The translations under genes and the position numbers were made by a program. Positions 1-48,841 of a stretch of 48,841 bases of DNA are shown here, in pieces (the stretch's first letter is position 1; every line of letters starts with the position of its first letter). This DNA is from Actinomycetota bacterium (lineage in GTDB: Bacteria > Actinomycetota > Coriobacteriia > Anaerosomatales > JAENZW01): positions 1 through 48,841 of the forward strand of contig JAENZW010000006.1 in the NCBI GenBank assembly GCA_016841065.1, given 5' to 3'. Below the pieces are notes generated by a model. That model made no database searches. It worked only from the letters and a program-made list of their open reading frames with translations, and was not told the origin of the DNA.

Positions 1-1
1 T

Positions 2-583
2 CTAGCGGCTGCGCGCTCATTTGCCGCCGACGTCGGGTATCCGATAGTCATGAAGATCGCCAGTCCCGACATCCTGCACAAGTCCGACGTAGGAGGCATA
101 CGCACCGGCATCGACAGCGACGATGCGCTGCGCAGGGCCTACGACGACATCCTCGGTCGTGTCACGGCGTATGCACCGGACGCGTCCATCGTCGGCGTAC
201 ATGTTCAGGAGATGGTCGATCCGGGACGGGAAGTGATTATCGGAGTCGATCGCGATCCGCAATTCGGACCGCTCGTGATGTTCGGAATGGGCGGCACCTA
301 CGTCGAAGTCTTCAAGGATGTCTCGTTTCGGCTTGCCCCGCTGAGCCACGCCGAGGCACGTGAGATGATTGCTGAGACCCGAGCGTATGCGTTACTACGG
401 GGAACACGCGGCGAGCAGGCATCCGACATCGACGCGGTTGCGGACGTTCTTGTGGCCGTCGCTCAACTCGCTCTGGAATTCCCCGAGATAACCGAACTGG
501 ATATCAACCCCTTGATCGTGGGAGAGGTCGCGGCCGGCGTGATGGCCGCGGACGTACGCATTGGAATCGGAGGTTCGAAATGA
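2..583 (+). CDS. ADP-forming acyl/acetyl-CoA synthetase, ATP-grasp (beta-type) region, 5' truncated by window edge
   Basis: Frame is open to the window edge (LAAARSFAADVGYPIVMKIASPDILHKSDVGG...); the HKSDVGG and ELDINPL motifs are typical of ATP-grasp acyl-CoA synthetases. Confidence 0.85.
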   Translation, partial: LAAARSFAADVGYPIVMKIASPDILHKSDVGGIRTGIDSDDALRRAYDDILGRVTAYAPDASIVGVHVQEMVDPGREVIIGVDRDPQFGPLVMFGMGGTYVEVFKDVSFRLAPLSHAEAREMIAETRAYALLRGTRGEQASDIDAVADVLVAVAQLALEFPEITELDINPLIVGEVAAGVMAADVRIGIGGSK

Positions 584-1644
584 TCAGCCTGATAGTCGGT
601 TCGACGGAACCATACTCGGGCAAGAGCGGAGTCTGTCTGACTCTCCTGAGCGAGCTGAAGCGTCTCGGGAAGCGCACGGCGTACATCAAACCGCTCGGGA
701 CCATGCCTGTCATGATCGACGATGTGCTGACCGATCAGGATGCGGCGTACGTCTCTGCGGTCGCCTCAGTGCCCGCCCCCCTCGGTGCGCTGTGCCCGGT
801 CGTTGAGACACGTGGACTCATCGAGGATACGCTGTCTGACGACGCCAACGGCTTTCTGCAGCGTGTGCTCGAGGCGCATGGCAAGGTCTCCGTCGACGCC
901 GACGTGGTGATCGTCGAGGGCCCGGGTTCGCTGTCCGGCGGTCGCTCATTCGGTCTCGACCTCTGCGCGCTTGCCACGGCGCTCGACGCCCGGGTGCTGC
1001 TCGTCGACAAGCCCGCTGGCGTGAAACTGCCCGACAAGATCCTATATGCCAGCGACTGCCTCGGTCAGCGCCTCTTCGGCGTGCTCTTCAACGCTGTCGA
1101 TGAGGCATCCGTTGAGTTCTACTCGGGAGGCGTGTCGAAGTTCCTCGGGAGGCATGACGTGAGGGTGTTCGGCACGATCCCGCACGATCCGCTTCTGTCG
1201 TCCGTGACCGTTGAGGAGATCGTTGAAGCGCTGGGAGGCACCGTTCTCTCTGCCGAAGACGCCGTAGACGAGCCCGTAGAGAGCTTCATGGTCGGAGCGA
1301 TGGGTCAGGACAAGGCCCTTCGCTACTTCAGGCGACGGGCACGGAAGGCCGTTATCACCGGTGGCGACCGTTCGGATGTCCAGCTGGCCGCGCTCGAGAC
1401 GGACACACGCTGCATCATCCTCACGGGCAACTTGCCGCCGAGTTCGCTCGTGCTCGCGCGCGCAGACGAACTCGGTGTCCCGATGGTCCTAGTCGGGATG
1501 GACACGCTCTCGGCCGTCGAGAAGATGGAGGCGCTCCTCGGTCGTGTGCGCGTCCACGATCCCCGCAAGGCTGATAGAATACGCCAGATGTTTCGTGAGG
1601 CGGTCGATATCGACTCGATGTTCGAGACGCTTCTCGCCGACTAG
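580..1644 (+). CDS. Phosphotransacetylase N-terminal-like P-loop protein with DRTGG domain
   Basis: N-term STEPYSGKSGVCLTLL (BioD/Pta-N-like P-loop); C-term VITGGDRSD...ILTGNLPPS (DRTGG-like); ATGA overlap with upstream gene. Confidence 0.75.
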   Translation: MISLIVGSTEPYSGKSGVCLTLLSELKRLGKRTAYIKPLGTMPVMIDDVLTDQDAAYVSAVASVPAPLGALCPVVETRGLIEDTLSDDANGFLQRVLEAHGKVSVDADVVIVEGPGSLSGGRSFGLDLCALATALDARVLLVDKPAGVKLPDKILYASDCLGQRLFGVLFNAVDEASVEFYSGGVSKFLGRHDVRVFGTIPHDPLLSSVTVEEIVEALGGTVLSAEDAVDEPVESFMVGAMGQDKALRYFRRRARKAVITGGDRSDVQLAALETDTRCIILTGNLPPSSLVLARADELGVPMVLVGMDTLSAVEKMEALLGRVRVHDPRKADRIRQMFREAVDIDSMFETLLAD

Positions 1645-1658
1645 GAAAGCGAGCCCCA

Positions 1659-2660
1659 TTGGCCCAGCGCAGCGAGGTTGCAGTCTGCGTCGACGCCGTT
1701 GGCGGAGACCACGGTCCTGAGGAAGTGCTCAGGGGAGTCGCCGCAGCGGTTGCCGACGATGAGGCACTCACGGTGATTCTCACGGGGCCGGACGAGATAG
1801 TCACCCCCTTTGCCGCTGGCAAGGACCGTATCGTTGCGCACCCGACGACCGAGATAATCGCGATGGATGAGCATCCCGCGGCTGCCGTGAGAAGCAAGAA
1901 GGACTCGTCGATCGTCGTGGGCTGTCGGCTCGTGAAGGAAGGTCGAGCCGACGCGTTCTTCTCGGCAGGGTCGACCGGTGCCATTATGGCCGCCGCGACT
2001 CTCGTCATGGGACGAATCAAGGGCATCCAGCGTCCGGCCATCGGTGCGGTCATCCCCACGGGTGCTGAGCCCGTCGTACTCCTCGACATCGGTGCCAACG
2101 CCGACTGCAAGCCTGAGAACCTACTTCAGTTTGCCCACATGGGCTCGGCGTACGCGAAAGTCGTACTCGGGCTCAAGTCACCGCGGGTCGGCCTGCTCAA
2201 CATAGGGGAGGAGCGCACGAAGGGCTCTCTCCTCGCCCAGGAAGCCCACGCGCTGATGAGCGCACACGTCCCCGGGTTCGTTGGCAACATAGAAGGACGA
2301 GACGTGCCGTTTGGCGCGGCCGACGTCATCGTGACGGACGGCTTCACCGGAAATGTCGCGCTCAAACTGCTCGAGGGCGTATCGAGTTCCTTGCTCGGGC
2401 AGGTGAAGGCCGCGCTCACCGAGACTGCGTTCAGCCGCCTCACGGCACTCGCTGCGCGCCCTGCCCTCACACGCCTCAAACTGCGTCTCGACCCCGACAC
2501 GTATGGTGGCGCGCCGCTTCTCGGGGTAGACGGCATCTGCATCATCGGCCACGGCAGCTCGAACAGGGCCGCCGTATACGCCGCAATCAAGGGTGCCGCG
2601 CGGGCGTCGCGCGGAGGGCTTCGCACGGCAATCGCCGATGCGGTGACCCTGGACAGATAG
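1659..2660 (+). CDS. plsX: Phosphate acyltransferase PlsX
   Basis: VDAVGGDHGPEEVLRG, FFSAGSTGAIMAA, IGANADCKPENLLQFA; TTG start. Confidence 0.95.
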   Translation: MAQRSEVAVCVDAVGGDHGPEEVLRGVAAAVADDEALTVILTGPDEIVTPFAAGKDRIVAHPTTEIIAMDEHPAAAVRSKKDSSIVVGCRLVKEGRADAFFSAGSTGAIMAAATLVMGRIKGIQRPAIGAVIPTGAEPVVLLDIGANADCKPENLLQFAHMGSAYAKVVLGLKSPRVGLLNIGEERTKGSLLAQEAHALMSAHVPGFVGNIEGRDVPFGAADVIVTDGFTGNVALKLLEGVSSSLLGQVKAALTETAFSRLTALAARPALTRLKLRLDPDTYGGAPLLGVDGICIIGHGSSNRAAVYAAIKGAARASRGGLRTAIADAVTLDR

Positions 2661-2665
2661 CGCAC

Positions 2666-2694
2666 TTCACTCCGGTCCACACCATGTGTACACT
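2666..2694 (+). promoter_or_regulatory. Candidate sigma70-type promoter upstream of fabH (TTCACT-N17-TACACT)
   Basis: Hexamers at 2666-2671 and 2689-2694 with 17-nt spacer in the plsX-fabH gap. Confidence 0.4.
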
Positions 2695-2738
2695 TACCGG
2701 ACACCATGGCCGCTGATACGAGGAGAAGCCGCTAATTC

Positions 2739-3743
2739 ATGACGCGCACAGCCGAGATAATCGGCGTAGGATCGTACCTGCCTGAGGGGCGTATCACCAA
2801 CGCTGACCTCGAAAGAATGGTCGACACCTCCGACGAATGGATCGTGACGCGGACCGGTATCCGGGAGCGTCCGATCGCTGACGAGGGTCAGGCTACCTCG
2901 GACCTGGCGATACGCGCAGGGCAAGCAGCACTGGCGGTTGCCGGAGTCGCACCAGAGGATGTCGACCTTCTGATCATGGCCACGTCGACTCCGGACATGG
3001 TCTTTCCGTCGACGGGCTGCCTGACCCAAGCCGGGCTCGGACTCTCATGTCCGGCGTTCGACGTGAACGCCGCTTGCACGGGGTTCATCTACGCTCTTCA
3101 GACGGCAACGAGTGCCATCGAATCCGGGCGAGCGGACACAGTCCTTCTCATCGGCGCCGACACACTCACCCGATTCGTCGATTTCACCGACAGGACGACG
3201 TGCATCCTCTTCGGAGACGGAGCGGGTGCGGTGGTCCTCCGTGCTGCCGAGTCGGGCGGGGTGCGAGGCATAGCACTCGGGGCCGACGGGAAGCGGGGCA
3301 GCATGCTCTACGTCCCGGCAGGCGGTTCGGCAATGCCCGCTTCGGCTGAAACAGTGGCAAACCGAGAGCACTACATCCGAATGAATGGCAACGAGGTCTT
3401 CAAGTTCGCGGTCCGTGTTATCCCCGAGACCACCAACGCCGCCCTCGCTCAATCCGGGGTCGATGTCGGTGACCTGGCCTGGCTGATCCCACACCAGGCC
3501 AACCAGCGCATTCTCGACACGATTGCCGAACGTCTTGGCGTCTCACACGAGCGTGTCTTCTCGAACGTGGCCAACACCGCGAATACGTCTGCAGCTTCGA
3601 TACCGCTCGCCTTGGACGACCTGTATACTAGCGGGCGACTCGCAGCAGGAGACCTGCTCGCATTGGTTGGCTTCGGTGCAGGTCTCACATGGGGTGCGGC
3701 GGTCGTCGAGTGGACGAAGACCACCCCGGGCAAGGAGGCTTAG
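2739..3743 (+). CDS. fabH: 3-oxoacyl-ACP synthase III
   Basis: IIGVGSYLPEGRITNADLERMVDTSDEWI, FDVNAACTGFIYAL active-site Cys, PHQANQRI, VANTANTSAASIPLALD. Confidence 0.96.
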   Translation: MTRTAEIIGVGSYLPEGRITNADLERMVDTSDEWIVTRTGIRERPIADEGQATSDLAIRAGQAALAVAGVAPEDVDLLIMATSTPDMVFPSTGCLTQAGLGLSCPAFDVNAACTGFIYALQTATSAIESGRADTVLLIGADTLTRFVDFTDRTTCILFGDGAGAVVLRAAESGGVRGIALGADGKRGSMLYVPAGGSAMPASAETVANREHYIRMNGNEVFKFAVRVIPETTNAALAQSGVDVGDLAWLIPHQANQRILDTIAERLGVSHERVFSNVANTANTSAASIPLALDDLYTSGRLAAGDLLALVGFGAGLTWGAAVVEWTKTTPGKEA

Positions 3744-3744
3744 C

Positions 3745-4689
3745 ATGGCCATTCCGACCCGGCTTACCGAACTGCTCGACATTCAACACCCGATTATCCA
3801 GGGTGGCATGGCGTGGACGGCGACAGCCGAGTTGGCCGCTGCCGTCAGCAACGGTGGCGGGCTCGGGATCATCGGCGCGGGCCACATGCCCACGGAGATA
3901 CTCCGCGTTGAGATCCGGCGCGCCAAGGAGCTCACGGACCGACCTTTCGGCGTGAATCTCATGCTCCTCACTCCGCACATCGACGAACTCGTTGACGTTG
4001 TGCTGAGCGAAGGCGTCCATGCAGTCACCACGGGCGCAGGCAACCCCGGCAAGTACATGGCCGCGTTTCGTGAGTCCCATATCCGGGTGCTCCCGATCGC
4101 TCCTTCGGTGGCGCTCGCCAAGCGACTCGAGTCGATAGGTGCTGACGCCATCATCGGCGAGGGCATGGAGGCAGGTGGGCATATCGGCGAACTCACAACG
4201 ATGGTCCTCATCCCGCAGCTCGTCGATGCCGTGGAAGTCCCCGTAGTGGCCGCGGGAGGGATTGCCGACGGACGGGGAATGGCTGCAGCGTTCGCTCTTG
4301 GCGCCGAAGGAGTCCAGGTCGGGACGCGCTTCATGTGTGCACAAGAATGCACCATCCACCCGGATGTGAAGGACCGTATCCTCAAGGCCCGCGACCGCGA
4401 CACCATCGTTACCGGCTACTCGACGGGGCATCCCGTTCGCGTGTTGAAGAACCGGCTCTCCAGGATGCTCGAGGACCTCGACCGCGACAACAAGGTCGAG
4501 GAGCTCGAGGAGCTAGGCAGCGGCAAGCTCGCTCTCGCGATGCGTGAGGGTGATCTCGACATGGGTTCCCTGATGGCAGGTCAGGCAGCCGCCATGGTCT
4601 GCGAGATCGAGCCCGCTGCGGACATACTCACCTCAATGATGGCCGAAGCCGAAGAGACCATGCGTCATCTCGGCGGGCCTTCGCGTTAG
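3745..4689 (+). CDS. fabK: Enoyl-ACP reductase II (FabK-type FMN enzyme)
   Basis: IQHPIIQGGMAW, GLGIIGAGHM, EGMEAGGHIGELTT, VQVGTRFMCAQEC; ATG at 3745 preferred to the track's start at 3523. Confidence 0.88.
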   Translation: MAIPTRLTELLDIQHPIIQGGMAWTATAELAAAVSNGGGLGIIGAGHMPTEILRVEIRRAKELTDRPFGVNLMLLTPHIDELVDVVLSEGVHAVTTGAGNPGKYMAAFRESHIRVLPIAPSVALAKRLESIGADAIIGEGMEAGGHIGELTTMVLIPQLVDAVEVPVVAAGGIADGRGMAAAFALGAEGVQVGTRFMCAQECTIHPDVKDRILKARDRDTIVTGYSTGHPVRVLKNRLSRMLEDLDRDNKVEELEELGSGKLALAMREGDLDMGSLMAGQAAAMVCEIEPAADILTSMMAEAEETMRHLGGPSR

Positions 4690-4695
4690 GATTCG

Positions 4696-5619
4696 GTGGC
4701 TACCGACGTGAACATAGCGTTCGTCTTCCCGGGACAGGGATCTCAGCATGCGGAGATGCTCCTTGCCGTACCTGAGAACGATGCCTTTGAGCGGCTTCTC
4801 GATGCTGCAGAAGCCCTGTCCGGCCTCGAGCTTCGGGCGATCGTGGCCCAGGGGGGACCCGAGGATCTTGCAGATACCCGAGTCGCCCAGCCTCTCCTGT
4901 ACCTCACGGACTGGGCCTGGGGCGTCACGCTCATGGAAACCGGCATTGTGCCATCCATGGTAGCGGGACACAGCCTCGGCGAGTATGCTGCCCTCGCAAC
5001 CGCCGGTGCCTTCTCGGTCGAAGCGGGGCTGGAACTCGTGGTCGAGCGCTCGAAGTTGATGGCCGCCACTGCGGCAGCCACGTCCGGCACGATGGCTGCG
5101 GTTCTCGGTCTCGAAGCAAGCAGTGTCGCGAAGACGGTCGACACCATCGAAGGCGTCTGGTTGGCGAACGACAACTCGCCCGGGCAGGTGGTTATCTCCG
5201 GTACCGACGACGCTGTCGCGCGCGCGACCGAGGAGCTCGTAGCCGCGGGAGCTCGCCGTATCGTCCCACTCAAGGTGTCGGGTCCCTTCCATTCGCCTCT
5301 CATGGAGCCGGCTGCCCTCGCTTTCGAACGGATACTGGCGCAAGCAGAGTTTCGCTCGCCCGCTATTCCGGTCATTCAGAACACCAATCCGACCCTCACA
5401 ACGGATTCCGAAGAGATACGTGCGCGACTCACTGGTCAGATTACGGCTCCGGTCAGATGGACTGAAACCATGCGTGCGATCGCGGCCGAGGGACCGATCG
5501 CTGTCGTTGAGGCCGGTCCGGGATCCGTCCTTCGCGGCCTCTCCAAGGGATACGATGGTGTCGCTGCCCTGTCGGTGGAGGAGACTGAGCTCGAACGTAT
5601 CGCCGAGGAGGTATCATGA
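4696..5619 (+). CDS. fabD: Malonyl-CoA:ACP transacylase
   Basis: FVFPGQGSQ, MVAGHSLGEYAAL, KVSGPFHSPLMEPA; GTG start. Confidence 0.95.
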   Translation: MATDVNIAFVFPGQGSQHAEMLLAVPENDAFERLLDAAEALSGLELRAIVAQGGPEDLADTRVAQPLLYLTDWAWGVTLMETGIVPSMVAGHSLGEYAALATAGAFSVEAGLELVVERSKLMAATAAATSGTMAAVLGLEASSVAKTVDTIEGVWLANDNSPGQVVISGTDDAVARATEELVAAGARRIVPLKVSGPFHSPLMEPAALAFERILAQAEFRSPAIPVIQNTNPTLTTDSEEIRARLTGQITAPVRWTETMRAIAAEGPIAVVEAGPGSVLRGLSKGYDGVAALSVEETELERIAEEVS

Positions 5620-6368
5620 CGCGCCCCCTGGACGGACAGATCGCGCTCGTCACGGGCGCTTCGCGGGGCATCGGTGCTGCAGTCGCTCTTCGGCTAGCCG
5701 AAGATGGAGCCGCCGTCGCCGTCAACTACGCGGGAAGCACTGCGGCTGCAGAGGACGTCGTCCGACAGATCACTGACGCGGGCGGTCGTGCCATCGCAGT
5801 TCAGGCCGACGTAGCCAACCGTGACGACTGTCAGCGACTGGTCCAGACGTGCATCAACGATCTCGGCGGTCTGGATATCCTCGTCAACAACGCGGGTATC
5901 ACGCGTGACAACCTTGTGGTGCGCATGAGCGACGAAGAGTGGGACTCCGTCATCGCGACGAATCTTGGCGGTGTCTTCGGCATAACTAGATCCGCTGCAA
6001 AGCACATGATGAAGCAGCGTCGCGGCTCGATCGTGAACGTCTCTTCGGTCATAGCTCTCGTAGGCAACCGCGGACAGGCGAACTACGCTGCCGCCAAGGC
6101 GGGTGTGATCGCCCTGACCAAGTCGGTGGCGAAGGAACTGGCTCCTCGCGGTGTCCGTGCGAACGTTGTCGCGCCGGGATTCATCGAGACGGATATGACG
6201 GACGTCCTTCCGGAGGCTGTCAGAGAGGCTGCCTTGCAGGAGATCGCACTCAAGGCTTTCGGGCAGCCAGAGGACGTCGCTGCAGCAGTGGCGTTCCTGG
6301 TGTCACCGAGCGCGCAGTACATTACCGGTCAAGTGCTCGCTGTGGATGGCGGCATGACCTTCGTCTAA
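5616..6368 (+). CDS. fabG: 3-oxoacyl-ACP reductase
   Basis: LVTGASRGIGAAVA, LVNNAGITRDNL, YAAAKAGVIALTKSVA; ATGA overlap with fabD. Confidence 0.95.
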   Translation: MTRPLDGQIALVTGASRGIGAAVALRLAEDGAAVAVNYAGSTAAAEDVVRQITDAGGRAIAVQADVANRDDCQRLVQTCINDLGGLDILVNNAGITRDNLVVRMSDEEWDSVIATNLGGVFGITRSAAKHMMKQRRGSIVNVSSVIALVGNRGQANYAAAKAGVIALTKSVAKELAPRGVRANVVAPGFIETDMTDVLPEAVREAALQEIALKAFGQPEDVAAAVAFLVSPSAQYITGQVLAVDGGMTFV

Positions 6369-6413
6369 TATTCCTAGCTTGTAGACCACTGACGGGAAGG
6401 AGGTGTCCACGAT

Positions 6414-6656
6414 ATGGAGAACGATGAGACCTTTGAGAAGGTGAAGGAAGTTATCGTCGAACAACTCAACGTCGACGAGGTCGATGTACATGAGGAGTCG
6501 GCGTTCATCGACGATCTCGGAGCGGATTCGCTCGATATCGTCGAGCTCGTTATGGCGCTCGAGGATCAGTTCGGCGTTTCGATCCCGGACGAGGAAGCAG
6601 AGAACATCAAGACCGTCGGTGACGCAGTCAAGTTCATCACCGAGAACGCCCAGTAG
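6414..6656 (+). CDS. acpP: Acyl carrier protein
   Basis: [33 protein letters not shown]. Confidence 0.97.
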
Positions 6657-6666
6657 AGCAAGCGCC

Positions 6667-6703
6667 GGAAGCCGGGCGGACGACGATTGTTCGTCCGGCT
6701 TCC
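6667..6703 (+). other. Strong intergenic hairpin 3' of acpP (terminator-like or RNA-stabilising)
   Basis: ggaagccg[ggcg]gacga / cgattgt / tcgtccggcttcc; 13 pairs with one 4-nt bulge; no clear U-tract. Confidence 0.6.
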
Positions 6704-6737
6704 ATTACGCACGCCACGATAGAAGGTTGCTCCTGTA

Positions 6738-7700
6738 GTGGATATGCCGAAACTCACAATCGGGAACGTCACGGCACGTCTGCCCATCATCCAGGGCGGC
6801 ATGGCCGTTCGCATCTCACGCTTTCCGCTGGCCGTCTCTGTCGCCGAAGCGGGAGGCATCGGAGTCATAGCCGGCTCGGGTATGGAAGTCGACGAGCTTG
6901 CGGAAGAAGTGCGAGCCGCCCGAGCTGCGACCGACGGTATCGTCGGCGTGAACGTCATGGTGGCGGTTCGGAAGTTCCGCGAGCTGGTCCAGGCTGCGCT
7001 GCGCGAGGGCATCGACCTCGTCATAGCGGGCGCCGGCTTCTCGCGAGACGTCTTTCAGTGGTGCAAGGAAGCGGATGTCCCGATGGTTCCGATCGTCGGC
7101 TCCGCACGGGTCGCGAAGCTGTCGGAGCGCTTCGGAGCGGCTGCGGTGATCGTTGAGGGCGTCGAGGCTGGAGGTCATCTGGGAACCGATCAACCCCTGA
7201 TGGACATCCTTCCCGGCATCATCGAATCGGTCTCGATACCGGTTATCGGTGCTGGAGGGATCTGCTCAGGTGGTGACATCGCGCGGGTGCTTGACGCGGG
7301 GGCGGCGGGCGTCCAGATGGGGTCACGCTTCGCCGCGACCGTCGAGTCTTCCGCGTCGGACGAATTCAAGCAGATGTACGTTGAGGCGAACGAGGATGAC
7401 GTCGTGCTCATCAAGAGTCCCGTCGGCCTTCCAGGCAGGGCTCTTCGCAGTCCGCTCACCGAGCGCTTGCTCGTCGGCGACTATCCCGAGATCGATCGAT
7501 GTGTCTCGTGTCTGAAGGAGTGCGGCAAGGACTATTGCATCATCGACAAACTCGTTCGGGCTCAGACAGGTGATGTCGAGTCAGGACTCGTATTCGCGGG
7601 TACGTCGGTAACCCGCGTCCACGACATTCCCACCGTCGCAGACCTCATGGACCGACTTGTCAATGAATGGCGATGTGCTCGCGAGGGAGTCACAACATGA
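6738..7700 (+). CDS. Second FabK/nitronate monooxygenase-like flavoprotein with C-terminal Cys cluster
   Basis: LPIIQGGMAVRIS, EGVEAGGHLGTD, AAGVQMGSRF; CVSCLKECGKDYC cluster; GTG start. Confidence 0.85.
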   Translation: MDMPKLTIGNVTARLPIIQGGMAVRISRFPLAVSVAEAGGIGVIAGSGMEVDELAEEVRAARAATDGIVGVNVMVAVRKFRELVQAALREGIDLVIAGAGFSRDVFQWCKEADVPMVPIVGSARVAKLSERFGAAAVIVEGVEAGGHLGTDQPLMDILPGIIESVSIPVIGAGGICSGGDIARVLDAGAAGVQMGSRFAATVESSASDEFKQMYVEANEDDVVLIKSPVGLPGRALRSPLTERLLVGDYPEIDRCVSCLKECGKDYCIIDKLVRAQTGDVESGLVFAGTSVTRVHDIPTVADLMDRLVNEWRCAREGVTT

Positions 7701-8926
7701 TGAGGATCGCTATCACCGGAATCGGCGCCGTCACGCCAGTCGGTATCGGTGCCGACACGATGTGGCAGTCGATCGCGAACGGCAGAAGCGGCATCACTCC
7801 GATCACGCATTTCGACGCGAGCGAGTACACGAGCCGAATCGCCGGATACATCCACGACTTCGATCCTTCGGTGGCCATCGACAGCAAGGAAGCCCGCCGC
7901 ATGGCTCGCTTTCAGCAGCTGGCCATGGTGGCGGCTGCCGAGGCGATGGAGGACTGCGGACTCGAGATCACCGACGACAACGCGGAGCGGGTTGGCGTCA
8001 TCGTCGGATCGGGTATCGGCGGGCTCCACATCATGGAGGAACAGACGGCGATCCTTCTGGAGCGCGGACCCTCCCGGATATCGCCGTTCCTCGTCCCGAT
8101 GATGATCGTGGACCTCGCGGCGGGCCAGATTTCCATCAAGTACGGCGCGAAGGGCGTCAACTACGCGCCTGTTTCCGCATGCTCCACCGGTAACCACGCG
8201 ATAGGGGAGGCCGCCGAGACGATCCGGCGCGGAATGGCTGACGTCATCATCGCAGGTGGTTTTGACGCCGGCGTCACGCCCCTTGGAGTCGCCGGATTCT
8301 GTGCCGCCCGGGCCTTGTCCACCCGCAACGACGACCCCACTGCAGCTTCGCGTCCCTTCGACACAGGTCGTGACGGATTCGTCATCGGTGAAGGCGGCGC
8401 CATCCTCGTCCTCGAGTCATGGGATCACGCAGTCGCGCGAGGAGCACACATCCGCGCCGAGGTTCTCGGCTACGGAGCGACCGCCGACGCCTACCACATC
8501 ACCTCACCCGCGCCCGATGGCAATGGTGCCATTCGCTCGATGTCCATGGCGCTGGGTCAGGCCGGACTATCGCCCGCCGATGTCGACTACGTGAACGCTC
8601 ACGGAACCTCCACCCAACTGGGCGACCTGGGAGAAACGCGCGCCATCAAGGCGGTCTTCGGCGCAGACACACCGCCCGTCTCTTCGACGAAGTCGATGAC
8701 CGGCCATCTTCTCGGTGGCGCCGGCGCGATGGAGGCGGCGATCTCGATCATGGCCATGGAGAACGGACTGCTGCCGCCGACGATCAACCTCACCGATCCC
8801 GACCCCGAGTGTGACCTCGACTATGTGCCGCTGGTGGCCCGCGCCTCTTCGGCAGATGTCGTGATGTCGAACTCGTTCGGGTTCGGTGGGCACAACGCCA
8901 CCCTCATCTTCGGCTCGGCTCGGTGA
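7697..8926 (+). CDS. fabF: 3-oxoacyl-ACP synthase II
   Basis: ITGIGAVTPVG, VSACSTGNHAIGEA, VNAHGTSTQLGD, KSMTGHLLGGAGA; ATG at 7697 in ATGA overlap preferred to 7667. Confidence 0.95.
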   Translation: MMRIAITGIGAVTPVGIGADTMWQSIANGRSGITPITHFDASEYTSRIAGYIHDFDPSVAIDSKEARRMARFQQLAMVAAAEAMEDCGLEITDDNAERVGVIVGSGIGGLHIMEEQTAILLERGPSRISPFLVPMMIVDLAAGQISIKYGAKGVNYAPVSACSTGNHAIGEAAETIRRGMADVIIAGGFDAGVTPLGVAGFCAARALSTRNDDPTAASRPFDTGRDGFVIGEGGAILVLESWDHAVARGAHIRAEVLGYGATADAYHITSPAPDGNGAIRSMSMALGQAGLSPADVDYVNAHGTSTQLGDLGETRAIKAVFGADTPPVSSTKSMTGHLLGGAGAMEAAISIMAMENGLLPPTINLTDPDPECDLDYVPLVARASSADVVMSNSFGFGGHNATLIFGSAR

Positions 8927-9636
8927 CACCGTCCGCACATGATGCCGACTGGCTTGACGAAGCCGAACGGGTCGTCGGGTACCGTTTCGCCGATCGCGGA
9001 CTTCTCGCCGAAGCACTCACGCACCCGTCGTACTCAACAAACGAGCCGACTGACCCGCACTACGAGCGCCTGGAGTTTCTCGGGGATGCGGCACTTGGGC
9101 TCATCATCGTCGAGGAGATCCACCGGCGGTTCCCCCTTCTTGCCGAAGGCGGCATGACCAAGCTCAAGATCGGCGTAGTCTCCGGTCCCGTTCTTGCCGA
9201 AGCTGCGCAGAACCTCGGCCTGGGACCCGTGATCCGACTCGGCGACAGCGAACGTTCCGACGGCGGTCGTGGACGATCCTCGGCACTCGAGAATGCCTTC
9301 GAGGCAGTCGTGGGAGCCATCTACACGGACGCTGGGCTTGATGCCGCAAGAGAGTTCGTGCTGCGCGTGCTCGGCAATCTAATCGACCCGGCATTCCTCG
9401 ATGATCTTGAGCACCCGAAGTCCCGTCTCCAGGAGTTGCTCCAGTCCCGAGGTGAGGTCCCGGTGTACCGCATTGTTGCCGAGGTAGGCCCCCCGCATGA
9501 ACGCATGTTTCGCGCCGAAGTCCTTCTCGGCGAGCGTGTTCTTGGAACAGGTACGGGGACGTCGAAGAGAGCAGCGGAGATGGCAGCTGCCGAAGACGCG
9601 CTCGGAGCCCCTGACATCGCGGGTGAGAAGCCCTAG
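8923..9636 (+). CDS. rnc: Ribonuclease III
   Basis: YERLEFLGDAALGLIIVEEI, ALENAFEAVVGAIYTDAG, C-terminal dsRBD. Confidence 0.95.
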   Translation: MTPSAHDADWLDEAERVVGYRFADRGLLAEALTHPSYSTNEPTDPHYERLEFLGDAALGLIIVEEIHRRFPLLAEGGMTKLKIGVVSGPVLAEAAQNLGLGPVIRLGDSERSDGGRGRSSALENAFEAVVGAIYTDAGLDAAREFVLRVLGNLIDPAFLDDLEHPKSRLQELLQSRGEVPVYRIVAEVGPPHERMFRAEVLLGERVLGTGTGTSKRAAEMAAAEDALGAPDIAGEKP

Positions 9637-9663
9637 CGGGCCGCTATCGCGTCCGCGGGCCTG

Positions 9664-9672
9664 TGCTAGAAT
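9664..9672 (+). promoter_or_regulatory. Candidate extended -10 promoter (TGC-TAGAAT) upstream of smc
   Basis: TGCTAGAAT in the rnc-smc gap; no good -35. Confidence 0.35.
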
Positions 9673-9732
9673 CCTGAGGTCGCGCTACGCGCATTCTGGT
9701 GTGTCGTCGCTGTCGGGGAGTCCGCTGAAAAC

Positions 9733-12700
9733 GTGCACCTCAAGTCGCTCATACTCAAGGGCTTCAAGTCCTTCGCGGACCGTACCGCTCTGTCCCTGGA
9801 GCCCGGTGTCACAGTCGTTGTCGGCCCCAACGGTTCAGGCAAGTCAAACATCTCCGACGGAGTCCTCTGGGTGCTCGGCGAACAGTCCGCGAAAGCACTC
9901 CGCGGACAAGCCATGGAGGATGTCATCTTTGCCGGGTCTTCGGCACGCCAGCCTGTCGGTGTGGCAGAAGTAGATCTCGTTCTCGACAACTCCGACGGTG
10001 CGCTGCCCCTCGAGTTCACTGAGGTCACGGTCACGCGCCGGATGTTCCGAAGCGGGGAGAGCGAGTATCTGGTCAACCAGAGCCCTTGCCGCCTCATGGA
10101 CATACACGAACTCCTCCACGACTCGGGTCTCGGGCGCGGCACGCACTCCATCATCAGCCAGGGACAACTCGACGAGATTCTGAACTCACGTCCCGAAGAC
10201 CGTCGTACACTCATCGAGGAGGCCGCTGGCGTCCTCAAGCACAAGAAGCGCCGCGAGCGAGCTCTGCGCAAGCTCACGGGGATGGACGCGCATCTCGAAC
10301 GTGCGCGGGACGTCGCCCGCGAGATCGACCGCCAGCTGCGCCCTCTGCAGAAACAGGCCGACCGCGCCCAGGAGCACTCGGGAATCCTTTCCGACCTGCG
10401 TGATATCGAGATCTCCCTCGGAGTCGACGATCTCCGCATGCTCCGTACCGAATGGGATGACCTCACCAAGGCAGAGCGCGAGAAGGACGCAGAGCATGAG
10501 CTGCTGCGTTACAGGCTTGCCGAGAAGGAACGTGACCTCGCGAAGTTCCAGTCTCTCCTCGAGGAGAAGGGTCTCTTCGTGGGCGATCTCTCGGAGCAGC
10601 GACGGCGACTTCAGTCCGTCCTGGAGAGAATCAACTCCGGGCTGCTGCTCCTCGAGGAAAAGGGCAAGAACCTCGTGGAGCGCCTCTCCGAACTCCGTCA
10701 GAAGCTCCACCAGAGCGAGACCCGCGCTTCCATGCGCGATGAGGAACTCACGAAGCTGCGTGAGGAACGAACCACTACTGATGCTCAGCTCAAAGCCCAC
10801 TACGCGAGTCTCTCCGAGCTGCGCAGGGAGACCGAGACCTCCAAGAAGGAGCGAATGGCCGCCGACGAGAGCCTCGGTTCCGTCAACGCCTCCATCCGTC
10901 GCGCTCGCAAGGAACTCGAGGATGGCCGCGCCCAACTGACGACCCTCGATCAGACTCTCGCGGCCTCGCAACTCGAGTCCGAGCTTCTGCGCGAGCGCCA
11001 AGTTGAGCTAGCGGAGTCGCGCACGGCCCTTGCGGACACGCTTGCCGCTCGCCGGACGCGACTCGATCAGCTCACATCCGCCCAGAACCACGCCAAGAAG
11101 GAGCGTGCCCTCGCAGAAGCGGAGGTCGACAAGCGAGTCCGCGTGCTGGAGACCCGACGCCACGACCTCACTGAACGGCGAGACGGACTCGGCGCCGCGC
11201 GCGCTGAGATACGTGGTCTTGAAGAGGTTGACCGTGCGGTCGCCACTGCATCCCCGGGCGTGGCGTGGGCGCTTGCCAAGGGGGGAGAGATCCCCGGGCT
11301 CATCGGTCCCTTGGCTGAGCACATCTCCGTCGTCCCCGCTCTCGAACCCCTGGTAGAGAAGATTCTTGGCTCCGACGTCTTCGCGCTGCTCGTTTCCGAT
11401 CAGGCGTCCGCTGTCGCGCTAGCCGAGGCGATCTCGCAGCAAGCCGAGGGCGACGTCTCGCTCATCCCGGTCGCACAGCAGGAATCCTTCACCGCACCCT
11501 CCAATGCCCCCGGATCGGCCCTCGTCGACTCCGTCTCCTGCGAGGCAGATCTTCGGCCAGGCATCGAGGCACTACTCGGGGACGTGCGGCTCGTCGACAC
11601 TCTCGCCGATGCGCTGCTCGCCTCCCGCACTGTACCTGGCCCCCGATACGCTGCACCGGACGGCTCGATCGTATGGCCCAACGGCAAGATCACGCTGGGG
11701 CGAGGATCTTCTGACGCCGCAAGCGTCCTGGCGAGACGTCGTCGTATCAATCAGCTCAAGGATGACGTGGACGCCCTCGACGCGCAGGTCGGCGAGTCCG
11801 AGTCCATCGTCTCCGCTGCCGAAGAGGCCCTGAACGCTGCGCAACAGGAGGCACTCGACCTTGGACAGGCGCTTGCCGGCTTCACCGGCGAGTACGAGTC
11901 ACTGCGCGAGGAACTCGGCCGACTCGAGCAGAACCTCACGTCCTTCGACAGAGAATCCGAGCGCGTAGACAGGCGAGTCCAGGAGATCGAGGAGCGCGCA
12001 TCGCGCGAGGCTCCCGGACGCGACGAGTGTGTCAAGACGATCGAAGCGGCCGAGACGGACCTAGAGCGACTTGAAGAGGAAGCGGCGGTCGCCCGCGAGC
12101 GACGCGACACGCGCTTTCGGGAAGAGGCGGCCATCAACGAAAGGCTGTCTCAATGCCAGGTGGACATCGCTACCGTCTCGGAGCGCGAGGTTCATCTCAA
12201 GCGCCAAGTCAACACGATCACTTCCGAACTCGAGGAGCTCGGGCGGACCGTCGTATCCGCCCGTGAAACCGAACGCGCCCTTGAGCTGCTGCGCGATCGG
12301 GTCCAGCCGGTGCACGACCTGTACTCGGCGCTCCTCGAACGCGCAGAACACTGGGCCCACAAACTCCGGGACCGAGCACGCTTCGAACAGGCTGACTCTG
12401 AGTCCCTCCGTACCACCATCCACGACGCCCAAGATGCCGTCCGCGCAGCCCAGACCGATGTCGAGACCCACGCTGGGGGCATGACAGACCTGCGTGTCCT
12501 CAAGGGCCAGCTCGAGGTGCGTGTCTCGCAGGCAACCGCCCACATCGTCGAGGAACTTGCTGTTCCGATCGAGCGTGCGCTCGACGTCCCCGAGTTGGAG
12601 GATCGCCACGCAGCCGAGGATCGCGCTCACAGACTCCGCAAGAGAATCGAGAATCTCGGACCGGTGAACCCGATCGCGATGCAGGAGTACGAGAGCCTCA

Positions 12701-13290
12701 GACAACGACGTGACTTCTTGACGACGCAGGTCGAGGATCTAGCGGAGAGCCGGAAGGCGCTCTCCAAGATCATCGCCGCGATTGACCGCAAGATCAGAGA
12801 ACGCTTCTTCGAAACCTTCGAAGAGGTCGACACCCACTTCCAGAACGTCTTCTCAGTCCTGTTTCCGGGCGGACACGCTTCGCTCGCGCTCACCGACCCG
12901 GAAGATCCAGAGAACACCGGCGTCGAGGTCATCGCACAACCGCTCGGCAAGAAGCTCCAGAAGATGTCGCTCCTATCGGGCGGCGAGAAGTCCCTCACCG
13001 CTCTGGCGCTACTGTTCGCCGTGTACCGCACGCGACCGTGCCCGTTCTACATCCTCGACGAAGTCGAGGCGGCGCTCGACGACACGAACCTGCGCCGGTT
13101 CATCGCCTTTGTCGACAGCATGCGCACCCACACGCAGTTCATCATCGTGACGCACCAGCGGCGGACCATGGAGATGGCTGACGTGCTCTACGGCGTATCG
13201 ATGCAGTCCGACGGCGTGAGCAAGATTGTCAGTCAGAAGCTCGAACGCAAAGTGAAGGCGGAGTCCGACGATGAGCACGCCCTGGTTTAA
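9733..13290 (+). CDS. smc: Chromosome segregation protein SMC
   Basis: LKGFKSFADRT, GPNGSGKSNISDGVLWVLGEQSAKALRG, long coiled coils, LLSGGEKSLTALALLFA, Walker B FYILDEVEAALDD. Confidence 0.97.
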   Translation: MHLKSLILKGFKSFADRTALSLEPGVTVVVGPNGSGKSNISDGVLWVLGEQSAKALRGQAMEDVIFAGSSARQPVGVAEVDLVLDNSDGALPLEFTEVTVTRRMFRSGESEYLVNQSPCRLMDIHELLHDSGLGRGTHSIISQGQLDEILNSRPEDRRTLIEEAAGVLKHKKRRERALRKLTGMDAHLERARDVAREIDRQLRPLQKQADRAQEHSGILSDLRDIEISLGVDDLRMLRTEWDDLTKAEREKDAEHELLRYRLAEKERDLAKFQSLLEEKGLFVGDLSEQRRRLQSVLERINSGLLLLEEKGKNLVERLSELRQKLHQSETRASMRDEELTKLREERTTTDAQLKAHYASLSELRRETETSKKERMAADESLGSVNASIRRARKELEDGRAQLTTLDQTLAASQLESELLRERQVELAESRTALADTLAARRTRLDQLTSAQNHAKKERALAEAEVDKRVRVLETRRHDLTERRDGLGAARAEIRGLEEVDRAVATASPGVAWALAKGGEIPGLIGPLAEHISVVPALEPLVEKILGSDVFALLVSDQASAVALAEAISQQAEGDVSLIPVAQQESFTAPSNAPGSALVDSVSCEADLRPGIEALLGDVRLVDTLADALLASRTVPGPRYAAPDGSIVWPNGKITLGRGSSDAASVLARRRRINQLKDDVDALDAQVGESESIVSAAEEALNAAQQEALDLGQALAGFTGEYESLREELGRLEQNLTSFDRESERVDRRVQEIEERASREAPGRDECVKTIEAAETDLERLEEEAAVARERRDTRFREEAAINERLSQCQVDIATVSEREVHLKRQVNTITSELEELGRTVVSARETERALELLRDRVQPVHDLYSALLERAEHWAHKLRDRARFEQADSESLRTTIHDAQDAVRAAQTDVETHAGGMTDLRVLKGQLEVRVSQATAHIVEELAVPIERALDVPELEDRHAAEDRAHRLRKRIENLGPVNPIAMQEYESLRQRRDFLTTQVEDLAESRKALSKIIAAIDRKIRERFFETFEEVDTHFQNVFSVLFPGGHASLALTDPEDPENTGVEVIAQPLGKKLQKMSLLSGGEKSLTALALLFAVYRTRPCPFYILDEVEAALDDTNLRRFIAFVDSMRTHTQFIIVTHQRRTMEMADVLYGVSMQSDGVSKIVSQKLERKVKAESDDEHALV

Positions 13291-14185
13291 GCGCCTCTCT
13301 GAAGGGCTCACCCGCAGTCGCGAACGCCTCGAAGGCCAACTGAACGTCCTTCTCCGACGCGGTCCGGACGTGGACGAGACGTTCTGGGAGGAACTCGAGG
13401 ACGCCCTCGTCGGATCGGACATGGGCATCACTGCGGTCACCGAGATAGTTGCGCGACTCCGCGACCTTGCTGCCCGTCGAGCCCTACCCGACGCGCACTC
13501 GGTGATTGCCCTCCTTGCCGAAGAGATAGCGGCCGAATTCCCTTCGGAATACGCAGACTTCCTGTCCGAGACCCCCGTCACCATCCTCGTCGTCGGCGTA
13601 AACGGGACAGGGAAGACCACGACCGTCGGCAAACTCGCAAAGGAGTCCGTCGATTCCGGCCGAAGAGTCCTTCTCGGATCCGCGGACACCTTTCGCGCAG
13701 CCGCTGCCGAGCAGCTGGACATCTGGGCTGAACGCGCGGGCGTCCCAGTCGTTCGTCGTGATCGGGGAGCGGACCCGGCTGCAGTGGTATTCGACACGCT
13801 CCACCAGGCAACGGCCGACGGTTCCGACATCGCGCTCATTGACACCGCCGGCAGGTTGCACACCTCGACTGACCTCATGAGAGAGCTCCAGAAGGTCCAG
13901 AGGGTTGCAGAACGCGAGAGCACAGCACCAGTCAGAGTGCTACTTGTGATGGACGCCACCACGGGACAGAACGGTCTTCAGCAGGCTCGCGAGTTCAATT
14001 CAGCCCTTGGCGTGGACGGCATTGCCCTGACGAAACTCGATGGCACGGCAAAGGGCGGCATCGCGGTGGCAATCGCCCGCGAGCTAGACATCCCTATCCT
14101 GCGGATCGGGGTCGGCGAGGGGCTCGCCGATCTCAAGCCGTTCAGCGCCCCAGACTTCGCTGCGGCGCTGATTGGCGAGGCCTGA
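13271..14185 (+). CDS. ftsY: SRP receptor FtsY
   Basis: VVGVNGTGKTTTVGKLA, GSADTFRAAAAEQLDIWAER, LIDTAGRLHTSTDLM, LTKLDGTAKGG. Confidence 0.96.
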   Translation: MSTPWFKRLSEGLTRSRERLEGQLNVLLRRGPDVDETFWEELEDALVGSDMGITAVTEIVARLRDLAARRALPDAHSVIALLAEEIAAEFPSEYADFLSETPVTILVVGVNGTGKTTTVGKLAKESVDSGRRVLLGSADTFRAAAAEQLDIWAERAGVPVVRRDRGADPAAVVFDTLHQATADGSDIALIDTAGRLHTSTDLMRELQKVQRVAERESTAPVRVLLVMDATTGQNGLQQAREFNSALGVDGIALTKLDGTAKGGIAVAIARELDIPILRIGVGEGLADLKPFSAPDFAAALIGEA

Positions 14186-14186
14186 T

Positions 14187-14735
14187 ATGGCCTGGCAGTT
14201 CATTCGCCCCGGATCTCGCACCGATCGGATTGCGCTGATTCTTGTCTTCCCACTGCTCTTCTTCCTCGTTCTCATCGCCATTCTGTTCTCCACGCTCTAT
14301 ACGACCGCGCAAGTTGAAGGTGAGTCCATGCTGCCCGGGCTTTCGCCAGAAGATCGGGTCCTCGTCCGCACGTCGTACAAGCAACCCGTGCACAGCGACG
14401 TGATCGTGTTCCGCGGAGGAAACGACGTCGAGGTAGTCAAACGCGTGATCGGCCTTCCGGGTGACATCATCGAAATGCGGGCCGGCCGTGCTCTCCTGAA
14501 CGGCTTCCCCGAGACGGGTGGCTACGCACTTCTACATGACGATGCTGACCTCTCTCACGGGCCGTACACGGTGCCTCAGGACTCCTACTACGTTGCGGGC
14601 GACAACAGGCCTGTTTCCTTGGATAGTAGGATCTACGGGGCCGTGCCCGAAGGCCGAGTCCTCGGCGAAGCGATCCTCATCTACTGGCCACTCTCACACT
14701 TCGGTCGCGTTGACCGTGCGGGGATGTCCGACTAG
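14187..14735 (+). CDS. lepB: Signal peptidase I (first copy)
   Basis: N-terminal TM; VEGESMLPGL (Ser), VVKRVIGLPGD (Lys), YYVAGDNRPVSLDSRIYG; ATG at 14187. Confidence 0.88.
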   Translation: MAWQFIRPGSRTDRIALILVFPLLFFLVLIAILFSTLYTTAQVEGESMLPGLSPEDRVLVRTSYKQPVHSDVIVFRGGNDVEVVKRVIGLPGDIIEMRAGRALLNGFPETGGYALLHDDADLSHGPYTVPQDSYYVAGDNRPVSLDSRIYGAVPEGRVLGEAILIYWPLSHFGRVDRAGMSD

Positions 14736-14782
14736 GGTCTGAGAGCACCCTGGACACCGAGCGTCGAAAGGATCCTAGAAAC

Positions 14783-16123
14783 GTGTTCGAGAATCTGAGC
14801 CAACGACTGCAGGACGTCTTCGCGAACCTCACCGGCAAGGGACGATTGTCCGAGGCCGACGTTGACGCGGCGATGCGCGAGATACGTCTCGCCCTGCTCG
14901 AGGCGGACGTCAACTTCAAGGTCGTCAAGGAGTTCGTCGCGTCCGTGAGGGAGCGTGCCATCGGTCAGGATGTCATGCGCAGCCTGACCCCGGGACAGAC
15001 TGTGATCGGAATCGTCCTGGACGAACTCACGGGTCTGCTCGGCGAGACGAACGCGAGGCTCACGCTCACCGGCAGGATCCCAAACATCGTCCTTGTCGTG
15101 GGCCTGCAAGGCTCAGGCAAGACTACGGCCACCGCAAAACTCGCGAACCTCATGAGAAAGCAGGGCAAGCGACCCCTCATGGTGGCGTGTGACGTGTACC
15201 GACCCGCGGCCATCGACCAGCTCGAGGCTCTCGGCAAAGAACTCGACATTCCGGTCTACCGTGGTCAGGGAACCGACGCCGTCGCCATCGCCCAGGCCGG
15301 TGTCAAAGAAGCCGTGGCCAACATGCGTGATCTCGTCATCGTGGACACAGCCGGTCGTCTCCACATCGACGAGGAGATGATGGACGAGGTCGTACGCATC
15401 AAGAACGCGGTCGCACCCGATCAGATCCTGATGGTCGTGGACGCCATGACCGGCCAGGACGCCGTCACGACAGCTAATGCCTTCGCAAGTCAGGTCGACT
15501 TCGACGGAGTCGTGATGACCAAGCTCGACGGCGATGCCCGTGGGGGCGCAGCCCTCTCGGTGCGCAGCGTCACCGGGAAGCCCATCTTGTTTGCCAGTCT
15601 CGGCGAGAAGCTCGACTCGCTCGAAGCGTTTCATCCGGACCGCATGGCCAAACGGATACTCGGCATGGGCGACGTCGTCGGACTTATCGAGAAGGCACAG
15701 GAGAACATCGAGACCGAGGATGCGGAGGCGTTGGAGGCGAGGCTCCGCACCTCTGACTTCTCGCTGGACGACTTCCTCGTTCAGCTTCGCCAGATCAAGA
15801 AGATGGGCGGCATGTCTGCTCTCCTCGGCATGCTTCCAGGCATGGGTAAGCTCAAGGGCGGCGTACCGGAGATCGACGAGAGGCAGATGGACCGCGTCGC
15901 GGCAATCATCCACTCGATGACGGCGAAGGAGCGCCGAAAGCCGCAGATCATCAATGGTTCACGCCGTGAACGCATCGCGCGCGGCTCGGGCGTGACCGTA
16001 CCTGAGGTCAACCAGCTTCTGAAGCAGTTTGCCGAAGCGAGGAAGCTCATGAAGCAGTTTCAGAAGAGCGGGGGGAAGGGTCTGCGGGGCATGAAGCTGC
16101 CACCCGGACTCGGTCAGTTCTAG
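14783..16123 (+). CDS. ffh: Signal recognition particle protein
   Basis: VGLQGSGKTTATAKLA, DVYRPAAIDQLEAL, VDTAGRLHIDEE, M-domain GGMSALLGMLPGMGK; GTG start. Confidence 0.97.
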   Translation: MFENLSQRLQDVFANLTGKGRLSEADVDAAMREIRLALLEADVNFKVVKEFVASVRERAIGQDVMRSLTPGQTVIGIVLDELTGLLGETNARLTLTGRIPNIVLVVGLQGSGKTTATAKLANLMRKQGKRPLMVACDVYRPAAIDQLEALGKELDIPVYRGQGTDAVAIAQAGVKEAVANMRDLVIVDTAGRLHIDEEMMDEVVRIKNAVAPDQILMVVDAMTGQDAVTTANAFASQVDFDGVVMTKLDGDARGGAALSVRSVTGKPILFASLGEKLDSLEAFHPDRMAKRILGMGDVVGLIEKAQENIETEDAEALEARLRTSDFSLDDFLVQLRQIKKMGGMSALLGMLPGMGKLKGGVPEIDERQMDRVAAIIHSMTAKERRKPQIINGSRRERIARGSGVTVPEVNQLLKQFAEARKLMKQFQKSGGKGLRGMKLPPGLGQF

Positions 16124-16149
16124 CACAGCGACTGTCCCGCGCGAACGCT

Positions 16150-16178
16150 TTGACCCACCAGGGGGTATGGCGTATCAT
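16150..16178 (+). promoter_or_regulatory. Candidate sigma70-type promoter for rpsP (TTGACC-N17-TATCAT)
   Basis: TTGACC 16150-16155, 17-nt spacer, TATCAT 16173-16178. Confidence 0.6.
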
Positions 16179-16199
16179 GAGCAATCGTTTTGCGTTCAC

Positions 16200-16222
16200 G
16201 TGGCCCCTTCGGGGCCGCTTTT
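16200..16222 (+). promoter_or_regulatory. Hairpin plus short U-tract in the rpsP 5' leader (attenuator-like)
   Basis: gtggccccttcggggccgctttt: ggcccc/ttc/ggggcc stem followed by gctttt, just 5' of the cggaggtg SD. Confidence 0.5.
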
Positions 16223-16237
16223 CACGGAGGTGAATCG

Positions 16238-16756
16238 TTGGCAGTAAAGATCCGACTCACACGCGCTGGCGCCAAGAAGGCGCCGTTCTACCGTATCGTT
16301 GCGGCAGACTCACGCGCACCGCGCGATGGCCGCTTCATTGAGGTACTGGGACGCTACAATCCCCGCACCGATCCAAGCTTCATCGAGATGGACATTGAGA
16401 AGGTCGAGGCATGGGTGGCCAAAGGCGCCCAGATGAGCGATACCGTTGCGCGCTTGCTCGTCATCGCGAAGTCTCCCGACGGCCCCAAGCCCACGGGCAA
16501 GGTCAAGGTCTCCAAGAAGGCCGCCGCGAAGGCTGAGGCCGACAAGAAGGCCGCCGAGAAGCCCGTCGAGAAGCCAGCTCCCGCCGAAGAGGCCGCCGCA
16601 CCCGAAGCTGAAGCCGAGGAAGCTCCCGTGGCCGAAGAGGCCGCCGCACCCGAAGCTGAAGCCGAGGCCGAAGAGGCCCCTGTGGCCGAAGAGGCCGCTG
16701 AGCCCGAAGTCGAAGCCGAAGAGGCGCCCGCCGAAGAGGCCGTCACAGAAGAGTAG
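16238..16756 (+). CDS. rpsP: Ribosomal protein S16 with long Ala/Glu-rich C-terminal tail
   Basis: [44 protein letters not shown] at 16238 after SD; repeat-rich tail. Confidence 0.93.
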
Positions 16757-16764
16757 GCGGACTC

Positions 16765-17013
16765 ATGCCCCGAACCGCAAACACACAGAAGCTTCTCCAG
16801 TATCTCGTGACGTCGCTCGTCGATGAGCCCGAAGGAGTCAACATCACCCAGCGAGAAGGCGACGGTACGCTTGCCTTCGAGATCTCGGTGGCCGCTGACG
16901 ACGTCGGCAAAGTGATCGGCCGTCAGGGCCGCATCATCAAGGCGATTCGCACCTTGTTGCGTGCGGCCGGGAGCGTCAACGGAGAGCACATCGACGTCGA
17001 CGTCCTCGGCTAG
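16765..17013 (+). CDS. khpA: KH-domain RNA-binding protein KhpA
   Basis: VGKVIGRQGRIIKAIRTLLRAAG; position between rpsP and rimM. Confidence 0.9.
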   Translation: MPRTANTQKLLQYLVTSLVDEPEGVNITQREGDGTLAFEISVAADDVGKVIGRQGRIIKAIRTLLRAAGSVNGEHIDVDVLG

Positions 17014-17017
17014 GCCT

Positions 17018-17542
17018 GTGGGCGAGACGCCCTTCGTGACCGTTGCCCGTGCCGTGAAGGTTCACGGCCGTGCGGGAGAGATTTCACTCGATCCGATTCT
17101 CCAGGATGATCTCTCCTGGTTGGCCGGAACATCGGTGTGGTTCGTCCCTCCTGCCGAGCAGGCGGTCAGCTTCCGGGTGGAGTCTGTCCGACGCGGCCCG
17201 AAGGGCCCTCTGATTGCCCTCGAAGGGATCGGTTCGCGTGAACACGCGTCCTCTCTCGCAGGCCGTGCAGTACTCGTCGAACGCAGTGCCGTACCCGCAA
17301 AGTACCTTGAGGAAGAGCCCGATCCCATCGGACTAGTTGTCCGAGACGAGCAGCGCGGTCATCTCGGCGAGGTGACCGAGGTCATCGTCACCGGAGCCAA
17401 CGACGTATGGATAGTCCACGGAGGCCCTCTCGGCGAAGTCCTCATACCGGTGATCGAGGACGTGGTCCTCGACATCGACTTCGAATCTGGTGAGGCGCTA
17501 GTGAGACTCCTGCCGGGACTGATCGATGGCGGCGAAGACTAA
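17018..17542 (+). CDS. rimM: Ribosome maturation factor RimM
   Basis: VTVARAVKVHGRAGEISL, PRC-barrel VWIVHGGPLGEVLIPVIEDVVLDID; GTG at 17018. Confidence 0.9.
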   Translation: MGETPFVTVARAVKVHGRAGEISLDPILQDDLSWLAGTSVWFVPPAEQAVSFRVESVRRGPKGPLIALEGIGSREHASSLAGRAVLVERSAVPAKYLEEEPDPIGLVVRDEQRGHLGEVTEVIVTGANDVWIVHGGPLGEVLIPVIEDVVLDIDFESGEALVRLLPGLIDGGED

Positions 17543-18288
17543 TGCGCGTAGACGTCATCACCATCTTCCCGGAGATGTTTGACGCTCCCATGTCCACCTC
17601 GATTGTTGGGATAGCGCGTCAACGTGAAGCTCTGGAATTCCACGTTCATGATCTCCGCGACTGGACGGACGACCCTCACCGCACAACGGACGACAGCCCG
17701 TATGGTGGCGGTCCCGGGATGGTCATGAAGCCCGAGCCTGTCTTCCGCGCGGTGCACGACGTTGCCGCACTTTCGCCACAGGACGACTACACGATATTCC
17801 TCACGCCTGTCGGACAGACTTTCACCCAGTCAATCGCCGAAGATCTCGCACAACGGGAGCGCATAGTGTTGGTGTGCGGTCGCTACGAGGGCTTCGACGA
17901 GCGTACATACGAACTTGCCGATCTCAGGCTCTCCGTGGGCGACTACGTGCTTTCGGGAGGGGAGCTGCCGGCCATGCTCGTTGTCGATGCGATGGCACGC
18001 CTGCTGCCCGGAGTTCTCGGCCACGACGCGTCCGCTGCCGAGGAATCCTTCACAATGGGTCTCCTGGAGTACCCGCAGTACACGAGACCCGCTGACTTTC
18101 AAGGACGACCGGTTCCCGATATCCTTCGGAGCGGCGACCATGCACGGATTGCAGCCTGGCGGCGGGAGCAGGCTATCCGCAACACCGCCCGCCACCGGCC
18201 CGACATGCTGGCAGAATCCTCGCTAACCGAGGACGAAAGAGTAATCGCCGAAGACGCACTGCGAGAGGATGCACAACGTGACGACTGA
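17542..18288 (+). CDS. trmD: tRNA (guanine37-N1)-methyltransferase
   Basis: MRVDVITIFPEMFDAP, SPYGGGPGMVMKPEP, CGRYEGFDERTYE, VGDYVLSGGELPAM. Confidence 0.96.
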   Translation: MRVDVITIFPEMFDAPMSTSIVGIARQREALEFHVHDLRDWTDDPHRTTDDSPYGGGPGMVMKPEPVFRAVHDVAALSPQDDYTIFLTPVGQTFTQSIAEDLAQRERIVLVCGRYEGFDERTYELADLRLSVGDYVLSGGELPAMLVVDAMARLLPGVLGHDASAAEESFTMGLLEYPQYTRPADFQGRPVPDILRSGDHARIAAWRREQAIRNTARHRPDMLAESSLTEDERVIAEDALREDAQRDD

Positions 18289-18889
18289 GGGACCATACGA
18301 CCAGCCGACCAACGCTCCAGAGAACCAGATCTCCGGGTCACCTGCACCGGATACCCAGGAGAAGCAGAGCATGTTTCGCTGGCTGCTCGAAACCGTCCTC
18401 ATGGTCGCGCTCGCATTCGCTCTTGCTCAGGGCATCAAGACGTTCATCATTCAGCCCTTTGTGATTCCCACCGGCTCTATGGAGACGACCATCATGACCG
18501 GTGATCGCGTTCTCGCGGAGAAGATGAGCTATCGCTTCCACGAACCCCGTCAGGGAGACATCGTCGTGTTTGACGATCCTACAGGGCGCCATCCGCAGTT
18601 GATCAAACGCGTCATCGCTCTCGCAGGGCAGACTGTCGATATCCATGACGGTCGCGTGTACGTCGACGGGGAGCCGCTCGACGAACCATATCTTCACGGC
18701 GTCGTGACCGATCCCGGCGACGAGTCGATCGTGTACCCGCTCGTGGTGCCGGACGGTGAGCTGTGGGTGATGGGTGACAACCGTCCGAACAGCGGAGATA
18801 GTCGCTTCCTCGGTTCTCAACCCGTCTCTGCAGTGAAGGGTCGCGCTTTCGCCATCTACTGGCCGCTGTCACGCATGGGTGGCATATAG
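18269..18889 (+). CDS. lepB: Signal peptidase I (second copy)
   Basis: QPFVIPTGSMETTIMTGDRVLAEK, LIKRVIALAGQTVDI, WVMGDNRPNSGDSRFLG; ATG 18269 or GTG 18278. Confidence 0.93.
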   Translation: MHNVTTEGPYDQPTNAPENQISGSPAPDTQEKQSMFRWLLETVLMVALAFALAQGIKTFIIQPFVIPTGSMETTIMTGDRVLAEKMSYRFHEPRQGDIVVFDDPTGRHPQLIKRVIALAGQTVDIHDGRVYVDGEPLDEPYLHGVVTDPGDESIVYPLVVPDGELWVMGDNRPNSGDSRFLGSQPVSAVKGRAFAIYWPLSRMGGI

Positions 18890-18916
18890 CTACGACCCGG
18901 GGGTCGTCGACTGCCG

Positions 18917-18945
18917 TTGCTTGGTAGCCGTACGTCGGCTATACT
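18917..18945 (+). promoter_or_regulatory. Candidate sigma70-type promoter for rplS (TTGCTT-N17-TATACT)
   Basis: TTGCTT 18917-18922, spacer 17, TATACT 18940-18945. Confidence 0.6.
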
Positions 18946-19005
18946 AACGCGCTGTGCCGCACGCGGCCCCAGGAGAGACAACCAACCCGCTAGAGGGGAT
19001 TCGTC

Positions 19006-19350
19006 ATGGATACCATCCGCGCACTTGAACTGCAGCAGATACGCGACGACCTCCCGGCCTTCCAGGTCGGCGACAACGTGAAGGTTCACTACCGTGTCGT
19101 CGAGGGTAGCCGTGAGCGCGTCCAGATCTTCCAGGGCGTCATCATCCGACGCCACGGCGCGAGCAACCGCGAGACCTTCACGGTCCGCAAGGTCTCATTC
19201 GGCGTCGGTGTCGAGCGCACGTTCCCGGTACACTCGCCGAAGATCGTCGATCTCGAGATCGTCGGCCGTGGCAAGGTTCGCCGTTCCAAGCTCTACTTCC
19301 TCCGGGACAAGGTCGGAAAGGCCGCCCGCCTCAAAGAGGCGCAGTACTAG
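19006..19350 (+). CDS. rplS: Ribosomal protein L19
   Basis: [53 protein letters not shown]. Confidence 0.97.
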
Positions 19351-19380
19351 GCCGCGCCGACCGAGCAGACAGGACTCCTC

Positions 19381-20199
19381 GTGCCCTCTTCATCCGCATC
19401 GCCGGAGGAGAGGGCACGTTTGTCTGGCATGTCCGTCGCCGAATGCCGCAGCCTCCTGTCGGAGTGCGAACCCTCAGAGCTGCCAGCTCTCATCGCGGCA
19501 ATGGACCGCGACCCCCGCAGCGGCGTCCGTTCCGCAGCCGCCGTTGCCCGACGGCGACTGGACAGCAACCTCGCCGAGCGAGAGCGGGTGCTCCGTCTTC
19601 TTGATCTCGAACGTTCGCTACGAGCCCAGGGTTACACACTCGTTGCTGGCGTGGACGAAGTAGGGAGAGGAGCCCTGGCAGGCCCGGTGACGGCTGCAGC
19701 CGCGATTCTGTCAGACGACGCGGTCATCGAGGGGTTGGACGACTCCAAGCGACTCACGCCCGAGCAACGGACCGTCCTCTTCGGCAAGATTCGGTCCGTC
19801 ACTGTGTGTTGGCGTGTCGCACACGTATCTCCGCAGGAAATCGACTCAATCGGAATCGGCCATGCGGTACGACGCGCCATGAGGCTGGCGGTCGACGCCC
19901 TCTCACCCGCCCCCGACCACGTAATCGTCGACGGTCTTTCTGTGGGCATTGGGCGGCCCGAAACCGCGGTCGTGGGCGGAGATGGGCTGTGTGCCGCCGT
20001 GGCGGCCGCATCGATTCTCGCCAAGGTCACCCGCGACACGCTCATGGTCGAGTACGACGCAGAGTTCCCGCAGTACGGACTTGGCAGCAACAAGGGCTAC
20101 GGAACATCCGACCACGTCGCTGCCATCACCGAGCACGGTCTCACACGCCTTCATCGTCGCAGCTTCGCCCCGTGCGGCGATACGATGCGACTCTTCTAG
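19381..20199 (+). CDS. rnhB: Ribonuclease HII with N-terminal extension
   Basis: VAGVDEVGRGALAGPVTAAA, DDSKRLTPEQR, GLGSNKGYGTSDH. Confidence 0.93.
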   Translation: MPSSSASPEERARLSGMSVAECRSLLSECEPSELPALIAAMDRDPRSGVRSAAAVARRRLDSNLAERERVLRLLDLERSLRAQGYTLVAGVDEVGRGALAGPVTAAAAILSDDAVIEGLDDSKRLTPEQRTVLFGKIRSVTVCWRVAHVSPQEIDSIGIGHAVRRAMRLAVDALSPAPDHVIVDGLSVGIGRPETAVVGGDGLCAAVAAASILAKVTRDTLMVEYDAEFPQYGLGSNKGYGTSDHVAAITEHGLTRLHRRSFAPCGDTMRLF

Positions 20200-20301
20200 C
20201 GAGTCCCAGCCCTACCGCTCCGCCGGTTGGAATAGGGTTAGGTTTGGTTCACCTCCGACGTGCATGCTCGAACGAGATACACCAACGGGGAGGGGAACCT
20301 G

Positions 20302-20664
20302 ATGGAGCGCAAAGAGGTCGCAAGACGCGGGGAAGAGGCGGCCGCAGCATACCTGGAACGCACGGGGATGTGCGTCGTGGACCGGAACTGGCGGACGAAG
20401 TCCGGCGAAATCGACATCGTGGCTCTCGACGGCGAGACGGTCGTACTCGTCGAGGTCAAGACGAGACGCACCCAGTCGCACGGAACACCCGAGGAGGCGG
20501 TCACACCGACGAAGCAGAAACGCCTTCTGCGTCTCGCTGAAGCCTACGTGTCGCACGCGGGGCTTGAGTCACCGGTGATCCGCTTCGACGTCATCTCTGT
20601 TCGCCCAATCGCCGAAGACAGGGCGCTGCTTCGCCATCACCGTGATGCCTTCTCGGTTCAATGA
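20302..20664 (+). CDS. yraN: YraN family protein (UPF0102)
   Basis: RGEEAAAAYLERTGMCVVDRNWRTKSGEIDIVALDGETVVLVEVKTRR; ATG at 20302. Confidence 0.9.
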   Translation: MERKEVARRGEEAAAAYLERTGMCVVDRNWRTKSGEIDIVALDGETVVLVEVKTRRTQSHGTPEEAVTPTKQKRLLRLAEAYVSHAGLESPVIRFDVISVRPIAEDRALLRHHRDAFSVQ

Positions 20665-22184
20665 GCGTCCGTTCGCGACAGTCGACGGTCAAGGCCGCGA
20701 CGCTGGTCGGAATCGATGCCGTGCCCGTGGAAGTCCAGGTGGATGTGTCGAGCGGACTGCCTGCCTTCACCATAGTCGGTCTCGGAGACACAGCGGTTCT
20801 CGAGGCCAGGGATCGAGTAAGGTCGGCAATGCGACACTCTGGTTTCGAGTTCCCCAGCGCGAGACTCGTGGTCAACCTTGCACCCGCGCCACTTCGCAAA
20901 CACGGGACAGGCTTCGACCTGCCCATAGCGGCAGCAATCCTGGTAGCTACAGGGCAGCTGGCTCGATCTGCAGTAGACGATGCTGTACTCGTCGGCGAGC
21001 TATCGCTTGACGGAGCAGTGCGCCCCGTGCCTGGACTTCTCGCTCATGCGCGCGCAGCACTCGATCGCTCCATGCGGCTTGTGGGACCCCCGGAAATCAT
21101 GGCATACCAGGGCGCACTGGGAGGTTTGACCACTAGTCCAGTCCGATCGCTGAGGGAGCTCAAGACACCCGCATCACACCGAATCGATACCACACGACAG
21201 TCTTTCGGAGTAGATAGACCCCCTGATTTCGCCGACGTGATCGGTCAACAGACCGCGAAACGAGCCCTTGAGATCGCGGCCACTGGTGGTCACAACGTGC
21301 TGTTCACCGGCTCTCCCGGAACCGGCAAGAGCATGCTTGCCCAGGCGCTGTGCGGAATACTGCCGCCGCTGGCGGACTCCGAGCGCATCACCACTGCCCT
21401 GATTCACTCGGTGGCTGCGCTTGATGATGGGCCCGCTCTGGCCGGGGTTCGCCCATTCAGAGCTCCGCATCACAGTGCGACAGTCGCGGGTCTTCTTGGC
21501 GGCGGCTCTCCTCCTCGCCCGGGAGAAGCATGCCTGTCCCACAACGGCGTGCTGTTCCTCGACGAACTGCCCGAGTTCTCGCCTGCAGTCCTTCAGAGTC
21601 TCCGCCAACCCCTCGAAGACGGCCGTGTGGCCCTCGTCCGTGCTGACGGCCGTGTGACGTATCCGTCAAGATTCATGCTCGTCGCAGCCGCCAACCCTTG
21701 CCCGTGTGGGTACTTCGGCGACAGCGATCGAACATGCGAATGCACTCCTACAACCATCTCCAGGTACCGATCGCGTGTCGGAGGCCCACTCCTAGACCGG
21801 ATGGACATCAGTGTCGATGTCGGTCGAGTTGATCCTGCGAAGCTCCTTCGAGCAGGAGATCAGGAGTCGTCGGCGGTTGTCTCCCAGAGAGTGCTCGAAG
21901 CCCGTGCGCGCGCATCGCGACGCACGCCCACGTCCTCCGGCCATCCCGTCCACCGCGGGAAGGTGTACGTCCGAGAACTCGTCAGCGACTCCGTCCTCTC
22001 GATTGACTCGCTGGAGATCCTCTCGACGTGTGCTCGCGCACACCATCTCTCGGGACGAGCCGTGACGCGAATGATCGGTGTTGCCCGGACAATCGCCGAC
22101 CTTGAGCGCTCGGATGGTGTTCGTCCCTCTCACATCCTCGAGGCGCTCGGCTTCCGCTCCTGGGATACGGGGGCTGCTGCATGA
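20661..22184 (+). CDS. comM: YifB/ComM family Mg-chelatase-like AAA+ ATPase
   Basis: VEVQVDVSSGLPAFTIVGLGDTAV, GSPGTGKSMLAQALCGILPPL, FRAPHHSATVAGLLGGG. Confidence 0.93.
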   Translation: MSVRSRQSTVKAATLVGIDAVPVEVQVDVSSGLPAFTIVGLGDTAVLEARDRVRSAMRHSGFEFPSARLVVNLAPAPLRKHGTGFDLPIAAAILVATGQLARSAVDDAVLVGELSLDGAVRPVPGLLAHARAALDRSMRLVGPPEIMAYQGALGGLTTSPVRSLRELKTPASHRIDTTRQSFGVDRPPDFADVIGQQTAKRALEIAATGGHNVLFTGSPGTGKSMLAQALCGILPPLADSERITTALIHSVAALDDGPALAGVRPFRAPHHSATVAGLLGGGSPPRPGEACLSHNGVLFLDELPEFSPAVLQSLRQPLEDGRVALVRADGRVTYPSRFMLVAAANPCPCGYFGDSDRTCECTPTTISRYRSRVGGPLLDRMDISVDVGRVDPAKLLRAGDQESSAVVSQRVLEARARASRRTPTSSGHPVHRGKVYVRELVSDSVLSIDSLEILSTCARAHHLSGRAVTRMIGVARTIADLERSDGVRPSHILEALGFRSWDTGAAA

Positions 22185-23029
22185 AAGCAACGCGATTCGA
22201 GCTGCAGCGAGGCTGTGTCGGATATCCATCGTTCTTCGAGGAGGTCCCCGAGCCCCCTCGGGTGCTCTATGGGTTCGGCTGCCCGGACAAGCTTGTCGAG
22301 GGTCTAGGAGTGGTTGGCGCCAGGAAGGCGACCCCCTACGGCCGCCGATGCGCGAGACTCTTCGGCGGTTGGGCTGCGAGCAGGGGAGTCACTATCGTTT
22401 CGGGAGCCGCGATCGGATGTGATCAGGAGGCCCACCGTGCTGCGCTCGATGTCGAAGGCGAGACTATCGCCGTTCTCGGCTGCGGGGCAGACGTCGACTA
22501 TCCTCGTGGTGCGAGCACACTCCTCGACCGCATCAGGACTGTCGGTGTCGTTCTCTCTGAAGTCCCGTGGGGCACTCAACCGAAACCCTGGCTCTTTCCG
22601 AGGCGAAACCGGCTGATAGCGGCTCTGTCCCGGGTACTCCTCGTCGTTGAGGCGTCCCTACCCAGCGGCACCTTCTCGACTGCGGAGTTCGCGGCCGACG
22701 CAGGCCGCGATGTATACGCTGTCCCCGGCTCGATCTTCGCGCCCGAATGCAGGGGGTCGAACCGCCTCATACGTCAGGGCGCCACGCCCGTCACCGACTG
22801 TTCCGAACTAGCGGCGTCCCTTCTTCTTGATTCTCGCTCAGATGACCCGGGCCTCCTTCGGCAGACCAAGGACCGTCTGACCGAAGCGCTTCTTGCCGAC
22901 CCGATGCGCCCGGATGACGCGGCCTATGCCTGCGAACTCGACATCGTCGAAACCGTAAGGCGCATCTCCGAACTCGAGTTGGAGGGTGTGATTCGGAAGT
23001 ACCCCGACGGGCGATACGGCCCCTGCTAG
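22181..23029 (+). CDS. dprA: DNA-processing protein DprA
   Basis: VVGARKATPYGRRCAR, IVSGAAIGCDQEAHRAAL, WLFPRRNRLIAALS, AVPGSI. Confidence 0.92.
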   Translation: MKATRFELQRGCVGYPSFFEEVPEPPRVLYGFGCPDKLVEGLGVVGARKATPYGRRCARLFGGWAASRGVTIVSGAAIGCDQEAHRAALDVEGETIAVLGCGADVDYPRGASTLLDRIRTVGVVLSEVPWGTQPKPWLFPRRNRLIAALSRVLLVVEASLPSGTFSTAEFAADAGRDVYAVPGSIFAPECRGSNRLIRQGATPVTDCSELAASLLLDSRSDDPGLLRQTKDRLTEALLADPMRPDDAAYACELDIVETVRRISELELEGVIRKYPDGRYGPC

Positions 23030-23043
23030 GAGGCGTCTCGCGG

Positions 23044-23049
23044 TAGAAT
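23044..23049 (+). promoter_or_regulatory. Candidate -10 element (TAGAAT) 6 nt upstream of the trmFO ATG
   Basis: TAGAATcgcatcATG; no clear -35. Confidence 0.3.
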
Positions 23050-23055
23050 CGCATC

Positions 23056-24429
23056 ATGACACCCACCGTGCCCACACCGATACCCCACGAACGCTGCGTC
23101 GTGATCGGCGGAGGGCTTGCGGGTACTGAGGCGGCATGGCAGCTGGCGGAACGAGATATCCCCGTCACGCTCGTCGAGATGCGTCCCTCGATGATGGGAC
23201 CGGCACACCACACGGGCATGCTTGCTGAGTTGGTGTGCTCCAACTCGCTGAAGACCCTCGACGTATCGCAGGCGGCCGGAGAGCTCAAGCGAGAGCTTAC
23301 TGTGCTCGGGTCAATGCTCCTGGACGTAGCCAGAAGGGTCTCAGTTCCCGCCGGTACCGCCCTGGCGGTTGACCGCAATGAGTTCGCCGCTCGCGTCACT
23401 CACATTCTCGATGAACACCCGCTTGTCACCGTAGTCCGGCAGGAGAGAACGAGCATTCCTGGGTCTTGCCGGACGATCGTCGCCTCCGGCCCCCTGACGA
23501 GCGCATCTCTCGAGGGCGCCTTGTCCGACCTCGTCGGACACGATCGACTCGCGTTCTTTGACGCCGCCGCACCGATAGTCGACGACGCCACCGTCGACCA
23601 CGAAGCGCTCTTCCGTGCATCCCGATATGGGAAAGGGGAGGGCGCGGACTATCTGAACATACCCCTCTCTCGCGACGAGTATTACTCCTTCCGAGACTGT
23701 CTCGTCGGAGCCGAACGCACGCAGCTGAAGGAGTTCGAAACCGCTGACCTCTTCCACGCCTGCCAACCCATCGAGGAGATTGCCAGGAGCAGCCCCGATG
23801 CCATGCGGTTCGGACCGCTCAAGCCTGTCGGTCTGTCGGACCCAGAAACCGGCGCACGCCCGTGGGCGGTCGTCCAGCTCAGGGCAGAGAATGCGTCTCG
23901 GACCGCATACAACATAGTCGGCTTCCAGACGAACCTCACGTTCAGCGAGCAGCGGAGGGTCTTCGGAATGCTTCCCGGCCTCCACAACGCCGACTTCCTC
24001 AGGTTCGGCGTGATGCACCGAAACACGTACTTGGATGCACCCCGACTTCTCGACCCGACGCTCGCTCTTCGCTCCGACCCTCGCATCCGATTCGCCGGTC
24101 AGATCACCGGCACCGAAGGGTACGTCGAGGCCATCGCATCCGGTCTGCTGGCCGGCATCAACACGGCTGCGAACATCCAGGGCAGTGAGGCTGTCATTTT
24201 GCCCCCTACGACCGCTCTCGGCGCCCTGATCGCATATGCAACCAACCCTGAGACGACTCCGTATCAACCGATGCACGTCAATTGGGGCCTGGTGCCCCCG
24301 TTGGCCGAGCGTGTGCGGGGAAAACGCGAGCGGTACGCGGCATACGCTCTCCGAGCTCACGGCGATCTCGTCGAGTACATATCGGCTCACCCCTTCTTGT
24401 ACGCGAAGGAAGTGACCGATGCCTACTGA
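23056..24429 (+). CDS. trmFO: Methylenetetrahydrofolate--tRNA-(uracil-5-)-methyltransferase
   Basis: VIGGGLAGTEAAWQLAERDIPVTLVEMRP, LVCSNSLKTL, GQITGTEGYVEAIASGLLAGINTA. Confidence 0.94.
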   Translation: MTPTVPTPIPHERCVVIGGGLAGTEAAWQLAERDIPVTLVEMRPSMMGPAHHTGMLAELVCSNSLKTLDVSQAAGELKRELTVLGSMLLDVARRVSVPAGTALAVDRNEFAARVTHILDEHPLVTVVRQERTSIPGSCRTIVASGPLTSASLEGALSDLVGHDRLAFFDAAAPIVDDATVDHEALFRASRYGKGEGADYLNIPLSRDEYYSFRDCLVGAERTQLKEFETADLFHACQPIEEIARSSPDAMRFGPLKPVGLSDPETGARPWAVVQLRAENASRTAYNIVGFQTNLTFSEQRRVFGMLPGLHNADFLRFGVMHRNTYLDAPRLLDPTLALRSDPRIRFAGQITGTEGYVEAIASGLLAGINTAANIQGSEAVILPPTTALGALIAYATNPETTPYQPMHVNWGLVPPLAERVRGKRERYAAYALRAHGDLVEYISAHPFLYAKEVTDAY

Positions 24430-25312
24430 CGCCGGACAGCTCGTGGGCCGGTTCCTCGAAGATCTCGCGGTGCAGCGCGGCTACTCACCCAACACCATCC
24501 GCGCATACTCGATCGATCTTGCATCCTACGTTGAGTGGACTGAGAGACTCGGCATCTCTCCCTTGGTACCCACACATCGTCAGCTCCGTGGCTACCTCGG
24601 CGAGCTCGATCGGGCCCGATACTCCCGACGGACCATCGCGCGTCGCCTGTCGTCGCTTCGGGCATTCTTCGCATACCTCCTCGAGAACAACATCGTGGCC
24701 TCGAACCCCGCTTCAGTTCTATCGGCTCCGAAGATGCCGCGCCGTCTCCCGAAGGTCGCTCCACAAGACGTCCTCGACGCACTCCTTGCGGCACCAGACC
24801 CATCGACCGCCGTGGGCTTGCGGGACCGAGCCGTACTTGAACTCCTCTATGCCACCGGGATGCGCGTCAGCGAGCTCTCCGCCCTTGACACGGGGAGTCT
24901 CGACTTCACCGGGGGCTACGTTCGCGTGTTCGGAAAGGGCTCGAAGGAACGCATCCTCCCAATCCATCGGCTGGCCATCGATCGCCTCCGTGCATACTTT
25001 CGTGACGCGAGGCCTGAGATGACCCGACTGCCGACAGACGCTTTCTTCCTCTCAACGCGTGGCAATCGCCTCTCCCCGGACGCGGTCCGTCGGCTGATGC
25101 GACGGCATCTCGAGTCTGCCGGTGAGAGCCTCTCGATCTCCCCGCATGTGCTGAGGCACACCTACGCCACACATCTTCTGGAGGGCGGGGCCGACCTTCG
25201 AACAGTGCAGGAACTCCTCGGCCACGTTGCGCTGTCTACTACCCAGATTTATACTCACGTCGGCAGCAAGCGGCTGAGCGAGGTGCACAAAGGATCGCAT
25301 CCACGAGGTTGA
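24419..25312 (+). CDS. xerC: Tyrosine recombinase XerC/D family
   Basis: LLYATGMRVSELSAL, HVLRHTYATHLLEGGADLRTVQELLGHVALSTTQIYTHV; chromosomal housekeeping context. Confidence 0.9.
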   Translation: MPTDAGQLVGRFLEDLAVQRGYSPNTIRAYSIDLASYVEWTERLGISPLVPTHRQLRGYLGELDRARYSRRTIARRLSSLRAFFAYLLENNIVASNPASVLSAPKMPRRLPKVAPQDVLDALLAAPDPSTAVGLRDRAVLELLYATGMRVSELSALDTGSLDFTGGYVRVFGKGSKERILPIHRLAIDRLRAYFRDARPEMTRLPTDAFFLSTRGNRLSPDAVRRLMRRHLESAGESLSISPHVLRHTYATHLLEGGADLRTVQELLGHVALSTTQIYTHVGSKRLSEVHKGSHPRG

Positions 25313-25341
25313 GTCGCGACAGCCGGATTAGGGGCGCATCC

Positions 25342-26124
25342 ATGAAGCAAGACCCTCGGCCGGATCTATCCGACCTCTGGGCTTCGTTCAAACAAGACGG
25401 AGATCAGACGGCGCGGGAACAACTCATCGTGAACTACTCGCCGCTGGTCAAGTACGTCGCCGGTCGATTGTCTACGGGCCTCCCACAGACCGTCGACACG
25501 GCCGATCTCATCAGCTACGGCATCTTCGGCCTTATCGATGCCATCGAGAAGTTCGACCTCGAGCGCGGTATCAAGTTCGAGACCTACGCGATCGCGCGAA
25601 TCAAGGGCGCGATCATCGACGAACTTCGCGCGATGGACTGGGTGCCGCGCTCGGTCCGAGCACGCGCGCGCCAGGTCGAGCAGGCCTACGTTGCTCTGGA
25701 AACACGGAACAAACGCGTCCCGAATGACGCTGAAGTAGCCAAAGAACTCGGCATCACCAAGAAGGACCTCCAGGCCATCTTCACGAAACTGTCGTACACA
25801 TCCGTGGTCTCATTCGAAGAGCTCTGGGTCGGCGGAGATCGGGATGATCGCCCCAATGTGATGGGAAGCATCGCGGACGAGACTGCCGAAGACCCCGTAG
25901 CCGTATTCGAGTCTGCCGAAGTGAAGGACATTCTCGCAGGGGCCATCGAGCGTTTGCCAGAGCGGGAGCGTATAGTTATCGCTCTGTACTACTACGAGGG
26001 CCTAACGCTCAAAGAGATTGGGCAGGTGCTCGGGGTGACGGAGTCTCGCGTGAGTCAGCTGCACACCAAGGCGGTGCTTCGACTCAGGGCCAGACTCCAC
26101 GCAGCTCAGGGCTTCGCCAGCTAA
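25342..26124 (+). CDS. whiG: WhiG/FliA-type RNA polymerase sigma factor
   Basis: LVKYVAGRLSTGLP, DLISYGIFGLIDAIEKFDLERGIKFETYAIARIKGAIIDELRAMDWVPRSVR; ATG at 25342. Confidence 0.88.
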   Translation: MKQDPRPDLSDLWASFKQDGDQTAREQLIVNYSPLVKYVAGRLSTGLPQTVDTADLISYGIFGLIDAIEKFDLERGIKFETYAIARIKGAIIDELRAMDWVPRSVRARARQVEQAYVALETRNKRVPNDAEVAKELGITKKDLQAIFTKLSYTSVVSFEELWVGGDRDDRPNVMGSIADETAEDPVAVFESAEVKDILAGAIERLPERERIVIALYYYEGLTLKEIGQVLGVTESRVSQLHTKAVLRLRARLHAAQGFAS

Positions 26125-26149
26125 ACATAGGCCACCGGGAGGAGCACCT

Positions 26150-26734
26150 ATGTCACCCACTATCCTCGTCGTCGAGGACACCGAGCTTCTTCAGACAATC
26201 TACGCCGACAAACTCAAGCAGGATGGGTACCAGGTGCTTACGGCCGGTGACGGACTCGCGGCCCTCGGGCATCTTCGAGGCAACACCGTCGACCTGATCC
26301 TCCTCGACCTCATAATGCCGAGAATGAGCGGGCTCGAAGCCCTCGAAGCGATCAAGGCCGATCCAAGAACGCGCGACATCCCGGTGCTCATTCTCAGCAA
26401 CCTCGGTCAGGAGTCTGATGTCCAGCGAGGGCTGGAGATGGGTGCCGTCGACTACCTCATCAAGAACGAGGCGAAGCCTGCGGATGTCGCCGAGAAGATC
26501 CGGCTGACCTTGGAGCACATGAGCGGACTCCAGCACGAGTCCTCCGCATATCGCCTGGTCGTGAAGGATCGTGAGGCCGATGCTGACCGATTCATCCAGG
26601 ATGTCGGTCTCGCAAAACGCTTCTGGTGTCCCGCATGCGAGGTGGAGCTCAACCTCGAAATGCTCCCAAACCCGAAGCGCCCAGGATGGTATGACACGCA
26701 CGTCATCTGTCCGATGTGCGGCAAGGAATACTGA
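26150..26734 (+). CDS. Receiver-domain response regulator with C-terminal zinc-ribbon-like module
   Basis: ILVVEDTELLQTIYADKL, LILLDLIMPRMSG, C-term CPACEVELNLEM...HVICPMCGKEY; no HTH output domain seen. Confidence 0.85.
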   Translation: MSPTILVVEDTELLQTIYADKLKQDGYQVLTAGDGLAALGHLRGNTVDLILLDLIMPRMSGLEALEAIKADPRTRDIPVLILSNLGQESDVQRGLEMGAVDYLIKNEAKPADVAEKIRLTLEHMSGLQHESSAYRLVVKDREADADRFIQDVGLAKRFWCPACEVELNLEMLPNPKRPGWYDTHVICPMCGKEY

Positions 26735-26754
26735 TCCCGGGACTCCGCCCGGGA
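26735..26754 (+). terminator. GC-rich hairpin after the response regulator (terminator-like, no U-tract)
   Basis: tcccggg/actccg/cccggga, starting just after the stop codon. Confidence 0.4.
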
Positions 26755-26767
26755 CGAAGCAACTCAC

Positions 26768-26796
26768 TTCCTCGCCTCAGGTCGGTGTGCTATCCT
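26768..26796 (+). promoter_or_regulatory. Candidate promoter for rpsB (TTCCTC-N17-TATCCT with TGC extended -10)
   Basis: TTCCTC 26768-26773; TGCTATCCT ending 26796. Confidence 0.4.
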
Positions 26797-26829
26797 ACCT
26801 CGGCTCGTAATCTCACACGCCTGGTGACT

Positions 26830-26873
26830 TCTCGGCGGGTGCCCTTCGGCAAATGATGCCAGGGTCGCCGAGA
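26830..26873 (+). promoter_or_regulatory. Structured rpsB 5' leader hairpin
   Basis: tctcggcg...ccct..ggca(aatga)tgccaggg.cgccgaga; 16 pairs in one imperfect stem. Confidence 0.6.
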
Positions 26874-26912
26874 GGGATGAAGCAGGCGGAGGAACAACCA
26901 GGAGGTACCACC

Positions 26913-27824
26913 ATGTCCGTAGTCTCTATGAAGAGCCTGCTTGAAGCAGGTGTCCACTTCGGTCATCAGACTCGTAGGTGGAACCCCAAGATGCGTCCGT
27001 ATATCTTCACGGAACGCAACGGGATCTACATCATCGATCTGCAGCGCACTCTGCGCGAGATCGAGGCCGCGCACAACTTCGTCCGCGACGCAGCCGCCAG
27101 AGGCGGTCAGGTACTGTTCGTCGGCACGAAGAAGCAGGCTCAGGAGCCTATCCAGAACGAGGCGGCTCGCTGTGGTATGCCGTACGTCAACCACCGCTGG
27201 CTCGGTGGCATGCTGACGAACTTCGTCACCATCCGCACTCGTCTCGACCGCATCAACGAGATCGAAGCGATGGACGAGAACGGCACTATGTCGGCCCTGC
27301 CGAAGAAGGAGCAGCTCCAGCTCCACAAACAGCACACGAAGCTCATGAGCAGTCTCTCCGGTGTCCGCGAAATGCGCGATGTGCCCGCGGCAGTGTTCAT
27401 CGTGGACACAAAGCGCGAGGCAATTGCCATCGCAGAGGCTCGCCGTCTCAAGATCCCGATCATCGGTCTGGTCGACACGAACGCCGACCCGGACGAGGTG
27501 GACTACGTCATTCCCGGTAACGACGACGCGATTCGTTCGGTGTCGCTCATGGCCCACGTCATCGCCGATGCCGTTATTCAGGGTCGCGCGGCCGCTGAGC
27601 TGCCCGTACTCGTGACGCCCACCGAGACCACTCCTCCGAAGGTTGTCGCGGCCCTCCCGACCGAATCCGCTCCTCAGGACGCGGTCGCGGATGTTCCGGA
27701 TGCTTCGACTGAGACCGTCCAGGAGGTCGCGCCTCCCGATACCGAGGCCGCGCCCGAAGTCGTTGCCGAGGCCGCGCCTGAGGCTGTAGCCGAAGCTCCG
27801 TCGGAGGAACCGGCCGCCAACTAG
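26913..27824 (+). CDS. rpsB: Ribosomal protein S2 with Pro/Glu/Ala-rich C-terminal tail
   Basis: [70 protein letters not shown] at 26913. Confidence 0.95.
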
Positions 27825-27882
27825 ATCCGCTCCAGAACCTATCAAGACACCCAGTAATCAAGCCACGGGAGGCGTATTACCC

Positions 27883-28776
27883 ATGGAGATTTCAGCCAAG
27901 ATGGTCAAAGAACTGCGCGAGTGCACTGGCGCAGGCATGATGGACTGCAAGAAGGCCCTGTCAGAGGCCGAAGGTGACATGGATTCAGCCACCGATATCC
28001 TTCGCACGAGGGGTCTGGCTGCGCTCGCCAAAAAGGCGGGACGCGCCACCAATGAAGGTGTCATAGGCGGACATGTGTCCGATGATGGTCGCGTAGGAGT
28101 GCTCGTCGAGGTCAACTGCGAGACCGACTTCGTCGCCCGTAACGCCGACTTCAAGAGCTTCGTTTCGGACATCGCCGCCCATATCGCGACTGGCGCGCCC
28201 GCCGACGTATCTGGTCTTATGGCGCAGCAGTTCGCGGACCGCGACCAGACGTTCGAGCAGGTGCTCGGTGAGACGGTTGGCAGAATCGGCGAGAACATGG
28301 GCGTTGCACGCTTCGTCCGCTACGAGCTCGCCGCCCAGAACGGAAGAGTCACCGTGTACATCCACGGTGTCGGAAACATCGGTGTCATGGTCGAGCTTGC
28401 AGCGGGCTCCGCGGAAGCAGCTGGTTCAGACTCCTTCGCATTGCTTGCCAAGGACGTCGCCATGCAGATCGCAGCTGCGTCGCCCATGGGAGTCGGCCGA
28501 GACAGTATCGATCAGTCAGTCGTGGACCATGAGCTCTCCATCTTCAAGGCCCAGGCTGCCGAGAGCGGGAAGCCCGAGCAGATTCAGGAGAAGATTGCGC
28601 TTGGTCGACTCGAGAAGTTCTACAAGGAGTTCGCCCTCCTTGAGCAGATGTTCGTCAAGAACACAGACATCTCCGTGAAGCAGCATGTCGAGCAGACCGC
28701 AAAGGACCTGGGCACGAGCGTCGAGGTGGTTCGGTTCACACGCATGGTGCTTGGCGAGACAGCCGACCGCACGTAG
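27883..28776 (+). CDS. tsf: Elongation factor Ts
   Basis: MVKELRECTGAGMMDCKKALSEAEGD, VEVNCETDFVARN. Confidence 0.96.
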   Translation: MEISAKMVKELRECTGAGMMDCKKALSEAEGDMDSATDILRTRGLAALAKKAGRATNEGVIGGHVSDDGRVGVLVEVNCETDFVARNADFKSFVSDIAAHIATGAPADVSGLMAQQFADRDQTFEQVLGETVGRIGENMGVARFVRYELAAQNGRVTVYIHGVGNIGVMVELAAGSAEAAGSDSFALLAKDVAMQIAAASPMGVGRDSIDQSVVDHELSIFKAQAAESGKPEQIQEKIALGRLEKFYKEFALLEQMFVKNTDISVKQHVEQTAKDLGTSVEVVRFTRMVLGETADRT

Positions 28777-28785
28777 ACCACGTAA

Positions 28786-30170
<1,385 letters not shown>

Positions 30171-30174
30171 CCGA

Positions 30175-30948
30175 GTGAGCCCCTCCCGCACCTCGCTAGC
30201 CGCCTTCTTTCAGGGGCATTCCGGCGAGCAACACATCGACCAGCTCGACATACCTTCGGTTCCCCGCCATGTCGCAATCATTATGGACGGCAATGGTCGC
30301 TGGGCGGCCAAGCGCAGTCTGCCACGTCTGGCTGGGCACCGCGCCGGTGCGAAGGCGGTCCGCGAGACGATTCTTGCCGCGATCGAACTTGGGGTCGAGT
30401 ATCTGACCATCTACTCCTTCTCGTCCGAGAACTGGTCGCGTCCGGCCGAAGAGGTCTCCGGCCTAATGGACCTATTCGTTGAAGTGCTCGAACGCGAGCT
30501 GGACAACCTTCAGCAGATGAACGTCCGCGTTGTCGTTGCCGGGCGCACGGAGGCGCTGCCGCCAGCCACAGCCGAGGCGTTCGCCAGATGTGAAAGACAG
30601 ACCCGCGACAACGAAGCGCTCACGTTGGTCGTGGCACTCAACTACGGTGGGCGCGCCGAGATCATCGACGCGGTACGCGCCATAGCCGACGAGGTGCGCG
30701 AGGGCACCCTTGATCCGGCCGACATATCAGACGCCGTGTTCGCCAGTCATCTCTACGCTAGCGTCCCCGACCCCGACCTCGTCATTCGAACCAGCGGCGA
30801 GATCCGCATCTCCAACTTCCTGCTCTGGCAGGTCGCATATGCTGAGCTCTGGGTCACAGACACGTTGTGGCCAGACTTCGATCGCTCGACGTTCCTTGAA
30901 GGGCTTCTCGACTTCCAGGCACGGCAGCGCCGATTCGGGGGGCGATGA
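30175..30948 (+). CDS. uppS: Undecaprenyl diphosphate synthase
   Basis: PRHVAIIMDGNGRWAAKRSLPRLAGHRAGA, YSFSSENWSRP, DLVIRTSGEIRISNFLLWQVAYAEL; GTG at 30175. Confidence 0.95.
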   Translation: MSPSRTSLAAFFQGHSGEQHIDQLDIPSVPRHVAIIMDGNGRWAAKRSLPRLAGHRAGAKAVRETILAAIELGVEYLTIYSFSSENWSRPAEEVSGLMDLFVEVLERELDNLQQMNVRVVVAGRTEALPPATAEAFARCERQTRDNEALTLVVALNYGGRAEIIDAVRAIADEVREGTLDPADISDAVFASHLYASVPDPDLVIRTSGEIRISNFLLWQVAYAELWVTDTLWPDFDRSTFLEGLLDFQARQRRFGGR

Positions 30949-31778
30949 TGCCGCCTAGAGTAGAACGGCCCGCAGGTCTCAAGTCCCTCGCTTCGCGCCT
31001 CGGCGTTGCAGCGGGGGTCGGTGTCGTGTTCATCTCGGCGATCCTGTGGGGCAGGGAACTCGGTCTCGCGCTGGTGATCTCGCTCGTAGCGGCCATTGCG
31101 GTCTCCGAGTACTACGCGATCGCTCGCAGGGAGAAACGTACCCCCAACGAGGTTTTCGGCATTCTGGCTACGGCCGGCATGCCGATCTCTGCGGCCTACT
31201 TCGGACAGCTCGGTCTCCTCGCGGTGGTGACTGGACTCATCGTCGCGTCTCTGGTGTGGCATGTCGTCTTCCGACAGGTTCACTCGTCTGACACAGCAGT
31301 GACCGTCTTCGGCGCCATGTACGTCGGCTTCATGCTCTCCCACTTCATTCTGATTCGATCGCTGGATTCAGGGTCACTGATCGCGCTGGCTACGATAGCC
31401 AGCGTGTGGGTCAACGACGTGTTCGCATACCTCGTGGGATCTACCATTGGACGGCACAAGATGGCGCCGAACATCTCCCCGAAGAAGTCTTGGGAGGGTT
31501 TCGTCGCCGGTACCGCCTGCACGATCCTGGTGTGGGTAGCTTCGTACTACCTCATCGATACCGAGTTGACCCTCGGGTGGTTCGCGCTCATCGGTGTCGC
31601 CGTGTCCATCGCCGGAGTCACCGGAGACCTGGCCGAGTCGCGACTCAAGCGCGAGGCCGGCATCAAGGATTCCGGCACCATCCTGCCAGGGCATGGAGGC
31701 TTCCTCGACCGGTTCGACAGCCTCATCATGGTCTCCGTGGTCGCGTACTACATGCTCGTGTTCGGAGGCGCCGTGTGA
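30945..31778 (+). CDS. cdsA: Phosphatidate cytidylyltransferase
   Basis: Polytopic; NISPKKSWEGFVAG, SRLKREAGIKDSGTILPGHGGFLDRFDSL. Confidence 0.94.
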   Translation: MMPPRVERPAGLKSLASRLGVAAGVGVVFISAILWGRELGLALVISLVAAIAVSEYYAIARREKRTPNEVFGILATAGMPISAAYFGQLGLLAVVTGLIVASLVWHVVFRQVHSSDTAVTVFGAMYVGFMLSHFILIRSLDSGSLIALATIASVWVNDVFAYLVGSTIGRHKMAPNISPKKSWEGFVAGTACTILVWVASYYLIDTELTLGWFALIGVAVSIAGVTGDLAESRLKREAGIKDSGTILPGHGGFLDRFDSLIMVSVVAYYMLVFGGAV

Positions 31779-32917
31779 GTGAGCTTCGCGTTGCGATTCT
31801 CGGATCTACAGGTTCCATCGGCCGACAGGCGCTCGATGTCGCGGCGCGCTTCAGGGACCGCATAACCGTCACTGCTCTGGCCGCCAACTCATCGGCGGAC
31901 ATGCTGGCTATCCAGGCAAGAGCGTGTGGCGCCACTGTCGTCGCCATGGCCGACCAAGATGCTGCAAGCATCGTCAAATCGAGACTTCCCGGCACCACCG
32001 TCGAGGCTGGCCCCGAGAGTGTCGAGGCACTTGCGCTCCGCGATGACGTCGATCTCGTCTTGAACGCACTCGTTGGGGCTGCGGGACTCCGTGCGACCAT
32101 CGCAGCGCTTTCGGCAGGCAAGATTCTCGCCCTCGCCAACAAGGAGTCCCTAGTCGTCGGGGGCGAACTCGTCACCTCTCTTGTCGCACCCGACAAGCTG
32201 ATACCGGTAGACAGCGAGCATTCGGCGATCTTCCAGTGCCTGGTCGGGGAGCCGCTCGGCGATGTCGAGCGCATCTGGCTGACCGCCTCAGGTGGGCCGT
32301 TTCGCGGCTGGACTCGCGATCGCCTCGCAAGCGTGACGCCCGCGGACGCACTCGCTCACCCCACGTGGTCCATGGGACCGAAGATCTCCATCGACTCGGC
32401 GACGCTCATGAACAAGGGACTCGAGGCGATAGAAGCTCATCACCTCTTCGGCATGGAGTACGACAGGATCGATATCGCCGTGCACCCTCAGTCCTGCGTG
32501 CATTCGATGGTCGAGTTCCGCGATGGTTCTGTGAAGGCGCACCTCGGAGCGACGGACATGCGCATCCCCATCCAGTACGCGTTCAGCCACCCGGCGCGAT
32601 GGGAAGCTCCTGTGAAGCCCGTTGACTTCGCTCACCTCGGGTCGCTTGACTTCGGAGTGCCGGATGTTGAGACCTTCGGTTGCTTGCGTCTAGCACTCGA
32701 AGCCGGGACTAGCGGAGGCACGATGCCCGCCGCCATGAACGCCGCCAACGAAGTGGCCGTTGCAGCCTTCCTAGAGGGACGCTGCGGGTTCTTGGACATC
32801 GAGAGAGTCGTCGAGACCGTCATGGAACGGCACACGTCCGAGCCGCTCGCTTCAGTCGGACAAATCGAATCAGTTGACCATGAAGCACGGCGACTTGCCG
32901 AGGAGGCGCTCCGCTAG
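31775..32917 (+). CDS. dxr: 1-deoxy-D-xylulose 5-phosphate reductoisomerase
   Basis: VAILGSTGSIGRQALDV, LANKESLVVGG, PVDSEHSAIFQCL, TASGGPFRGW; GTG at 31775. Confidence 0.95.
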   Translation: MSELRVAILGSTGSIGRQALDVAARFRDRITVTALAANSSADMLAIQARACGATVVAMADQDAASIVKSRLPGTTVEAGPESVEALALRDDVDLVLNALVGAAGLRATIAALSAGKILALANKESLVVGGELVTSLVAPDKLIPVDSEHSAIFQCLVGEPLGDVERIWLTASGGPFRGWTRDRLASVTPADALAHPTWSMGPKISIDSATLMNKGLEAIEAHHLFGMEYDRIDIAVHPQSCVHSMVEFRDGSVKAHLGATDMRIPIQYAFSHPARWEAPVKPVDFAHLGSLDFGVPDVETFGCLRLALEAGTSGGTMPAAMNAANEVAVAAFLEGRCGFLDIERVVETVMERHTSEPLASVGQIESVDHEARRLAEEALR

Positions 32918-32940
32918 CCCGCCAGCTCGTGGCCCGACCT

Positions 32941-32969
32941 TTGCTTTTGCATCTCCGCGTGTCGATACT
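32941..32969 (+). promoter_or_regulatory. Candidate promoter upstream of the site-2 protease gene (TTGCTT-N17-GATACT)
   Basis: Hexamers at 32941-32946 and 32964-32969 with 17-nt spacer. Confidence 0.35.
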
Positions 32970-33005
32970 CACAGTGGCAAACCGCTCGAAAGGACACAAC
33001 GGCTG

Positions 33006-34268
33006 ATGGCGTCGAACAGCCTCATCGAGATCGTCTTCTGGGGAATCGTGACCTTCTCGATTCTCGTCGTCATCCATGAAGCCGGACACTTCTTCGCTGC
33101 CCGCGCCTTCGGCATCAAGGTCCACGAGTTCATGATCGGGCTGCCGGGTCCCGCTATTCGGCTCCACACGAAAAACACCGCTTTCGGCGTCACGGCCATC
33201 CCGTTCGGCGGATACGTTCGCATCGCCGGCATGGAGCCAGGACCCGAAGATGAACTCCTAGCCGCAGCGCTTGGCGCAACTGTGTCACGGGAGAAGACCG
33301 ACGCCACGTATCTTGCACGGACTCTTGGCGTCACGCCTCAGCGCGCTGCGAGTTTGCTCTTCACGCTAGCCGACTGGGGCGCCATCGCGCCTGAAAAGGA
33401 CGACGACGTGTCCTACGCGTCGATCATCGAACGGCAATCTGGCGAGTCTGATGACTGCCTCCTCGGACGCGCACGTTCGGTCACCTACCGCGGTGCCGCT
33501 ACGTGGAAGCGAATCGTGGTCCTTGGCATGGGTGTGTTCATCAACCTTGCGGCCGCAGTGCTCGTATTCACCGTCGTTCTCTCGGGATGGAACTACTACG
33601 AGCAGACGCTAACCCTCGACGCCGTCCTCGATGGCGGCGCGGCGCAGGCGGCGGGCATATTGGCGGGCGACACCATCATCACATTCGACGGAGAGCCCGT
33701 CAGTGACTGGTACGGACTGTCGTCGGGCATCGCCTCTCACAAGCCGGGAGACGCCGTCGAAGTCGAGTACACGCACAACAACCAGGTCGAGCGCGTGGTC
33801 GTCACCTTGCGCGACCAGGACGGGGGTGCCTACCTCGGCGTCCAATCCGGAGTGCGCGAGGTCGATCTCGGCGTCTGGGATGCGTTCAAGGAGAGCTTCA
33901 AGTGGATCGGCATCGTCTTCGACGCCATCTCCAAACTCTTCAACCCCTCGACTTTCGCCCAGGTCGCCAACAACTCCACGAGCGTCATCGGTATCAGCGT
34001 CATGGCAGCCGAAGAAGTCGCGGCCGGACCGCTCAACTACGCGTGGTTCATCGCCTTCTTGTCCTTGACCCTCGGCGTCATGAACATCCTCCCGATACCA
34101 CCCCTGGATGGCGGAAAGATCGCACTCGAGATAGTCGAGAAGCTCAGTGGCCGCCCCCTGAGCCGCAAGGTCTCGATTGGATTCAGTCTCGCCGGGGCAA
34201 TACTCCTGTTCTCTCTCATTGGCTACATAATGTATGGTGACGTGATGCGATTCATCGTGAATGCCTAA
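33006..34268 (+). CDS. rseP: RseP-type site-2 (M50) intramembrane metalloprotease with PDZ domain and unusual insertion
   Basis: VVIHEAGHFFAARAFGIKV (HExxH), FGVTAIPFGGYVRIAGM, PDZ, MNILPIPPLDGGKI; ATG at 33006. Confidence 0.92.
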   Translation: MASNSLIEIVFWGIVTFSILVVIHEAGHFFAARAFGIKVHEFMIGLPGPAIRLHTKNTAFGVTAIPFGGYVRIAGMEPGPEDELLAAALGATVSREKTDATYLARTLGVTPQRAASLLFTLADWGAIAPEKDDDVSYASIIERQSGESDDCLLGRARSVTYRGAATWKRIVVLGMGVFINLAAAVLVFTVVLSGWNYYEQTLTLDAVLDGGAAQAAGILAGDTIITFDGEPVSDWYGLSSGIASHKPGDAVEVEYTHNNQVERVVVTLRDQDGGAYLGVQSGVREVDLGVWDAFKESFKWIGIVFDAISKLFNPSTFAQVANNSTSVIGISVMAAEEVAAGPLNYAWFIAFLSLTLGVMNILPIPPLDGGKIALEIVEKLSGRPLSRKVSIGFSLAGAILLFSLIGYIMYGDVMRFIVNA

Positions 34269-34289
34269 CGGCTTCAGAAGGGGTTTCGC

Positions 34290-35351
34290 GTGAAGCCAAG
34301 ACGCGATACGCGAGCCGTCAGCGTGGGTGGGGTCATCATTGGCGGGGATGCACCCATCGCTGTCCAATCCATGACGAGCACTGCCACGACAGATGTCGAA
34401 GCGACGCTCGCGCAGATCCACCGACTCGCCGAGGCAGGTTGCGAGATCGTCAGAGTCGCGATTCCCCGTCGTGACGCGCTCGAGTCGTTTGGTCGGGTGT
34501 GTGCCGAATCTCCTCTTCCGGTCGTTGCCGACGTGCACTTCGACCACACGATCGCCATTGCAGCCGTAGGACTCGGCGCGGCCAAACTACGCATAAACCC
34601 CGGAAACATCGGCGACTTTGCGCACGTTGACGAGATTATCGATGCGGCAGGCGCGCGGGGAGTCCCGATTCGCATCGGTGTGAACGCCGGCTCACTCGCA
34701 GACGACTATCGAGATCTTGACTGGCCCTTGCCGGAGAAACTCGTCGCGAGCGCAGTGGCTTTCACCAGTCATCTTGAGCAGCGCGGCTTCGAGGACATTG
34801 TCGTGTCCGCGAAGGCGTCCAGCGTCAACGACACGATCGCCGCCTATCGCCGGTTGGCAGACGAGATCCCATACCCGCTTCACATCGGTGTCACGGAAGC
34901 GGGCATCCTCCGTTCTGGAACCGTCAAGTCCTCCGTAGGACTTGGCGTTCTCTTGAGCGAAGGCATCGGCGACACCCTTCGCGTCTCCCTCACGGCCGAT
35001 CCCGTCGAAGAGATTCTGGTCGGGTGGGAAATCCTGGCTGCACTCGACATTCGCAGGAACGGCCCGGAGCTGGTCTCTTGTCCAACGTGCGGCCGCTGTG
35101 AGATCGACCTCATACCCATTGCCAACGAGATTGAGGCTCTTCTCCGCCAGCGCAGGACGTGCCTCAAGGTTGCCGTCATGGGTTGTATCGTGAACGGACC
35201 GGGGGAGGCGCGCGAGGCCGACATCGGCATTGCTGCCGGCAAGGGCGTCGGGCTCATCTTCGCCAAGGGCGAGCCGCTTCGGAAGGTACCGGAGAGCGAG
35301 ATCGTTGACGCCTTGATGGCCGAGATCGACCGCATGGAATCCGCTAGCTAG
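34290..35351 (+). CDS. ispG: (E)-4-hydroxy-3-methylbut-2-enyl-diphosphate synthase
   Basis: IAVQSMTSTATTDVEAT, LRINPGNIGD, VSCPTCGRCEIDL, VMGCIVNGPGEAREADIGIA; GTG start. Confidence 0.95.
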   Translation: MKPRRDTRAVSVGGVIIGGDAPIAVQSMTSTATTDVEATLAQIHRLAEAGCEIVRVAIPRRDALESFGRVCAESPLPVVADVHFDHTIAIAAVGLGAAKLRINPGNIGDFAHVDEIIDAAGARGVPIRIGVNAGSLADDYRDLDWPLPEKLVASAVAFTSHLEQRGFEDIVVSAKASSVNDTIAAYRRLADEIPYPLHIGVTEAGILRSGTVKSSVGLGVLLSEGIGDTLRVSLTADPVEEILVGWEILAALDIRRNGPELVSCPTCGRCEIDLIPIANEIEALLRQRRTCLKVAVMGCIVNGPGEAREADIGIAAGKGVGLIFAKGEPLRKVPESEIVDALMAEIDRMESAS

Positions 35352-35378
35352 TCCCCTACACGTGGGACCCCCTTTCGC

Positions 35379-35408
35379 ATGACCACGCGCCGCTCGTACT
35401 GCTATCCT
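35379..35408 (+). promoter_or_regulatory. Candidate promoter (ATGACC-N18-TATCCT, TGC extended -10)
   Basis: TGCTATCCT ending 35408. Confidence 0.35.
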
Positions 35409-35455
35409 TGTCCTCGGTCGGTCAACCGGTCATTCAGGTGGAGGGAGTGCGAACG

Positions 35456-35845
35456 ATGGTGGATGAAGTCAGGGTCGCCGTGGTTGGGGCGGGACGCACC
35501 GGAACACCGCTGCTAGAGAACCTGATTGAGATTCCCTACGTGAAGGTCGTAGGGGTCGCCGACAAGGATCCGCAGAGTCCGGGGGCAGTGCTCGCCCGCG
35601 ACAACGACATTTTCTACACCGAAGACGCCGCGGTATTCGCAGCCCGAGCCGACGGCATCGACATCATCATCGAAGTGTCAGGCGATCCGAGCGTCAAACC
35701 GCTCCTGAAGGAAGCGTTCCAGGCGCAGGGCAATCGCCACACGATCATCCTCCACGATCTCGTCGCTCGCTTCGTTCTGAGCATCGCTACGGGCAGCAAT
35801 GTGCTCGTCGAGACTCATCACCCCCAGGATCAGGGTATCGGCTGA
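35456..35845 (+). CDS. Stand-alone Rossmann-fold (NAD(P)-binding-like) protein, 129 aa
   Basis: RVAVVGAGRTGTPLLENLIEIPYVKVVGVADKDPQSPG; no catalytic domain follows; SD ggaggg before ATG 35456. Confidence 0.75.
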   Translation: MVDEVRVAVVGAGRTGTPLLENLIEIPYVKVVGVADKDPQSPGAVLARDNDIFYTEDAAVFAARADGIDIIIEVSGDPSVKPLLKEAFQAQGNRHTIILHDLVARFVLSIATGSNVLVETHHPQDQGIG

Positions 35846-35846
35846 T

Positions 35847-37589
35847 ATGAAGATCGCGCTCCGCTTCTCCCAGCTGTACGCTCCAACACTCAAGGAGGAT
35901 CCCGCCGAAGCGGAGATACCCTCCCACAAGCTGCTTCTGCGCGCTGGGATGATCCGGAAGGTTGCCGCAGGTATATACGTGTTTCTCCCGCTCGCGTGGC
36001 GCTCGATTCGCAAGATCGAGCAGATCGTGCGTGAGGAGATGAACGCCATCGGTAGCCAGGAGATGCAGATGCCTGTGGTCCAACCGGCAGAGCTGTGGCT
36101 GGAATCTGGGCGCTGGGACTTGTACGGACCGGAACTCGCCCGACTCAAGGATCGACAGGGGCGGGACTTCTGCCTCGGTCCGACACACGAGGAGATCATC
36201 ACTGCACTAGTCCGCAACGAACTGCGCTCGTATCGGGAGCTTCCGGTGTCGCTCTACCAAATCCATACCAAGTTCCGCGACGAGATGCGCCCGCGGTTCG
36301 GCTTGCTCCGTGGACGCGAATTCATCATGAAGGACGCGTACTCATTTCACAGCACCGAAGAGTCGCTCCAGGAACACTACGACGATCAAGCAGGTGCGTA
36401 CGGCAGAATCTGCGACCGTCTCGGTCTCGAGTGGCGCCCGGTCGTGGCCGAGTCGGGCCAGATCGGCGGTAAGGTCACGACCGAGTTCATGGCGCTGGCC
36501 GACAACGGCGAGGCCGAACTCGTGTACTGCGACTGCGGCTGGGCTGCAAACGTCGAGGCGGCTGAGACGGTCGTGTCGCGGCACCAATCGGCCACTGCGC
36601 CGCGGGATCTCGAGATGGTCCACACTCCAAACGTTCGCACGATCGCGGAGCTTGCCGGCTTCCTTGGCATCGCCGAGCACGACACCGTCAAGACGATGGC
36701 CGGCAAGACGCCCGACGGCGCGCTCGTGTTCTTCTGCGTTCCGGGTGACCGTGATCTCAACCCCATCAAGGCTGATTGGGCTGCTCCCGGGGTCGAACTG
36801 CTTGCCGAAGAGGACTTCGAGTCAATGAACCTGCCGAAGGGCTCGCTCGGTCCCGTAAGCCCCCCGGAAGGCACGCTTGTCATCGCCGACCGCTCGCTTG
36901 AGAGCGAAGTGAGCTGGGGGATCGGCGCCAATGAGAACGACTACCACATGCTAGGCGCCCAGCCGGGACGAGACTTCGTGGTTTCGGCCTGGGCAGATCT
37001 GGTCACAGCCCAACCTGGAGACGCCTGTCCGCGTTGCGGCGGAGCCCTGCAGGGTGCCCGCGGTATCGAGGTCTCCCAGGTCTTTCAGCTAGGGACGAAG
37101 TATTCAGAAGCCATGGGTGCGAGCTTCACCGACGAGGATGGGACCGAGAAGCCGTTCATCATGGGCTGCTACGGCGTCGGCGTCACACGCTCTCTGGCGG
37201 CGGTCATCGAACAACACAATGACGACAGTGGCATCGTGTGGCCCATTAGCGTGGCCCCCCTTGAAGTCACGGTCATCCCGCTTTCGGTTGGCGACGACGA
37301 AGTCTTCCACACCGCAGAGCGCATCTGGCAAGAGCTCGCCGACGTAGGAGTCGAAGTGATTCTCGACGATCGCGACGAACGTGCAGGCGTCAAGTTCGCG
37401 GACAACGACCTCATTGGCTTCCCCTTCCAGGTCGTGGTCGGGAAGAAGGGACTCGCCGAAGGGGCCGTTGAGTTCAAGGACCGTCGCAGTGGTGAGCGCG
37501 ACCTGGTGTCCCTGGAGTCCGCTGCCAAGACGATCCTGGCGGCCATTTGCACCGAGCGCTCGCGTTTCGCGGCACGCCAGAACGCCTGA
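35847..37589 (+). CDS. proS: Prolyl-tRNA synthetase
   Basis: LPLAWRSIRKIEQIVREEMN, CLGPTHEEIITALVRNELRSYRELPVSLYQIHTKFRDEMRPRFGLLRGREFIMKDAYSF; ATG at 35847. Confidence 0.97.
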   Translation: MKIALRFSQLYAPTLKEDPAEAEIPSHKLLLRAGMIRKVAAGIYVFLPLAWRSIRKIEQIVREEMNAIGSQEMQMPVVQPAELWLESGRWDLYGPELARLKDRQGRDFCLGPTHEEIITALVRNELRSYRELPVSLYQIHTKFRDEMRPRFGLLRGREFIMKDAYSFHSTEESLQEHYDDQAGAYGRICDRLGLEWRPVVAESGQIGGKVTTEFMALADNGEAELVYCDCGWAANVEAAETVVSRHQSATAPRDLEMVHTPNVRTIAELAGFLGIAEHDTVKTMAGKTPDGALVFFCVPGDRDLNPIKADWAAPGVELLAEEDFESMNLPKGSLGPVSPPEGTLVIADRSLESEVSWGIGANENDYHMLGAQPGRDFVVSAWADLVTAQPGDACPRCGGALQGARGIEVSQVFQLGTKYSEAMGASFTDEDGTEKPFIMGCYGVGVTRSLAAVIEQHNDDSGIVWPISVAPLEVTVIPLSVGDDEVFHTAERIWQELADVGVEVILDDRDERAGVKFADNDLIGFPFQVVVGKKGLAEGAVEFKDRRSGERDLVSLESAAKTILAAICTERSRFAARQNA

Positions 37590-37713
37590 ATCCAACTCGG
37601 GACACGCCGACCGCATAGAGGTAGCGTGGGCGCACCGTCTCCCGAATCCTGCGCCGTCGGTGCGCTGCCGAGATCTTCTTGGCGACCCCGCGCACCCCTC
37701 AGATGCATTCGCT

Positions 37714-37741
37714 TTGACCGGCCCTCTACCTATGGTAGAAT
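37714..37741 (+). promoter_or_regulatory. Candidate promoter of the rimP-nusA-infB operon (TTGACC-N16-TAGAAT, TGG extended -10)
   Basis: TTGACC 37714-37719; TGGTAGAAT ending 37741. Confidence 0.6.
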
Positions 37742-37771
37742 CGCTCCTGTGTTTGAACAGCACGTCCCTGC

Positions 37772-37798
37772 AAGAAGTGGGTAACCCCCGCTTCTTTT
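37772..37798 (+). promoter_or_regulatory. Intrinsic-terminator-like hairpin in the rimP-nusA leader
   Basis: aagaagtggg/taacc/cccgcttctt then tt; 10 pairs (one G-U) with U-rich 3' side, between promoter and rimP. Confidence 0.65.
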
Positions 37799-37819
37799 CG
37801 TCTGGGAGAAGGTTGCGTC

Positions 37820-38287
37820 GTGAAGGTGACAGCGCTGGCGGAGCGGGTCGAGTCTCTACTCGCCCCAGAGGCCGTGCGCCGCGGGTTCGAGATTGTCGCG
37901 GTCGAGACGGCGGGCGGCCAGCATCAGCCGGTCGTTCGCGTCTTTATTGACCGTGAAGGCGGCATCGACCTTGACGCCGTCTGTGAGGCAAACGCGTGGA
38001 TATCGGAAGTGCTTGACCGTGACAAGCACTTGTCGCATACGTACACACTCGAGGTTTCGTCACCCGGCATCGAACGCCCTCTGACGAAGCCGACGCATTT
38101 CGATCGGTTCGTCGGTGAGAACGTTTCAATCAAGACTGCCCCGATAGACGGACGCTCGCACTTCAAGGGCGTGCTTCTCGGCAGGGAAGACGACGACCTC
38201 GTGCTTGAGGTCGATGGAGAGACATTGCATATCCCGCTCGAGTCGGTTCACAAAGCACGACTCAAGCCCGATGTGCACTTCGGATAG
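37820..38287 (+). CDS. rimP: Ribosome maturation factor RimP
   Basis: VVRVFIDREGGIDLDAVCEANAWISEVLD, YTLEVSSPGIERPLTKPTHFDRF. Confidence 0.95.
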   Translation: MKVTALAERVESLLAPEAVRRGFEIVAVETAGGQHQPVVRVFIDREGGIDLDAVCEANAWISEVLDRDKHLSHTYTLEVSSPGIERPLTKPTHFDRFVGENVSIKTAPIDGRSHFKGVLLGREDDDLVLEVDGETLHIPLESVHKARLKPDVHFG

Positions 38288-38305
38288 AGAGAGGAGCGGG
38301 ACCCC

Positions 38306-39445
38306 ATGAGCTCTGAGCTGATGGAAGCCCTGCGGCAACTGGCACGCGAGAAGAATATTGACGAGTACGAGATGCTGGACCGGCTGGAAGGCCAGCTGGC
38401 CTCCACGTACCAGCGTATCCTCGATCTCGAAAACGAGACCCGCGTCGTGATCGATCGCGAGAGCGGTCGCATCTATCTCTACGAGCTCATTCCTGCAGGT
38501 GGGACAGAGGAAGAGCCGGTCTTCGACGAGAAGGACATCACGCCGGGCGATGTCTCGCGTATCGCCGCGCAGGCAGCCAAGACCGTCATCATGTCCACGA
38601 TTCGCGAGGCGGAACGTGAGCGCATCTTCGAGGAGTACTCAGATCGCGTCGGAGAGTCCGTCACCGGCACGGTTCAACAGTCTGACTCCCGATATACGCT
38701 CATCAAGCTGCGTGAGGGTGTCGAGGCCCTGTTGCCACCTGCTGAACAGCCGCACAACGAGCGCTATGATCACAACCAGCGCATCAAGGCCTACATCATC
38801 GAAGTACGCAAGACGGCCAACGAGCCCGCAATCGTCGTGTCGCGTACCCATCCTGGTCTGATTCGGCGTCTCTTCGAGCTTGAGGTTCCAGAGATCTACG
38901 ACGGCATCGTGGAGATCAAGGCCGTTGCCCGCGAACCCGGAATGCGCTCAAAGGTAGCCGTCTCCAGTCGCGAGTCGGGTCTCGATCCTGTCGGCGCGTG
39001 CGTCGGCCCGAAGGGTTCGCGCGTACGCATGATCGTCTCCGAGCTCCGGGGCGAACGAATCGACGTTGTTCCCTGGTCGGAGGAGCCAACCTCCTATGTC
39101 GCGAACGCGCTGTCGCCGGCAAAGGTCTCGAATGTCGTGGTGGACGAAAGTTCGCACACGGCGACGGTCATCGTCCCTGATGATCAACTTTCGCTCGCCA
39201 TCGGCAAGGAGGGCCAGAACGCCAGGCTCGCCGCCAAGCTCACCGGTTGGCGAATCGACATCAAGAGTCATTCTCAGGCCTCCGATTCTGGGCTTGCGTC
39301 GATCATCGCCCACGAAGAGGGCGCCGACGAGGAGTTCGACGGTCGGTGCGTCGCGATGACGAGTTCCGGGCTCCGTTGCCGCAACAAGGCCCGGCCCGGT
39401 TCGGTGTACTGCGGCGTCCATGAGAAGGAGGCTGCCGCTTCGTGA
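38306..39445 (+). CDS. nusA: Transcription termination/antitermination factor NusA with C-terminal Cys/His module
   Basis: VVSRTHPGLIRRLFELEVPEIYDGIVEIKAVAREPGMRSKVAV, GACVGPKGSRVRMIVSELRGERIDVV, KH domains; C-term RCVAMTSSGLRCRNKARPGSVYCGVHE. Confidence 0.95.
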   Translation: MSSELMEALRQLAREKNIDEYEMLDRLEGQLASTYQRILDLENETRVVIDRESGRIYLYELIPAGGTEEEPVFDEKDITPGDVSRIAAQAAKTVIMSTIREAERERIFEEYSDRVGESVTGTVQQSDSRYTLIKLREGVEALLPPAEQPHNERYDHNQRIKAYIIEVRKTANEPAIVVSRTHPGLIRRLFELEVPEIYDGIVEIKAVAREPGMRSKVAVSSRESGLDPVGACVGPKGSRVRMIVSELRGERIDVVPWSEEPTSYVANALSPAKVSNVVVDESSHTATVIVPDDQLSLAIGKEGQNARLAAKLTGWRIDIKSHSQASDSGLASIIAHEEGADEEFDGRCVAMTSSGLRCRNKARPGSVYCGVHEKEAAAS

Positions 39446-39744
39446 AGCGTGTCCGAAAAGCACCCGTGCGCACATGCGTCGGCTGCGGTAGAAGTGACGA
39501 CAAACGCGATCTTGTGCGCGTCGTCCGAACCGCAGAAGGCCACGTCACCGTAGACCCAACGGGCAAGTCCCCGGGTCGCGGCGCGTACGTCTGCGCGGAC
39601 CAGGCGTGCTTCGAGGCCGCCGCGAGAAAACGCCGTTTCGACTCGGCTCTTCGCGTGCGCCTCATGGACGACGACACAGACAGATTGGCGCGTGAGCTCG
39701 CTCACGCGCTTACAGCCTCCGATTCATCCAGGCAAGGACGGTGA
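39442..39744 (+). CDS. ylxR: YlxR (RnpM) family nucleic-acid-binding protein
   Basis: PVRTCVGCGRSDDKRDLVRVVR, GRGAYVCADQACFEAAARKRRF. Confidence 0.92.
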   Translation: MKRVRKAPVRTCVGCGRSDDKRDLVRVVRTAEGHVTVDPTGKSPGRGAYVCADQACFEAAARKRRFDSALRVRLMDDDTDRLARELAHALTASDSSRQGR

Positions 39745-39753
39745 CGCGCGTTT

Positions 39754-42174
39754 ATGCCCGCCATGAGAGTCCATGAACTCGCAAAAGAGTTCGGCATGTC
39801 CTCAAAGGAGCTGCTCGATCACTTGCAGCTGCTCAAGATCCCGGCGAAGAACCACGCATCCACCCTCGTAGAGGCGTATGTGGACAAGATCCGAAAGGAT
39901 CTGGGCCCCATCATCGCCGAACGGCGGGCTGAGCTTGAGGCCGTCCGTCTCGCCGAGGAGGAGGCCGACCGCATCAAGCGTGAAGCCGAGGATGCGAAGC
40001 GCAAGGCCGCCGAGGAAGAGCGACGCCGTACCGAAGAAGACGAACGCGCCCGCCGCGATGAAGAGGCGCGCGCCAAGGCCGAAGAGGACGAGCGGGTACG
40101 CCTCGAGGAAGAAGCTCGGCGCAAGACAGAAGAAGAAGAAGCTCGCAAAGCCGAGGAAGAGCGTCTGGCTCAGGAGGCAATGGAGCGTGCACGCCGAGAG
40201 GCCGAAGAGGCGGCGCGACTCGAGAAGACTGAGGAAGACCGCTATCGCCGCATGGCGCATGACGCCGAGCAAGTGGCGCGCGACAAGGTCATCGAGGAGG
40301 CCAAACGGGCAGTTCAGGCGGCCCAGGCAGACACCGGCAAGCGCAAGAAGAAGAAAGAGAAGCGCGCCGCCGAGCAGGAAGCATCCGAGCAGAGCACGGG
40401 AACCCCTACTGCGCCTCCTGTTCCAACTGGTGACGGAGCAACGGTAGCCGAGGGCGCCACTGTCGGCGAACTCGCCGAAGCACTCGGGCTGCCGCCCACG
40501 GAGATCATCAAGCGACTGATGTTGCTGGGCACGCCACTCACTGTGAACCAGCCTATGATGCGCGAGATCATTGAGGTCATTGCCGATGACCTCGAGCGCG
40601 AGGTTACTATCGTCGCCCCCGAGGAGGAGCAGGGCTTCGTCTTCGAGGACAACCCCGATGATCTTCGGCACAAGCCTCCCGTCGTGACGGTCATGGGTCA
40701 CGTCGACCATGGCAAGACATCACTCCTGGACGCAATTCGTGAGACGGGCGTTGCAGAGACCGAGGCTGGAGGCATCACCCAGCACATCGGGGCATCGGTT
40801 GTTCACAAGAACGGCAAGCAGATCACATTCATCGACACCCCCGGGCACGAGGCCTTCACGGCAATGCGCGCACGGGGCGCGAAGGTCACCGACGTGGCCG
40901 TCCTGGTGGTGGCCGCCGACGACGGCGTCATGCCGCAGACCGTCGAGGCTATCCACCACGCGAAGGCTGCGGGAGTCCCGATCATCGTCGCCGTGAACAA
41001 GATCGACAAAGAGGGCGCCAACCCCGACAGGGTTAGACAGGAACTCACCGAACACGATGTCGTCGCCGAAGAGTGGGGCGGCACGAACATATTCGTCAAC
41101 GTGTCTGCCAAGAAGCGGACGAACATCGATGATCTCCTTGAGATGATCCTTCTTCAGGCTGAAGTCCTCGAGTTGCAGGCGAATCCGGATGCACACGCGA
41201 GCGGTGTTGTCATCGAAGCGAAGCTCGACAAGGGCCGTGGCCCCGTGGCCACCGTCCTCGTACAGCGAGGCACTCTCCGGGTGGGTGACGCGATCGTCGC
41301 CGGAAAGGCCCACGGTCGCGTTCGGGCACTCGTCGACCAGACTGGAACCCCGGTCAAGACCGCCCTTCCGGCCGACCCGGTCGAGGTTCTCGGACTGTCG
41401 AGCGTCCCGAGCGCGGGCGATGAGTTCCGCGTATTCGAGGACGAGCGCGACGCACGCAATCTGGCGGAGGAGCGTGCTCTCAAGCAACGACTCCTCGCAC
41501 ACGAGAAGAAGGTTCACGTTTCCCTTGACGATCTGTTTGCCAGGATCCAGGAAGGCGAGCTCAAGGACCTCAACCTCGTCGTCAAAGCCGACGTTCAAGG
41601 CTCCATCGAGGCGCTGAAGGACTCGCTCGATAAGATGGACCAGACCGAGGTTCGCATCAACGTCATACACTCAGCCGTCGGCGCGATCACAGAGAGCGAC
41701 GTCACGCTTGCGGATGCATCTGATGCGATTGTCATCGGCTTCAACGTGCGCCCCGCTCCTGCAGCCAAGTCGCTCGCAGAGACCGAGAACGTAGACATAC
41801 GCCTCTACAAGGTCATCTACAAGGCAATCGAGGAGATCAACGCTGCGCGCGTGGGCATGCTGTCGCCCGACTTCGTCGAGCAGGACACCGGGCGTGTCGA
41901 GGTGCGCGAGCTGTTCCGCGTTCCCAAGTTGGGTGTCGTTGCAGGGTGCTACGTTCAGCAGGGTGAGATATCTCGCGACGATCAGATTCGCATCGTTCGT
42001 GATGGCACCGTCATCTACGAGGGCAAGCTCCATTCGCTTCGGCGCTTCAAGGATGACGTCAAGTCCGTCAAGTCCGGCTACGAATGCGGCATCGGCGTCG
42101 AGGGATTCCAGGACATCAAAGAAGGCGACTTCATCGAGGGTTTCAAGACCATCGAGGTCGCTAGAGAAGCCTAG
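39754..42174 (+). CDS. infB: Translation initiation factor IF-2
   Basis: MRVHELAKEFGMSSKELLDHL, VTVMGHVDHGKTSLLDAI, IDTPGHEAFTAMRARGA, NKIDK. Confidence 0.97.
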   Translation: MPAMRVHELAKEFGMSSKELLDHLQLLKIPAKNHASTLVEAYVDKIRKDLGPIIAERRAELEAVRLAEEEADRIKREAEDAKRKAAEEERRRTEEDERARRDEEARAKAEEDERVRLEEEARRKTEEEEARKAEEERLAQEAMERARREAEEAARLEKTEEDRYRRMAHDAEQVARDKVIEEAKRAVQAAQADTGKRKKKKEKRAAEQEASEQSTGTPTAPPVPTGDGATVAEGATVGELAEALGLPPTEIIKRLMLLGTPLTVNQPMMREIIEVIADDLEREVTIVAPEEEQGFVFEDNPDDLRHKPPVVTVMGHVDHGKTSLLDAIRETGVAETEAGGITQHIGASVVHKNGKQITFIDTPGHEAFTAMRARGAKVTDVAVLVVAADDGVMPQTVEAIHHAKAAGVPIIVAVNKIDKEGANPDRVRQELTEHDVVAEEWGGTNIFVNVSAKKRTNIDDLLEMILLQAEVLELQANPDAHASGVVIEAKLDKGRGPVATVLVQRGTLRVGDAIVAGKAHGRVRALVDQTGTPVKTALPADPVEVLGLSSVPSAGDEFRVFEDERDARNLAEERALKQRLLAHEKKVHVSLDDLFARIQEGELKDLNLVVKADVQGSIEALKDSLDKMDQTEVRINVIHSAVGAITESDVTLADASDAIVIGFNVRPAPAAKSLAETENVDIRLYKVIYKAIEEINAARVGMLSPDFVEQDTGRVEVRELFRVPKLGVVAGCYVQQGEISRDDQIRIVRDGTVIYEGKLHSLRRFKDDVKSVKSGYECGIGVEGFQDIKEGDFIEGFKTIEVAREA

Positions 42175-42182
42175 GGAGGCGG

Positions 42183-42578
42183 GTGCGCATGAAACAGACG
42201 CCCCGCACCCGGAAGCTGAACGAGACGCTCAAGGAAGTGCTTGCGTCGATTCTTCTCGACGAGGTGTCCGACCCGAGGCTCGAGTTCGTGACGGTGACCG
42301 TAGTCCGCATTGCGCCGGATCTCATGGTTGCGGACGTCTACGTTACCGCGCACGGCGGAGACGAACGCTATGCAGAGGTCCTCGACGGTCTCGAGTCCGC
42401 GAAGGGTCGTATTCGCGCGCTTCTCGGCAAGCGCATCAGCCTCAGGTTCACACCTGAGCTGCGATTCCACATCGACGACAGCGTCGACGAGGGGATGCGC
42501 ATCGGTGAGGCGCTCAAGAATGTACCGCCGACGCTGCTCCGCGCCGAGGACGACTCTTCCGAGGAGGCCGGCGAGTGA
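42183..42578 (+). CDS. rbfA: 30S ribosome-binding factor A
   Basis: LNETLKEVLASILLDEVSDPRLEFVTVTVVRIAPDLMVADVYV; GTG 42183 or ATG 42189. Confidence 0.92.
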   Translation: MRMKQTPRTRKLNETLKEVLASILLDEVSDPRLEFVTVTVVRIAPDLMVADVYVTAHGGDERYAEVLDGLESAKGRIRALLGKRISLRFTPELRFHIDDSVDEGMRIGEALKNVPPTLLRAEDDSSEEAGE

Positions 42579-43540
42579 CGACCCCGTTTCATCGGGCCGC
42601 TGTGTATCTGCGGCACGCGGAGTCGGTAGTCATCGGTGGTCACGTCAAACCAGACGGAGACGCCCTCGGCTCGATTCTGGGGCTGACCCTCGCCTTGAGA
42701 GGGGCGGGGATCGCGGCTGTTCCCGTGCTTGCCGACGAGAATCTCCCGTCGACCTACTCCTTCTTGCCAGGTTATGCCCTGTTCGCGTCAGCGATCGATG
42801 TTGAGACTCCCGACGTGTTCGTCGCCGTGGACACTCCTTCGTTGTCCCGTCTTGGCGCCGCAGAGCCGCTGGCAACCGGGGCGGAAACCGTCATCAGTAT
42901 CGATCACCATCCGGACAACGCCCTTTTCGGCGAGGTCAACCTCGTCGACGAGCATGCCGCCGCCTCAGGACAGCTAGTCTGGCATCTACTGGAGAGACTT
43001 GAGGTCAGGCCCACGCCTGAGATTGCACTCTGTCTCTACGTCGCACTACTGACGGACACTGGAAGGTTTCAGTACCAGAACACTAACGCCGCTGCTCTCC
43101 GCGATGCCGCGGCAATGCTCGACGCAGGGGTGGACCCCGCAGAGACCGCCCGTCTCGTGTACCAGTCCCGATCCGCTGCCGCCCTTGCACTCGATAGTCG
43201 TGTCATGTCACGCATCACACTCGCCAACAGCGGCCGTGTCGCGTACTCACATGTATCAGACGAGGACTTTCAGCAGACCGGTGCTCAGTCCCAGGACTCG
43301 GAGAATCTAGTTGATGTCGTTCGCACGCTCGGCGGAGTCGATGTCGTCTTGCTCTTCAGATTCCACGACGGTGAGACTCGCGTGAACCTCCGGTCCAAGA
43401 CTGGCTTCGACGTCGGCTCCCTCGCTCGGGAATTCGGCGGGGGAGGCCACGCTGCTGCTGCTGGATTCACCGCCGAGAAGTCGCTCGAGCAAGTGCTTGC
43501 CGAGATGCTGCCGCGGCTTCCGGGGGCTGGAGGATCCTGA
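42575..43540 (+). CDS. nrnA: DHH/DHHA1 phosphoesterase (NrnA-like oligoribonuclease)
   Basis: VVIGGHVKPDGDALGSILGL, ISIDHHPDN, ALLTDTGRFQYQNT, FGGGGHAAAAGF. Confidence 0.9.
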   Translation: MTTPFHRAAVYLRHAESVVIGGHVKPDGDALGSILGLTLALRGAGIAAVPVLADENLPSTYSFLPGYALFASAIDVETPDVFVAVDTPSLSRLGAAEPLATGAETVISIDHHPDNALFGEVNLVDEHAAASGQLVWHLLERLEVRPTPEIALCLYVALLTDTGRFQYQNTNAAALRDAAAMLDAGVDPAETARLVYQSRSAAALALDSRVMSRITLANSGRVAYSHVSDEDFQQTGAQSQDSENLVDVVRTLGGVDVVLLFRFHDGETRVNLRSKTGFDVGSLAREFGGGGHAAAAGFTAEKSLEQVLAEMLPRLPGAGGS

Positions 43541-44472
43541 TGTCCCGCAGGGGTGCGACCAATCTCTCCGGGATCCTCATCATCGACAAGCCTGCCGGGA
43601 TGACGAGCCATGACGTCCTCAGCGTTGTCCGCAAGGCCACCGGAGAGAAGAGAATCGGCCACGCAGGCACCCTCGACCCGATGGCCACTGGACTGCTTGT
43701 GGTCCTCGTTGGTCCCGCGACGAGGCTCGCGCCGTATCTCTCGTCAGCGACCAAGCGCTACCTCGCCAAGATCGAATTCGGTTCGGCGACGGACACCGAC
43801 GACGCCGAAGGACAGCCCGTCAGCAGCGCGCCGTGTCCTCCGGGCCTATTCGACCACTCCGCGGCTCAGTCGATTCTGGATTCCTTCCTCGGCTCCTCTA
43901 TGCAAGTTCCGCCCCAGTACTCGGCCATCAAGGTCGAGGGCCGCACGGCGCACCGCGTCTCACGGGCCGGCGGCGAAATCCAGCTCGCGCCTCGTCCGAT
44001 CGAGGTGAGCGAGGCCCGTCTCCTGGGCACAGACTCCGCGAAGGAGACCTGGGATGTCGAGTTCCTAGTGTCCAAGGGTACCTACGTACGCGCGCTCGCT
44101 CGCGATATCGCTGTTGCCGCCGGGACGGTCGCGCACCTCAGCGCATTGAGACGCACCGCAAGCGGGGTGCTCAACCTCGCCGACCACGCGTGCGCTCTCG
44201 ACGACGTCATCGACGCGGCGTCCTCGGCAAGCCTGCCCGCCTACTTCGTTGACCCCGTGGAGGCCATGTCCCTCCCACTGCTCGAGGCCGATCCGGAGAC
44301 CGTCCGCAACGGACGTCGCCTGCCGCCGATCGTGCGCCCCGGGGCAGTCCCTGATTCACTGTTCGCGGTCACGGACCGTGGCCGACTATTGGCCGTCTAC
44401 CGGGCGACGCCCGACGCTCTCGTCGCCCAGACCGTGATCCCCGGCGGAGTGTCAGGAGGATCGCGACCATGA
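43540..44472 (+). CDS. truB: tRNA pseudouridine55 synthase
   Basis: GILIIDKPAGMTSHDVLSVVRKATGEKRIGHAGTLDPMATGLLVVLVGPATRL. Confidence 0.96.
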   Translation: MSRRGATNLSGILIIDKPAGMTSHDVLSVVRKATGEKRIGHAGTLDPMATGLLVVLVGPATRLAPYLSSATKRYLAKIEFGSATDTDDAEGQPVSSAPCPPGLFDHSAAQSILDSFLGSSMQVPPQYSAIKVEGRTAHRVSRAGGEIQLAPRPIEVSEARLLGTDSAKETWDVEFLVSKGTYVRALARDIAVAAGTVAHLSALRRTASGVLNLADHACALDDVIDAASSASLPAYFVDPVEAMSLPLLEADPETVRNGRRLPPIVRPGAVPDSLFAVTDRGRLLAVYRATPDALVAQTVIPGGVSGGSRP

Positions 44473-45404
44473 CGCAGGTCTACACATGGGAGCCTGATTC
44501 GGCACCCCTGGGCAGCGCGGTTGTTGCGATTGGCGTCTTTGACGGCGTGCATATTGGCCATCAGACGCTCATTCGCGATGCCGTCTTCGAGGCACGCGAA
44601 CGTGGTGTCGGCGCAGTTGCACTCACCTTCGATCGTGACCCGGATCAGGTGGTCACGCCTGACACGGCAGCGCCGCAGTTGTTGTCGCTCGAGGACAAGA
44701 TCGGGTTCATTTCAGCTCTCGATGTCGATTCCGTGCTGGTAGTCCCCTTCTGTGCCCGTCTCGCGGAGACGACCGCCGAGCGCTTCCTCGATGACGTGCT
44801 CACCCAGGCCCTCGATCCCAAGGCTGTCGTGGTCGGGCGGGACTTTCGTTTCGGTCATCACGCCAGCGGAACCGTCGAGACACTGCAGGTCTTTGGCGTG
44901 AAGCACGGTTTCGAGGTGTTCGGCCACGACCTCGTAGCCAGTGGTGGCGAACCGGTGACCTCCACGCGTATCAGGGCACTTATTGCCGAAGGTCACGTTG
45001 CAGAGGCCTCTACGCTTCTCGGCAGACCACATCGGCTGACTGGGCGCGTCGGCCACGGCAGGGGAGAGGGCGCACCCCTTCTGGGTGTCCCCACGGCCAA
45101 CATTCGGCCCGCGCCGCACGCAGCGGTCCCTGCGGACGGAGTCTACGCCGGCTTCGCCACGCACGAAGGACGCGCGCATGCAGCGGCGATCTCCGTTGGG
45201 GTGCCGCCGACGTTCCCTCAATCGGAGGATTCCATCGAGGCTCACATCATCGACTGGGAGGGCGACCTCTACAACACGGATCTCACGCTCGAGTTCGTGG
45301 CCAGACTTCGGAGTCAGAGCGCGTTTGCGACGCCCCAGGAACTGACTGCAGCCATTCAAGGGGACATAGCGCAGAGTGCGACTCTGCTGAATCGGGAACC
45401 CTAG
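44469..45404 (+). CDS. ribF: Bifunctional riboflavin kinase/FAD synthetase
   Basis: IGVFDGVHIGHQTLI, VVGRDFRFGHHASG, TSTRIRALIAEG, LGVPTANI. Confidence 0.94.
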   Translation: MTQVYTWEPDSAPLGSAVVAIGVFDGVHIGHQTLIRDAVFEARERGVGAVALTFDRDPDQVVTPDTAAPQLLSLEDKIGFISALDVDSVLVVPFCARLAETTAERFLDDVLTQALDPKAVVVGRDFRFGHHASGTVETLQVFGVKHGFEVFGHDLVASGGEPVTSTRIRALIAEGHVAEASTLLGRPHRLTGRVGHGRGEGAPLLGVPTANIRPAPHAAVPADGVYAGFATHEGRAHAAAISVGVPPTFPQSEDSIEAHIIDWEGDLYNTDLTLEFVARLRSQSAFATPQELTAAIQGDIAQSATLLNREP

Positions 45405-45431
45405 ACAGAGACTACTTCGGATGGAGGGCCC

Positions 45432-45620
45432 ATGGCCGACGATAGCAAGGACATGATGGAGCGCGCAGCCTCGCTGCTGGAAACGGTCGTCGACTGGATC
45501 GAGACTGCGGTGGCCGCCGTTCTCGCAGTCATCATTGTTGCCGCGGTGGGCGTCGTCATCCACAAGACCACCACTCTCGTCACAGCGATTCCCGCACCCG
45601 AAGGATCGCTACCGCCGTGA
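45432..45620 (+). CDS. Small membrane protein, N-terminal part of a PsiE-like protein
   Basis: One TM helix (IETAVAAVLAVIIVAAVGVVIH); ends in GTGA overlap with next ORF. Confidence 0.65.
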   Translation: MADDSKDMMERAASLLETVVDWIETAVAAVLAVIIVAAVGVVIHKTTTLVTAIPAPEGSLPP

Positions 45621-45883
45621 TCAAGGCGGTGCTCGATGTGTTCATCGTTGTCGAGCTCTTCCGGATCACTGTCGCGTACGTTCGACACAGCGCCGTCGTC
45701 CCGACAGTCCTCGAAACCGCTCTCGTGGTCGCCGCCCGTGAAGTCGTCGTCATCGAGGCGGGCACCAAGGAACCGCTCGTCGGCCTCGCGCTGGCGGGCA
45801 TCCTCGTCGCGATCGGCGTCACCTGGTGGCTGCTGAGATCGGCCGGCGCCTGTGGCCCGCACAAAGAAGCGGAATCCCGCTAG
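45617..45883 (+). CDS. Small membrane protein, C-terminal part of a PsiE-like protein
   Basis: LDVFIVVELFRITVAYVRHSAVVPTVLETALVVAAREVVVIEAGTKEPLVGLALAGILVAIGVTWWLL resembles the PsiE family; GTG start. Confidence 0.65.
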   Translation: MIKAVLDVFIVVELFRITVAYVRHSAVVPTVLETALVVAAREVVVIEAGTKEPLVGLALAGILVAIGVTWWLLRSAGACGPHKEAESR

Positions 45884-45896
45884 CGGAGGATGCCCT

Positions 45897-46184
45897 GTGA
45901 CGTTGCCCCACGACATGCCGCCTGACCCTTGGGCCGAAGACGGTATCGACCTCTGGACGCTTGAGGAGGCCGAACGGCTTGCCCAGGACGGTGTGACCGG
46001 CGACGATCCACGCTGGAGAGCACTCGAGGACGACGGTCCCCTCATCGATGACTTCGACGGACCAGCTGCTCAGAATCGGTACTCTGACAGCCCCGAACCC
46101 TTCTCGGCGGGCCTGCGCCGATGGGTCGTCGGCGCCGTAGCGGCCGTGCTGCTCCTCGCGCTGTTGTTGTACTTCATACGTTGA
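45897..46184 (+). CDS. Acidic small protein with C-terminal TM anchor, unknown function
   Basis: SD ggagga then GTG 45897; C-term [22 protein letters not shown]. Confidence 0.65.
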
Positions 46185-46225
46185 TCTCACCCGCGCCGGC
46201 ACCGAGCGACATGCCCGGCACCGTG

Positions 46226-46234
46226 TGTTATACT
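46226..46234 (+). promoter_or_regulatory. Candidate extended -10 promoter (TGT-TATACT) for rpsO
   Basis: TGTTATACT about 93 nt upstream of the rpsO ATG. Confidence 0.5.
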
Positions 46235-46326
46235 TCGCAGGTTGTACATACCTATGCCTGAGACGGACGACTCACCAACGCCGCTCTCGGACGTGGGCGG
46301 ACTCCAGAAAGAAGGGTGAATCACAT

Positions 46327-46596
46327 ATGGCACTGCCCAAGGACGTGAAGACGTCTATCATCGCCGAACACGCCCGCACGGATGGCGACACCGGCTCCCC
46401 CGAGGTTCAGGTCGCGCTCCTCACGAAGCGAATCAAGGACCTGACCGAGCATCTCAAGACTCACAAGAAGGACCATCACACCCGACGTGGGCTACTGAAA
46501 CTCGTCGGACAGAGGCGCCGGATGCTCAACTATCTCAAGAAGACCGACATTGAGCGGTACCGAGAAATCGTCGCGAAGCTAGGTATTCGCGGCTAG
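46327..46596 (+). CDS. rpsO: Ribosomal protein S15
   Basis: [55 protein letters not shown] at 46327, since the track start is an upstream in-frame extension. Confidence 0.96.
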
Positions 46597-46612
46597 AAAC
46601 GGAGAAAGATAT

Positions 46613-46641
46613 CGAAGGCGGGGAAAGAAGCCCCGCCTTCG
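46613..46641 (+). other. Perfect 11-bp hairpin in the rpsO-pnp intergenic region
   Basis: cgaaggcgggg/aaagaag/ccccgccttcg. Confidence 0.65.
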
Positions 46642-46729
46642 GTCTTGGGTCCGGCGAAGCCAATCGGGCCAGTACGCCTTCCGCGCAAGGGGCGCGGGAG
46701 AGAGGGATGAAGAGGAAGAAGAGACAGTA

Positions 46730-48841
46730 ATGCAGAAGATCGTTGAGAGCTTCGAACTTTTCGGCAAGGAGTACGTTCTCGAGACCGGCGAGCTGGCCAA
46801 GCAGGCCGGCGGAGCCGTGGTTGTCCGCCAGGGCGACTCCATGGTCCTCGTGACGGCGACCGCATCGCGGCAGCCAAAGGATCTGGACTTCTTTCCGCTC
46901 ACCGTGGACTTCGAAGAGCGGATGTACGCAGCAGGCAAGCTGCCCGGCGGATTCATCAAGCGTGAGTCGCGTCCGAGCGAGAAGGCCATCCTGACCGCAC
47001 GCATGATCGACCGACCCATTCGTTCTGCGTTTCCCAGCAATTTCCGCAACGAAGTCCAGATCATCGCCACGGTGCTTTCGGCTGACCAGGTCCACCAGCT
47101 CGATGTCATCAGCATCATGGGTGCCTCCGCAGCCCTTCGCGTCGCTGGTATCCCGTTCGATGGACCGCTCGCATGTGTGCGCGTCGCGCGCGTCGAGGGT
47201 GACTTCATCGTGAACCCCACGTTCGACGAGCTCGAAGAGTCCGACCTCGACCTGGTCGTTGCAGGCTCTCCCGACGCGGTGTACATGGTCGAGGCCGGAG
47301 CCCTCGAGGTAACCGAGGACGACATGCTCGCCGCCCTGACCTTCGCTCACGAGGCAATCGGCGAGTTCTGCGAGATACAGGACCGCTTCGTTGCACGCTG
47401 CGACGTTACTCCCATGGATATTCCGCTACATGAAAGCGATCCGGCACTTCGCGAGAGGATCTTCGCGCATGCCGACAAGATGCGTGACGCGCTCCACAAT
47501 CCCGACAAGCACGCGCGGATGGACGCCATCGCTGACGTGAAGACGGCCATCAGCGAGTCGTTCACGGAAGACGAGCTCGCCGCGTCCGGCAAGGACATCA
47601 AGGCCCTCCTGAAGGAACTCGAGAAGAAGACCATGCGCACTATGGTTCTCGAAGAGGGCGAACGCGCCGACGGCCGCAAGCTCGATGAGGTTCGTCAGGT
47701 CACCTGTACTGCCGGCTATCTCCCCCGCGCGCACGGCTCCGGCCTGTTCACGCGCGGTCAGACGCAGGTGCTCTCCGTCTTGACCCTGGGCATGCTGTCC
47801 GAGTGGCAGCGCATCGACACCATCGACGTCGCCGAGGGTAAGCGCTATCTCCACCACTACAACTTCCCGCCGTTCTGCACCGGCGAGACCGGCTTCATGC
47901 GCGGGCCGAAGCGCCGCGAGATCGGTCACGGTGCCCTCGCGGAACGCGCACTACTTCCGGTCATCCCCGTCGAAGACGAGTTCCCGTACACGGTACGCAT
48001 CGTCAGCGAAGTCCTGGAGTCCAACGGCTCATCGTCGATGGGCTCGGTATGCGGCTCGACCCTCGCTCTCATGGACGCGGGCGTGCCGATCAAGGCGCCG
48101 GTCTCCGGTGTTGCGATGGGCCTGATCAAGGAGGGCGACAAGGTCGCCGTCCTCACCGACATCCAGGGCCTCGAAGACTTTCTCGGCGACATGGACTTCA
48201 AGGTAGCAGGTACCGAGAACGGCATCACCGCACTACAAATGGACAACAAGGCTGCCGGTCTCTCCACCGAGATTCTGGCGCAGGCTCTTCGGCAGGCCAA
48301 GGACGGACGCGCCCACATTCTCGCGAAGATGCTCGAAGCGATCGATACGCCTCGCGGTGCTCTGTCTGAGTTCGCACCTCGAATCCTCACGATTCACATT
48401 CCCGTCGACAAGATCCGCGAAGTCATCGGATCGGGTGGCAAGATTGTCCGGGGAATCCAGGAAGAGACCGGTGCGCACATCGACATCCAGGAAGACGGGA
48501 CGATCTACATCGCCAGCAAGGACCTCGGCGGCGAAGCGGCCCTCAAGCGCATCGAGGCAATTGTGAAGGAGCCCGAGATCGGCGAGAAGTACACCGGTCG
48601 AGTCGTCTCCATTCAGGCCTTCGGGGCGTTCATCGAACTCATCCCCGGCAAGGACGGACTCCTCCACATCTCGCGCGTGGCAAACGGTCGCGTCGAGAAG
48701 GTCGAGGACGTGCTCTCCGTCGGTGACGAAGTCGAGGTCGAGATCATGGACATCGATGATCGCGGCAAAGTCTCGCTCGACCGCATCAACAAGCCGGACG
48801 CCCCCAAGTCCTCGGGCGCTCGCCCGCAAGGCGGCGACCGA
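46730..48841 (+). CDS. pnp: Polyribonucleotide nucleotidyltransferase (3' truncated by window edge)
   Basis: Open from ATG 46730 to window end (absent from ORF track because no stop); FFPLTVDFEERMYAAGKLPGGFIKRESRPSEKAILTARMIDRPIR, KH and S1 domains. Confidence 0.95.
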   Translation, partial: MQKIVESFELFGKEYVLETGELAKQAGGAVVVRQGDSMVLVTATASRQPKDLDFFPLTVDFEERMYAAGKLPGGFIKRESRPSEKAILTARMIDRPIRSAFPSNFRNEVQIIATVLSADQVHQLDVISIMGASAALRVAGIPFDGPLACVRVARVEGDFIVNPTFDELEESDLDLVVAGSPDAVYMVEAGALEVTEDDMLAALTFAHEAIGEFCEIQDRFVARCDVTPMDIPLHESDPALRERIFAHADKMRDALHNPDKHARMDAIADVKTAISESFTEDELAASGKDIKALLKELEKKTMRTMVLEEGERADGRKLDEVRQVTCTAGYLPRAHGSGLFTRGQTQVLSVLTLGMLSEWQRIDTIDVAEGKRYLHHYNFPPFCTGETGFMRGPKRREIGHGALAERALLPVIPVEDEFPYTVRIVSEVLESNGSSSMGSVCGSTLALMDAGVPIKAPVSGVAMGLIKEGDKVAVLTDIQGLEDFLGDMDFKVAGTENGITALQMDNKAAGLSTEILAQALRQAKDGRAHILAKMLEAIDTPRGALSEFAPRILTIHIPVDKIREVIGSGGKIVRGIQEETGAHIDIQEDGTIYIASKDLGGEAALKRIEAIVKEPEIGEKYTGRVVSIQAFGAFIELIPGKDGLLHISRVANGRVEKVEDVLSVGDEVEVEIMDIDDRGKVSLDRINKPDAPKSSGARPQGGDR

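Follow-up and report, generated by a model that had tools for sequence, protein, structure and literature searches.

The window, by which we mean the whole stretch of DNA analysed (48,841 nucleotides), comes from a genome whose order we infer to be Anaerosomatales (OPB41), within the Coriobacteriia. It carries the gene order xerC-whiG-RR-rpsB-tsf-pyrH-frr, in which RR denotes an ATG-started open reading frame at 26150-26734 on the forward strand, encoding a 194-residue response regulator that lies 25 nt behind whiG and 178 nt ahead of rpsB and combines a receiver (REC) domain with a zinc-ribbon tail. The features of the locus are as follows.

25309..26124, + strand: whiG, a sigma-28 family sigma factor directly upstream of the regulator (NF004935 WhiG equivalog, 379.8 bits, cut-off 343)
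26137..26144, + strand: ribosome-binding site GGGAGGAG of the response regulator, inside the 25-nt whiG-RR gap (sequence reading)
26150..26734, + strand: REC-zinc-ribbon response regulator, 194 aa (open reading frame, domain matches, orthologues)
26162..26479, + strand: receiver domain with full phosphorylation site, E9, D10, D53, S83 and K105 (PF00072, 1.4e-24; invariant columns; Foldseek)
26525..26620, + strand: variable linker, then a conserved strand-helix segment (YRLVVKDREADADRFIQDVGLAKR), between receiver and ribbon (alignments; model E134-137, H144-152)
26621..26731, + strand: C-terminal C4 zinc ribbon, CPxC-23-CPxC, with a beta-hairpin, E168-173 and E181-186 (alignment, model, sub-threshold zinc-ribbon matches)
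26735..26754, + strand: 7-bp hairpin TCCCGGG-ACTCCG-CCCGGGA right after the regulator stop codon, a possible operon end with no T-run (sequence reading)
26913..27824, + strand: rpsB, a neighbour and probably a separate unit (PF00318, 329 bits; ATG with AGGAGG)

We compared this neighbourhood across the window's own genome and 60 relatives (one from the same genus, the rest from the same order), mostly fragmented metagenome assemblies, and 60 genomes could be scored for presence of the gene, G016 being left out as its assembly lacks rpsB. Orthologues of the regulator were found directly behind whiG in 44 of the 60 scorable genomes; in all 44 carriers the gene is co-oriented with whiG and begins a median of 25 nt past its end (range 12-79), within a row that reads comM-dprA-trmFO-xerC-whiG-RR-rpsB-tsf-pyrH across the order. 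The placement between whiG and rpsB given in the initial annotation is borne out, as is the lack of an adjacent kinase, no histidine kinase having been found in the regulator's neighbourhood, and the linkage to whiG holds in every carrier across the order. Within the order, 59 of the 61 genomes encode a WhiG above the NF004935 cut-off; a sample of 41 other Coriobacteriia yielded none. In the non-carriers, whiG and rpsB adjoin with no gene between them, the one exception being G026 (L146:3272-4780; G026:C91), where the regulator is absent and an open reading frame of cell-wall-binding-repeat type occupies the space.

Because of the 178-nt gap, the 7-bp hairpin and the closing up of whiG and rpsB after loss of the regulator, rpsB appears to form a unit of its own downstream; the hairpin was not called as a terminator in a dedicated search, and an Rfam search of the window returned no leader. 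A translation-related primary role via rpsB was rejected on the basis of the same gap and hairpin, together with the observation that losses leave both whiG and rpsB intact, and the functional partner of the regulator is more likely to be found on the whiG side of the locus, with which the gene is probably co-transcribed. RpsB itself carries a long acidic C-terminal extension rich in Ala, Pro and Glu.

Architecture of the regulator

The receiver occupies the first ~125 residues of the regulator and is matched by PF00072 over residues 5-110 at 86.8 bits, well past the curated cut-off of 30.2, with the acid pair, the phospho-accepting aspartate, the S/T position and the lysine of the family all present. 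Structural comparison of the whole regulator by Foldseek returned receivers only, among them those of RpaA, RR468 and PhoB (E about 1e-11), and the AlphaFold2 models have a mean pLDDT of 88 for the whole regulator and 80 for the tail alone. Profile searches of the part outside the receiver gave no match to HTH, HD-GYP or GGDEF models, nor to other models of DNA-binding or enzymatic outputs. Judged by its sequence, the regulator is a genuine member of the receiver family with an uncatalogued output module.

The tail is a separately conserved unit of 65-70 residues that ends in a predicted C4 zinc ribbon of the form CPxC-23-CPxC, recognised by two conserved CxxC knuckles and an intervening beta-hairpin. 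The knuckles, C160-PA-C163 and C187-PM-C190, are 23 residues apart, the second ending four residues before the C-terminus, and the four cysteines would together coordinate zinc. Ahead of them, residues ~132-157 form a conserved strand and helix (FxLxVRDREADADxFI...L.RRFW) that make up one conserved unit with the ribbon, and the true linker is found near residues 126-133, where orthologues differ in length. The tail is basic just ahead of the first knuckle (L-x-R-R-F-W-C) and the knuckle region is acidic (CEVELxLEL). In profile searches, Pfam included, the tail of the window protein reached the cut-off of no zinc-ribbon family, and its assignment to a named zinc-ribbon family was rejected on these grounds; sub-threshold hits went to many such families, and relatives of the protein gave weak E-values scattered over many generic ribbons. 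A Foldseek search of the tail against the PDB returned nothing significant (best E 0.15), the nearest, non-significant structural matches including TFIIS/RPB9-type ribbons.

These results largely uphold the initial annotation, which had described a full receiver domain, a protein with no visible HTH, HD-GYP or GGDEF domain, CPAC and CPMC knuckles at the C-terminus and an unusual architecture: the receiver is significant and its active-site residues are invariant, no such output model matches the remainder, the knuckles are where they were placed, and the tail reaches the cut-off of no zinc-ribbon family. Its reading of the intervening segment as a linker leading to the knuckles requires revision, since the term undersells the conserved strand and helix. 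It had also considered that the CxxC pairs might prove unconserved, or the C-terminal segment a known REC-associated domain; all four cysteines are invariant in 43 orthologues, and PF18551, the model for the receiver-associated TackOD1 domain, was not among the matches to the regulator up to E = 1.

Conservation and loss across the order

Full-length orthologues number 43, the 44th (G013; L073, G013:C31:16000-28000) having a frameshifted tail in which the ribbon is legible in another frame, reflecting either a sequencing error or recent decay. All four cysteines are invariant in the 43 intact orthologues, as are E9, D10, D53, P57, N84-L85-G86, K105 and N106, position 83 is always serine (22) or threonine (21), and the 23-residue spacing of the knuckles is kept in all but one (42/43), a degree of conservation beyond chance. 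In a midpoint-rooted tree of XerC, WhiG, TrmFO and RpsB, built with no outgroup and with support of 30-70 at some nodes, the genomes lacking the gene fall into about seven groups nested among those that have it. As these absences are nested and the location is identical in every carrier, the simplest reading suggests an ancestral gene present at the base of the order and lost about seven times; no relocation of the gene was seen among the genomes of the order.

Beyond the order, a scan of 300 genomes of the class found the tail confined to the order, bar one 24-residue match that resembles chance, and a scan of GTDB species genomes by patterns such as R[FL]WCPACE, which would miss divergent relatives, gave 36 loci, mostly from Coriobacteriia or Actinobacteria MAGs. 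A phylum-wide sample contained one REC-ribbon relative outside the class, a protein of about 195 residues in G579 (L329:1498-2166; G579:C32), encoded between acs and a polysaccharide deacetylase, away from whiG. Because of this relative, the predicted REC-zinc-ribbon architecture is rare yet not strictly bound to the order.

WhiG-type promoters and the type IV pilus

Profile searches for the Flagellin_N domain were negative in all 61 genomes of the order (control genomes positive), and flagellar regulation was rejected on these grounds. The pattern TAAA-N14-16-GCCGATA, the canonical site for sigma-28, occurs 96 times in the 61 genomes, against 14 occurrences of the reversed pattern, and the single exact site in the window's own genome (G000:C211:3792-3817; L163:1501-1526) precedes the gene for a type IV pilin by 77 nt, in the interval from pilC to pilD, the latter encoding a prepilin peptidase. 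The own-genome count of exact sites is by itself no better than control, and it is the cross-genome comparison that carries the weight. There, a prepilin-like open reading frame follows 25 of the 94 sites examined, and a WhiG/sigma-28-like site that matches 9 or more of the 11 consensus bases of TAAA-N15/16-GCCGATA is present in 49 of the 53 genomes with a testable region upstream of the major pilin (pilin loci L174-L293), at least 10 of 11 being reached in 43. These sites lie 40-87 nt before the start codon and are found with or without the regulator, and among 399 control regions upstream of eight genes, five reach 9/11 and none reaches 10/11. Exact sites were also seen ahead of pseudopilins and of some genes for secreted or cytochrome-like proteins.

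In Rubrobacter, WhiG promoters with the same consensus are found in a type IV pilus cluster at mapped transcription starts, and WhiG controls type IV pili there through RsiG (PMC8325347); cultured Anaerosomatales are non-motile and bear pili-like appendages (PMC9686372). We conclude that the WhiG encoded next to the regulator very probably directs transcription of the major type IV pilin gene from these predicted promoters, which would extend the Rubrobacter WhiG-to-pilus circuit to the Anaerosomatales. The statement in the initial annotation that the architecture has no obvious output is not sustained, given the contrast between 49/53 pilin regions and 5/399 controls and the Rubrobacter precedent. 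No WhiG-type site was found before whiG or the regulator, and autoregulation by WhiG was rejected accordingly.

Genome content adds modestly to the link between the regulator and this circuit. PilM is encoded by 41 of the 44 carriers and 7 of the 16 non-carriers (Fisher p about 1e-4, shared ancestry ignored), a co-occurrence that draws on a small number of independent events and that gaps in the assemblies may have influenced; pilins also occur in some PilM-negative genomes, and for pilin the contrast is weaker than for PilM (42/44 carriers versus 12/16 non-carriers, p 0.04). Non-carriers keep whiG, and in 10 of the 11 whose pilin could be tested a site of 9/11 consensus bases or better is retained. 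The idea that loss of the regulator goes with loss of the pilin promoter was therefore rejected, and because pilin-bearing non-carriers mostly retain the WhiG-type promoter, the regulator would be a modulator of the circuit and is not a required part of it. In coevolution tests, a correlation of the ribbon with WhiG (partial r 0.28, p 0.004) had no counterpart for XerC, TrmFO or RpsB, in a setting where control gene pairs reach up to 0.54. WhiG was not set apart from the neighbouring genes by distance-tree correlation or by lost-constraint tests, the latter giving no extra lost-constraint sites in the WhiG of genomes lacking the regulator.

Models for regulator function

The main argument linking the regulator to this circuit is its position, co-oriented with and 25 nt behind whiG and kept there since the base of the order. 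We tentatively favour a model, short of probable in our estimate, where the regulator is a phospho-switch acting on WhiG, or on the WhiG-RNA polymerase holoenzyme, and thereby tunes pilin transcription. D53 would be phosphorylated by an orphan histidine kinase or by the CheA of a chemosensory cluster, phosphorylation would alter the presentation or exposure of the zinc-ribbon tail, and the tail, attaching to WhiG or the holoenzyme as a protein-interaction module, would raise or lower transcription at WhiG promoters, the best-supported target being the major type IV pilin; phosphorylation of D53 and direct binding to WhiG are putative steps, and the effect may be of either sign. The cluster in question comprises CheW-, CheB-, CheA- and CheC-like open reading frames in the window's own genome (L165, G000:C82:5500-11500), named by eye from sequence, and may serve pili in a genome that encodes no flagellin. 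In a more specific form, which we regard as possible though on the doubtful side, the tail is a sigma-factor-binding output module, so that a two-component regulator would act directly on a flagellar-type sigma factor for type IV pili, replacing or adding to the RsiG/c-di-GMP switch.

The chemosensory cluster and the co-occurrence with PilM could also be accommodated by a post-transcriptional adaptor in the manner of CheY or PilG, phosphorylated by CheA and docking through its ribbon on a pilus motor or pole protein, with the whiG operon as mere regulon packaging, and receiver proteins with the TackOD1 module are reported from archaeal type IV pilus loci (PMC5847659). Such an adaptor is nonetheless unlikely, as the regulator never lies in a pilus or che cluster among the loci examined, is always behind whiG within the order, and is missing from several pilus-bearing genomes. 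We consider it less likely again that the ribbon binds nucleic acid, which would place the protein in a new, DNA- or RNA-binding class of response regulators: the basic stretch before the first knuckle and the resemblance, albeit non-significant, to TFIIS/RPB9-type ribbons would fit such a role, which is opposed by the single 37-residue C4 ribbon with its acidic knuckle region, the lack of a helical DNA reader, and the absence of any significant fold match or DNA-binding family over cut-off.

A regulator with no functional relation to WhiG or pili, staying put for want of a promoter of its own and doing another job, would fit the position of the G579 relative away from whiG, the losses that leave whiG undisturbed, and the coevolution tests in which WhiG was not set apart from its neighbours. 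Retention of one fixed location from the base of the order onwards, through about seven losses and with no relocation, and the enrichment in PilM-positive genomes make this explanation improbable in our view. The genetic context of the regulator makes the question of its output testable, as it offers a fixed whiG partner, target promoters that can be recognised, relatives in culture that bear pili, and genomes that serve as natural loss mutants. Kept behind whiG throughout this order of anaerobes, in which WhiG probably switches on pili, the regulator is a promising candidate for a pilus-control switch of a new kind.

Response regulators with a zinc-ribbon output have barely been described, and TackOD1 is the sole precedent that we found in the literature examined. 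Present in archaea and some bacteria, TackOD1 proteins (PF18551) likewise join a receiver to a cysteine-rich, zinc-ribbon-like output; their function is obscure, and thaumarchaea are reported to encode them within type IV pilus loci (PMC5847659). The TackOD1 module nevertheless spans about 200 residues with 11 conserved cysteines (five CXXC and an HXXC) (PMC5847659), against about 65 residues and four cysteines in the tail studied here, and membership is excluded by cysteine count, size and HMM. TackOD1 is thus the closest precedent in architecture, and RsiG is the closest in function: the latter, like the regulator as proposed, is a small regulator of WhiG, and in Rubrobacter it switches type IV pili under the same promoter consensus (PMC8325347). 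RsiG differs in being a c-di-GMP-armed anti-sigma factor of WhiG, a coiled coil with the motif E(X)3S(X)2R(X)3Q(X)3D, which is absent from the receiver-plus-ribbon regulator and from 1.56 Mb of examined locus sequence.

AsfR of Actinoplanes is similarly an orphan receiver that lacks both a DNA-binding domain and a neighbouring kinase; it differs in being a receiver-only protein of 138 residues with no zinc ribbon (PMC11960193). The actinobacteria concerned use FliA/WhiG-type sigma factors for their pili and flagella (PMC8325347). The proposed logic also recalls PhyR, a phosphorylated receiver that sets sigma activity via an anti-sigma factor (PMC5964349). PhyR has a sigma-like domain, whereas the regulator has none, its matches being confined to the receiver and weak zinc-ribbon hits. 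Zinc anti-sigma (ZAS) factors are characterised by an H-x3-C-x2-C zinc motif. The regulator departs from this motif, its conserved pattern being C-x2-C-x23-C-x2-C.
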